Shown here: positions 1 to 64,000 of the stretch, piece by piece
Layout: every line of letters starts with the position of its first letter
Position numbering within the stretch: position 1 is the stretch's first letter
NCBI GenBank assembly: GCA_037389465.1
Contig: JAZARR010000260.1
Location: 219,501-283,500 of the forward strand
From: Baylisascaris procyonis
Taxonomy: Eukaryota > Nematoda > Chromadorea > Rhabditida > Ascarididae
Length of the DNA stretch: 64,000 nucleotides
Reading direction: 5' to 3'
Notes under the pieces: generated by a model
The model's input: only the letters and a program-made list of their open reading frames with translations
The model's database searches: none
Told to the model about the DNA's origin: nothing
Program-made: the position numbers and the translations under genes

Positions 1-714
1 ACGACTGGAGAAGGTGGTATACAATTGGGTAGAAGTCTGCCATGTGAGCATTTCGCCTTCACCACCTTCCTCGCTCCGACCTCGAGAGTCGTAGCAGCTC
101 CATTTTGCCAAAATATGCAAATTAGACGTGTTTTTTTATGAAAAGGACGACTACAAAGCTACCAATATGCCAGTAACAACATTTCAACTTATTCGAAGGC
201 AATAATCTAACCGATCAAATGCTTGTTCAAGTTGGGTATGACCGAACGAAAAAAAAGCACCAGTGAAAAAAAAATGCATACCGCGCTTTTTTCACTTAAA
301 TATGAATATAAGGGACGTTAAAAAGACGAATGATGTAAGATTCACCTGTGATTGTGTATTACAGACTGCACAATAGAAGAATCCATCGATTAGGTTGAAT
401 TGTCCACATCCACATATCAAACAACTTGATGACATTAACTGCAATTGTAAGGTTTTCGAGTGTTATGATAGGAAACATCGAATAGCGAGAAGCAGACTGC
501 TATGATTATCGAAAGGTGTGTTTGGAATGAATTTAAATATTGGTTATTTCTATATAAAGGAAACTGTGCAGAGTGATGGCCACTCTCTGCGAAAATATTT
601 GCAACGTTGGTAGAATACGCGGCTTTTATTGACACAACCACTTTTATTAAATAGTGCTAACAAACAGCACGTATTTTTTATCACTTTTAAGGCAATATAT
701 TAAAATTTCGTCAC

Positions 715-719
<5 letters not shown>
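1..719. other. Intergenic or intronic DNA, no gene recognised
   Basis: AT-rich sequence. The first 110 bases are richer in G and C, and their minus strand is open in more than one frame, so an exon running off the window edge is possible. I could not tie it to a family. Confidence 0.4.
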
Positions 720-762
<43 letters not shown>

Positions 763-828
763 TTATTTATTTATATTTACATTTATATTTATATTTATAT
801 TTATATTTATATTTATATTTAAAACAAA
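720..828. repeat. (AT)n microsatellite followed by ATTT/ATTTAT repeats
   Basis: About 38 bases of pure AT dinucleotide run into ATTT units and then imperfect TTTATA/ATTTAT units. The tyrosine/isoleucine/leucine open frame that crosses it is a by-product of the repeat. Confidence 0.95.
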
Positions 829-2010
829 AATCAATTGCACCTTCAAATTATTGAAGCACGATTTGAAAATGTCTTACTGCTTAATGTTTGCGACGTTACC
901 ACCTCAACGGAAGCGTGTTCTACATATATCTTACGGATTAAGGTTGTGTGTAGTTTTATTGAAATTTTTGCATCTATGTCGAACAAAGTCCTTTTCTATG
1001 GCTTTAAACGAATCGAGAATATAGATCTCTTGTTTACTTGAGTGCCAATAAAGCGGAGAATAATTCCCCACAATAAGAAGGCCACATTTCTTGGTTTATT
1101 ACTACATTTTATGAAGTAAGCTTCTACTCGTAATACTTTTGTTAGTTGATGAGAACGTTGTCTTGCATAGTCAAACATTAAACTCATTTGCCTTTGCCAT
1201 TTTTTTTTTATACTACTCATTCAGAAGACATAGAAATACTTACATATTCAAATATTTTACAATTAGCAATACCAAGAATAATAAAACAGGGGGTTATAAA
1301 AGCAATCCGAAGACTTCATTACGGTAACGGGCGTAATGAATGTCGCTGTGGTTCGTTGTGCGAACAATACTGGCCGTGGCGGAAGCTGGCTTTGGCTACA
1401 ATCTATTTCCACCTATACTCGGCAGTGTTTTTCCTTCTATAAGTGTTAGGTGAGTTGCGTCTAATTTAGAGTGGATGCGTCAATTATTTCGCATTGTTTA
1501 ACATTTGAGTGGACGATCACATCCCCTTAATTATATTGAATCAGTTGGCTGCAAACGCTTTCTTTTATTCCTTTTCGTGGATTTACAGTTACGATAAGCG
1601 TTACAGTAATGCTTGTAACCGTATTCACTGGGAAATTTTATGCTGACAGGAAAAGTGGTGTAGGGGTACTCGATAGCTGAACATATATTGGAAGGCATTC
1701 AATAAACCGGTCGCATTTACTACGCCCGTCTCTCCTTTCATTGTTTATTACTCTTTCTATTACTTTTTACTAGTTTTTTTTTTTGCTTATTTATATTTAA
1801 TTTTATGTCGTTTCTTTGCCGTCTATTGCTTTCACCTTTATTCGTTTAGAATAATGCTTTTATGTTTGTACAATTATTTTTAGCACTATCAAAACCCGTT
1901 CAATATGCTCTTTATTGTCTTTTGGTATCCTATAATTTCTTATCTCGTCTCAATGTTTTAATCGTTTCGCTTTAATCCTTAATCCTTTGACTATCCGATT
2001 CCATATTAAG
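829..2010. other. Gene-poor stretch
   Basis: No long frame and no repeat recognised. A G+C-richer patch at about 1320-1440 is open in two plus-strand frames and contains clustered cysteine codons, so a small exon cannot be excluded. No pair of convincing splice sites fixes its boundaries. Confidence 0.35.
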
Positions 2011-2011
2011 A

Positions 2012-2209
2012 GTGGGGGCTAGTGAAGAGTGGGGTTTATGCGCTTGTGCAACATCCGGATTTTCTGGGATGGATGCTTTGGTGCATCGGCACACGGCTTG
2101 TGCTGTGCAATCCAATCTGTGTTGTAATCTATGCGATCGTTGCTTGGAAGATTCTTCATTGAACGCATATACTGCGAGGAACAGTATGTTGTTGCGTTCT
2201 TTGGCTTAG
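2012..2209 (+). CDS. Unrecognised cysteine-rich open frame (candidate exon)
   Basis: A 65-codon open stretch beginning at a GTG, so it is more likely part of an exon than a complete gene. The translation is cysteine-rich in its middle (GLCACATSGF, then TACAVQ, then LCCNLCDRC), with eight cysteines in about 45 residues. Local base composition is richer in G and C than the flanks. I do not recognise the family. No signal peptide or clear splice sites were identified, and the other strand gives nothing better. It may be a chance frame, and the cysteine clustering is the only reason to list it. Confidence 0.22.
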   Translation: MGASEEWGLCACATSGFSGMDALVHRHTACAVQSNLCCNLCDRCLEDSSLNAYTARNSMLLRSLA

Positions 2210-2289
2210 AATATGCGATGTATCAGAAGCAAGTACCGATTGGAATACCCTTTGTTAAGGGTTTTAATTGTTGCTTCTGCGAAATGACT

Positions 2290-5200
2290 TGTATTTTATT
2301 TCAAAAGTGGAGGTATTGAAGGTTTCTTTCCGATTTGAGTCTAGCTTCATCAGATAGGGCATTCCCTCCTCATTCCGTCCCCCTCTATTTTGGGAAGTAA
2401 AGCTGATACGCAGGCTCTGGGCAACCGGACTGTTTAGCTTGTTCCATAACTGGCGTGAAGCAGCATCGGAAGTTACTCAAGTTTGGCACTTTTCAAATGC
2501 AAAAAAAAAAAACATAATGCCTACACACTTCACCTTTACGGAATGTTTCTCTCATCACAGCAGAAGTTGAGCCCCTTCCTTTCCTATAGCGGCGATCGTT
2601 CAGGATCAGTATTTTATATTTGAGGGAGACGTTGTTGACAATATGTTTATTGCAAATCCATATGTCTTATTGGTTGATCTTTAATCATAGACTCAAGGAT
2701 ACATTTTTGTTTTCCCTCGAATTTTTAGCAACCTTTCATCTATATATCATTGACATCTAATACGAAATAAGTAGTCGTTTTATTTTTGCTAACTTCTTCA
2801 CCGAAGAATTGGTCAGAAATCTTCGCATCAATATTTATGAGTGTAAAATATCTTCCTGTAATGTCTGTGCAAAGACAGGTGATGGCTATTAAACAATTAG
2901 GTGTGAGAATAATTTACGCCATAGTCTTCATTTTCGTTAGTTCCTTTCATCGAATTATTTCACTTTTGTGACCACTATGTGATATGTTCAAAAGTGAATA
3001 TGTTTTATGGTCGCTTTCGCTGCTTTCCAGATGCAATTATATTTGCAAACTCTGAATTAGTCTGTAAGCATTCCTGTCATGTACTCGAAATAGGAAGGAA
3101 AACATGACATCTGGGCAGTTGGAATCGCGTATGATGATGTATGAAGAAGAAGGCACCGAAAGGCGGCAGATAAGCTACGAATGGAAGCTAAATATATAGC
3201 CTTTGCAAGAATGGTCAAAGATGATGCTCGAAACATGCTTGCATCAGTTAACGACGAAATAGTCATACGAATTCTTTCTTTCTATTCAACGTCGAGAATA
3301 TCTTTACGTAATCGGAAATCAAATATGATGGAGAAAATTAATTATCAGTTTTAGCTGTACCACTGTAGTGTGGTTTTTCATTAGTTTTATTCGAAATTAT
3401 TGATGAATAATATTCGAAATTCTAAATTCTGATATAATGCATTAGAAACATTTAGTGTTGATTTCGATTATAATTGAAAGTTTTTCGTTGAGTTTTTAAT
3501 GTTCAATTCTTTATTAAAGGAACGAGATTTTTTAAATTTGTTTGTGTTTTTTTAGCAATCTGATTTGCTCAATGATTTACATTACTTCGTCTATATCAAT
3601 TGATCCTCACATCGTTTCGATAATAGAACACTTCAGTCATCTCAACTTCTCGCGATGAGCTCGACATTGTTTAATCCCAATCGGAAGGTGATTGCAAGCA
3701 ATAAAAGATGTTCAAATACATATCGTCGATTACTGCTTATTTTTCGGTTGATTTCAAGCTGTGCTGAATACGTTGATAGTGGGAATATTTAATTTGTTTT
3801 TCACCGGCGGAAAAGTCAGTAATACTGCTAAAGACGAAGAAATAAATAATTAATGGAAAGTAAGCATAAAAGTATGGAATATTCTCGAAAAAACACTTCT
3901 AAAGGAGGCGGACATTTTCAACAAATAATCACTAGAGGGACAAACACTTCGAAAAGGCTCATCAATATAGATGAAACGAACGATTGCATATTATTTTGCA
4001 ATAGAGTTTTGTGAATTCACTTCACAAAACATTGTGTTTTTGAATGAATGCAACCATTATATTGAAAATAGAATCTGAAACATAACAAAACATATTAGCA
4101 ACAACGGGATGATCTCATTGTCGAGCATTTCATTTTATATATTCTTTAGGCATCAATATCTAATTGCACTAGCAGCATAGTAATATCACCACGAGTTGTA
4201 CAATAGTAGTAATTTTGACTATTGGCAGCGATATTGATGCTGGCATGTGCGTATTTGGAGTGTTCTAACCGTATAAAAACATTCATTGGATATGCGCCTC
4301 TTACCTTGATATGAAATATCTATCGTTTATTGTTCTCAATTCGCATTATTCATAAATCAGCTCAAATTCTGATCGTCTAAATCGTGAATCGGAAGCCAGG
4401 AAGAAACTAGGAACCTCATGATCTCCATGTTTCTTCTACATTTGTTCTCTTGAGCAATAAGCATTGAAGTACTCCAATTGGTGAATATGCAAAATACGTC
4501 CATTCACCTGTCTACAATGGAACAAACAGTATAACACAACCTGTGTAATAAAATCGACTTTAGTGATCCGTTCTTCGCACAAAACAATGTGCTCCTCTCG
4601 TCACCTTAAACATCGCCACACAACTTAGCCAACAGCCTGAATTTCAAAGAGCCTACAACGTGTTACAATGCCATAACACACCTCATATGAGTCCAAATCT
4701 CAATGATCAACGAAACGTTATGCTAAAAAAAATTTCTCCGTTGCAATTGTTGAAACTAATTTTTCACAGTTGAAGATGAGATCGGCATAGTTCTTAAGAC
4801 TATGCCCAACAAAAGTTCGAGAATTCCGTCAGTTACATTTTCTGTTTATCGAAAAGACGATTGAAGAAAAAGCCCTTGATTACTTGAACAGGAAGACTGA
4901 TTTCGTCAAGGCAAGAACCCGGAAGAAACTTTAGCGTTGAGGAACGAGGGTATTCTAACTCTTACCTTTTCATCAGAACAATATGTTGGTGATCAGGGAA
5001 GACATCGAATAGCTCCTGAACAAAATCTACGGTGGGACCATACAAAACTGCTAAGACCGTCGATGACCACACTGAGCGTGCAGGTATATAAGTAATTGTG
5101 ATTTGAACATCCATATCACTCAAATAAAACTTATTTTTCACTTTAGCGAAACGATCGCAACAAAAGCACCAAACAGTATTTAAAAAAATATGTTATGAAA

Positions 5201-5485
5201 CTATATTACAAAGCAAAGAGGAGAGAATTTTTCATTGGTATTACAGAGGATTGAATTTTTGGAAGTGATATAACACAACCCGGAATATTTTTGAAGAGGA
5301 AACAATGGTGTTATCGATAACGATGGACACCTGTTGGATTCATTGTTTGAGCAGTACAGACCGAACAAACAATAAAGCTTCTATTTCCGGTTCCTATTTA
5401 CGATATTCCTTTTATGAATAGCATTCATAGCAATGCGCCTGTATATATCTTCATAATCGAGTTTTTGTTCTGGTTGAATTTTGAA
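2290..5485. other. Long gene-poor AT-rich stretch
   Basis: Nothing recognisable as a family. A plus-strand patch at about 3090-3350 reads as polar, charged peptide in two overlapping frames and could contain decayed coding sequence. No start, splice pair or homology supports a call. Confidence 0.35.
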
Positions 5486-5487
5486 CT

Positions 5488-5830
5488 ACGTGTGTAGTGG
5501 TGTTTTCGACGGTTCCGTCGTAAACATTATTGAAATCACCATCGCCCGCGCGTTGTCCGTTTTGTTTAAAAGGCGACTCGAGTCTTTCGATGAACAGTGA
5601 TGAGCCGATTTCGGATTTCCGATTGGCGCTTTTTGCTAGCCGAACTTCCCTGAAGAGCTTTCACTGGGGGCGCTCACATCAATCGCTTTTTCCCTCGCTT
5701 GAGAACTATAGATTGGGCCCCTATATCCACCTTAGCGATCATCGGTCATTCTTTCATGGTTGCAGCATCACGTCTGTCTAGCATGTGGTGGTCCAACGAG
5801 CGACCAACAGACTCGTTTCTTGGCCTGTGG
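5488..5830. other. G+C-rich island with an unrecognised 83-codon frame
   Basis: This block of about 340 bases is clearly richer in G and C than its surroundings. Its plus strand contains an open frame at 5530-5781 (start ATSP-like region, ending HGCSITSV) with a CPFC motif near the N-terminus. It may be a repeat or a fragment of an old mobile element. I found no second copy in the window and do not recognise the protein. Confidence 0.3.
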
Positions 5831-7180
5831 TTCCTTTTTTATTCCAGATAAAAAAAAAGTTGGTTATTGAAGTTGCAAGTCTATTTCGGTCAAGTTTTTC
5901 TTTTTGAAAGAGAAAATCCCCTGTAAAGGACGAAATAACCATAATTTTTTTTTATAACCATAATCGCATCCTCTCACATCCAATTTTCTCCACGATGTCC
6001 AAATTACAAATATTTTAACAGCGTTGAGTGATTGAGTAGAAATATGCCGAAACATAAAGGGAGACAGGAAAAATTTTTCTGAAATAAGAAAGAAATATTT
6101 CTCTAACTATGCGAAAGTGTAATTAGTCGCACCGAATAGGTTTAAAAAGCTTGTAAACCCAAAAATGCGTGTGTTCATTTGTTGAATGGCCTAGTCGACT
6201 AGGACGTCTTCAGCAATTACCAAAGTCAATGATATTAACCTTTGGGGAACGATATGGGCATTTAGGTAATTTCAGAAGAGAGGTAAACCGTGTTGCGTAT
6301 TGTGCAATATCCAAAAATGAGTAGCTATTCTTTACCTTCCTTAATGCAAGGAATGAGTGATGACCATGACGATTAAAAAAAATGCGGAAAGATCTGTTCA
6401 TACATTAAATCAATTGAGAGGAAACATCCGTAAAAAAAGGTTTCATGTAATACATTGCCAATTATCTTGCAACCGTTGATTCTCTAGCACACATTTCTAG
6501 TGCACGATTAAAATGATAACTTCTGACCACAAATCTATTCAAATAATCCAAAAATATTTCAACAAATAGCCTTCCCCAAGTTGTTTCCTGGCTTCTGTAA
6601 ACCCGATTAAACTGCGTGCCTTAAGATTTTCGAGCTTGAGAGTTTAAAATATAGAAGAGAAATGCTTAATTTGGCTTGACGTTGTAAATTATCATTTCTG
6701 ATATATCGTCCGATAGTCTCACTGCTCTCTCTCCCCCATCGTTTTCAATTGGCATGCAAAACATGCTCTCTAGGCAGCATTCTACACATCTTCAACAGTA
6801 GAGTGGTGCGGGTTTCGAATACCTTTCCAGCAAATATTGTAGAGGCTATGAATTTGAGTGTATTCATGTATCATCTAAACATCTCAGTTTGCGTTCCGTT
6901 GTAAGAATGGTTTACTTAAAATTCGTGCAGAAGGTGCTAGATATTAGGGCATTGATGCATAAATATGTTGTGATGTGTCTTGAAGTGACGTTTTATGATA
7001 TATTCTCGGACGACGATTTTCTGATTACACCTGTTTGTGTTATTCTTATACTCCATTGCTTCGTTATAATCTCTTTTGTTATTCCAGAAATGAAGATTTT
7101 TTTTATTCATTCGTTCTATTCGATAACCATCTTTTACAGTTTCATCTTCGAATCCTTCTCATCCGTCACAAAGAGCAACA
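5831..7180. other. Upstream flank of the first cysteine-rich gene copy
   Basis: AT-rich with no recognised gene. The final 30 bases before 7181 resemble the equivalent leader of the third copy (both contain a CATCCG-CACAAA block followed by CAACAATGAAG), which supports a shared 5' untranslated region or promoter-proximal segment. Confidence 0.4.
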
Positions 7181-9941
7181 ATGAAGCGTGGAATGATCGT
7201 ATTCTCACTGGTGAGCCTTATGTATGATTTGATTCTAGTAGCGATGAATTTCACAAAAAATCTCACTGAACGACGAAAATCGAATGAATATACGCTCATC
7301 GTAGTGCATTTCACTATTTCAATGTTCATGTAGATTCCTATAACAAATGTGACAAATGGATAGAGTTGTACAAATAGAGAAATAAACGAACAAATACCAA
7401 ACGAGTCATCTACATTTAGGATGCATGAATGAGTTAAAAGTTTGTTTGAATTTTATGCATGAGATGAAGTGAATCAGAAGGTTTCTGTGGGTTTCGATGT
7501 TATCATTCATTAATTTGAATCAAAATCTGCTATGAAAAACGCGTTCGCTTATGAAGAGCTGATATAGCTGCAGTATTTGGGAGGGTTATCCTTCATATTG
7601 CTGTTCTCGCAGTTTCCTCTGTATCCGAGTGGAAGCTTCGATTTCGCATATCGAATTTCAAGTGTTTTTTTTCTTTTTGTATAGAGTGAGGATTAGAACC
7701 TTGTAAGATAAGGTGAAAGAGTACAATGGCTATTCTAAGATGTTAGTGCGAAAAATATTCACCTGATCGGGTTTAATGATACGAATAATCAAACGATGCA
7801 CTTTATTGCATTTCAGTTTTGAATTTTTTAATTCTTAAAGAATCGATTTCAGCTGTTCCTGATATTCGTCTACGAATGCAATGCGTTATGTAAGTTTTAC
7901 CTTTATGGTGCAGTACTGGCAGTAAAATGAAGTTTTATTGCAACGGCAAACGCTCGAAAGAGTTGCCTTGTAATCGAAGCTCGGTTAGAGCCTAATGTAT
8001 TGTGGCCATTTAAGCTTCGTGGGAAATGCAAGAGAAACCGTTCATTACCATCTCCTATCCTTCTCTTGTGCACTGCAGGTTGCTGTGCTGTTGTTTTAGT
8101 GCAGATAACATCACCGATATGTGAGATCCTTTAAAGTGACACATTAATCGAGTTGTGCGGATAGCGCAAATCCGAGAACCGTTGGCGATATTTTCGAAAT
8201 CATATCTCTAAGCAAAAGCCGTCGAAAAGCAATTCACCTAATACATCGCATCACAAGAAAACAAACTCATATTGAATTATTTACGCATAATGGAACGATA
8301 TTTTTCAAGTTAGAGTGATGGAATAAGGTTGACAGTTTCATTTATGAGGAGCAAGATATTCTCAGTGAGGATCGTTCGCCTAAGGAGTCGACACCCATGA
8401 AACGTAACAAATTTTAAATGGGGAATGAATTTTTGGATGTCACAATGTTATATTTTATGAGAACTTACTTTCAGCATAGAGTTTTCACTGTTTAATTACT
8501 TATAATCAGCCGTTGACAATGTCCTCTTCAATTCTATTAGTTGTAGCCATTTCTAAAGAAACCCATCGCTTGCCAGCCTTGAACCAATGATTGCTTCTAA
8601 CATGTTTGTCACATCTCTCCGCTGTTTTCCTCATGTGTTGTTTCCTGGTTTTTTTTGGAAAATATCTGAAAGCTTGAGCATAGGATATTCAATCCTCTTA
8701 CCCGCTAGAGTATGTGGGAGCATGGTTAAGAAATGCATGCCTTTGACGAATGTTAGTTTCCTCTGCCCATTTCAATCGACTAAGATCAAAAACGTTTTCC
8801 GTGATTCGCATATCTGAAAAATCTCGTGCTCTCTTCCTTAGAGATATTTTCTAAACAGGATAAAGATGGGATGGAAGCAGAAATTTCCTAAAATTGTCTA
8901 TACGTATGAAAATTTCCCTTTCACATCAGCTACTTAAACCTCCATCGAAAGAGATCGTTTCAAGTTTCACTCTCTGCCACCAACTTTTCAGCACCTAAAT
9001 GTTGGTTCTACCCCACATTCCCTATGTCAACGGTATTGAATTGTATGTAAAATTCTACGTGATCGGAGAGCAGAGTAATGCGATATATTTGAAGGTCGCA
9101 ACGGAAAGGACTGCCGAAAAGGAAGAGTTTGCTGCTTCAGTAGATGCGCAAAAGAATGCAATGTGAAAAAAGTGCCTTCTGGTGCATGTACGCAGTTTTC
9201 TTATTCTACTTTTTCTTATAAATTTTAAGCAATGAGCTTTTCATAAACAAGGAGCTGTCATATAACTGTAGTGGAAATATTTCCAACATTTTGCCTAAAT
9301 TCTACTTTAGAGCCTATTCTTTTGACCTTCTATGACTGCCAAAAACTAGCGATAATATCGATGAGACAACGATCGCGTTATACTTACTTACCTAGAGAAA
9401 ACACGCGGACATAGTGAAATTAATATTTCTGCAAACACCTCGACTATTATTGGCTAATGTTAATCCTTGCAGTGATATGCGTTATTGTAACAGATTCCTT
9501 CGTTAACTGCCACCCACTGAGCTGTAAATAAAAAGTTCCTTTCTTTCAGAGACGCTTTCATGTCTAAACAAACTGTAGGGAGCACATTGCAGAATTTGAT
9601 TGTTTTATTCAACTTGCAATTTCCCGCTCGTTCAAAAGATCGTTGAATTATTTAAGCGAGACTGCTTGAAACAGTCAAAGAATTACTTTTCACTACATAG
9701 CTTTAAACCAATATTTTGCTATTTCCGCGACGATCAAGCTCCGCTAGAAATATTGAATTTAATAATATCCTATATTATAGGCCAATCAAGAGAGGATTGT
9801 GCATACAACGAAATCTGTACGCGTGGATTTTGCCGAGAATATCGTCGTTGGCCAGGAAGAAGCACTCCACCACCAGAAGATGGATCTCAACGTGCTATCG
9901 AACCTCCACCTCTTGACCTAACTAATTTCTTCCGTAACTAA
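7181..9941 (+). CDS. Secreted cysteine-rich protein, copy 1 (four exons)
   Basis: Exons inferred by eye: 7181-7210, 7853-7889, 9095-9187 and 9781-9941, giving 106 residues. Exon 1 (MKRGMIVFSL) and exon 2 (LFLIFVYECNAL) form a signal peptide that probably ends after CNA. Exon 2 stops at T|GTAAGT and exon 3 starts with GT, which makes a split TGT cysteine codon. Exon 3 then reads RNGKDCRKGRVCCFSRC and AKEC, giving C-x5-C-x5-CC-x3-C-x3-C, the spacing of the C-terminal part of a WAP four-disulfide core. Exon 3 ends at T|GTACGC and exon 4 begins after TATTATAG with GC, a second split cysteine codon. Exon 4 reads QSREDCAYNEIC then TRGFC, giving C-x5-C-x5-C-x4-C, followed by a proline-rich tail. Two other copies share splice positions, phases and cysteine spacing, which is the main support. 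The acceptor of exon 3 (TTTGAAG) is weak. A role as a secreted inhibitor or antimicrobial peptide would be a guess. Confidence 0.72.
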
Positions 9942-10153
9942 ACGGACCTATGAAGCGCTCTATGGTGACATAGTATGTGCCGTAGTTTACACTAGAGTTG
10001 GTCATAGTCGTTCTCTTCTATCCGCATAAAACGCTTTTCAAAGCGTTTCGTTTATTGTCTTAATCAGCATCACCGTATATGTAAAAGAATCAAAGCCTCC
10101 GAACGGCATACACTCAACCGAGCCTAAATATATGCCTGCAGCAAATCGAGATG

Positions 10154-10159
10154 AATAAA
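10154..10159 (+). promoter_or_regulatory. Possible polyadenylation signal for copy 1
   Basis: An AATAAA hexamer lies about 210 bases after the stop codon of copy 1. Its position is plausible for a nematode 3' untranslated region, but no transcript evidence is available. Confidence 0.3.
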
Positions 10160-10989
10160 TCTCGAAGGCAGTTTTAGCAACTCGATAAAGCACATCGGCT
10201 AATACATGCGTTGATTTTCAGGTACTTTCAACACATAACGAACCTTGACAAGCAATCTCAAAATTACGGACATAGTTTTTACATCGGCGCGCTCCTACGT
10301 CTTCATACCACTAGATGAGTTCTATGGAGTTGAATAAGTTTGCTCAAAGTTGCAATTGCGAACGATGCTCGATCAAACCTGTCAACGATACCAGAGATTG
10401 GTTTAAACATGGCCGGTTGATAAGACTGGTTACAAATTGCGCATGTCACATATATTTATCACCCATTTCTTTACATTTACCCACACTTTCCATTTGTGAA
10501 TAAGAACTCGAGTAATTTTGTATGAATGCACTGTAAATGATGAACTGTAAATCGCATAGTGATGCTTGAGAGTGGTTGCATAAGAAGAGTACAGGAAATG
10601 TGAAAGTCGAATGACTACAGTGACCTTAAGCTGGCACCACATACCGATTGATGCCCTCTACAGATGTGCTGAAATTTCTCACTGCAACTAATTTGTGCTG
10701 GTTGTCTCCAAGCGTGGATTAAGCCCTCGTTGACGAGCTTTTCGGCTGCAATTCCTACAGTAAGTCGATGTGAGAGCTTGCACGACGCATGCAACCTGCG
10801 AGTGAGCAGAGAACACACATTTCGAAAGTGATAGTACTTTATGCAAGAGATTAAAGCATTTAGAAAAGCGATGGAAAGAACTACGATCTATACTACTATA
10901 ATATAAAAGCAATCGTTTCGCAAATGACGCCAGATCAACGGTGGTTCGATTAGGCGTTGGGAAGTTCCATCATGTCATGGAATACATGA

Positions 10990-13019
10990 TTACTTCCAGT
11001 AACAATATTCAACGCAATGCCCATGCTTGCAATGTTCGTTGAATGAACAGTCCTCTTCTGATGTGCCTATAACACAGAACACGATGAAATCAACGCTGTT
11101 TTGTCTGGAAAGGGAATGTTCATCCTCAGAAAGGGAAGGTATCCAGAAAGGAAACTTTTGCTGACAGAAGCATGCCTTAGCTACTTGCCCAGTAAATCCG
11201 TTTAGTATCTCGTCATTGATGTTTCATTCAAGTAAGGTTTGTTTTTGAAAATCGTAGCAGTTCAGTGAACTATTTCGGCGATGAATGTGGTACAAATATT
11301 TTAAGAAACCTCTGCTCTTGCTAAATCATCGCCCTATATTTTTGGGCAGCTCATTGCTTAAAGTGGGAAGAAAAGTAGAGTGAATATGTGGCGTACAGTT
11401 GCTCGGAGGTATTCTTAACACGTCGCATGTCGGCGCGCATCTTCCAAAGCAGCAAACTCTTTCTCCTCGGCAATCTTCCTCGGTGCGACCTGAAAATTGA
11501 TCTGACAACGTTGATCCAGGTGATGTCGAACACACCGCACCCTCCGATATATGTGGTACATCTTTTGCAGGGGGATGAGGAACAAAGGGTTTTCCGAAAA
11601 CTTCGAATAATGGAGGGTGCTAAGAGTGCTGTCGCCAATTAACGTCGGCTATCTGTTTGTGTCATTTTGCAATTCTAGTGGAAATGAACACGAAGTACGA
11701 CTGAATCTTCTCAATAAGTTCGGCACTATCTCTCTGTTCACTCCGTTCAAAAGGCGGCTGGAATTGAAATTCCTTTTCAAACGAAGGCTTTTTTTCTGCA
11801 TAGCGCCAAAAATGTTCGAAGCAGACTTCGATTAAGCCCAATTTTGGTCACAGCCAGACACCTCGACCGGTCAGCGATCGAATGGAGCCATGTTCCATTA
11901 GTATTACTCTGTAAGAGTAAAACTTACATGAGGCGTTGCATTGCTGGAGGAGCACCACCAACAGCTAAAATCAATTCAGTGAATGCCGATTTTTGAAAAA
12001 CAAAAAAGTGTATTCTGTAAACTGTTCATCCCGTCGAGCGAAGGACTATCTAATACTTTTGGAAGGCGTTTTTGTAGCCGATGATTCAAATGTCACCAAC
12101 AGGTCATTTACTGAGATCATTCGCAATATCAAATTCCGCAGCAACGCTTCCAGTATACGCGGTGTGCCCAATGCGTGCTGTCGATGATATTATCGCTTAA
12201 TCAGGAAAGTTCCATACCACTTATTTAATTCCACAGAAACCACTAGGAATGGGGGCAGTAAATCACTATAAACGGTAACGAAAGCAAAATTACTGCCCCT
12301 ATCATTAATAGTAAGATGCGTTTGCTGGTTACGAGATGAATCACGCGCATGATTTGTAAATCTGAACGCTATTTCCTCGAGCAGTGACGTGCTACATATG
12401 TATGATGTCGCCGCTGCGTTCTTTTGATTTTCATTTCACCGTTTACTACGGTAAAAAATTTCTTAGCTGTGGGCGTGATACGGTCCTGGCCGATGTACTT
12501 GACTAAAGAGCGATTATTTAATTTTCCCTTAAAATCGACCGTTGGTAGTTACTTCTTCCTATCCATCGTGAAAGGATCCTTTCGCGGTTATTCCAGAAAC
12601 CTTTTCCTCAGAAATGCATACTACGCATTCGCTTCACAGTATCACATCACTGGAAGATCGAAAACATAAAGGAGTTGCAAAATCTGTCATTTCACCAAAC
12701 AGTATCATTAAAACATTCTACTGATGGTCACTTCAGCATGTGAAAACATCTCTTCAAAGAGCAGCTCGTAGTATCGGCAACAAGTACTCGGAATTTTCCG
12801 ATCGAAATAGGCAGAATTCCTCTCGAATAAAAAAAGGGACACTTAGAACTCCTTCAAGAATTCTGGGCCTACTTCAATTCATAGCCTGAAATGAGAGCAT
12901 TTTCACTATCTATTCAGGTCTTCCTGATTTGAAAAAAAAAAAAAACTTACCGAGACCCTATAAAAGAGCAAATGATACATTAGACGTACCATTGAAAATA
13001 GGATCATTTCTCGCTTCAT
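10990..13019 (-). CDS. Secreted cysteine-rich protein, copy 2 (four exons, left arm)
   Basis: Minus-strand exons: 13019-12990, 11964-11928, 11489-11397 and 11066-10990, giving 78 residues. Exon 1 encodes MKREMILFSM and exon 2 LLVVLLQQCNAS, together a signal peptide. The junction of exons 2 and 3 creates a cysteine codon; exon 3 then reads RTEEDCRGERVCCFGRC and APTC. The junction of exons 3 and 4 creates another cysteine codon; exon 4 reads TSEEDCSFNEHC and KHGHCVEYCYWK, then stop. The spacing is C-x5-C-x5-CC-x3-C-x3-C-x9-C-x5-C-x5-C-x4-C-x3-C. All introns have GT-AG ends, and the acceptor before exon 3 (ATTTTCAG) is the best of the three copies. The protein lacks the proline-rich tail of copy 1 but has an extra final cysteine. 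The first block resembles part of a WAP domain, without its first two cysteines. The overall family is not one I can name. Confidence 0.74.
12252..12299. repeat. Short perfect hairpin in intron 1 of copy 2
   Basis: A 10-bp stem (GGGGCAGTAA with TTACTGCCCC) encloses 28 bases. The same hairpin occurs in the right arm at 16704-16751. It could be a remnant of a tiny inverted-repeat transposon or an RNA hairpin. Confidence 0.75.
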
Positions 13020-13299
13020 TGTTGATCTTTGTGGCGGATATGAAGAATTCGACCTGAAACTATTAAAGCAATCATCGAATTCTCATTATATTTGATGAAA
13101 TATTTTTCACGAAGCTTTCCTCACTTTAGAGCAAATGAACTGACAGATCGGCATAATGCTTTTCAATCCTTCATTATCGCAATCACCCTTTCCTTTCACT
13201 AGCCGAGTCAAGGACACGTGCTTCAGCTTAGTTCAGGCTACTTTTTTGAGGTTAGGCGACACACGTTATCTATGCTTCAGTAATCTTCCAAAATTAAGT

Positions 13300-13985
13300 G
13301 TTTGGAAGAAATACTACGGATTTTATTCGTAATTGGGGATATCTCAATAGACGGGACCATTTATATTCTTGTTTGTTGTCGGGTGGTATATGGACTTCGC
13401 GTAAGGCAAATTCACGGCCTGGACGCATGCAAACAAAATTGGAGTAAGAAGGTATCTTTCATAATAAATGACGAAGTGATATGGGGTCTCATGACGAATA
13501 GAAACTGAGAGAATGGGGGAAATTCGAACAACGCCGTCCTCTAGTAGGACAAAACACCATTGCTGTCGTGGTTCTTGCGGCCCAGCAATAGGAAAATTGG
13601 CCGAAGAACAACACACTACGAGTACGTCTAAACGGAGTGCCCATTTTGTGAGGAGGAAGGGAGGGATGGAGTGGTCCAACGAATTTCCTACGAGAAGCCT
13701 TCCACAGAAGCTCGCTTCCCAGAAAGCAACATGCCGGAAGCCGAAGATGGCGTTTACTGTCCGCAAGAAACGACGAGCCGCTTTTATGCCAGACGGATAA
13801 CGTTGAAGAGGTGATATTTTCGTACTGTTTGTTTACACGAAAATCGTCAGGAATATGGTGCGTACGCGGGATCCGGGTTCTGCATCGAGCAGAAATCGAT
13901 TTCAAAGTACAGTGTATATTCTGCAAAAGGTACATGCGTGATGTGCATCTGCAGATGATGTCCACTGAAGCTGAGAACGGATGTT
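13300..13985. other. G+C-richer block upstream of copy 2, conserved in both arms
   Basis: This part of the left arm lies upstream of exon 1 of copy 2 and is richer in G and C than the introns. It is open in several frames on both strands (a 158-codon minus frame and a 95-codon plus frame). Related frames exist in the other arm, but indels shift them relative to each other (near 13755 against 15265). That pattern fits a repeat or decayed mobile element better than a selected protein. I do not recognise a transposase or other domain. Confidence 0.35.
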
Positions 13986-14060
13986 GAATAGTGCGTTAGG
14001 CTAGGTTGGTCAAGCAATGAATTCAGCCTATGTCAAATATTATTGAAAATTTCGATGTTA

Positions 14061-14950
14061 TCCTTTTGCAATGCAGGTATCGAAAACAAATTCCCATAAT
14101 CCTGCAACGTCAGTGGAAAATATTTACCATCTCTCTATTCCTCATCAATTCCCACTGCGTTTACCTATAAGTATTGTACTTTCTTGCACCAATTCTGTTC
14201 GCTTTTTTTTTCAGAATTTTGCAAAAGCATTAACGAATTTTCCTCTCCAGGGTTCTTATACTTCCCACGATTCTTGTGTTTCGAATTGTCGCCTATCCTC
14301 TCAATCTTTGCATTGTCAAACGATTGTTAAATGGTTCTTTCTTCTTCGTCGTTTACATCATAAAAATGTGTCCTTTGTACATGTAGGAAAGGAGCCAACC
14401 TTTCACTTCAAACATTTGGACATCACTAGCCTGTCACACTATGTGCATCGGTTCACCAGACTGGCCATGTTCATTCAACTAACGGACTAATATTTAAGAG
14501 ATATTTCAACTCGCACAAAGCAACCATCTTTGCAAAATGGAAGTTGGTTAGCGTAAAATGCATCCACAATTTTAGTTGCCTTTGAAAGGAACGAACACTT
14601 TTGACACTAATACGAATGCTTGTATTAGTTCCGAGCATTTATTAAGCTGCATACATCGACAGGAGCACATGGATTGATATTTGAAGAAGACGCAAAGGTT
14701 GCCCACCTTGCAGATAAAGATGTGGTATATGTCATTTAAATGAGGCGATTTTAAAAATGCATAAATGCGTTCAACTTTCCACTCGTTCAGCCTTCATATC
14801 AGCAATGCCTATAACACCGCAACGCTACACAACAATCATCCGTGATGACATAGATGTAATCTGTCAAATCCTTGCTGAGGTGCACCTTCATGAATTCTTT
14901 TACGAAATTCTGTAAAAAGCGAACAGTCTTGGTGCAAGAAAACATAAAGT
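14061..14950. other. Spacer at the centre of the inverted duplication
   Basis: About 890 bases separate the arms. The 139-codon plus-strand frame at 14071-14490 has no recognisable domain and starts right at the arm boundary. A short inner inverted match (about 14175-14235 against 14890-14945) shows that the original palindrome was longer and that the left side carries an insertion of about 110 bases. The rest appears unrelated between the two sides. Confidence 0.5.
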
Positions 14951-15022
14951 AACATCGAAATTTTCAAAAATATTTGACATAGGCTGAATTCATTGCTTGA
15001 CCAACCTAGCCTAACGCACTGT

Positions 15023-15700
15023 TCAACATCCGTTCTCAGCTTCAGTGGACATCATCTGCAGATACACATCACGCATGTACCTTTTGCAGAATATACACTG
15101 TACTTTGAAATCGATTTCTGCTCGATGCAGAACCCGGATCTCGCGTACGCACCATCTTCCTGACGATTTCGGCGTAAACAAACAGTACGAAAATATCATC
15201 GCTTCAACCTTATCCGTCTGGCATAAAAGCGGCTTGTCGTTTCTGGTGGACAGTGAAACGCCATCTTCGGCTTCCGGCATGTTGCTTTCTGGGAAGCGAG
15301 CTTCTGTGGAAGGCTTCTCGTAGGAAATTCGTTGGACCACTCCATACCTCCCTTCCTCCTCATAAAATGGGCACTCCGTGTAGACTTACTCGTAGTGTGT
15401 TGTTCTTCAGCCAATTTTCCTATTGCTGGGCCGGAAGAACCACGACAGCAATGGTGTTTTGTCCTACTAGAGGACGGCGTTGTTCGAATTTCCCCCATTC
15501 CCTCAATTTCCATTCGTCATGAGACCAAATATCATTTCGTCATTTATTACGAAAGATACCTTCTTACTCCAATTTTGTTTGCATGCGTCCACGCCGTGAA
15601 TTTGCCTTACGCGAAGTCCATATACCACCCGACAACAAACAAGAATATAAATGGTCCCGTCTATTGAGATATCCCCAATTACGAATAAAATCCATGGTGT
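15023..15700. other. G+C-richer block upstream of copy 3, conserved in both arms
   Basis: Counterpart of 13300-13985. It contains a 105-codon minus frame at 15196-15513, a second 105-codon minus frame at 15023-15340 and an overlapping 111-codon plus frame at 15332-15667. None shows a domain I know. Because frames on both strands are open, open length is no evidence for coding here. Confidence 0.3.
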
Positions 15701-15992
15701 TTCTCCGAAACACTTAATTTTGGAAGGATACTGAAGCATAGATAATGTACGTCGCCTAAACTCAAAAAAAGTAGCCTGAACTAAACTGAAGCACGTGTCC
15801 TTGACTCGGCTAGTGAAAGGAAAGGGTGATTGCGATAATGAAGGAGTGAAAAGCATTATGCCGATCTGTCAGTTCATTTGCTCTAAAGTGAGGAAAGCTT
15901 CGTAAAAAATATTTCATCAAATATAATGAGAATTCGCTGATTGCTTTAATAGTTTCAGGTCGAATTCTTCACATCCGCCACAAATATCAACA

Positions 15993-18037
15993 ATGAAGCT
16001 AGAAATGATTCTGTTTTCAGTGGTACGTCTAATGTATCAATTGCTTCTTTGTAGAGCTGCAGTTTGTTTTTTTTTTTAAATCATGCAGAGCTGAACATAT
16101 AGTGAAAACCTCTCATTTCCGGCTGTGAAGTTAAGGAGGCCCAGAATTCTTGAAGGAGTTCTAACCCTTCTTTTATTCGAGAGGAATTCTGCCTATTTCG
16201 ATCGGAAAATTCCGAGTACTTGTTGCCGATACTACGAGCTGCTCTTTGAAGAGATGTTTTCACATGCTGAAGTGACCATCAGTAGAATGTTTTAATGATA
16301 CTGTTTGGTGAAATGACAGATTTTGCAACTCCTTTATGTTTTCGATCTTCCAGTGATGTGATACTGTGAAGCGAATGCGTAGTATGCATTTCTGAGGAAA
16401 AGGTTTCTGGAATAACCGCGAAAGGATCCTTTCACGATGGATAGGAAGAAGTAACTACCAACGGTCGATTTTAAGGGAAAATTAAATAATCGCTCTTTAG
16501 TCAAGTACATCGGCCAGGACCGTATCACGCCCACAGCTAAGAAATTTTTTACCGTAGTAAACGGTGAAATGAAAATCAAAAGAACGCAGCGGCGACATCA
16601 TACATATGTAGCACGTCACTGCTCGAGGAAATAGCGTTCAGATTTACAAATCATGCGCGTGATTCATCTCGTAACCAGCAAACGCATCTTACTATTAATG
16701 ATAGGGGCAGTAATTTTGCTTTCGTTACCGTTTATAGTGATTTACTGCCCCCATTCCTAGTGGTTTCTGTGGAATTAAATAAGTGGTATGGAACTTTCCT
16801 GATTAAGCGATAATATCATCGACAGCACGCATTGGGCACACCGCGTATACTGGAAGCGTTGCTGCGGAATTTGATATTGCGAATGATCTCAGTAAATGAC
16901 CTGTTGGTGACATTTGAATCATCGGCTACAAAAACGCCTTCCAAAAGTATTAGATAGTCCTTCGCTCGACGGGATGAACAGTTTACAGAATACACTTTTT
17001 TGTTTTTCAAAAATCGGCATTCACTGAATTGATTTTAGCTGTTGGTGGTGCTCCTCCAGCAATGCAACGCCTCATGTAAGTTTTACTCTTACAGAGTAAT
17101 ACTAATGGAACATGGCTCCATTCGATCGCTGACCGGTCGAGGTGTCTGGCTGTGACCAAAATTGGGCTTAATCGAAGTCTGCTTCGAACATTTTTGGCGC
17201 TATGCAGCCAAAGGCCTTCATGTGAAAGGGAATTTCAATTGCAGCTATCGTTGTCATCAGGGGAATTTCAACTTGCAGCCCTCTTTTTTAACGGAAATGA
17301 CCAGAGAAGTAGTGCGGAACTTGTCGAGAAGATTCAGTCGCATCTCATGTTTATTTCCACTAGAATTGCAGAACGACATAAACAAATAGCCGACGTTAGG
17401 TCGCCACTGCACTCTGAGCACCCTCCATTATTTGAATGTTTGGGAGGACCCTTTATTCATCATCCCCTTGCGAATGATGTGCCACATGTTTTGCACGGTA
17501 TGTGCGTTGGATATCACCTCGATCAACGTTGTCAGATCAAGTTTAAGGTCGCACCGAGGAAGATTGCCGAGGAGAAAGAGTTTGCTGCTTTGGAAGATGC
17601 GCGCCGACATGCGACGTTTTAAGAATACCTCCGAGCAACTGTACGCCACATATTCACTCTACTTTTCTTCCCACTTTAAGCAATGAGCTGCGCAAAAATA
17701 TAGGGCGATGATTTAGCAAGAGCAGATGTTTCTTAAAATATTTGTACCACATTCATCGCCGAAATAGTTCACTGAACTGCTACGATTTTCCTTACTTGAA
17801 TGAAACATCAATGACGAGATACTAAACGGATTTACTGGGCAAGTAGGTAAGGCATCCTTCTGTCAGCAAAAGTTTCCTTTCTAGATACCTTCTCTTTTTG
17901 AAGATGAACATTTCCTTTCCAGACAAAACAGCGTTGATTTCATCGTGTTCTGTATTATAGGCACATCAGAAGAGGACTGTTCATTCAACGAACATTGCAA
18001 GCATGGGCATTGCGTTGAATATTGTTACTGGAAGTAA
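15993..18037 (+). CDS. Secreted cysteine-rich protein, copy 3 (four exons, right arm)
   Basis: Exons: 15993-16022, 17039-17075, 17548-17640 and 17961-18037, giving 78 residues. Exon 1 encodes MKLEMILFSV; exons 2 to 4 encode the same residues as copy 2, so the predicted mature peptides of copies 2 and 3 are identical and only two signal-peptide residues differ. Splice phases are 0, 1 and 1, with both phase-1 junctions splitting a cysteine codon. The donors are GTACGT, GTAAGT and GTACGC. The acceptor of exon 3 is GTTTAAG, weaker than the ATTTTCAG of copy 2, so splicing of this copy may be less efficient. A 156-codon frame across exon 3 in another phase (17152-17622) is a shadow; the cysteine-rich frame is the one conserved in all three copies. 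Confidence 0.72.
16704..16751. repeat. Short perfect hairpin in intron 1 of copy 3
   Basis: Counterpart of the hairpin at 12252-12299, with the same 10-bp stem and loop sequence in inverted orientation. Confidence 0.75.
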
Positions 18038-18705
18038 TCATGTATTCCATGACATGATGGAACTTCCCAACGCCTAATCGAACCACCGTTGATCTGGCGT
18101 CATTTGCGAAACGATTGCTCTTATTTTATAGTAGTATAGGTCGTAGTTCTTTCCATCGTTTTTCTAAATGCTTTAATCTCTTGGATAAAGTACTATCACT
18201 TTCGAAATGTGTGTTCTCTGCTCACTCGCAGGTTGCATGCGTCGTGCAAGCTCTCACATCGACTTACTGTAGGAATTGCATTCGAAAAGCTCATCAACAA
18301 AGTCTTATACTACATTTCGAACCAACCACGTCAAATTAGTTGCAGTGAGAAATTTCAGCACATCTGTAGAGGGCATCAATCGGTATGTTGTGCCAACTTA
18401 AGGTCACTGTAGTCATTCGACTTTCACATTTCCTGCACTCTTCTTATGCAACCACTCTCAAGCATCACTATGCGATTTACAGTTCATCATTTACAGTGCA
18501 TTCATATAAAATTACTCGAGTTCTTATTCACAAATGGAAATTGTGAGTAAATATAAAGAAAGAAGTGATAAGGATATGTGGCATGCGCAATTTGTAACCA
18601 GTCTTATCAACCGGCCATGTTTAAACCAATCTCTGGTATCGTTGACAGGTTTGATCCAGCACCGCTCGCAATTGTAACTTTGAGCAAATTTATTCGAGTC
18701 CCATG

Positions 18706-19531
18706 AAGGATCATGTAGTGTCGTGACGACGTAGCAGCGCGCAGATGGTAATAAACACGCGTGAGGAGAAAGGGGTATAATTTTGAAAATTCACGGGAGA
18801 TTAAGTTAGTAAGAGGATGTTCTGTTGAGGCAGTTGTTTTCTATTGGGCATACGCATGACTGACTTTTTCATATACCTTGTAACTTGTCAATGTTTCTGC
18901 GCAGTCAGGTATCGAGACGTTACTCGCTCGAATCATTAGTCACCTTGGAGGTTTTAGATTTTATGTAGTAACGATCATTCATGAACGAGGAGCTTCATCA
19001 TAAGCACATTACTGAACACACCTTGCTAGGAATTGAGGCATTTTTTTCTGTGTAGTATGAAATACCGATTTCCATATGTTATCGCTTGTCGACGGAAACT
19101 ATCGAGTAGCAAGGAGATTAATGGAAATGGACGTATCGGTACACCATTTCTGGCTGATTCAAACGATCGATGCATATCGCAGATGAGTAAAAGCAGATGA
19201 AAAAATATGAAAAGAAACAACAAAATAAACGATAAAATGCACCAGGAAATTTCTAGACATCATCTGAAATAGACTATATACACAAGAGATATTGTAGTTT
19301 TCAAGATCACATAATCCCTTATTGATGCGCATCTTCAGAATGTGATTAAAGAAGAAGAGGAAACGACAATACCATAATAGGAAAAAGCCGTTTTATGCTG
19401 CTCAACGCTTTATGTTGGTATCAATCGACAGCATTTACGTCATGTTATTTCCCATAAAGGATGGACTGTTGAAGCAAAGAACCGTTTCTCTGACAAGTCG
19501 AAAATACTCTTCAAAACATCGAAAACATTGC
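18706..19531. other. Gene-poor stretch after the duplication
   Basis: No open frame, repeat or RNA gene recognised between the outer boundary of the right arm and the dispersed repeat that starts near 19532. Confidence 0.4.
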
Positions 19532-20612
19532 AATTTTTGAAAGTTTTATAAAGGAAATATGATTGATAGATCAAAAATGGTAAAAGTGCTATATTGAGAT
19601 AACACTGACTAAAGTCTTTTATGTTTACAATGTTAATATAGACCGAGATAAATATGGTGCTCCGGGAAAACGAAATTAAGAAGAGAAAGAAAAATTTTTT
19701 AAGGCAAAGCAGACATCATGCGGGAATGAGCAGAAACGAAATAGACGACTGCTAGGAACTAGATATTTGTTGAGAATGCAAGAAGACGCCGATGATTGAT
19801 TACAAATGGGAACAAAAGATGATCACATTTCGACCGTTATCCGTTGACATGTGCATTAGTATAAGAATCTCTATAGACAGGTTATCTAGTGGTAGAAAAA
19901 AACAAGAAAGGAATGTAGAAGTAACTCTCATCTGAAAAAATCAAAAAATGTAAATTAAGAAAAATTGTAGCGAAAATCAAATTTCTAAACAATAACATCA
20001 GCCTCGTCACCATAGTTCGAAATAATAAAGGAAAATCATAGCTTAAGGATAGCGTTATAGAACAACCAGTATGTAAAGTAAGATAATTTATAATTTATCT
20101 ATAAATTTAGAAATAGAGTGCATAAAAGAATAAAAGTTAATGTACACTGAAGCATATAGTCAATATAAGTGAACCATAAACATATGTGAATGATAACTGA
20201 TAATCGATAAACCCAACTGTTGATGTTAGCGGCTCTGGCCGTACAGCGGTAACACGTAGAGCGATATTTATTTGATCTCTGTTTAATACTAAACATATCA
20301 AAGCGATATGAATATCATTTGAAGCTCACTAAAACACTCTCAAGACGAAATACTAATATAAAATGCTGGAACAGAATCTTAATACTAATACAAAAACTGA
20401 AGTTAGGTTGCAAGAAAAGGAGATCCATCGATGGAGGATTGAATACAGAACCTATGGGATAACTTAGCATTATGATGTAAAGTTACGTGAATAAATGCTT
20501 CGTTGATAAATACGGCATTGAAGAGCGATAATCAACAAATCTTGGTATACATGGTCAAAGCGATCATACTATGAAGTAGTAGCACAAATAGAGCAATATT
20601 TATTTAAAATAT
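19532..20612 (-). repeat. Dispersed repeat family, copy A
   Basis: The reverse complement matches 60345-61466 in colinear blocks: an AAATAAATATTGCTCTA block, a GATTATCGCTCTTC block, a GTTAACATC-ACAGTTGGG block, an AACGGATAA-GG-CGAAA block, and the final stretch ending ATAAAACTTTCA. Within each copy the AATATTGC-to-GATTATC unit occurs twice, about 330 bases apart, so the element has internal duplication. No protein-coding capacity was seen, so it is probably a non-autonomous element. Confidence 0.8.
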
Positions 20613-28663
<8,051 letters not shown>

Positions 28664-28715
<52 letters not shown>

Positions 28716-28737
28716 TATATATACACGTATATATACT
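28664..28737. repeat. AT-rich microsatellite with TATACA/TGCATA interruptions
   Basis: An imperfect (AT)n tract. The open frames across it on both strands are artefacts of the repeat. Confidence 0.93.
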
Positions 28738-31448
28738 TAATGTGGATATATGTATCGTTTTTTGAATGCTACCGGCACACGAAAATCCATATGCACCTGG
28801 AACTCTTCACACCTGTTTATGAAAGCCTTAGCCCTGCGAAAACGTTTAAATAAAAGTTTTTCAGGAGGATTACATACTTATTGATGCTACGATTCCTCTG
28901 TCGACAATTTCAGAACTTTTTTTATCTCACTTCTTCCTAAAACATCTTCCAATTTTGTTTCTGTTGGGTAACTTTATGGTGATTCACCTATTCCGTTCAT
29001 ATGCAAGACTGACCTGGCAATATCATGGTGAATTGTTCTAAGCGTAATGATAGAAAGTGAAATCAACGCAAAAGAATTTGCTTCTCACTCGAAACTAATA
29101 AAAGTTCTCAGTTTCATTGATCATATTGTTGATGTTGTTCAAAAAATTTTGAATTCATTCTGAGAAAACATCATTCCTCCATTTTTATCAATTTTTTATG
29201 TTTTCACATTTTCTTTCCACTATTCGTGGGAAAACTCTATGAGCTATGAGTTTTTGCACTTTATGCATGCAACGAGTGGAGCACAGCACATCGCTAAGAT
29301 GGCCACATTGTGAGTTCAATTGAAAACTGTCGCAAGGAGAAGATGTACAAGGTCCTCTTGCAGGAATGAACAAAATACGACTAGAAAAGGAGTTGCAAAA
29401 TTTTGATGGCACTCGCAAAACCTTCATTCTGCTGTAAATTGTGGTTCTTAACAGCGAGGTTTATGTGAGTGCCCAGGAAACAATCAATTATCGGCTTCTT
29501 CTGGGTAAAAGCAGCTACAACAAAGGCTGTTCCATCGTTACCGGATTGAGTTGCTGCCGCAGTGAGAAGATACCAATTAGGATCAATGTCATGGCTGCTT
29601 CATAAAGTTGAAACTTTTGTTATCTTTGGTGATTTGCTCCTTTTGTTTGAGTTTGCATTGTTGGTTCGAGGTTGAGCGCTGGCTAAGTTTTTTTTTTTTT
29701 TTTTTAAAGATCGCGACTTGATTATCGTTATGCAGCAGGGAAGTTCTCAAGGGTCATTTCATTTGTGTTATATGCAAGTGATAGTCTTAGAAAAATAGTA
29801 GAAAAACGTTAATATTATTACATCGTTTCAGTGAGCGAAAGCTCAAATTTTTTAAACTGTGAAATTCCAAATGCTATAATGTGCAAATATTCTATAAAAT
29901 TGTACGCCGCGTTTCGTTCGTCGTTCGTCCTCAATTTTTTTATTTTTATTTTTTGTTTATTTATTTATTTATTTTTTTTTTTAGCGAAATCATGTCAGAT
30001 GCACTCAGAAGGCATTGCTTCAAATAAAAATAATGGCTGAAATCATCACTCTTTTGCCTTAAAAAGTAAAATTCAACTCATCGTTTTTCATATTGTCGAA
30101 TCTCTCATGATTGCTCATGAACGCTAAAGTGCTCTATTGCTGTGCCATCAGAAAGTGATTAGATTCTGCGCAGAAATGTTCCATCATTATCCTTTATTCT
30201 TAAACCTATCCATTAAATTGTTTGATCGTTATTTTCACAGCGTAATTATTCACACCGGTGGGCGGTTACAAGTGCATCTCGCTTTCTTGATTAGCCGATT
30301 AAAGATGATTTCATTATACGTCATTTCATTATCCAACTTCACGGCTCACTGCATCAACAATTGTTTGCCGGAATGCTTCACTAAATTGAAGAAAAATGCT
30401 CTTCTTCCTAAGTTCGACGACGCATTGCAGTATCACTGACCTATTCAAATTCAAGTCATTCATCGCATTCGTAAACAACGAAAAATTGCAATGGAATAGT
30501 TTCGGTGTCAGAAGAGCGTCTCTAATTTGCAAAACATGCACAAAAATGATGATTCAATAGCGTGAAATCTATTTCGAAAGCATGAAGTGAAGCGATGAAA
30601 CAGTCCGCTCAAATTGTTGGGAACTTGTATTGTGCGCTTACGAATAAAGAAAATGAGGCAAAATACCGGCGCATTTGCTAATCAAGCTTTCTTTCTGTTA
30701 GAGATTGGATAGTATAGTCGACGACGCCGTAATGCTTTAGAAAAAAAACTGATGAACAGAATGAGCGGATTCATGTATTTTCTGAAGGATTTCTTTTACA
30801 TGCGCATATGATCGCCCAACTTTTTGCATCGCGCTAATTTTTTGTCCGCCACAGGATTTGCGGTCGTTTGGCTCTATTTTATACACTTGGTGGTCGCTGC
30901 GTTATATTTTGAGTATGTACGAATGCTGCATAAGCGAACGAAATGCGCGATTACACGATTCATTTGTCTTAGATGGTTCTCTTAAAGAATACATTTTTCT
31001 TAGATGGTTTTGCAAAAGAATAAGGCTCTACGACATTGATATATCAGAATTTTCTCACTGCCTAACTGCTTTAGAAATACGTTTAATATAATTGCTGTTT
31101 AATTTGTGGTAAGGGATTGCGCAATTAAGTGCAAATGGGACATTATGACGTTAATAGATCTTTAAAAGATCTTCAATAGGTAATAATTTCACTCACATCT
31201 TCTTTCTCATCGTCTAGCCGAGTCATATTTATGAATCATTTCAATAGCTATGCTCGCCATTGACTCCACTTTTTTGACAATTAAATGCTTTTTTTTTGAA
31301 AAAAAAGAGGATTCATGTTCACAATAATCATCAGTTGGCTAGAAGTATATTACTGTTAGTGTTCAATTATCATCAAGATTCATGCTTTTGAAAAATCCTG
31401 TCTATTTTTCGCAACAAGAATATTCGATATGGAGTTGTTTCTCGAAGA
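28738..31448. other. Gene-poor stretch with poly(T) runs
   Basis: Poly(T) tracts occur at about 29690-29705 and 29935-29985. A minus-strand frame at 30329-30541 and an overlapping 100-codon plus frame at 30137-30439 compete over the same bases; neither resembles a known family. Confidence 0.35.
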
Positions 31449-31580
31449 AACTTATTCATCTGGGTCTATACTAACGTTATGCGCATAAAAGACTTCACGT
31501 CAATATTATCTGAGTATAAAACTTTTAACGTTTTTGATTTATCGATCATATTTTCTTTATAAAACTTTCATAAATTGCCA
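31449..31580 (+). repeat. Dispersed repeat family, fragment C
   Basis: About 130 bases match the last part of copy B (61344-61466) in direct orientation, from a TTCATCTGG-TCTATACTAAC block through TTTTGAT-TAT-GATCATATTTTC to ATAAAACTTTCATAAATT. All three copies stop at nearly the same base, so that is probably a true end of the element. Confidence 0.85.
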
Positions 31581-33300
31581 TTTCACTTAGAAACGCCCAC
31601 TGCTGCATGCCATTTAGATACAGTAGAATTTCCCTTCAAGGTTACAGAAAAAAATTTGATTGCTTTTATCGGCTATCTATCATCGTGGAAAATTCGCTCG
31701 ATAATTCTGTTATTGAGAGGAGCATTCGCACACGTTTTTTAAAAGATTATGCTCGTTAAAGCATGTGACAAGCGTCGCTGAAGCTAGTTTGCGATGCAAC
31801 GAAGGAAAATTTATGAAAGCGTAATCCTCTAAGTTAGACCAAATATGAGGGCATTAAAATGCCATTGAAATATATCAGTACAACGGAGTTCAACTGGTTA
31901 ACCTACACTAGTTAACTTTGAGAAGCAATATCTCATTAGGGAGGTAATTCCATGTTTGCTTTCAACGCGCAAGTTCAATATACATAAAGGATTCATTACA
32001 ACCGATTACGATTCACATGATTGAATTTTTGACTGGCTTCTACTCACGTCACCCATCCTTGATTTAGCTTATATTGCTGAGCTATCGGAACAAAGAATGG
32101 ATGGACCACCGGAAGAGGAAGAGTCGCGAAAGAGATTACAAGTCATACAAAGATTACGTCATCCGACAAAATCTATGGGTCGCGCCTCTTGGGCCGTTGC
32201 GATAACGGCCTGAGAGCAGCCAGAGCCATAAGAACATAAGCACCCAGCTGACTGTTGAAGGGCCTGAAGAAAGTGCCAGGTTTTTTATTCTATGAGGACG
32301 GTACAAGAAATTCTTTTTTTTTTCAAATCTTGAAGCGGATGATGAAAATGAGAATGGGAACCTTCGCTATACTGCCTATCACTGCTTGAAAATTTCTACG
32401 GGATTTTTACTTACTGATGAATAATGTTGCAGGATTTGCCAAAAACTGCGTCAAATAATAAAAAAAAAAGTTGAAGCAGTGGCCTCAGAAACGTGTGCGA
32501 TTGGAGGCCGCTGCTTTCATATGCGCGTGTATATGCTTTTATCCAAGGTTTTTTATTCCGTTCCCTAGAAAATCAAATGCACGCTGCTTGGTTATAAGAA
32601 TCCCGTATGTGTCCGAATTCATGAGATTAGATGATAATTTCGTAGGCGAAGTGGTGAGTGGCGATTTCCGAAACTCATATCAATGTACTGGCTTGAGCGG
32701 TTAGGCTACTTTCTGTTTGAAAACGCATTAGAGCAATATAAAAAATTGAGCGTGACTTACCAACGACGATATGAACGCTTAATAATCTTATAAGAATATA
32801 CTGCCCGTTCGAAACTCCATATTGTTTCGAAGTAAGTGAGCAATATCTTTCATTTATTTGTGTAGGTGAGGAATCACTTTTAGAGTACCCTTGCTAACAT
32901 TGATGACAGTTTAAGCTCATCTCGTTAAAGATTCGTTGATACGCTTTCCCATTAGTTTAATCATATGATGAGTTCATAGGATGAAAGGCTGAAGTGTTTC
33001 TTTGATTAGGCTAATAGTTCTTATAATCTTTTTTTTACACCGAGAGTAAGATGCGAGAATATCACATTAGTAGACGTAATATGACGTTCTAATCGGCGAC
33101 AATTAACTGTCTCTATCAGAAATTCCTCAAAATTTCATCATCAGCAGAGGATTCCTCAACTGTTTCCAGTGTTCTTAATCAAACTTTATCCATTTAGGTA
33201 GTTACTTTTTTACACGAATTTCATTTATTTGCTCGCATTGATTTATTCACTTATTTGCCATTTAATTATTCATTTAAAGAATAAATGTATCTTCATATCT
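31581..33300. other. Gene-poor stretch with a G+C-rich patch near 32090-32285
   Basis: The patch at about 32085-32214 reads on the plus strand as an open, charged peptide (for example DGPPEEEESRKRLQVIQRL) ending at TGA. It may be the end of a decayed mobile-element protein or an exon. It has no recognised family. The 77-codon frame at 32471-32704 is likewise unrecognised. Confidence 0.3.
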
Positions 33301-33520
33301 GTTCCACTTCCGCTTAGGTGAAAGTATGAAGTCGGTTGATGGTTAGGGCTCGGGCTCATCTCCTGCCCATCGGATACTGACGGGTTAATTTATCGTTGTC
33401 CCACTTAAGAGAAGAGTTCTGGCTTGTTCGACTGCCTCGTCCCGATAAGGCTGCTGCTCGGGCTGGCTCCGTAGGGCGAAGCCTAAAAGTCTAGTCGGAG
33501 CCTTTCTTAAACCGACGGCG
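33301..33520. repeat. G+C-rich island of repeat-like character
   Basis: About 200 bases rich in CTCGGGCT, CCCGATAAGG and GGCTCCG words stand out against AT-rich flanks. Stops interrupt all frames. It is probably a fragment of a dispersed non-coding element. No second copy was found in this window. Confidence 0.3.
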
Positions 33521-35755
33521 CAGTAAACAGTACCGAACGATGAATGTTGTTGTAAGTGAATGTGAGTAGCAAACCTTTAGCGCTACTAAGCAACTGAAAC
33601 CACAAATGATGGTGTTATAGAGGAAATTTGCGAAAATGCACATAAACTCCAATATGGAAAACACTCTGGAGCGCCTCCGACTCTTACTTTCACGACTTGG
33701 AGGGGATTTGTTAGGAAATATGCTCGGTGCTGAAAGAAATTCAATATTTTGCCATATATTCTGCAAAATTTGCTTGTTCTAGGGTTGCATAAAAATACGC
33801 TTATGAATTTAAAAATACTGCCTGTCAGTCCCTTAAGAACCTATTCACTGACCTCTTGCAACTGTTTGTTATAGTAAAATAGAAGTATTTCAGAAAGAAA
33901 AAAACTTTTTTCTCATTACGTCATCAATTGTGATTCCGAAGTAATATTGCCATACGATTGCGCTTGTCATTGTTGCTAGAAAACACATTTATCGCACAAG
34001 TCGTGTAAACGCCGTTTTGAATGAATTAGAAAACGAGTAATTACGTCCTTTGAATAAAAATGCAAATAAAAGCGAGAAAATTCGATATTTCAACGAAATT
34101 TTTTCCATTCATCTTGTTCAGCTCGTTCACCACGAATTTAGCACTCAAACCTCTCTCGCTTAATCATGACGAGTATATAGATTTTTGCTTACTTCATCCG
34201 TCGCCTTATAATGTTTATAATGAATGGAAATCGCGATTTCAAACGAACGACACGAGAAGTTTTGAAACATTTTTCTTTGAAAATGAAATTCGTTGACTCT
34301 GATAATATTTTCCTGCCACTGCATCCCTTATCTCCTCTAGTGGAACTTCAGTGTTTAAGTTGAATTTGATAAGGCGGACTTTGCAGCAGTGATAGAGTGA
34401 CGTGATGCATAGTGATGTTACAATCAATGCGCTACAGTATTGCCTTTGAGTGCGTTGTCAGTGATGTACGCTGTAAGTTGTGGATTGTCACATGATATAT
34501 ACCGTGAGCTCCATAACTTCATTTTACTTTTCCTCGTAACTTTACTGTCTTTTTTATAATCCGAACCCGTTCTTCTAAATGCATTTGGAAAACCGACAAT
34601 CCACTGGAAGGACAGCATAGTTTTTCCTTATGTAGACTATGTTTCAGTCGTGTTGATCAATTTGGTGTCAGGTTTACTTAATCGACACATTTTTATGCGT
34701 TCATGCATTTGCTTATTTGTTCATTTGCTTATCTGCTTAATTATTCAATCACACGTCGGTTCATTTATTTCAAGGTAATTTTTGTATATAATATATGTTA
34801 ACAGCATGTTGGAAAACATGCAAAATACAAGTGAATCTAAGCAGCAAGAGAGAGCAAAGCGTTTGCAAGGAAACAATCTGAGTGAGCGGACAGTCTACGC
34901 ATAAGAGCAGAAGTAGTATGACGTTCGAGTCGACTCATAGGTAAAGCGAAAGGTGAAGGAGCGAGCGACACTGCGCAAATTTCACGTTCGTCCAATATTA
35001 AACATGAGACCATATAGAACATTGTTTGTGTTCGTTACGTTTTTGGCCAGCGCAAAGTGATGCTCACGTCAACCACGGCGATGAGCAAATTTCTTTAACT
35101 AAAACCTCTTAAAAGCCTGCAAGTTCTCCAGTGAAGAATCGAATGAAACTGTTGTGGCTTAATTTGTGAATCGTAAAAAGAATCGAATCGTAAAAAAATG
35201 TGAAAAGCTCCTTCAATTCCTGTATTTCCCAATTGTGGCGTAATTTGTGCCATACAGGTCACAGTTAACCTTTCGAAAAGAAATCCTTCTAAACTGAGGG
35301 TTAAATGTTTCTTGGGATCCTCCAAGAATCTGATAGCAGAAACCAAATAAGGAGAAAATGAAGGAGTAAATTTTACAGATTGAAATGGCAGTAATCAGTG
35401 AAAACTTTTAGGCAGTGAAGTTGCAATTTTGCAGAATATGCGTTGCAGTTTTCCGTGACATTCAATGAAGGTGCGTTTCGAGTCAATCTCATGAGAACTT
35501 CGCATTCCAGCAAGAGAAAATATACTTGTCAGAAGATGATTTAGAGCATGCGACATTTTTCATCCGAAAAAAAAAAATAATCGGCTCAATTTTGATCAGC
35601 TGCATCTTCCATCTAAATCATTGAAGGGGATGCGGGAGTCGTCATACGTACAATAAGGCAATTGAGACAAATTATAAGGTCATCAACAGAAAGTTTGAAT
35701 CGACTTAAACACTTTTCGCAGATGCATCATTTGTGAGGGTGAGAAGCAAAACAAA
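33521..35755. other. Gene-poor stretch
   Basis: Short frames only. The 83-codon minus frame at 35095-35346 lies downstream, in the same orientation, of the LINE fragment at 35762-35980 and might be its decayed continuation, but I see no diagnostic motif in it. Confidence 0.3.
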
Positions 35756-35761
35756 CACTTC

Positions 35762-35980
35762 TTAATGGAACACCACTACGAAATGGATATGGGCCGGGGA
35801 AGCATTATCAATCCTCACCTGGAAATTTCGTTCATAAAAAAATATTTCCACCCACTTGACTAAACAACCGCTTGCCGCATATTGTGTCAAATTAAACGGC
35901 TTCCCTTTGTAGCAAATCATATTAAAGGCCTTTGCATATTCAATAGAGACAATTAAGATATGAACAAATTGTCTAAACAA
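35762..35980 (-). pseudogene. Decayed LINE reverse transcriptase fragment (CR1/Jockey-like)
   Basis: The minus-strand translation contains IEYAKAFNMI followed about 25 residues later by LVKWVEIFFYERNFQVRI. This corresponds to the conserved reverse-transcriptase block in which an acidic 'DY-KAFD' motif is followed by 'W(I)..FL..R.Q.V'. The first aspartate is changed to glutamate and the following QGS block is not preserved. Only about 70 residues remain, so this is a remnant. It lies some 370 bases outside the left end of the Pao/BEL insertion. Confidence 0.5.
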
Positions 35981-36343
35981 TTAATACAAGAATTCGATTC
36001 TAGTAAAGGGAATGATCAATTATCGCATATCTGAAAATTATTTCGGAAACCTAGAGATGAAGGAGATTAGATAGATTAGGTGAAATGGCAATGGTTTGCT
36101 GATCAAAGGGGAAACGATTGCGCATTTCCAAGCAATCAAAAGATATGGACAAGAGGTAGGGATATTAAACTAAGAGTAACATATGGTGAGAGTGAAACCT
36201 CGACAATGCGTTTATGATAAGCAATGAGAAATTTGCGAATATTTCTTGAAGGCCATCAATAAACCTTAAACGATTGTTGCAGAAAAATCCATCATCACAA
36301 TGTTGCGTTCCATAGAAACACTCGAGAAGTAACCTGCAAGGTT

Positions 36344-36348
36344 ATCCC
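36344..36348. repeat. Target-site duplication, left copy
   Basis: The pentamer ATCCC directly precedes the left LTR and is repeated at 44056-44060 directly after the right LTR. Five bases is a typical duplication size for LTR elements. Confidence 0.9.
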
Positions 36349-36416
36349 TGTCGTGAACAAAACGAAGTTGATGGTCGTATGTAGACGACAGAAAAAGATA
36401 AAGAAGAGATCGACGG

Positions 36417-36422
36417 TTTATT
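36417..36422 (-). promoter_or_regulatory. Polyadenylation signal in the 3' LTR
   Basis: AATAAA on the element's sense strand, about 70 bases before the LTR end. The same hexamer occurs in the 5' LTR at 42990-42985. Cleavage soon after would place the R/U5 boundary close to the LTR end. Confidence 0.55.
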
Positions 36423-37004
36423 AGAAAAGAGATCAACAAAGTTAAGGTCACAATGCACGTGAAGTAAAACCAACAAGCTGCGCAGGCCTGTCAAAAAAAT
36501 TGGCAATATAAAAGCAATAAAGAAAACAACGACAATCGAAGGCCAAAGCTTTGACTTGGGGCAGGTTGGGCGAATTGAGCGATATAATACCGAATGAGCG
36601 GGACACACGTTTAGAGTATGGCACTTATTGTCAACTGTCTCACGGCCTGATACAATGAAGCGCAATATAAGCACAAGGGAAACGAAGTGTCGGGCGATCG
36701 CTTTCGTGCCGACACCTGGTTATCAATGTATCGCCGTCTAACTCGTGCGACTGATTCTATTCGCCGCAATTTCTTTTCTCCCGCGCTGGGATTGACTCTT
36801 CGGGTTTGTGGCTACTCGACAACTTGAACAGTGATGAACTATAATTGATTTCAACAAAGAAACCGGCCTGTTTTGATGAGGGCTCGTCCGCTTGCGCCCT
36901 TTTTCTTCTTTTTGTGCTTGGCTATACCAACCTCCTGGTTGGTCCGTCCCAAGTTTGTTCACACGGTTCGGGGGACACCTTTTTGCGTGCGAATCGCCCG
37001 ACAC

Positions 37005-37026
37005 CTCAAACTTGGGTAATTAAACC
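37005..37026 (-). other. Exact 22-nt SL1 spliced-leader sequence in the 3' LTR
   Basis: The minus strand reads GGTTTAATTACCC directly followed by AAGTTTGAG, identical over all 22 positions to the nematode SL1 trans-spliced leader. It is in the sense direction of the element and is followed by GT. A chance 22-base match in one LTR is essentially excluded. The match is copied in the other LTR because both derive from one template. Confidence 0.95.
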
Positions 37027-37489
37027 TTCTGATGCTTCACAAACAACGTAAAAACGCGATATACCCGAAAAACGAATACAAAACCATCATAAAACATGAT
37101 CTGAGTCAAATATGGTGATTCCAGTGATGAGCTAACGAAAAGGTACAATCCAATGACGAGGAGAGTGAAAAAAAAAACGTCACAAACTACTGACGAGATC
37201 GTGGAACTTTGAGGCAATCCACAAGTAACCATGAAAATAAAGTTTAAATTCAGAAAAAACAATGAAGAAGAAAGTGCTGACAAATGAAGTAAAGGCGCTA
37301 CACTTACACGCTTACACACGACGCATTAGAAGACACGCGCTTACACACGACCGCAACGCCGCATTAGAGAACGATATAGTCGCTACAGTCAGAGATCAAC
37401 TTAGATCGTTCTTTGAGTTATTGCGTTGATACACAGTTTGATTTACTGTGTGCCGCAGCCCGCTAACTCATTCGCGAATCTTCGCGACA

Positions 37490-37515
37490 CTCCGACCGCA
37501 GCGAAAATATCCCTT
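37490..37515. other. Short 3' untranslated segment and possible polypurine tract
   Basis: On the sense strand, 29 bases separate the polyprotein stop (TAA, 37518-37516) from the 3' LTR. A purine run (AAAAGGGA, overlapping the stop region at about 37516-37509) may prime plus-strand synthesis. It is not directly adjacent to the LTR, so the assignment is tentative. Confidence 0.3.
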
Positions 37516-40500
37516 TTAGGCTGGTGCCTCGTTATCGTCTATTTCGAGCGGGTACAACTGGCTTATGGGTCTGGTCCATTCATTTCCATTACCCAGTTTC
37601 ACTCTTGCTGTACGTATGGATCGACCTTCTCCCCCTCTTAATTCCACTATTCGACCTAATTTCCACACTGCTTTGGGGGTTCCTTCTTCTTCTATGATAA
37701 CCACCTCGTTTATTCGCGGCTCTCTAGTTACTGATCCTCTAACGGCTCGATGATTTCGTTGTGTTCGCTCTCGCAGCGACGTGAGATACTCTGACCGCCA
37801 GTAATTCCAGAAGCGATCGAGTGTGCTAAGTGTTGCTTTCCATCTCATTAACATTTTTTCTCTAGACATCACCTCCTTTGGAAGGTAGCTTGGATCTTCC
37901 TTTTCTCCCTCTTCGTTTACCGTGAAGATCATTTCAGCAGCTGGTATCAGAAAATCGATCGGCCGAATAATATCGACTGACGTTTCATGCACATAAGTGA
38001 GTGGTCTACTGTTGACTACTCCTTCAACTTCTACAATAAGTGTTCGAAACTCTTCTTCGCTTAATCGTTTTCGTCCCACTGCTTTACGAAGTGAAGTTTT
38101 GGTTAAACCTATCATTCTTTCATAAACTCCTCCTTGCCATGGAGCGAAAGGTGTTATGAAGTTCCATTTGATTTCCTCTGCTCTGCTGATTTGTCTTAGG
38201 ACTTCTGCGGCGAGCGTAAAATTGCTCCCGTTGTCGCTAAATACAAGTTTAGGTTTTCCTCGTCGACTCACATATCTTTGAAAGCAGTTGAGGAACGAAG
38301 ATGCTGACAAGTCATTTGCCACTTCCAAATGGACAGCGCGTGTCGTAAGACATGTAAACAATGCTACCCAACTTTTTTGAAATTTAATTTCATTGCCCAA
38401 AAGAGCTTTTAAGTTGAACGGTCCAAAATAGTCCAGTCCCACATTTTCGAAGGCTCGGGTTACAACTGTGCGGCATGATGGTAGATCTGGCATTCTTGGA
38501 AGCTTGAACGGATGTGTGAGCCATCTACGACATTTCATGCACTTTTTCTTTATGACCTTTTTTACCGTTTCTCTCCCTTTGGCTATCCAGTATTTTGACC
38601 GCAGTTGGTTTAACGTATGGGCTGGCCCCGAATGCATTAAAATTTCGTGTTGATGAGTAATAAGCATTTCCGTGATGGGATGTTTAGGTAGAAAAATCGG
38701 AAACTTGGTGTCTCGTGGGAGGTCTGAATAGGCAAGACGTCCTCCACATCTCCAGAGATTGTCGTCGCCTCGAAAAAGCTCCCAACGCACAATCTCCGCT
38801 TTCGTGATCATTTCTTCTTGAGCCTGTCTAATGAGATGTTTTTCCGCTTCTATTTGGTCCTCCACTCCTACTGCCTTTCTTTTCCGTTCCTTGAGGTTCT
38901 TTATGAATCTTATCACGGCAGCCGTGATGCCCTTCACTTTCCTCCAACTGTTATACTTGCTTGCATCGATTACACAGTGATTTATAGCACAATCGTTTTC
39001 TTCTTCTGTACCGACTTCGAGCGCGGTAACTGTTGTCGTAGGTTGTTTGCCTTGGTCTCTCTTCACTTTGTTCTTTTGAAAGGCGTCTTCGCTGATTACA
39101 CATTGTTGCGGATTTGAAAGCTCCCATTTCGGCCAATTCTCTACGGATTGTCTGAGCCATGGTGGGCCATGCCACCACAAGGAACTTTCTTTAAGCTTGT
39201 CAGGATCAATGCCCTTTGTCGCAATATCGCTCGGGTTTTGATCGGATGGGACGTAACTCCACCATTTCGCCGTATTACGCATTTGCTTTAAACGATTTTC
39301 GATGAACCTCGTATTGATCTCTTTATCTGAACGTATCCAGTGCAACACACATTTGCTATCGCTCCAGTAATGGGTCTCCACTTCCTCCATCGAGAGCTGT
39401 TTCTTTACGAACTCGAGTAATCGTACTCCGATGAAGGCTGCCAACAATTCGAGTCTTGGAACCGAAGCTCCCTTCACGGGGCACAGACGCGTTTTAGCCA
39501 TAACTAAGTTCGTCAATACTGCACCATTTACGATTTCACGATTGTATACTGCTGCGGCGTAAGCCTGCATCGATGCATCGACAAAAACGTGCAGTTGTCT
39601 CTCCTTTGCACAACGAAAGAATATTTGACGAGGGATGTCGTTTACTGTATTATTCCAACTTTTCTGTAATCTTTCCCACAGTAACTTCTCTTCTTCTTTC
39701 AATGAGTCATCCCATTTGTATTTCTTCTTCCATAATTCCTGAAGGAATACTTTTAATGGGACAAGCAACGGAGCCATTAATCCGAGAGGATCAAAGTGAG
39801 AGGCTACAAAGCTCAGTACTTGTCGCTTGGTTTGGGCGGCACCAATCTTGTCTTTTACACCTAGTATTATTTTATCCTCCTTTAACGACCATGTTATTCC
39901 TAACACTTTGGTCTCTTGTACTTCTTCTCGATCTTCCGGAGGAATAGCATCATACACTTCTTTGTTATTTGACGCGAACGATCTCAAGTTCATTCCGGCA
40001 CCTGCGAAAATTGCTTTTCCTTCACTACATAGTTGTATCGCTGTCTCTGAATTTTCTGCCTGCAACATGACATTGTCTACGTACAGATTTTTTAAGATTT
40101 CTTGAGCTGTAGTGGATCCAATTTCTGTCAAATGTTTCGTCAAAGTTGCAGCAAGTAAGAATGGGCTGGAAATCATTCCGAACGGTACTCTACAAAATCG
40201 ATACACTTCGATATTGTTTTCATCGACCGGACCCTTCTCTTTTACCCACAAAAACCGGGTCGTATCACGATCCTTCACATTCAGCTCCAGTTGCAGAAAC
40301 GCTTTTTCTACATCAGCAAGAACAACGTATTTAGAAGTTCGAAACCGTAACAGTATGCCTGCTAAGTCGTTTAACATCACTGGGCCTCTGAGCAACTGAC
40401 TGTTCAGGGAATTACCTTTCTCGTCTTTAGCACTTGCATCAAAAACCACCCGTAATTTAGTTGTCGATTTTTGAGGTGTTAGGACTGCTTGATGTGGTAT

Positions 40501-42876
40501 ATACGAAATGAGAGGTCCATCTGGGACTTTGGGCGCCTTCTCAATTATACCTAATTCTAGCTGTTGTCGGAAGGTACCATCGTATCTTTTGAACAATTCC
40601 TCGTCTCCCTTTAAGCGTTTCAACGTGGACCTTAGTCTGCCAATGCATAGGCCGAAGTTATAAGGAACTTTAGGCGTGGCAGATTTCCACGGCCAGTTCA
40701 CGACATATCGACCATCTTCCGATTTAGTTATTGTTGCTTTGAATTGTTCTAGTGCTGCGACATCCTCTTTTGAGTCTATTGGGTCGTCAATTCCAAGCGT
40801 TTCCAATCTCCAGAATTGGTCAATATCTGCTTCACTAGTAACTGCAGCAGATGTCATTACTAACGCCGTATCTGCAGATGAAAGGGCTCTTTGTGTATCT
40901 AGTTTTGCATAACCACTTCCTGCTAGCATATCTCCAACTTTCGATTTGACCAGGTGGAACCCGGATGGTAATTTCTGTGAACCTTCGATCAGGTCGAAGA
41001 AGTAGTCTGCACCAATTATTAGCTGCGGTTGTTCCCATTTTTCCGGAATACACAGCCGATGCCTTTGTTTTGCGTTTGGGATGAGAATTTCGTTGAATTC
41101 AACATTTACTCTTTGAAGCTCTTTGGTCAAAAAGGGCATTGTACTGACTCTGATCTGTTTTTTATTTCCGTTTTTCAGTTGTAACGTAATGTTTACCTGC
41201 TTTGTATCATAACATTTCGGTTGCTGAGCGCCGAATCCCGCTATGGATATTTGGCTTCTTTTTTCAGTAGTCAGCTTCAGTTGATCACAAAGTTCTTCTG
41301 TTATGAATGATCCTTGACAACCCGCGTCAAAGAACGCAAAAATAGTTTTCCCCATTTCCGGTTTCTCCGGATTGTACACGTTCACCTCCTTACAAAGAAG
41401 CAAAACGGTCTTCTTTTCCCTTCGCTTTTGGGTGACCGCCGCTGTCAACGCCGATTCGTCAGGTGATCGGTTTACTTCCTTTTCGAAAGTGACTTTTTGT
41501 TTCCCTCTATTGTCTTCTGGTTCCTTCGGTTTACTTCCTTTCTCGGAACCACTTTTATTCTCCCTCTTTGGGCAGAGCGCCGAGTTGTGTTCCTCTCTGC
41601 AATAGAAACACATTCCTCTCCTTGCGCAATCCTTTGCGCTATGTCCCTCTACGAGACACCTGAAGCAAAGCCTTTTCTCTCTTATCCGACCACTGCGCTC
41701 TTTCACGGTTGCGTACTCATGGCAATCACTATTCCAGTGAGGGCCCCCGCAAAAGGCATAACTTCGTTTTTTACTTTTCGGCGCTTGATTTTCTCTCCTC
41801 TCCCGGTAGTTGCTTACTGTCGAAGAAAATGCAGACGTTTCCTTTGAGTCATACTTTATCGGCTTTCTGTCCTCATGACGATCTCTTCTCTGTGCCGTCA
41901 TGCTACTGGTCACGCGCATTATCGTTTCTTTTCGAGCAATCAATTTGTCGACATGCTCACGAAGTTTATCGACATTCCAAGACGGGTCTTCACTCTTTTT
42001 TTCATAAACTTCGAACAAGATCCACCTCGGCAATTTCTCCTCTACCATCAGCTCGATTATCGGATGATTCGTATCCTCATTCATCACATTTAGCTGTCTC
42101 AGAATTCTTTCGACCTCGTCTAGAACGACCCTAGGATTTCTAGGATCCGCCTGAGGCAACCTCCTCAATTCGTCATGGAGGCATTTTTTGATGAGGACTT
42201 CATTTCCATAACGCCTTTTCAAAACGTCCACCACTACTCTGTAATTGGAGGCCGTAATTGCGTATCCAGCTACTGTTGCATAAGCCGCACCTTTCAGACT
42301 ACTGAGTAAATAGTTGAGTTTATTGACGTCGGGTATTGGCTGTTGATCTACTGCTGCCTCAAATGAAGACCAAAATTCAGGCCATTTGCGTATATCTCCC
42401 GAAAAAGTAGCTAGCTCCAATTTTGGAAGTTTAATTCTCGGTGCCGATCTTGGCAGTTCAGTTACCTCCTGTGCTTCAGCCTTATTTTTATCCTGTAATC
42501 CGTGGAGTAGTCTTACTGCTTTTTGTTTTCGGCTTTCGACTAGCTCAAGAGTTTCTCGAGCTTTCTCCATAACTTGGAGCACTCCATTCGGATCGTCTAC
42601 CATTTGTCGATACATGCGATCTTCCTCTTTTGCTTCATCTCCTCTTAAACTGATTCTCAAAGAGAGCCATTGTTCGTGATATTTTTCTAACACACCGATA
42701 GCGGCATTTAGCTTACGCATGTAGCTGTCGAACTCTTCAACTTGATCTTCGAGAGAAGCAATTTGTTTAGCTGGGGTGTCGTCAATTTTTGGGACTTCTA
42801 ACCCCGGGATTTCCTTCAGATACCCTATCAACCTACCCTTAGTGGGTCCCATAGCCTGCCGATATACTCCCGACAT
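37516..42876 (-). CDS. Pao/BEL Gag-Pol polyprotein
   Basis: A single 1786-codon frame. A Gag-like region (about 145-320) carries the LPKLELATFSGD signature of DUF1759. Three cysteine clusters follow (about 376-435): CGGPHWNSDC, then CFRCLVEGHSAKDC (a CCHC zinc knuckle), then CFYCREEHNSALC. The aspartic protease has its active site at FFDAGCQGSF (about 515). The reverse transcriptase (about 780-950) has LADVEKAF at about 853 and YVDN at about 932, where YVDD is usual. RNase H has FVDAS (D1100), RLELLA (E1143), WSDSK (D1173) and NPSDIATKG (D1217). The integrase has an HHCC-type zinc site (about 1408-1449) and catalytic D1482, D1548 and E1586. A DUF5641-like C-terminus follows. The first ATG lies 15 bases after the primer-binding site and no frameshift is needed. 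The enzyme copies element RNA into DNA and inserts it. Confidence 0.96.
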   Translation of the reverse strand: MSGVYRQAMGPTKGRLIGYLKEIPGLEVPKIDDTPAKQIASLEDQVEEFDSYMRKLNAAIGVLEKYHEQWLSLRISLRGDEAKEEDRMYRQMVDDPNGVLQVMEKARETLELVESRKQKAVRLLHGLQDKNKAEAQEVTELPRSAPRIKLPKLELATFSGDIRKWPEFWSSFEAAVDQQPIPDVNKLNYLLSSLKGAAYATVAGYAITASNYRVVVDVLKRRYGNEVLIKKCLHDELRRLPQADPRNPRVVLDEVERILRQLNVMNEDTNHPIIELMVEEKLPRWILFEVYEKKSEDPSWNVDKLREHVDKLIARKETIMRVTSSMTAQRRDRHEDRKPIKYDSKETSAFSSTVSNYRERRENQAPKSKKRSYAFCGGPHWNSDCHEYATVKERSGRIREKRLCFRCLVEGHSAKDCARRGMCFYCREEHNSALCPKRENKSGSEKGSKPKEPEDNRGKQKVTFEKEVNRSPDESALTAAVTQKRREKKTVLLLCKEVNVYNPEKPEMGKTIFAFFDAGCQGSFITEELCDQLKLTTEKRSQISIAGFGAQQPKCYDTKQVNITLQLKNGNKKQIRVSTMPFLTKELQRVNVEFNEILIPNAKQRHRLCIPEKWEQPQLIIGADYFFDLIEGSQKLPSGFHLVKSKVGDMLAGSGYAKLDTQRALSSADTALVMTSAAVTSEADIDQFWRLETLGIDDPIDSKEDVAALEQFKATITKSEDGRYVVNWPWKSATPKVPYNFGLCIGRLRSTLKRLKGDEELFKRYDGTFRQQLELGIIEKAPKVPDGPLISYIPHQAVLTPQKSTTKLRVVFDASAKDEKGNSLNSQLLRGPVMLNDLAGILLRFRTSKYVVLADVEKAFLQLELNVKDRDTTRFLWVKEKGPVDENNIEVYRFCRVPFGMISSPFLLAATLTKHLTEIGSTTAQEILKNLYVDNVMLQAENSETAIQLCSEGKAIFAGAGMNLRSFASNNKEVYDAIPPEDREEVQETKVLGITWSLKEDKIILGVKDKIGAAQTKRQVLSFVASHFDPLGLMAPLLVPLKVFLQELWKKKYKWDDSLKEEEKLLWERLQKSWNNTVNDIPRQIFFRCAKERQLHVFVDASMQAYAAAVYNREIVNGAVLTNLVMAKTRLCPVKGASVPRLELLAAFIGVRLLEFVKKQLSMEEVETHYWSDSKCVLHWIRSDKEINTRFIENRLKQMRNTAKWWSYVPSDQNPSDIATKGIDPDKLKESSLWWHGPPWLRQSVENWPKWELSNPQQCVISEDAFQKNKVKRDQGKQPTTTVTALEVGTEEENDCAINHCVIDASKYNSWRKVKGITAAVIRFIKNLKERKRKAVGVEDQIEAEKHLIRQAQEEMITKAEIVRWELFRGDDNLWRCGGRLAYSDLPRDTKFPIFLPKHPITEMLITHQHEILMHSGPAHTLNQLRSKYWIAKGRETVKKVIKKKCMKCRRWLTHPFKLPRMPDLPSCRTVVTRAFENVGLDYFGPFNLKALLGNEIKFQKSWVALFTCLTTRAVHLEVANDLSASSFLNCFQRYVSRRGKPKLVFSDNGSNFTLAAEVLRQISRAEEIKWNFITPFAPWQGGVYERMIGLTKTSLRKAVGRKRLSEEEFRTLIVEVEGVVNSRPLTYVHETSVDIIRPIDFLIPAAEMIFTVNEEGEKEDPSYLPKEVMSREKMLMRWKATLSTLDRFWNYWRSEYLTSLRERTQRNHRAVRGSVTREPRINEVVIIEEEGTPKAVWKLGRIVELRGGEGRSIRTARVKLGNGNEWTRPISQLYPLEIDDNEAPA

Positions 42877-42890
42877 TGTAACTGCTTAAC

Positions 42891-42908
42891 TCCCGGCTCG
42901 TGGCACCA
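42891..42908 (-). promoter_or_regulatory. Primer-binding site of the Pao/BEL element
   Basis: On the sense strand TGGTGCCACGAGCCGGGA lies 8 bases inside the 5' LTR. It begins with TGG, complementary to the CCA end of a tRNA, and implies a primer tRNA whose acceptor stem begins GCCACGA. I did not assign the tRNA isotype. Confidence 0.8.
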
Positions 42909-42916
42909 AATTTTTC

Positions 42917-44055
42917 TGTCGTGAACAAAACGAAGCTGATGGTCGTATGTAGACGACAGAAAAAGATAAAGAAGAGATCGACGGTTTATTAGGATAGAGA
43001 TCAACAAAGTTAAGGTCACAATGCACGTGAAGTAAAACCAACAAGCTGCGCAGGCCTGTCAAAAAAATTGGCAATATAAAAGCAATAAAGAAAACAACGA
43101 CAATCGAAGGCCAAAGCTTTGACTTGGGGCAGGTTGGGCGAATTGAGCGATATAATACCGAATGAGCGGGACACACGTTTAGAGTATGGCACTTATTGTC
43201 AACTGTCTCACGGCCTGATACAATGAAGCGCAATATAAGCACAAGGGAAACGAAGTGTCGGGCGATCGCTTTCGTGCCGACACCTGGTTATCAATGTATC
43301 GCCGTCTAACTCGTGCGACTGATTCTATTCGCCGCAATTTCTTTTCTCCCGCGCTGGGATTGACTCTTCGGGTTTGTGGCTACTCGACAACTTGAACAGT
43401 GATGAACTATAATTGATTTCAACAAAGAAACCGGCCTGTTTTGATGAGGGCTCGTCCGCTTGCGCCCTTTTTCTTCTTTTTGTGCTTGGCTATACCAACC
43501 TCCTGGTTGGTCCGTCCCAAGTTTGTTCACACGGTTCGGGGGACACCTTTTTGCGTGCGAATCGCCCGACACCTCAAACTTGGGTAATTAAACCTTCTGA
43601 TGCTTCACAAACAACGTAAAAACGCGACATACCCGAAAAACGAATACAAAACCATCATAAAACATGATCTGAGTCAAATATGGTGATTCTAGTGATGAGC
43701 TAACGAAAAGGTACAATCCAATGACGAGGAGAGTGAAAAAAAACGTCACAAACTACTGACGAGATCGTGGAACTTTGAGGCAATCCACAAGTAACCATGA
43801 AAATAAAGTTTAAATTCAGAAAAAACAATGAAGAAGAAAGTGCTGACAAATGAAGTAAAGGCGCTACACTTACACGCTTACACACGACGCATTAGAAGAC
43901 ACGCGCTTACACACGACCGCAACGCCGCATTAGAGAACGATATAGTCGCTACAGTCAGAGATCAACTTAGATCGTTCTTTGAGTTATTACGTTGATACAC
44001 AGTTTGATTTACTGTGTGCCGCAGCCCGCTAACTCATTCGCGAATCTTCGCGACA
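42917..44055 (-). repeat. 5' LTR of the Pao/BEL element
   Basis: 1139 bases, matching 36349-37489. In the sense direction it runs from 44055 to 42917: about 461 bases precede the SL1 copy and about 656 follow it. If transcription began at or near SL1, the first part would be U3 and most of the rest R. LTR-internal frames, including an 88-codon frame at 43306-43572 that begins just after SL1 and a 118-codon frame at 42886-43242 with a hydrophobic stretch, are seen in both LTRs. That is expected from the copying mechanism and is no evidence of coding. Confidence 0.95.
43573..43594 (-). other. Exact 22-nt SL1 spliced-leader sequence in the 5' LTR
   Basis: Same match as at 37005-37026, in the LTR that would drive transcription. 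Ten bases of it (CCCAAGTTTG) are perfectly complementary to CAAACTTGGG located about 50 bases downstream. Next comes a second hairpin (ACCAACC, AGGA loop, GGTTGGT). The leader would therefore sit in a structured RNA, which is also the case in real SL RNAs, although the downstream sequence is not that of the C. elegans SL1 RNA. Confidence 0.95.
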
Positions 44056-44060
44056 ATCCC
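44056..44060. repeat. Target-site duplication, right copy
   Basis: ATCCC, matching 36344-36348. Confidence 0.9.
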
Positions 44061-45251
44061 ATTTTAGCCGCTTATCAATGAGCCAGTAATTATTGACGCT
44101 ATATTTTAGGCTACACACCACGAAACACTTCTTCACCTCCCTTTGGTATATTTTTAAATTTTATTACTATTTCTGCTATATATCGCATATGTTGCCTTCC
44201 ATAGAACTTCAAAACACTTTGAAGTAGCGTCCATCAGAGGTTTCGTACCTTTCTGGCCATCTAGACATCTCAGCCATATACTGAATATATCTCGCGTCTT
44301 TTAGCAAGTTTTATGTTGAAAAATTCGATAACCCTCAGAACACCAATTACATAAATGCGGTCACACACCGAACAAACATATGAAACGGTTTTTTTTTATC
44401 GGAGCTAGGCGCTAAAGGCGCAGTGGGAATCAAGTAATCTTGGTGGCACATTTCAATAACATTATGCAACGAGCCTAGAAATCGATTAAGCACACCGTCG
44501 ATGTTGCATAAGCCTGCAGAGTATCTCTTCCAATTGTGCTGAGCGAAAATAATATTAGCATCTTCCCAATTGCAACTCGTAACATCCTCGTAACGATAAC
44601 ACCTCAGTACAAACATTACAGAGGAAGCAACCGCAAACGAATATTTGACTTATAGCTGCTTGAAATGGTTTCTGTCATGAAAAGAATCCGAATAAAGCGT
44701 GTAGTAAGGAATTTCACTCTGTGAAGTATTGTATCCTGTCAGTAATTGGCGACTCTCAAATAAAGGATGGTCAATTGTTTTCGTCAGCTCTTTTGCTCAT
44801 CTCTCTTGCTGTGATGATATTTTTTCAGCTTGACCTCGTGAGCCTCGTGAGCTTACAATGTGCCTGTAATTCTCCTCATGATCCCCACCCATTGCTTCTT
44901 CTTCTAAAAAATGAGCTATGAAACGAGTGTAGAGCAGAAAGGAGAAATAAGTCCTTGTGGTAAACTCAAATAGCGTCCACCAGTGATTTCACGACTTCGA
45001 AGCATAGTTCTAACAGTTCCTATTTTGAGTGAAATTGATGGAACCTTGCTGCTTGCAATTCGGATTGATATCCTGAGTGGTCTCATATGAGAGTGATTGC
45101 AGCCCAATTAGTCGTGAGTTTTTTCAGCATAAATTTGGCGTCTGCTTTTAAGCAAGCTGGCCTCTGCAAAAACATCTAAAGAAATTCTCACAAATTTCAG
45201 CATTATCAGTAATAATGTTTGCCATGTACGTTTTATTTCCTTCAAGTGTTC
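44061..45251. other. Gene-poor flank right of the retrotransposon
   Basis: No supported gene. The minus frame at 44347-44616 (89 codons) has an ordinary composition but no recognised domain and no clear splice sites. Confidence 0.35.
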
Positions 45252-45701
45252 ATGCTGTTACTGCTTACCATGCCTAGCTATCCGTACATGCATCTGCGAA
45301 TAGCATTAGACCGCATGAAAGCACTCTTAATATTTGAACATCCTCCTCTGAAAGCAACACTATCCTCTGATCTACTCTCTGAACTTTTCTACGACACTAC
45401 GCAAACTTTTTCAGATTCTTCATACGCCTTTCGTAAGTTTTCACCTCAGAAAGCCGATTTATTGCTTAATATTTTATCAAGAATCAAAAAAAGTTATTCA
45501 TCATGTCGCAAAAAAACAGCACGTACTTTATCTCCACGGCAACACTACTATGCAAAAAAAGTAGTGCTGAAAAAAGAACGAACCGTGAGCATTGTGATTG
45601 CATTCGACGATGGTTTGAATATCAGGTCATCCTATTTGCTCACTCTAAAGCGATTTTCATCTTTCAAAAGGCTCAACTTGTCTGCTCTTCATACCTCATA
45701 G
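45252..45701 (+). CDS. Unrecognised single-frame ORF (candidate)
   Basis: From the first ATG the frame gives about 149 residues. The N-terminus (MLLLLTMPSYPYMH) is short and hydrophobic, weak for a signal peptide. The middle is amphipathic (for example QKADLLLNILSRIKK) and the C-terminal half is basic, with several KK pairs. A secreted precursor cut at dibasic sites is conceivable, but I recognise no peptide hormone family in it. TTCAG and TTCAAG acceptor-like sites lie just upstream (45200 and 45242), so it could also be an exon. The length is long for chance in AT-rich DNA but not decisive. Confidence 0.28.
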   Translation: MLLLLTMPSYPYMHLRIALDRMKALLIFEHPPLKATLSSDLLSELFYDTTQTFSDSSYAFRKFSPQKADLLLNILSRIKKSYSSCRKKTARTLSPRQHYYAKKVVLKKERTVSIVIAFDDGLNIRSSYLLTLKRFSSFKRLNLSALHTS

Positions 45702-48210
45702 AAATTGCATAATGATCATTGAAAATGCGATAAATTGCAACGGAAGAATTCATCTCAAATGGTGTGTTCGAGATTGTCTTCTTGCCTATAAACTAGAAAG
45801 ATTTGCGACAATTGGCTCAAATCGTCTCAAAAAGCCTAAAAATGAGGAGCAGTAATTGTATGGTGATCCGTTTCTCTATTGAAGATTGAAGTGCTAAATT
45901 GTTCCATTCATGTCAACATCTGGCAGAATTGAATATCAAAAAACGCAGCGATATTGAAATTAATCAAAGCTTATCAATATTCCCGATATTTCGTTTAAAT
46001 CACATAATTCAAATGTTAAAAGTGCAAATGATTTTTTCTAAACTAACATCTTCATTTTCCACATGTCATTTGCATGCATTCTCCGGGTTTTTCTCTCAAG
46101 ACTAAGGGATGGCCATTAATAATGAATTGTTCTAAAGTTGAGAACTTAATTTCGATCAATGAAGTGGTTAATGCCGAAGCATTTTTTTAATTCTAAACAA
46201 CATAGCATTCAATGGCATTCCACTCATCAAGTAAGAAACTCACAGCATACTTACGAATTACGATCGCTACAAAATGACCAACGAATCGTTAATCAATTTC
46301 TCAAGAGGCTTCAATTGTCTATTTCTCACAATTCTCGGGGAAATTTTACTTTTCATGCACATGCGACACCTCACTCCAAAAGATTTCTTTATTGTTGCTA
46401 ATGTCGTTTAAAACTACTCAACCTGTAAGCTGAACAAATGAACTATTGTAAAATTCATGAACTAAGCACATGGAAGTTGTTTGCAAGGTGAATGAACGCA
46501 AATACGCATATATATAAGCTTCCTGGGCCATTTCTCTGTTACCGAATAATCAAGTAAAACAGTTGTGTTACTCGTTTCTCGCAGCAATGGCCTCTGTTCA
46601 TTGTTATTGATGCTTCATTGCATGCGTATTTCGAGTTCTCCTCTAAGTTTTGAAGATAAGCAGAGAATATCATATTCAGCTGCTTACATGTCAATATGTC
46701 CGCATGTTTCCCACATAAATGCACGTGTAACAATTTTTGAATTTTATAAGCAACCACTCGAACAAATAAACACATAGAAACAAGTCTTCTAATGCTTCCT
46801 ACAATTGAGCCACTTTCAGTTTTTTTTTTCCAAATTGTTTCATTATTTCATTTCTTTCTTCTTTCGATTATATCGAAGAAGTTTGTCATGATCTCTAGAA
46901 TTTAGTGCTATGACGAATTTTCATCCGCAAAATAATCTCGGTAAAAGGCCCGCGATTACCATGAACCTATATACATTTATGAGACTATGCAGGCACCTCA
47001 AAGGAATGGAGACTGAAATTGGATTACATCGATGCACTTGCATTTGCGATCTTTGTTTGTTTACCGAAGGCATCATGTATGGATGAAGGATTTATAGCCA
47101 AACATATCCTTAGTGCACATCGATGCGACAGCATATCAAATTCCGCTAAGCATTCCGCAGTGATGTGAAGAGTCGCCGTAATGAACGCAAAGAAATCATT
47201 GCACAAATCGATGCTACGGGAACGGATGAATTAAACCAAAGCAAGTGAATATTCATTTCGAATAAACAAAACTCGGACCATCGCCTAACAGCGCGAAATC
47301 GTAAGAATGAAAATTTGCTAACAAAATTGAGATATTGTAAATTTCGAAAAATGTTACATTAAGAAATAAACGGCGCGAAGTGAATTAACAAATGATGAAC
47401 GTACAGTTTCAATGAGCCAAATTCCACAGAACACGTGTATGAGTACTGGCAAGTCTATAAAACAAAGAAGAACGCCGCGTGTTCCTTTATTGCTTTTCTG
47501 CGGATCCCATAGATATTCCTATAACCCTTTAAATTTTCTCCTTCGATCTAGTGAAGAAGGACAAGCGAAATGAGCTATGAAATTTAAATTTAATGTGAGC
47601 AAACCGAAAGACTTCTATCGTAAGGCGAAGGAAACGAGCTACAATTGGTCGTAAATTGGAACCGGAAAAATGCCAGAGAAAAAGTCCCCATGATAAGGTG
47701 GGAGAATGAGGATGAAAAGTTTCGCTTTGCAGATTTTCAATGGAATAATGCGAAGTTACTTCGGTTTCTGGCGAATGTGTGTGTATAAATCATGACGCGA
47801 TACAAAATCTTCAAGCTATCGGCTCCTAATCTATTGGCAGCCGCATATCGCAATGACATACCGCAATTACGTCGTTGCTAAAATTCCCTCCGATCGTTTA
47901 ACGTTGCTCAAAGCTGTTGCTTAGTGAAATGTTAGAACACGAAAGAGTGAGCAATGTCAGTTAAAGTAGGTAGTGATGGCAGTTGTTTTTGCTTATATTC
48001 TTGCGTGTCAGTGCTAGGGGACACATGCACAATGCTCAAGGCTACCGCGAACAAGGACGCTTTTGTATGCATTTGTAATAATCAAGATGAGAGTGCGAGG
48101 GGTTTTTTCCGCTCAATAATAAGGCTGTATGAGATTTGTGCCGTGACAACGATCTCTGATAATCTGATTCTTGATGATTACATTTTCCCTTCCAAATTGC
48201 TTCTGCATCA
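45702..48210. other. Gene-poor stretch
   Basis: Short competing frames on both strands and no recognised family, repeat or RNA gene. Confidence 0.4.
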
Positions 48211-48218
48211 TCTATGAC

Positions 48219-48410
48219 CTATGAACAAAAATCTCTCTTGTGCCATATAAACTGCCGGGACTGCTGCAAATTTCTCTCAATGGAGACCGCCATCTGGCTA
48301 AGAAAGTTGTCAGCGAAGCGCATCACAGCGTACAACTCTTCGCATGTTTTTCGTTCCTTCACAAGGGAATAAGCGATTGTGATTGTTCTACGATCATGAG
48401 TTTGTGGCAT
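48219..48410 (-). CDS. Unrecognised short open frame (candidate exon)
   Basis: A 63-codon minus frame with a helical-looking central part (CEELYAVMRFADNFLSQMAV) and balanced codon use, unlike the low-complexity frames nearby. It has no known domain. The overlapping plus frame at 48240-48440 is its main competitor. Listed only as a possible exon. Confidence 0.2.
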   Translation of the reverse strand: MPQTHDRRTITIAYSLVKERKTCEELYAVMRFADNFLSQMAVSIERNLQQSRQFIWHKRDFCS

Positions 48411-48529
48411 CGCTTCATTTCAGGCGATCTGCTTCTATAGAAAGCTAAGGGTTTTATGAATAATTGCGAACTTCCCGCCTCTTAAATAATGAATAATTCC
48501 AAACTACAGAGGTTACTGAGGGATTTAAA

Positions 48530-49140
48530 ATGTTGATGTGCGGTGAAGAGGTCGCGCCTTTCCTTTCACGTCGATGCATCCTACGGTCCTTGGGTTATGG
48601 TGCCCACACGACGACTCAAACCTTGGTAGCGATTTATTCTGTTTTCGCCTAATTCGATTCTCCTGGGGATAAAAAGTGGGTACTCATAATGAAGCTGATG
48701 TTTTCGGATAAACTCTCACTCATCGTATGATGTCACGTTGCATGCCTTCTGCTTAAATAGCCCCAGTAGGAAAGACAAGGGCTTCGAGGGAAACTAAGTC
48801 ATCTACCCCATGGATTCATTGCTTTTATACTTTAAGCCGTGTGAGGTAGCTTGAGTTTATCGACGTTCGACAAGTGCCATGGGCTAAAGGGGTTCTGGGT
48901 TTGATTGAGGGTGAAGAAGATCCCATCATGCTTTATACATCGTGGACTACAATGCGTGGTCACTGAAGGGATCATCTGGTCATTCATATACACCGTCTCC
49001 AGTAATCGAAAGCATTGCGCCCCGAAGATGCATATGCGCCGAAATTTAGCCCGTGATTGCATCATTATGAGTTATCGCAAAGCGGGCCTACATACTCGAA
49101 AAATACAGAGACAACATTGCGGCCTTATACCTCTATAAGC
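48530..49140. other. G+C-richer segment, unclassified, possible repeat
   Basis: Composition changes abruptly from the AT-rich surroundings. Two overlapping 77-codon frames on opposite strands (48832-49065 minus, 48905-49138 plus) are present, neither recognised. It ends about 150 bases before the LINE insertion. Confidence 0.3.
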
Positions 49141-49275
49141 GAAATTATACAGAAAATGAAACGGAAGTCACTTTTTGACGTTAAACGCTTTTTTTAATAT
49201 TTAGAACGTTGGTTGAATTTTCGTTTTGTGTAGCAATTAATCGACTCACATCATTCCTGCATTTAATTACTTATT

Positions 49276-49287
49276 ATTTACCGTATT
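49276..49287. repeat. Target-site duplication of the LINE, left copy
   Basis: The 12-mer ATTTACCGTATT occurs here and again at 50323-50334, exactly bracketing the LINE-derived sequence. Confidence 0.85.
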
Positions 49288-50286
49288 TACCTCAAACGGT
49301 TAGAAGCCAGAACAAAAGTGCACACTGCAGTCATCCGGGAACTACTATATGCTGATGACTGCGCGTTAATGGCACATTCCTGCGCGGGTCTACAAGATAT
49401 CATGAATCGATTTGCCACGGCAGCCAACCGCTTTGGCTTGAAGGTCAGCCTGAAGAAAACCGAAGTTATGTACCGAGAATGCCCAGATCGTCAGCAGCCC
49501 ACATCACATGCCGTAACAGTTGACGGATCCAGTCTTCGGGTTGTCGATAACTTTACATACCTAGGCAGCACACTTACAAGCTCAGCATATAATGACACAG
49601 AAACCTCCAGAAGATTGGCGAAAGCGAGTGCCGCATTTGGCAAATTGTACAAACGTCTCTGGAGCAGACATGAAGTGAAACTGAGTGCTAAGGTTGCGGT
49701 ATACCGTGCAGTCGTGCTAACAACGCTTCTCTACGGTTCCGAAACCTGGACGCTATACCGAAAAGACATCAAGAGGCTGGATCAGTTTCATATGCGATGT
49801 TTACGCAAAATTGCAAACATCAGCTGGTAAGACAAAATAAGGAACACTGAAGTGCTGAAAAGGTGCAAGATAACTGGTATCGAAGCATACATCATCTCAT
49901 CCCAATTACGTTGGGTTGGGCATGTCACCAGAATGCCGGACAACCGCATCCCCAAGCAACTACTTTACGGACAACTCGCCTCTGGGGAACGGAAACGAGG
50001 GCGTCCGCTGCTTCGATACAAGGATAGAGTCAAGGCAACGCTGAAAGCGTGTCAAATGGAGCTGAAGGATGACATAGTACATGACAGACAGCTGTGGAGG
50101 AGAGCATGCCGCGAGGGGACTACACGATTTGAAAGATGTCGAGTTCAAGCACTGGAAGAGAAAAGATCGCGACGACTATTGAGCACAAGTGGGCCGGATC
50201 AAGGAGTACGGTTTATCTGCGATAGGTGCAACAGGACGTGCTTATGTCGAATTGGACTCGTCTCACACATGCGCGTTCACCGGTGA
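49288..50286 (+). pseudogene. LINE reverse transcriptase, C-terminal part, one in-frame stop
   Basis: The frame is open from the truncation point and contains RELLYADDCALMAHS, the catalytic YADD box of reverse transcriptase. Conserved blocks follow: LKVSLKKTEVMY, NFTYLGSTLT, KLYKRLW, LLYGSETWTLY, LDQFHMRCLRKIANISW. A single in-frame TAA lies at 49828-49830. The same frame then continues with RWVGHVTRMPDNRIPKQLLYG, RGRPLLRYKDR and a C-terminal cysteine/histidine cluster (CDRCNRTCLC then HMRVH) that looks like a C2H2-type zinc finger, ending at 50284-50286. These blocks are typical of widespread invertebrate endonuclease/reverse-transcriptase LINE proteins. The absent N-terminus and the stop make this copy non-functional. 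Confidence 0.9.
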
Positions 50287-50322
50287 TGAGATCCGTTGAC
50301 TTCAACGGCTCAGTCCATGATG
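49288..50322 (+). mobile_element. 5'-truncated LINE insertion
   Basis: About 1035 bases of non-LTR retrotransposon sequence lie between perfect 12-bp target duplications. It begins within the reverse transcriptase, so most of the element (endonuclease and the start of the reverse transcriptase) is missing, as expected for target-primed reverse transcription that stopped early. The 3' end is CCATGATG, similar to the short trinucleotide-type ends of some LINEs, and no poly(A) tail is present. Confidence 0.9.
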
Positions 50323-50334
50323 ATTTACCGTATT
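50323..50334. repeat. Target-site duplication of the LINE, right copy
   Basis: ATTTACCGTATT, matching 49276-49287. Confidence 0.85.
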
Positions 50335-52166
50335 GCTAATTCCAGGTTTTCATAGTTCTTCCGTAATTTTGTGCTTTACTGGCTTCATCCCAAATATACT
50401 AAACCGTGCAATATGTCACTGCACTTTCTTCGCTGATAATAAAGGAGAGCGTTTCGATACTGATGTTAATAACGGCCGAGATGATGATTTTCATTTGTGC
50501 AAATGTTTTTCTTCTCCAGCTAACGTTTTGTAGCCTACCCCAACGATAGGCAAGGGAAACGCAGCAGGTACACATCCACAAAGAAATATGGACGCTCGAG
50601 GAGGCGAACTGGATGCGGCATATATAGCAAAGAGCACATCCCATGGATTAAAATGCGCAATCTTTGCCTCGCAACTACAAAGATGCGTCCTTTTTTTGGC
50701 TAAGGTGTTGCATTTTGACGGTTCTTTATTTCTCCAGAGAATAAATTTCAGATGCAAAATGTGCAAGTGTGGACCATCAAGCTTTGTCGAAGAATTTCTG
50801 ATTTTAGATCCTTTTCTGCAATGGCAGGTAAATGTGGCAACGAGATTCGGTAGTATAATATCGAATTTTCGACAGTTTTTCTGCGATTTACAAAATAGAA
50901 TTCATGCAAAGGAATTGAGGAAATTTTCGCATCCGAGAATTTTGTTGACTAAATGGAACAATGAAAAAGTTTTGTGTGTGTTTTTTAACCGGCAAAAATA
51001 TTCGCCTTTCTTCATCCTCTATTGTATTTAAGATTCTTCGCGCTTTCGAGATCGTGAATAAGAAGAGAAAATTTTATCGTAAAAGGAAAATTTTAGATTG
51101 CGCCGTTTATTGGAAAAGACATCAAAGATTCATAACTTGAAATAATAATAAGCCTCAAGTCAATATCTGCATCGAAGAAAAAAAACTGAAACTTATGATG
51201 CACAGTGCATTCAAAAAAACTTAATTTTTTCAACTTTCTTTCGCAGTTAGCGCAACAAAAAATAAAATGCATAATTTAATGTTGAACAAAAAAGTGCGCA
51301 ACTGCGAAATCAATAGAAATAAAATGACAATTTATTGAATGGAAGAAAACCGGCGACTACTCCTCTAAGAGAAGGAGATGTAGTCATATCGCTTGGCGTC
51401 TTTCGCAAAATCAAAACTCGAATAAAATTTCAAGCATTTGCTAAAGATGCTGAAATTTATTATGAGATTTTTAGAGTGATTAATCTTTGCAATTTTTAAC
51501 CTGAGTGAGTGAACGTCTACTCGCAAGTAATGGGTTGGGTTGGAGGTGATGAAGGGCGATTAAAAATTCTTCATCGGTGGTACTCTGATTTTTTGGGACT
51601 ACAGCTGAGCCTAAAATTTTCATGTGGAAAGCTGTCACCTTACGGATATCATAGGGCAATAATACGTCTTGAAATTCGTTAATTTAGAAGAAAAACAAGC
51701 GGCGTGAAATGTTGTTTCCCGTCACTCACATGTGAGTGCATGTTTTAATTGAAACGAAATTGCTCTCGTCACATCTTATTAAGCCAATATTGCGATTCGT
51801 TTCGTTGAACTTCCCTCCCATGGGATCTAATTGCTAACATCGTTCGCCAACACTTGTCTTGCTGGTCCTCTGAATAATGCGTACAATTTGTGAACGATTG
51901 CCGTTTGATCTAAATGAGCCGATGTAAACTGATGCGCAGTGCATGGAGTGTAATGAGCATCTCTAGAGAAACGGAAGATGCAGATAGTCGCTGGCAAGTC
52001 CAGATTTCCCATGCCATTCGACGATTGTTGAACTCGGAAGCAATATGCAAAGAGTATGAACCCGCTTGTTAGGCCTCCTTCATTGATACAGCTTCGATAT
52101 GTAAAAGCAATTAAAACTATAAATTAATGAATGAGCAAATAAATGAGCTTTTCAGGAAGTTGGTTC

Positions 52167-52168
<2 letters not shown>
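50335..52168. other. Gene-poor stretch
   Basis: A 147-codon plus frame at 50588-51031 and a 91-codon minus frame at 50491-50766 overlap each other. Neither has a domain that I recognise. The rest is AT-rich without features. Confidence 0.35.
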
Positions 52169-52204
<36 letters not shown>

Positions 52205-52280
52205 TTATTTATTTTATATTTATATTTATATCGTACATATATTATATACATATATAATATATATGTATATAATATATATA

Positions 52281-52346
<66 letters not shown>

Positions 52347-52350
52347 TATT
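52169..52350. repeat. Compound (AT)n microsatellite with TTTATT units
   Basis: Two long AT runs separated by TTTATTTATT and TATATTATATACATA-type units. The tract is strongly self-complementary. Tyrosine/isoleucine frames across it are artefacts. Confidence 0.95.
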
Positions 52351-52449
52351 TACATATTTATATTTCTTTTTATGTCTATGTGCGTTTACATATATACGTG
52401 CAACGTGGCCTGCCACCTCTATTTTCGCTGCAGAAATCCTGGTAACACG

Positions 52450-53290
52450 TCACTTATCCAGTTCTGTGTCGCAGCTCTTCGTTGATTAACCGGTCTATCC
52501 TAGTGACGCCACACACCATGTTTCCATTGCTCTCTCCCTGGGATTTTCTCTTCATCACGCTTCGTTGTGACGATGTTTCGCAGACATATAAGATTGCTGG
52601 AAACATATAAGATTGCTGCAAAGTGCTTCTGAAGATGTGAACTTTGATATTCACCGGAAACCTTTGACCCGTTAGCACAATGCGATTGTTGCTGAGCTAT
52701 CTTGTCCGCTGTTCGCCTTTTTATGAACTCGCTGCCCAGATGCCATTCGCCTATAGAGGACGTCCGAAGTAAATTTAATTGTCACTTCCTCTACTTCGGC
52801 CTCATCTAGTCATATTATGCCTTCTGCTCAAGAGCTATTTTTCATCCACTTTGTCTTGGCGAGATTCATTTCCAGGTCGATTACTTTGGGGAGGTTTTGT
52901 AAGTTGCTGTAAATCGTACTGGAAGTTTTGAGGAGGGTTTGTGGCGATAAGGACACGTCATTAACGAAGAGAAGGCGGGTTAGCAATTCGGCATCCATCA
53001 TAATCCCGTCATGATGGTTAATCTTTCTCAATGCTCCTTCCAAAGTCACTGCAAAGGCCATCGGAGAGGTTATGTCACCCTTTCGGACTCTGCTGATTTT
53101 CCCGTGATATACATCATCGATGAACCGAGCGTCGGTTCTACATCATTTATTAACGACTTTGATGATGTCATTGTATACCGAGTGTATCATCCTCACGCAA
53201 AGGGTTTATGACTGCTGTTCATTCTAGCGAGCTAAATGCTTTACGGTAGTCAATAAAGACGAGACGTAATGGGACTCGGTAAGGCTACGC
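52450..53290 (-). pseudogene. Decayed RTE-type LINE reverse transcriptase
   Basis: Minus-strand reading from 53285 to 52454 gives ordered reverse-transcriptase blocks interrupted by stops and shifts. LRLVFIDYRKAF is the 'DY-KAF' motif. SPMAFAVTLEGALRKI corresponds to the block after 'GD-ISP'. LLFVNDVSL occupies the position of the catalytic FADD box but is mutated. NLAKTKWM corresponds to 'N-KKT--M'. Further on, FRSTLQQSY and ILYVCETSSQRSVMKR correspond to the C-terminal 'YG-ETW' region, and GVTRIDRLINEELRHRTG to the block after it. The order and spacing fit RTE-like elements of nematodes. It is much older than the LINE at 49.3 kb and has no clear ends. AT microsatellites flank it on both sides. 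Confidence 0.82.
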
Positions 53291-53312
53291 GCAATGGAAT
53301 TGTAGCAACAGG

Positions 53313-53351
<39 letters not shown>
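53313..53351. repeat. (AT)n microsatellite
   Basis: About 38 bases of pure AT dinucleotide beside the decayed LINE. Confidence 0.95.
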
Positions 53352-53352
<1 letters not shown>

Positions 53353-56300
53353 TACTGGCCCCATTGTTCTTTTGTTCGCTGAATTTCAACTCTTTGTTTA
53401 CAAATTGTTATCGACATTTCCTTGTTAATGAAAACTAATGAGCCGCCTAGTGCCGATGTGCGTGACAGGAGGAATGCTGTGATCTTCGTCAGTCGACGGC
53501 ACACCGAAATTTAGCATAAAGGACGCTCCGCGACTTAGACGTCCGAAGGATTGTTTATTTGGCGCTCGTAGTGCAGGCCTTACATGAGTGCCGAAAAGTC
53601 CAGCGTTTGATATTTTTCGTGTTCAGCGCGCAGATTGTGACGCCCTTTGATAATTGTAACCATCAACCCTTAGTTGGCTGTTAGTAAAATTTCCCTTCAG
53701 GAATGCAGAACCCGAAGGCATCAGTGAACAAGTGAACTATAAAATTAGGGTTCTCGTTCCTGGACTGCGCATTCATGATGCATTGAAAAATGCTGCCTAA
53801 ATCAATAAATAAGACTAAGCGAGCAAATTTTCAAAATTTGCATCCATCGTCAGTGAAAACAGTAACTAAATGCTTCCATAAGAAATCGTGTGCATAGTCG
53901 TTTTGACAAAGTTCGAATTGTGACGTCTGGGATATGTTTTTTGGAGGGCTCGGTTAGCGAATTGATGTGCCTTACTCAGTGCGCATATCTTTCTACAAAT
54001 TTGAACGTTTCAATGAATTTATCATGAACCACGTAGTCACGTATAATATACGAAAGGACGATCGCGATTTTCTTCGTTACGATAGGAAAGATTATGAAAT
54101 GCAAATATCAGCTGATCTTAGTTGTTCTTTACGACGCATTTATAGAAAATGTCAAATAGATTGCGCATTTTCAACAAAACAGCTTCTTGATTGATCAAGT
54201 AGTGGATCGTCGAAATATCTGAAGCATGCTTCAGAGGCAGTTTCACATTCTTCTATAAAATTGCATTATCAAAGCAGTGATGCTACGGAAGTCGATGAAT
54301 GGGAATCGCTTGAACTCTGTTTCATTTTTTTTTTGTGAACTTTTATGTGTAGTTTAGGAAGATCAAATATTTAGTGGCCATGAGAAATTTTATGCGGTCG
54401 TGATAACAAACTTTGCAAGCATAGACCGAACAGCGCTAAAAGTAATGTTAGCGAATAAAGAAATTCTGATTTGAGGAGTAAAATCTGAACATTCGTCACT
54501 GCACACCCATCGGATCGTTGTGAAATACCTAAAAATAACTACTTGGCTAAAGCCGGCCATTTTGCGACGACAAGTACGTTCTGATGGCTTGGATCGTATA
54601 CCGAAATCGCTTTATCTTTTTTTTTTCTTTTTTTATATAGATGCAAACGTTCCAACTAACGATATGGCTATGTAGATTCTTTTTCACCTCACTCCAACTT
54701 TTAAAGCATGTTTTTTTAGTAGCCATAATTAACACTCTCTAGAAATCGTGGTGTGCTGTTTAAGATGTTTTTTTAACTATGCGTTTTATTCATTTGTATG
54801 TAAAAAAAGTAGAAGGCAAAAAGAAAGTGGCTAAGTAGTTTGCTTTGGTCATACAATATTCGAATACCCTAAACGATGACGCTTGAAATTTCGAAGGACG
54901 ATAGTAGGAAGGGAAGAGAGATATGGAATTTCACCCATTTCCTTGATGACCAACATGACAAACCTATAAGAAAATTGAATTGCATTTGCGATATTTCATT
55001 CGACGAAATTTGCGTCATTCTTAAATGATGAGTTGCTGCATTTCCCATCGCCTTATACCCATGGGATGCTCTTTCTTTGATTTTTCAGCGTTTTACATAA
55101 AATACCTCGGAAGATTCGCCGTTCAACGATGCCTTCAGCGCCATGAATTTCGCTAGTTTCGGGGTTCGGCATTTGGTACTAGGCATCCGATCCAGATTTC
55201 TGCTTTTCTGCCTACACTATTTGTATTCATAGCATGTAGCATAAAGTGGAAGAGCGATAAAAAAATTCGTCACCTGAATGATAGAGGTCGCTAATTACGA
55301 AAAACATAGGGCATAAGTGAAATAAATGATCTTGAACCGCAAACAACATGCGTCATTCCCAAACAAAGACCTCACTGCGAAAGATATCTTAGTTCCGGTT
55401 GTTGACATTTCTCCTTATTGTTGGAGGATTTCTTTAGAATTCACTTTCTACGTAAATCATTCCACAGCATTTGTGATTAACTCTTCGTTACTCCGTTCTG
55501 TGTGGTGAGGCAACAAAGAATATTTTGCCGAGTGTTATCTAGTTGTTGTGCGTATGTTTTTTGCGCTCGCCTGCCTCGTTTAAATTTAACATCACTGAAG
55601 CTTGAGTTGGAAAACTTTTTAGTTGAACCATCGTTGAAGCAATTCTGGTTAATAGGCTTGTTACATTGAAAATAGTTATAGATAATTACAAAAAACTTCG
55701 AAGAGCGGCCGTATTCTCCACTTCAGTTATCATTTCACGTGATTTATTATTTTCTAGTTATTAATGAAATCAGATATTTTAATGAAGGTATGTGCAAAAA
55801 GTGAATTTCCATCGAATATTCATAGCGCACTCTTGTGTTTCCTTAATTGCATTAGCATTTTTCAGTTCTATCTAATTTCCTCTCTGCTCTCATTTGGTGT
55901 TTCTCTATGTAACACATTTTCTTATCTATGTCAATTATTATGTACCTCATGATGGATGTCAACCGTTCAGTATAAACGATTTATATTCCCTTTATTGATG
56001 TATAAATATTGCAGAGGATTTTAAATAGGCAGTATTGTGTATCACTTACATATACATATGAAATTTTCAAGTGCATTCAATGGGTTTAATGAAGATTTCT
56101 CATTCACTTCCTATATTTTCGATTTCTTTTCATTATTCATTAATTCGTTCAATAATCTTGAATAATTAGCAAATATATGATGAACTCATGCCATCCACAT
56201 CCGTTTTTTATTCTCTCATAATGGTATTTTTTTCTCACTTCCTTTAAAGTTGAATTACTGCATAGAGTGCAGCAATCCATAGCGTTAAGCAAGTTCAGCA

Positions 56301-58560
56301 ATAAGGATATCCATATTTCAAATCGAAGCAATGATTATCTTTTCCATCAAATTGTATACCATGTTGGACATTAAAATGATTTGAAATATTACCGAACTAA
56401 TGATTCAAATTCTGCCATTAGCTGATGCAAGTGAAATCTCGCAGAGAACAATTGCCTGACGAGTTTTGTGGCACTGTCGTGGATTCATTTATAGCTGTGT
56501 ATAGCCTTGTTCACTACCCTCATTTTCAGAAACGGCTAATATGTGGACTCTTTTCAGTGCTCAGCTAAATTTTTTGATGCTCCTGAAGGAGATATCGATG
56601 TCTATAAATCCACTGGGATCGTAGGGTTATTTTAAACTTCAGAATTCTCATGTATTCCCGGTTCAATCTTTACATGCCATCTGCTGTCACTACTAATGAC
56701 GCATCCACAACATAACCTCTAATGAAGTTATCTCATTCCGATGAAAAGTTGAACTCTCACTTCACTTTCAATTATTCTATCGTCTAATATGTGATCAATG
56801 CTTCATATTTCCGCTCGGAAGAATCACTTACGAAATTTTTCATAGCTCTAAAATTCTTCAGCTATCTTCTTTCTGCACTGCATTAAAGGGTTACAGCCGA
56901 AATCATACCGCGGCATTTAACGAAATGAACACTTATGATTCCGTTGAATTGTCATTTTCTATTGCGTACAGTTATATTTGGCTCAGTTTTTGCAGACAAA
57001 ACATTTGCAATTCTTTGTCAAAATCGAGCAACTAGCCTATTAATTGAAAATGTTTTCAGATTTCGTTGGAGAAATGGATCAGGCCGTTGAAAAGCATAAT
57101 TTTAATTGTCTAAAAACTGGAGAAGGGGATGCATTGTGTGTTTAGAAATGAAAAACGACGTTTTCACCTGAAATTTTGAAGCAAAGAGGAATTTAAATTT
57201 CGTCACAATCCCGGTCTAGAAAAAGATTGTAACGCATTAGGGTTGGATTTCGTAATGGAGACACACCGTTATGAGCAAAATGCGGTGATTTTCGTGTCTG
57301 TCGTTGCTTAAATTCAAAAGAAAATGCAACCATTAGAAGATATTGAAGCTTTTGCCTCGGAAGTTCTTGCCTAAACTTTCTTTTCTACACTCCATGAAAG
57401 TTTTTTCTCTCCGTCAATGCGCAATAGTTGCATTATTTTGTGTCAATAAATTATCGAACATTTGCAAAGCTGTAATTCAATCTGCTTCCTTCGATTCGTG
57501 CATGTTGAGTTACTAATTTCTAAAAAAAAAAAATGGATAATGTGTCGAGGTACTTACTATCTGCTATTAATTCATCTATTCCTCAACTGCAGCGCTGCTT
57601 TCCAACTACCGCCTTTCGTCACAGACACAAAAATCATTCAAATTACTATTAAAAAATCATGCTTTGCATGTTATTCTCTGTAAGAAGTGTGTTTCATCTA
57701 GGATTTGAAGTTTAATTTTTGAAATGAAACGCACTTGTGACGATCAAAAATTTACAAATGTCTCCGTGTTTGCTGTACCTTAGTGCCTAAGACTGTATGA
57801 ATAATGTCATATTCAGCAAAGTTCCCTTCGAAAGTTTAAGGGGTGCAATTATTTGTGGTGAAATTTCTAAAAATAAGAGGATGAAATGGACTTCCTGGAA
57901 AATTCATGAGCCGTTTAAGCAATAAAGCCTATTGTTGTTAAGGATTACAGCAATATATTTTGTTATCATTAACATTCCTCAAAGATTTTAACGTTGTGGA
58001 AATTGTTTTATTTGAATTCATTAAGCGACTTCAATGATATCGCGATCTTTCTTCGAATAACGCTTAAAGCTTGGCTAGCGCGTTGCACATCAGCTAAATT
58101 AGCACTAAATTATGCGAAGCAATTAATTTTACCCATGACTCATAAAAGTTGAAAAAAAATATACTGGGCGCAAATGAAATGTGATTGATCGCCTTCATAA
58201 ATTGAATAGACATGTATGCAAAGAATTTGCACAAATATTTGCGATCCGATTCGAAAAAAAGTAAACGACGCTTTGCTCTTTTCAGTTCTCTTCCTATTTC
58301 TTCCTGATTATTTTCTCCACGGGCAATTTCTGCATTATTTTACAGTCTTTTTATAACTAATCTGTGGAAATATCCAATGTTTCAACACTATAATTTTCTC
58401 ATCGCATAAATATATTCCGTTTCTGCAAAGATCCATATACTTTTGGCTGTTGTTGTCACCCTTTCAAATAATAAATGTGACAAAGTGAATCGTTTTAAAC
58501 CACCATTTCCTTAGATAGAATAAGAGCATCATAATATCAATTATTGAGTCACGCTGCAAC
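53352..58560. other. Long gene-poor AT-rich stretch
   Basis: No supported gene. Short frames (for example 53967-54194 plus) lack domains and splice context. Poly(T) runs occur near 54615 and 54770. Confidence 0.4.
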
Positions 58561-58800
58561 GAGACTGCGGCCGAGTGGTAGGAATGCAGTTGACTGGAGA
58601 TGTTTGTATCTGGCGCCCTTGCGCCATGGACGCCAAGGTCACAAGACTGAGACTCTTACAGTGACACAGGGCTATTGGCGTCCTAACAGATGTCAATAGC
58701 GTGACTGCTGGTTTTGCAATGTAATGCTATTGAAATGACGTTATCGGAAATGCACTCAACGTTAGACATTCCTTGAACGCTAAGCGAATAAGCCTACTGG
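58561..58800 (+). repeat. Possible tRNA-derived SINE remnant
   Basis: A G+C-richer block begins with GCGGCCGAGTGGTAGG, close to the A box and D arm of serine or leucine tRNAs (GGCCGAGTGGTTAAGG). The expected B box about 50-60 bases later is at best a poor match (GGTCACAAGACT). It cannot fold as a full tRNA by eye. A tRNA-derived SINE or tRNA pseudogene is the best guess. Confidence 0.3.
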
Positions 58801-59169
58801 CTCATTAGCTTGGGCAGCCATGAGAAAAAAAATCTATCTTGATATACGTAGCAGAAACCCAATTAAAGAAAAAAATATAGTGCAAAGTGATATAATTGAT
58901 AATAAAGTGTTTTTTTAATAATTTAATTAAGAAACAGTGTCATTCAGTTTCGCCTTCCAAATTGGTAGGCTGTTACGCTTCCAGAAGTGTGCACAATTCA
59001 GTTTTTATCCTAATGAAGCCGGTTGCCAATATCAATTTCAAATTGCTTTGTCGTATAACGACTGTCAAAGAAGTAAATTGCCAGGGCTGGAAAGATATTT
59101 GTTGATCTCTAGGAGAAAATAATGAAGAAATTGACGTGGATATCGAGCAATGTAAGAACATAGGTTTCA

Positions 59170-59538
59170 ATGAAGCAGGAAAACATAAAAGCAATTATTG
59201 GTGGGATCATCAGGAGTGTGAACGTGGGGGCACTGCCCAAAAAAATGAGTGGAAGAATGATCAACCACAGCAATTTTCCCGGCGCAAATGTCAGTGGTGA
59301 AAATGTACCTTGGCTGAGTTGTTCAGGAGAAGGTGTATTACAGTGCTGTTGCCAATGACGCGATTGTTGAGGCGGAAATGTCTCATGCTGCAGGTGCCCA
59401 TGGTGTATAGGCAACATGGAGCGAAGGTATTTTGATGAAAGTGAGGCTAACAAAAGCGCCCTGCGGCACCTATTTAGTGGCTCATATGCCCCACAGCCCA
59501 ATGGCCTAAACGATACCGCAACGCTGCTAGTATACTAA
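59170..59538 (+). pseudogene. Cysteine-rich frame with two in-frame TGA codons
   Basis: One plus frame runs from an ATG at 59170 to TAA at 59536-59538 with only two stops inside, both TGA (59356-59358 and 59368-59370), four codons apart. The surrounding translation is cysteine-rich: WLSCSGEGVLQCCCQ before, RDC between, and GGNVSCCRCPWCIGN after. The protein family is not recognised. It is either a decayed gene or mobile-element protein, or chance. A competing 130-codon minus frame (59501-59109) is uninterrupted and very hydrophobic, so the coding strand is not certain. Confidence 0.3.
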
Positions 59539-60344
59539 TGCTTAATAATGATGGTGCTATCAGCACAAATCGGCTCGCGAATGTGCTCAATATAGTAACC
59601 TCATTGACCACATTTTGGAGCCCCAGAAAGATAAAATGAAGGCAAGAATAGAGAATAAAAGAAGTGCAAGGAAAAAGGGTCGAGCAGTTTGACGTAAGGT
59701 AAGAAAAATATCAGACGCTGCTTCGAATAACAAAGGAAGGGAGGCATAATTAGATGCAAAAATATTCTTGATAAATCAGATTAGACAGAAGGAGGAAAAT
59801 CAGATAGAGCGATTTTTTCGCCGATACAAGGAAGCGTTCCCTTTAAAGTTTTTTTTTATTTAACTAAAGGAGTGCCCAAGCTAATTTTATGGGCGTTAAC
59901 CTCCTTACTACCTCTAGTGGTGTAATTTCAAGTGTCTATAATGAAACGGATCAATTTAGTTTCTTGGTTAATAAGTGCAGTTAGCTCGACAGTAACATTG
60001 CACTTTTTACACATAAAAAGCTAATAATCTCTCAAGTTCTTAGATTTAGTAAACTTTCCTCATAAAGACTGATTTCCTTAACAAATGTAAAGGATTGCTT
60101 AAAAACTATAAGGACAAAGGTGTGAGTACTTTTCTAGTCGAAAAATGTTTCTATAGAGCCTTAAATTAGCAAACTGTAGTTGGTATATAAGTTCGTCTAT
60201 CCTAATAGACAGGGTATTAATAGTTTGATTAACGAAATCCTTCACGGAGTTTAGTTTTTACACTTATTAAGCATTCGTTTTGCTTAAATCCTTTTTGTAT
60301 GTATAACCCTACATGTCAGTTGCATAAATAGCTGTTTCTATAGG
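59539..60344. other. Gene-poor stretch before repeat copy B
   Basis: AT-rich with no gene recognised. The last 160 bases may belong to the repeat that follows, but they do not match copy A. Confidence 0.35.
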
Positions 60345-61466
60345 TTTACTATTAAATAAATATTGCTCTACTTTTGCTACTATCCCATTAGTAAGATCGC
60401 TTTGATCGTATATACTAAGATTTATTGATTATCGCTCTTCCATACTGCATTCCTTGACGCAACATTTGTATACATAACTGCATATCATGGGGTGAAATTA
60501 TACTATAGCTTCTGTATTACATGCTCCATACATGGATATGTTTTCCTTGCAACATAACTCCAGTTTCTATACTAGTATTAAAATTTCATTCTAGAATTTT
60601 TATTAGTATTTAGTCTTAAGAACGTTTTAGTTATCTGTAAATGTCATTCACATTTCTGTGATAGGTCTAGCGTTAAACACAGATCAAATGAATATTGCAC
60701 TACATTTGCAACTATACGATCAATCCCGTTAACATCTACAGTTGGGCTTATCGATTATCACATTATCACATATGATTGTGGTGCGTTCATGTCGACCATA
60801 TGCTCCAACATGCAGTAATATTTACATTTTGTGCACTGTTTTCTAGGTTTATAGATAAGTTATAAATGTACCATACTCAACATAGTGTTTTTCTATTATA
60901 CCCCTCCTAATCTTTGATTTCCCTTTATTTTTTCGAACTATGGCAACGAGATTAGCGTTATCGTTCACAGCTTTTGTATTTGCTGCAATTTCTTATTTTA
61001 CATTTTTCAGTTTTTCTCATAAGGGTTCCTTTTCTATTCCTTTCTAATTTTCTACTATCAGTTCAGCTATCTATATAGATTCTTATACTAATAGGGTTAT
61101 GTGTTTCGCTCTGACGATGGCCTGCGCATAACTCAGATGCACACCGCAACGGATAAAGGCCGAAACACGATCACCTTTTATTCCCATAGGTAATGTATTC
61201 GCGTCTTACTTCTTGCATTCTTCAAAAATATCTAGTCTCCTAATAGTCTTCTATTGCGTCTCTGCTCATACTCGCGTGATGTTTGCTTTTGCCTTGAGAA
61301 AAATTTTTTCTTTGTGTTCTTAATTTTTTTCCCGGAGGACCATATTCATCTGGTTCTATACTAACATTGTGCACATGAAGGACTTTGCATTGGTATTATT
61401 TCAGTATAAAACTTCTAACGTTTTTGATGTATGGATCATATTTTCTTTATAAAACTTTCATAAATT
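60345..61466 (+). repeat. Dispersed repeat family, copy B
   Basis: About 1.12 kb matching copy A (19532-20612) in inverted orientation, and fragment C (31449-31580) in direct orientation at its 3' end. It contains two internal homologous units (about 60348-60450 and 60675-60775). The segment between about 61100 and 61180 is G+C-richer (CGATGGCCTGCGCATAAC) and is not shared with copy A, so one of the copies carries an insertion or deletion. It has no coding capacity. Confidence 0.8.
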
Positions 61467-64000
61467 TGAAAAGAAGTACGAATATGAATGAGCTTGACAA
61501 GGGGAAAAACTGAGAGAAGAAAGAGCTGCCTTAAACAGTTTTTTTTTCACAAACATATAAAAACGGTGAAATATCTCTCAGTATAGTCGAATTTATAGTC
61601 ACGTAGATATTGTAGGTGTGAAAACAGCGCTAAGTTTTAGAAAGTCGACTGATCTACAAGAAGGCGCACTCTTTTGAAGGAAATAATACATGTTCATGAG
61701 ACAAGCCATCTACGAATAATGCTATGACTGGAATGTAGTACGATATCATCCTTAGAGGTGGATTAACTCAATCCATTTTTAATGTAACCGGTGGTATGGA
61801 TATTGATATTGAGTGATGTTTTTATGTTGGCAATAATGGAGATAAAAACACATCATCCGATTATTTAGGACGGTAAGTCGAGAAGGGAATGGCAGATAAT
61901 TTCCTATTCGAATAAATAACGTTCAACACGTCAGCAGAACCAAAAAAAAAGCGAATCACATTTACCTAGCACATTGCGATAAATCAATCGGAAAAATGAG
62001 TAGAAAATAAAAGAAACCAATCGTAGATTTATTGATTATTATGATCAACAGCGAGCAGCCAAACTTTTTGCATCTTCGTGAGAACACAACACCTTAAAAT
62101 TGAAAAAAGAAGTGGAGAAAGAAGGTTGGCAGTATGGACTGTCTATTAAATTAATGAAGCATGCATTCGCATCTCATCTATGTTTGCATCTTCAGCACCC
62201 AGTTCCCATTCACACTAGCTAAGCTTCGTTGTGATCGTTTCGAATGATGACGAAAAAAAGAGGATATAAGCGCTTTTGTGAAACATTCCCCCATGTTTCT
62301 TATATTAAACTAACTTCATTTCGAGTTGACTGATTTGTGTGAATCAAACTTTAACTTAATTTAATTCAGCTTAATTTAATTAATGATTTAATTCAGCTTC
62401 TTCGGATACCTTATTTTGTTTTGTATCCATTGCGCGACATATACTTATGTATTCCTCCTGCTCGGATAGACATCTTTATAAGTCGACAGCAATCGACGAA
62501 AACGTACCGACTACATGCCTGTAGACAGACTGATCGGACGGCTCAATTAAATCGTTGACAAAGGTTCATTTTGCAGATTTAAGTGGCGCTTTGAAGGAAG
62601 TTTATGCGAACATCAAGTTTCGCCTTTAGGTATGACTGCGTTTGTTTGCCAATTCACTAGTCTCAGGAAGGATGCGACTGGAGTTAGGGCTCAGAAATCA
62701 GTGAATATAATGCACCCCGTGAGATGACCATCTATGCTATCTTTTTAGCTTACGCTTCAGCTTTCATCGAATTATGGCCACATCTTCAAATTAAGGAATT
62801 TTTCTTGCATTTGTGAGGAACGATTGGATCAGCTCAAAAGCGAATTTATTTATTGAAAAACTTCATTATTTTTTATCACCGAGGAAAGTGCGCAAGTCAC
62901 ATCCATTTGGCTGTGTCGTTCGATTGTTGCAAAGTGTGAGCTAGTTGGACGCACCCACAGGCTGATCTTATGACACATTTAATTGCGTGTTAATCCTTTC
63001 AAATTTGAGCGATCAACTTCGAGATTGGCGCAGTGTGTTATTCAGTGGTGCACGTTAACTGAGCTAATTGGCTATAAGTGCAACAACTTCATTAGTCCGA
63101 CAAAAGGACAGACGTAACAAATATCCACTAACAAACATAGTGATAATATAAAGCTTCTTTGTGAGGATCTGAAAAAACGCGTAGTAGCATATGCCACAAA
63201 GAGAATAGATTTTCTAGAGGATCGATCTTGCAGAAACATATGGGAATTCCCAATTAGGAGCAATAAGCTTTGTAATATCATGCAGGCGAACCTTTGCTTT
63301 AAACAAAGACCAAAATTTTAAGCGTCTTGTTGAATTGCATCGAGGTTGGAGAATGTTCATTTGAAATGCATCGATGAAAGCTTTGTTTGACACATATAAA
63401 ACTGTGAACCTTTCAGTTGCATCAGCCTAAGTGCCATGACTTATATGTAACAAAACAGATGTGCTTCTTTCAACAAAGGCCAATATTTGGAGTTTCTTCC
63501 ACCCTCCGCTCCCCTCCCCCCCAAGTAGAGGGTGCATAGTATGTGCTTTTCGACTGAAGGACCCCAATGTTAACTCTTCATCATTGCAACATGGACTCAA
63601 ATTTCACGTAATTTTACAGTAGTCATTTGAAAGCAATGTATTCATTGCCCAAGAAGCAGTTTTTCGGCTTAGTGATATTCGTCATTGATGGCACTGAAAA
63701 TTGTCGTTTCCAGCATTCCTACTTCAAAACTATTCGATTTCTGCGGTTACTATTACATATATTTTGTAGCGCATTGGGAAGCACTATTATGGTACAATGA
63801 TGTCGATGAATGCATACGCATGCATATCTATCAGTGCGATGTACGCATCTCATTATCGAGGGTACTTGAAAGGATGATATTTGATGTGCAGTGAATCGAT
63901 GCATCCTCGCATATTGCGTTGCGCTTAAGATGAAACCTCTGTCTAAGTCATATCTCTTTATTTTTTGACGAATTCTACCTTCATGAAGCGCATTGTTTCC
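61467..64000. other. Gene-poor AT-rich stretch to the window end
   Basis: Short frames only. A locally repetitive run of TTTAATTCAGCTTAATTTAATT words lies at about 62350-62400. No gene, RNA or named repeat recognised. Confidence 0.4.

Follow-up and report, generated by a model that had tools for sequence, protein, structure and literature searches.

Why does the long terminal repeat (LTR) of a mobile element contain the spliced leader SL1 of its nematode host? The question arises from a Pao/BEL element in a stretch of 64,000 nucleotides of the Baylisascaris procyonis genome, here called the window. A first-pass annotation had reported an exact SL1 in sense orientation in both LTRs of this element, about 461 bases into the 5′ LTR and followed by GT. 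Three readings were offered: that trans-spliced genomic RNA of the element had been captured by reverse transcription, that transcription starts at SL1, or that the LTR contains a captured SL RNA gene. The element itself consists of the following parts, in window coordinates:

44056..44060, minus strand: target-site duplication GGGAT, 5′ side
42917..44055, minus strand: 5′ LTR of the Pao/BEL element, 1139 bp, with TGTCGCG...ACGACA ends
42891..42908, minus strand: candidate primer binding site TGGTGCCACGAGCCGGGA
37516..42876, minus strand: gag-pol open reading frame (ORF), single and intact, 1786 aa
36349..37489, minus strand: 3′ LTR of the Pao/BEL element, 1141 bp, with TGTCGCG...ACGACA ends
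36344..36348, minus strand: target-site duplication GGGAT, 3′ side

This is a young and complete Pao/BEL element (Belpaoviridae). Both LTRs are 99.2% identical (7 mismatches and 2 gaps in 1146 aligned columns), have TG...CA ends and are accompanied by a target duplication and a primer binding site, whose 18 bases are the same as those after the group C LTR introduced below. The gag-pol domains are of the Pao type, with DUF1759, DUF1758, RVT_1, Peptidase_A17, Integrase_H2C2 and DUF5641 above the Pfam cut-off and an rve core of 26.7 bits, below the cut-off of 32.6. The element has no env gene, its ORF stopping 26 nt short of the 3′ LTR, and it therefore falls outside the env-bearing Tas subfamily. 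Among the best 120 of 1233 matches to the reverse transcriptase piece the top ones are unnamed proteins with up to 54% identity; named nematode matches (Plectus, Acanthocheilonema, Loa, Ascaris, Anisakis) lie at 44-48%, and some molluscs reach up to 46%. Elsewhere in the window two adjoining open stretches on the plus strand (49267-49830 and 49831-50286) resemble, by eye, the end of a non-LTR reverse transcriptase with YADD.

The leader is found at two sites:

43573..43594, minus strand: SL1 22-mer GGTTTAATTACCCAAGTTTGAG, exact, bases 462-483 of the 5′ LTR
37005..37026, minus strand: SL1 22-mer, exact, bases 462-483 of the 3′ LTR

Scanning the window for SL1 with up to three mismatches returned just these two sites, both exact, and 100 shuffles returned none. 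The reported presence, position and orientation of the leader were borne out, as 461 LTR bases come before SL1, and SL1 and the ORF are both on the minus strand. The GT after SL1 holds for the window LTRs but not for other SL1-bearing LTRs, where GC (group B copies L053 and L054) or GC, GA and TC (group C copies) were observed. About 300 nt further along the same LTR, at window 43256-43267 on the minus strand, ATCGCCCGACAC perfectly complements the 12 bases directly after SL1, GTGTCGGGCGAT (by eye).

Two malic enzyme exons of this genome agree with PDB 1llq, the Ascaris suum enzyme, in 55 of 58 and 57 of 59 residues as counted in the alignments, and make an ascarid host probable. In the whole genome (272.8 Mb in 293 contigs) SL1 has 981 exact copies. 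In 263 of them it is followed by GTAATTC, the sequence after SL1 in SL RNA genes, and at 131 places by GTGTCGGGCGA, the sequence of group A, to which the window LTR belongs. SL1 gave no matches in IMG/VR and none in prokaryote genome contigs. A search with the whole LTR yielded 230 candidate places, 40 of which were scored and 30 fetched; 27 of these have an exact SL1 and three have one substitution. Four further groups were found by reading around the listed SL1 places:

Group B: AATATAA or AATACAA before SL1, GYCCGACGGG after it
Group C: AATAAA before SL1, GCGTGG and variants after it
Group D: CAATAAA before SL1, GTTGGC after it
Group E: an older relic, L065, with exact SL1

As SL1 itself was searched, the possession of SL1 by the groups other than A is due to the choice of query. 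The choice of query does not account for the occurrence of SL1 at all in separate Pao groups, in sense orientation and in the middle of the LTR; the mid-LTR position was seen in A, B and C, the groups with LTR ends found. AATAAA stands directly before SL1 at 56 places (C/D type), and not so in A and B. Compared to the window ORF by tblastn with 250-aa pieces, groups B and C show 31-32% identity in the N-terminal (gag) part and 33-43% in the C-terminal (integrase) part, and judged by these matches they are Pao relatives. For groups D and E the link to C comes from LTR sequence downstream of SL1, not from proteins. SL1 in LTRs is real and common in this genome.

Some SL1-bearing LTRs follow one another on one strand with a regular spacing of 6.57 or 7.1-7.2 kb (C78:125-165 kb, C157:5.30-5.32 Mb, C22:40-62 kb, C66:47-62 kb), as if elements shared LTRs head to tail, be it by recombination arrays or by assembly. 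A MITE-like repeat with inverted arms (AGTTTTTTGGYTATGACCATG...) adjoins or contains exact SL1 at L001, L004, L055, L056, L062 (+ strand), L068, L085 and L086. At most of these places SL1 is followed by a common stretch (like GTCGGTGTGCTATGATTATGGCTCAAAGAGCC), and the left parts end at different points; this is a second association of SL1 with a repeat, and an unexplained one. Isolated exact copies of SL1 lie a few bases before an ATG at L052 (SL1 at 1210, minus strand) and L078 (SL1 at 1240, plus strand). They were considered as retrocopies of trans-spliced host mRNA, which the reading frames, broken early, do not support.

Whether related LTRs keep the 22-mer had been proposed as a check, and the answer is divided. 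Groups B, C, D and E keep it, but of the 44 Pao pol ends checked, an exact SL1 follows DUF5641 within 3 kb in 19 and is lacking there in 25. These 44 are the ones among 150 scored DUF5641 hits that lie on C1-C88, the contigs for which all SL1 copies are listed. Five of the 25 were read, two of them, env-like loci, in part. A one-mismatch SL1 is present at three of the 25, which by sequence belong to groups A and C, and in the parts read of the two env-like loci the closest likeness to SL1 has 11-12 mismatches. SL1 is a feature of some Pao families, not of all. L091, L093 and L094 represent Pao families with long open stretches past DUF5641 that look env-like by eye, and SL1 is absent in the parts read; in one of the three, the sequence with which the LTR of the window element starts, TGTCGCGAA, follows further downstream.

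The groups that do carry SL1 have little else in common around it. In the 150 nt downstream of SL1, A and B resemble each other (z 4.8-18.8), as do C, C2, D and E (z 6.8-9.0), whereas A/B against C/D/E stay at z 2.5 or below. In the 150 nt upstream no pair between groups exceeds z 2.9. Local alignments over about 1460 nt leave the window LTR with 26 nt in common with D and 28 nt with E, which is SL1 plus 2-4 bases on either side; A3, a more distant A copy, aligns with D from -36 to +23. That SL1 is kept between distantly related families with barely alignable LTRs suggests use and not accident, and we regard SL1 in the LTRs as probably functional. Within group A it is no better kept than its surroundings, 182-227 out of 1123 windows being as good or better, which leaves conservation within the group unsupported as a sign of selection. 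There SL1 decays like its neighbourhood, so the constraint is visible between groups only.

Mutated copies of the leader bear on the question whether it is encoded or added. With an open pattern for group A, in which the flanks were fixed and the 22 bases left free, 89 places were found, comprising 86 LTRs and three unrelated places. SL1 is exact in 72 of the 86 LTRs and has one mismatch in 14. Twelve of these 14 lie in paired LTRs or in an array with a spacing of about 6.5 kb (loci C134, C157, C185, C199 and C270), and the C185 and C199 loci have the identical SL1 change. In group C an SL1 ending in GAC, first seen in one LTR of each element and then searched, occurs with those flanks at exactly four places, which are both LTRs of two separate elements. 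The open pattern for group C gave 67 places that by reading were counted as 28 exact, 13 SL1-like (1-5 mismatches) and 26 unrelated, and the reversed control pattern gave 26 places as well. In retroviral replication the R region of both new LTRs comes from the 5′ end of the RNA template. A leader supplied by the host would therefore have reset mismatches of the kind found here in both LTRs. As far as the LTR pairs allow to judge, the elements with a mismatched SL1, at least, copied their own SL1, and their leader is element-encoded and not resupplied by the host in each cycle.

SL1 is thus encoded in both LTRs, inherited when mutated and kept between groups that can hardly be aligned. The explanation we favour, with due caution, is that the element encodes an SL1 at the beginning of R which fixes the 5′ terminus of its RNA by direct transcription, so that the RNA mimics a trans-spliced host mRNA. 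SL1 would then be an encoded copy of the host leader with which the R region of the LTR opens, transcription would start at the first G of SL1, SL1 would also act as an initiator, and the encoded leader would help the translation of the element RNA. In the SL RNA genes of Ascaris, SL1 forms part of the promoter. The broader form of this explanation is more tentative: several Pao/BEL families may have made the host leader their own promoter-initiator and R, their RNA passing as trans-spliced and receiving the host's SL-dependent translation with no trans-splicing taking place.

Transcription starting at SL1 would be the best fit among the three readings of the first-pass annotation, but a TATA box about 420 nt upstream in C and D argues against it. 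Homology between D and E, C3 and E, and A and B starts 2-3 nt before SL1 and runs on downstream, a break that is expected if SL1 starts R; between C and D and between C and E it starts 14-27 nt before SL1, at -25 for C-D and -14 for C-E, so that the break there is not exactly at SL1. The likeness of L065 (group E) to D and C3 begins at SL1. This relic was considered as a fossil of the RNA 5′ end but not taken as proof, since D shows that what precedes SL1 can change until it no longer aligns.

Reverse transcription of capped RNA is known to leave an additional G at the cap site. Directly before SL1 an extra G is present at seven places in the genome: in group A on C219 (both LTRs) and C270, in group B on C69 and C79, and twice on C279. 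It is a clear insertion in the two group A loci and in group B; the C279 pair is ambiguous, its upstream bases being different. As a control, one +1 insertion was found among 150 two-base runs in 30 group A LTRs, a comparison in which the denominators differ (genome against 30 LTRs) and which was prompted by two of the seven cases, themselves few in number.

Conserved sequence upstream of SL1 had been suggested as a further check. It concerns the following stretch:

43595..43639, minus strand: 45 nt upstream of SL1 (GTCGCGTTTT..TTGTTT), resembling C and C2 when SL1 is part of the local alignment

If SL1 is excluded from the scoring, the window copy stays below z 2 against B, C and D. The 45 nt are alike in A3-C2, B-C, B-C2 and C-D, with 0, 2, 1 and 3 of 300 dinucleotide shuffles as good at 55 pairs per window, but the unrelated pair of an SL RNA gene and L052 also reached 0 of 300 in the same upstream window, and the control pairs C-MITE, B-SL RNA gene and B-L052 reached 1-5 of 300 in other windows. 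With control pairs as good as these, the likeness in this stretch counts as weak.

In C (L066) and D (L075) TATATAAAC occurs at -420 and -423, followed by TTCGG and ACTG. Read as a TATA box, it would place the start about 390 nt before SL1. Another C copy has a TATA match at -463, and in four more copies of C or E the region contains none. If transcription started about 390 nt upstream, R would end at SL1 and the AATAAA preceding it. If it started at SL1, the AATAAA abutting SL1 in C and D would give a short-R layout like that of RSV, where the poly(A) signal lies in U3 and the cap site follows at once. AATAAA does not abut SL1 in A. The window LTR contains neither TATAAA nor TATATA, and has one AATAAA:

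42985..42990, minus strand: AATAAA, possible poly(A) signal, the sole one in the 5′ LTR

It is located about 605 nt after the start of SL1, and the end of R would therefore differ between the groups.

The AATAAA directly before SL1 in C and D, together with the TATA box far upstream, would also suit an internal R/U5 signal, in which SL1, located at the poly(A) site, forms a duplex with a complement further downstream, so that its identity with the leader reflects origin and not function. Such a complement exists in the window LTR:

43516..43525, minus strand: CAAACTTGGG, 10 nt that perfectly complement bases 11-20 of SL1, located 48 nt after it

The tested copies of A and B have a perfect SL1 complement of 9-11 nt located 35-49 nt downstream, for which 0-4 of 2000 single-base shuffles of stretches of 60-130 nt were as good; for the 9-nt complement of L057 it was 10 of 2000 at 130 nt. 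In L066 (C) and L065 (E) the complement is split into CCTCAA and, near +100, CTTGGGTAA or TTGGGTAA. A complement of 9-10 nt lies near +155 in some C copies, and others have nothing above 8 nt. In predicted folds the complement closes a domain with SL1 in A and B, and the pairing may matter for packaging, translation or 3′ processing. As the full explanation we consider such a signal unlikely, though it is the strongest of the alternatives. Pairing alone would allow both arms to drift together, yet SL1 is exact; D has no complement above 5 nt, D and several C copies lack a long one within 130 nt, and A and B have no AATAAA before SL1.

Trans-splicing, the first of the readings offered, comes next and is doubtful as the main source of the leader. 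Here the host SL1 would be joined to the element RNA and reverse-transcribed, the SL1 of the LTR serving as a minimal R for first-strand transfer. In C and D the arrangement of a TATA box at -420, AATAAA at -6 and then SL1 at the boundary is what one would expect if SL1 had taken the place of an outron and remained the sole end in common. In C. elegans, SL1 is added in trans to a spliced mRNA of Cer1 (PMC3315495), and trans-splicing is the origin inferred for the PAO elements of Brugia malayi (PMC7181701). Against this, the mutated SL1 is found in LTR pairs and in separate insertions, where a complete strong-stop copy would have restored the host SL1. The GAC variant lacks the AG required by a splice acceptor, and the 8-kb RNA of Cer1 is not trans-spliced at the SL1 site (PMC3315495). 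Trans-splicing is weakened by the inherited mismatches and might have acted as a second route or as the origin of the LTR leader.

That SL1 is a relic, captured once by an old Pao ancestor and carried along since then with no function, appears improbable to us. It would agree with the decay of SL1 at its neighbours' pace within group A and with the isolated SL1 copies elsewhere in the genome, but 22 out of 22 bases are kept between groups whose flanks hardly align. It is hardly credible that the LTR holds a captured SL RNA gene as a donor of leaders to mRNAs of the host or the element: group A has GAG and then GT, and a hairpin can form according to the fold prediction, but under the Rfam SL1 model the window LTR reaches 21.6 bits compared to 64.7-75.5 bits for the 50 SL RNA places scored, GT is not conserved, and the flanks of the LTR SL1 neither align with an SL RNA gene nor share any upstream sequence with it. 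An SL RNA gene has an SL1 exon and a conserved RNA body with an Sm site, and no such body follows SL1 in the window LTR. Rfam gave no match at the gathering score, which is a weak test because 49 of the 50 scored SL RNA places also miss it. 5S rRNA genes adjoin the SL RNA loci in all three loci scanned with Rfam, and on C89 and C121 (L040, L044, L045) SL RNA genes and 5S rRNA form tandem arrays with repeat lengths of about 875 and 1113 bases.

The association of SL1 and PAO as such is not new, as it is known from the filarial worm Brugia malayi. The passages on these elements in Foster et al. 2020 (PMC7181701) report 120 SL1 outside the SL gene arrays, 60 of which are within 1 kb of PAO elements, occasionally with one SL1 on each side in the same orientation; the authors conclude that expressed PAO RNAs received leaders and were then integrated. 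The likeness to our observation is SL1 near Pao elements. The difference is that in Brugia the leader is explained by flanking integration after trans-splicing, whereas here it lies inside the LTR, in several groups, and is inherited when mutated. The portions of the literature searched contain no statement of SL1 at a fixed LTR site or as inherited; the Tas papers (Felder 1994; Aeby 1986), the likeliest source of one, lie outside this search. The LTR-internal, inherited SL1 of multiple families appears to be a new form of a known association. Should the RNA indeed begin with an encoded SL1, this would be molecular mimicry of trans-splicing by a mobile element and a use of the leader apart from trans-splicing, and it could explain the pairing of SL1 and Pao in worms as distant as filariae and an ascarid. 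The published reading, in which the leader is added in trans and then integrated, becomes a testable question of encoded or added.

Three further systems can be compared. Tas (Ascaris lumbricoides Tas virus, Belpaoviridae) is likewise a Pao/BEL element of an ascarid, but is described as env-bearing, and the window element has no env (PMC8742986, PMC554778). Cer1 of C. elegans is an LTR retrotransposon with an mRNA that carries SL1; it belongs to Gypsy/Ty3, the leader is received in trans on the 2.4-kb mRNA and not on the 8-kb RNA, and the relevant passages of the paper make no mention of an LTR-encoded SL1 (PMC3315495). The DinoSL relics of dinoflagellate retrogenes are likewise a leader copied to DNA through RNA, and their authors consider that a box in the leader may promote transcription; these relics head host retrocopies, not the LTRs of a mobile element (PMC12014239).
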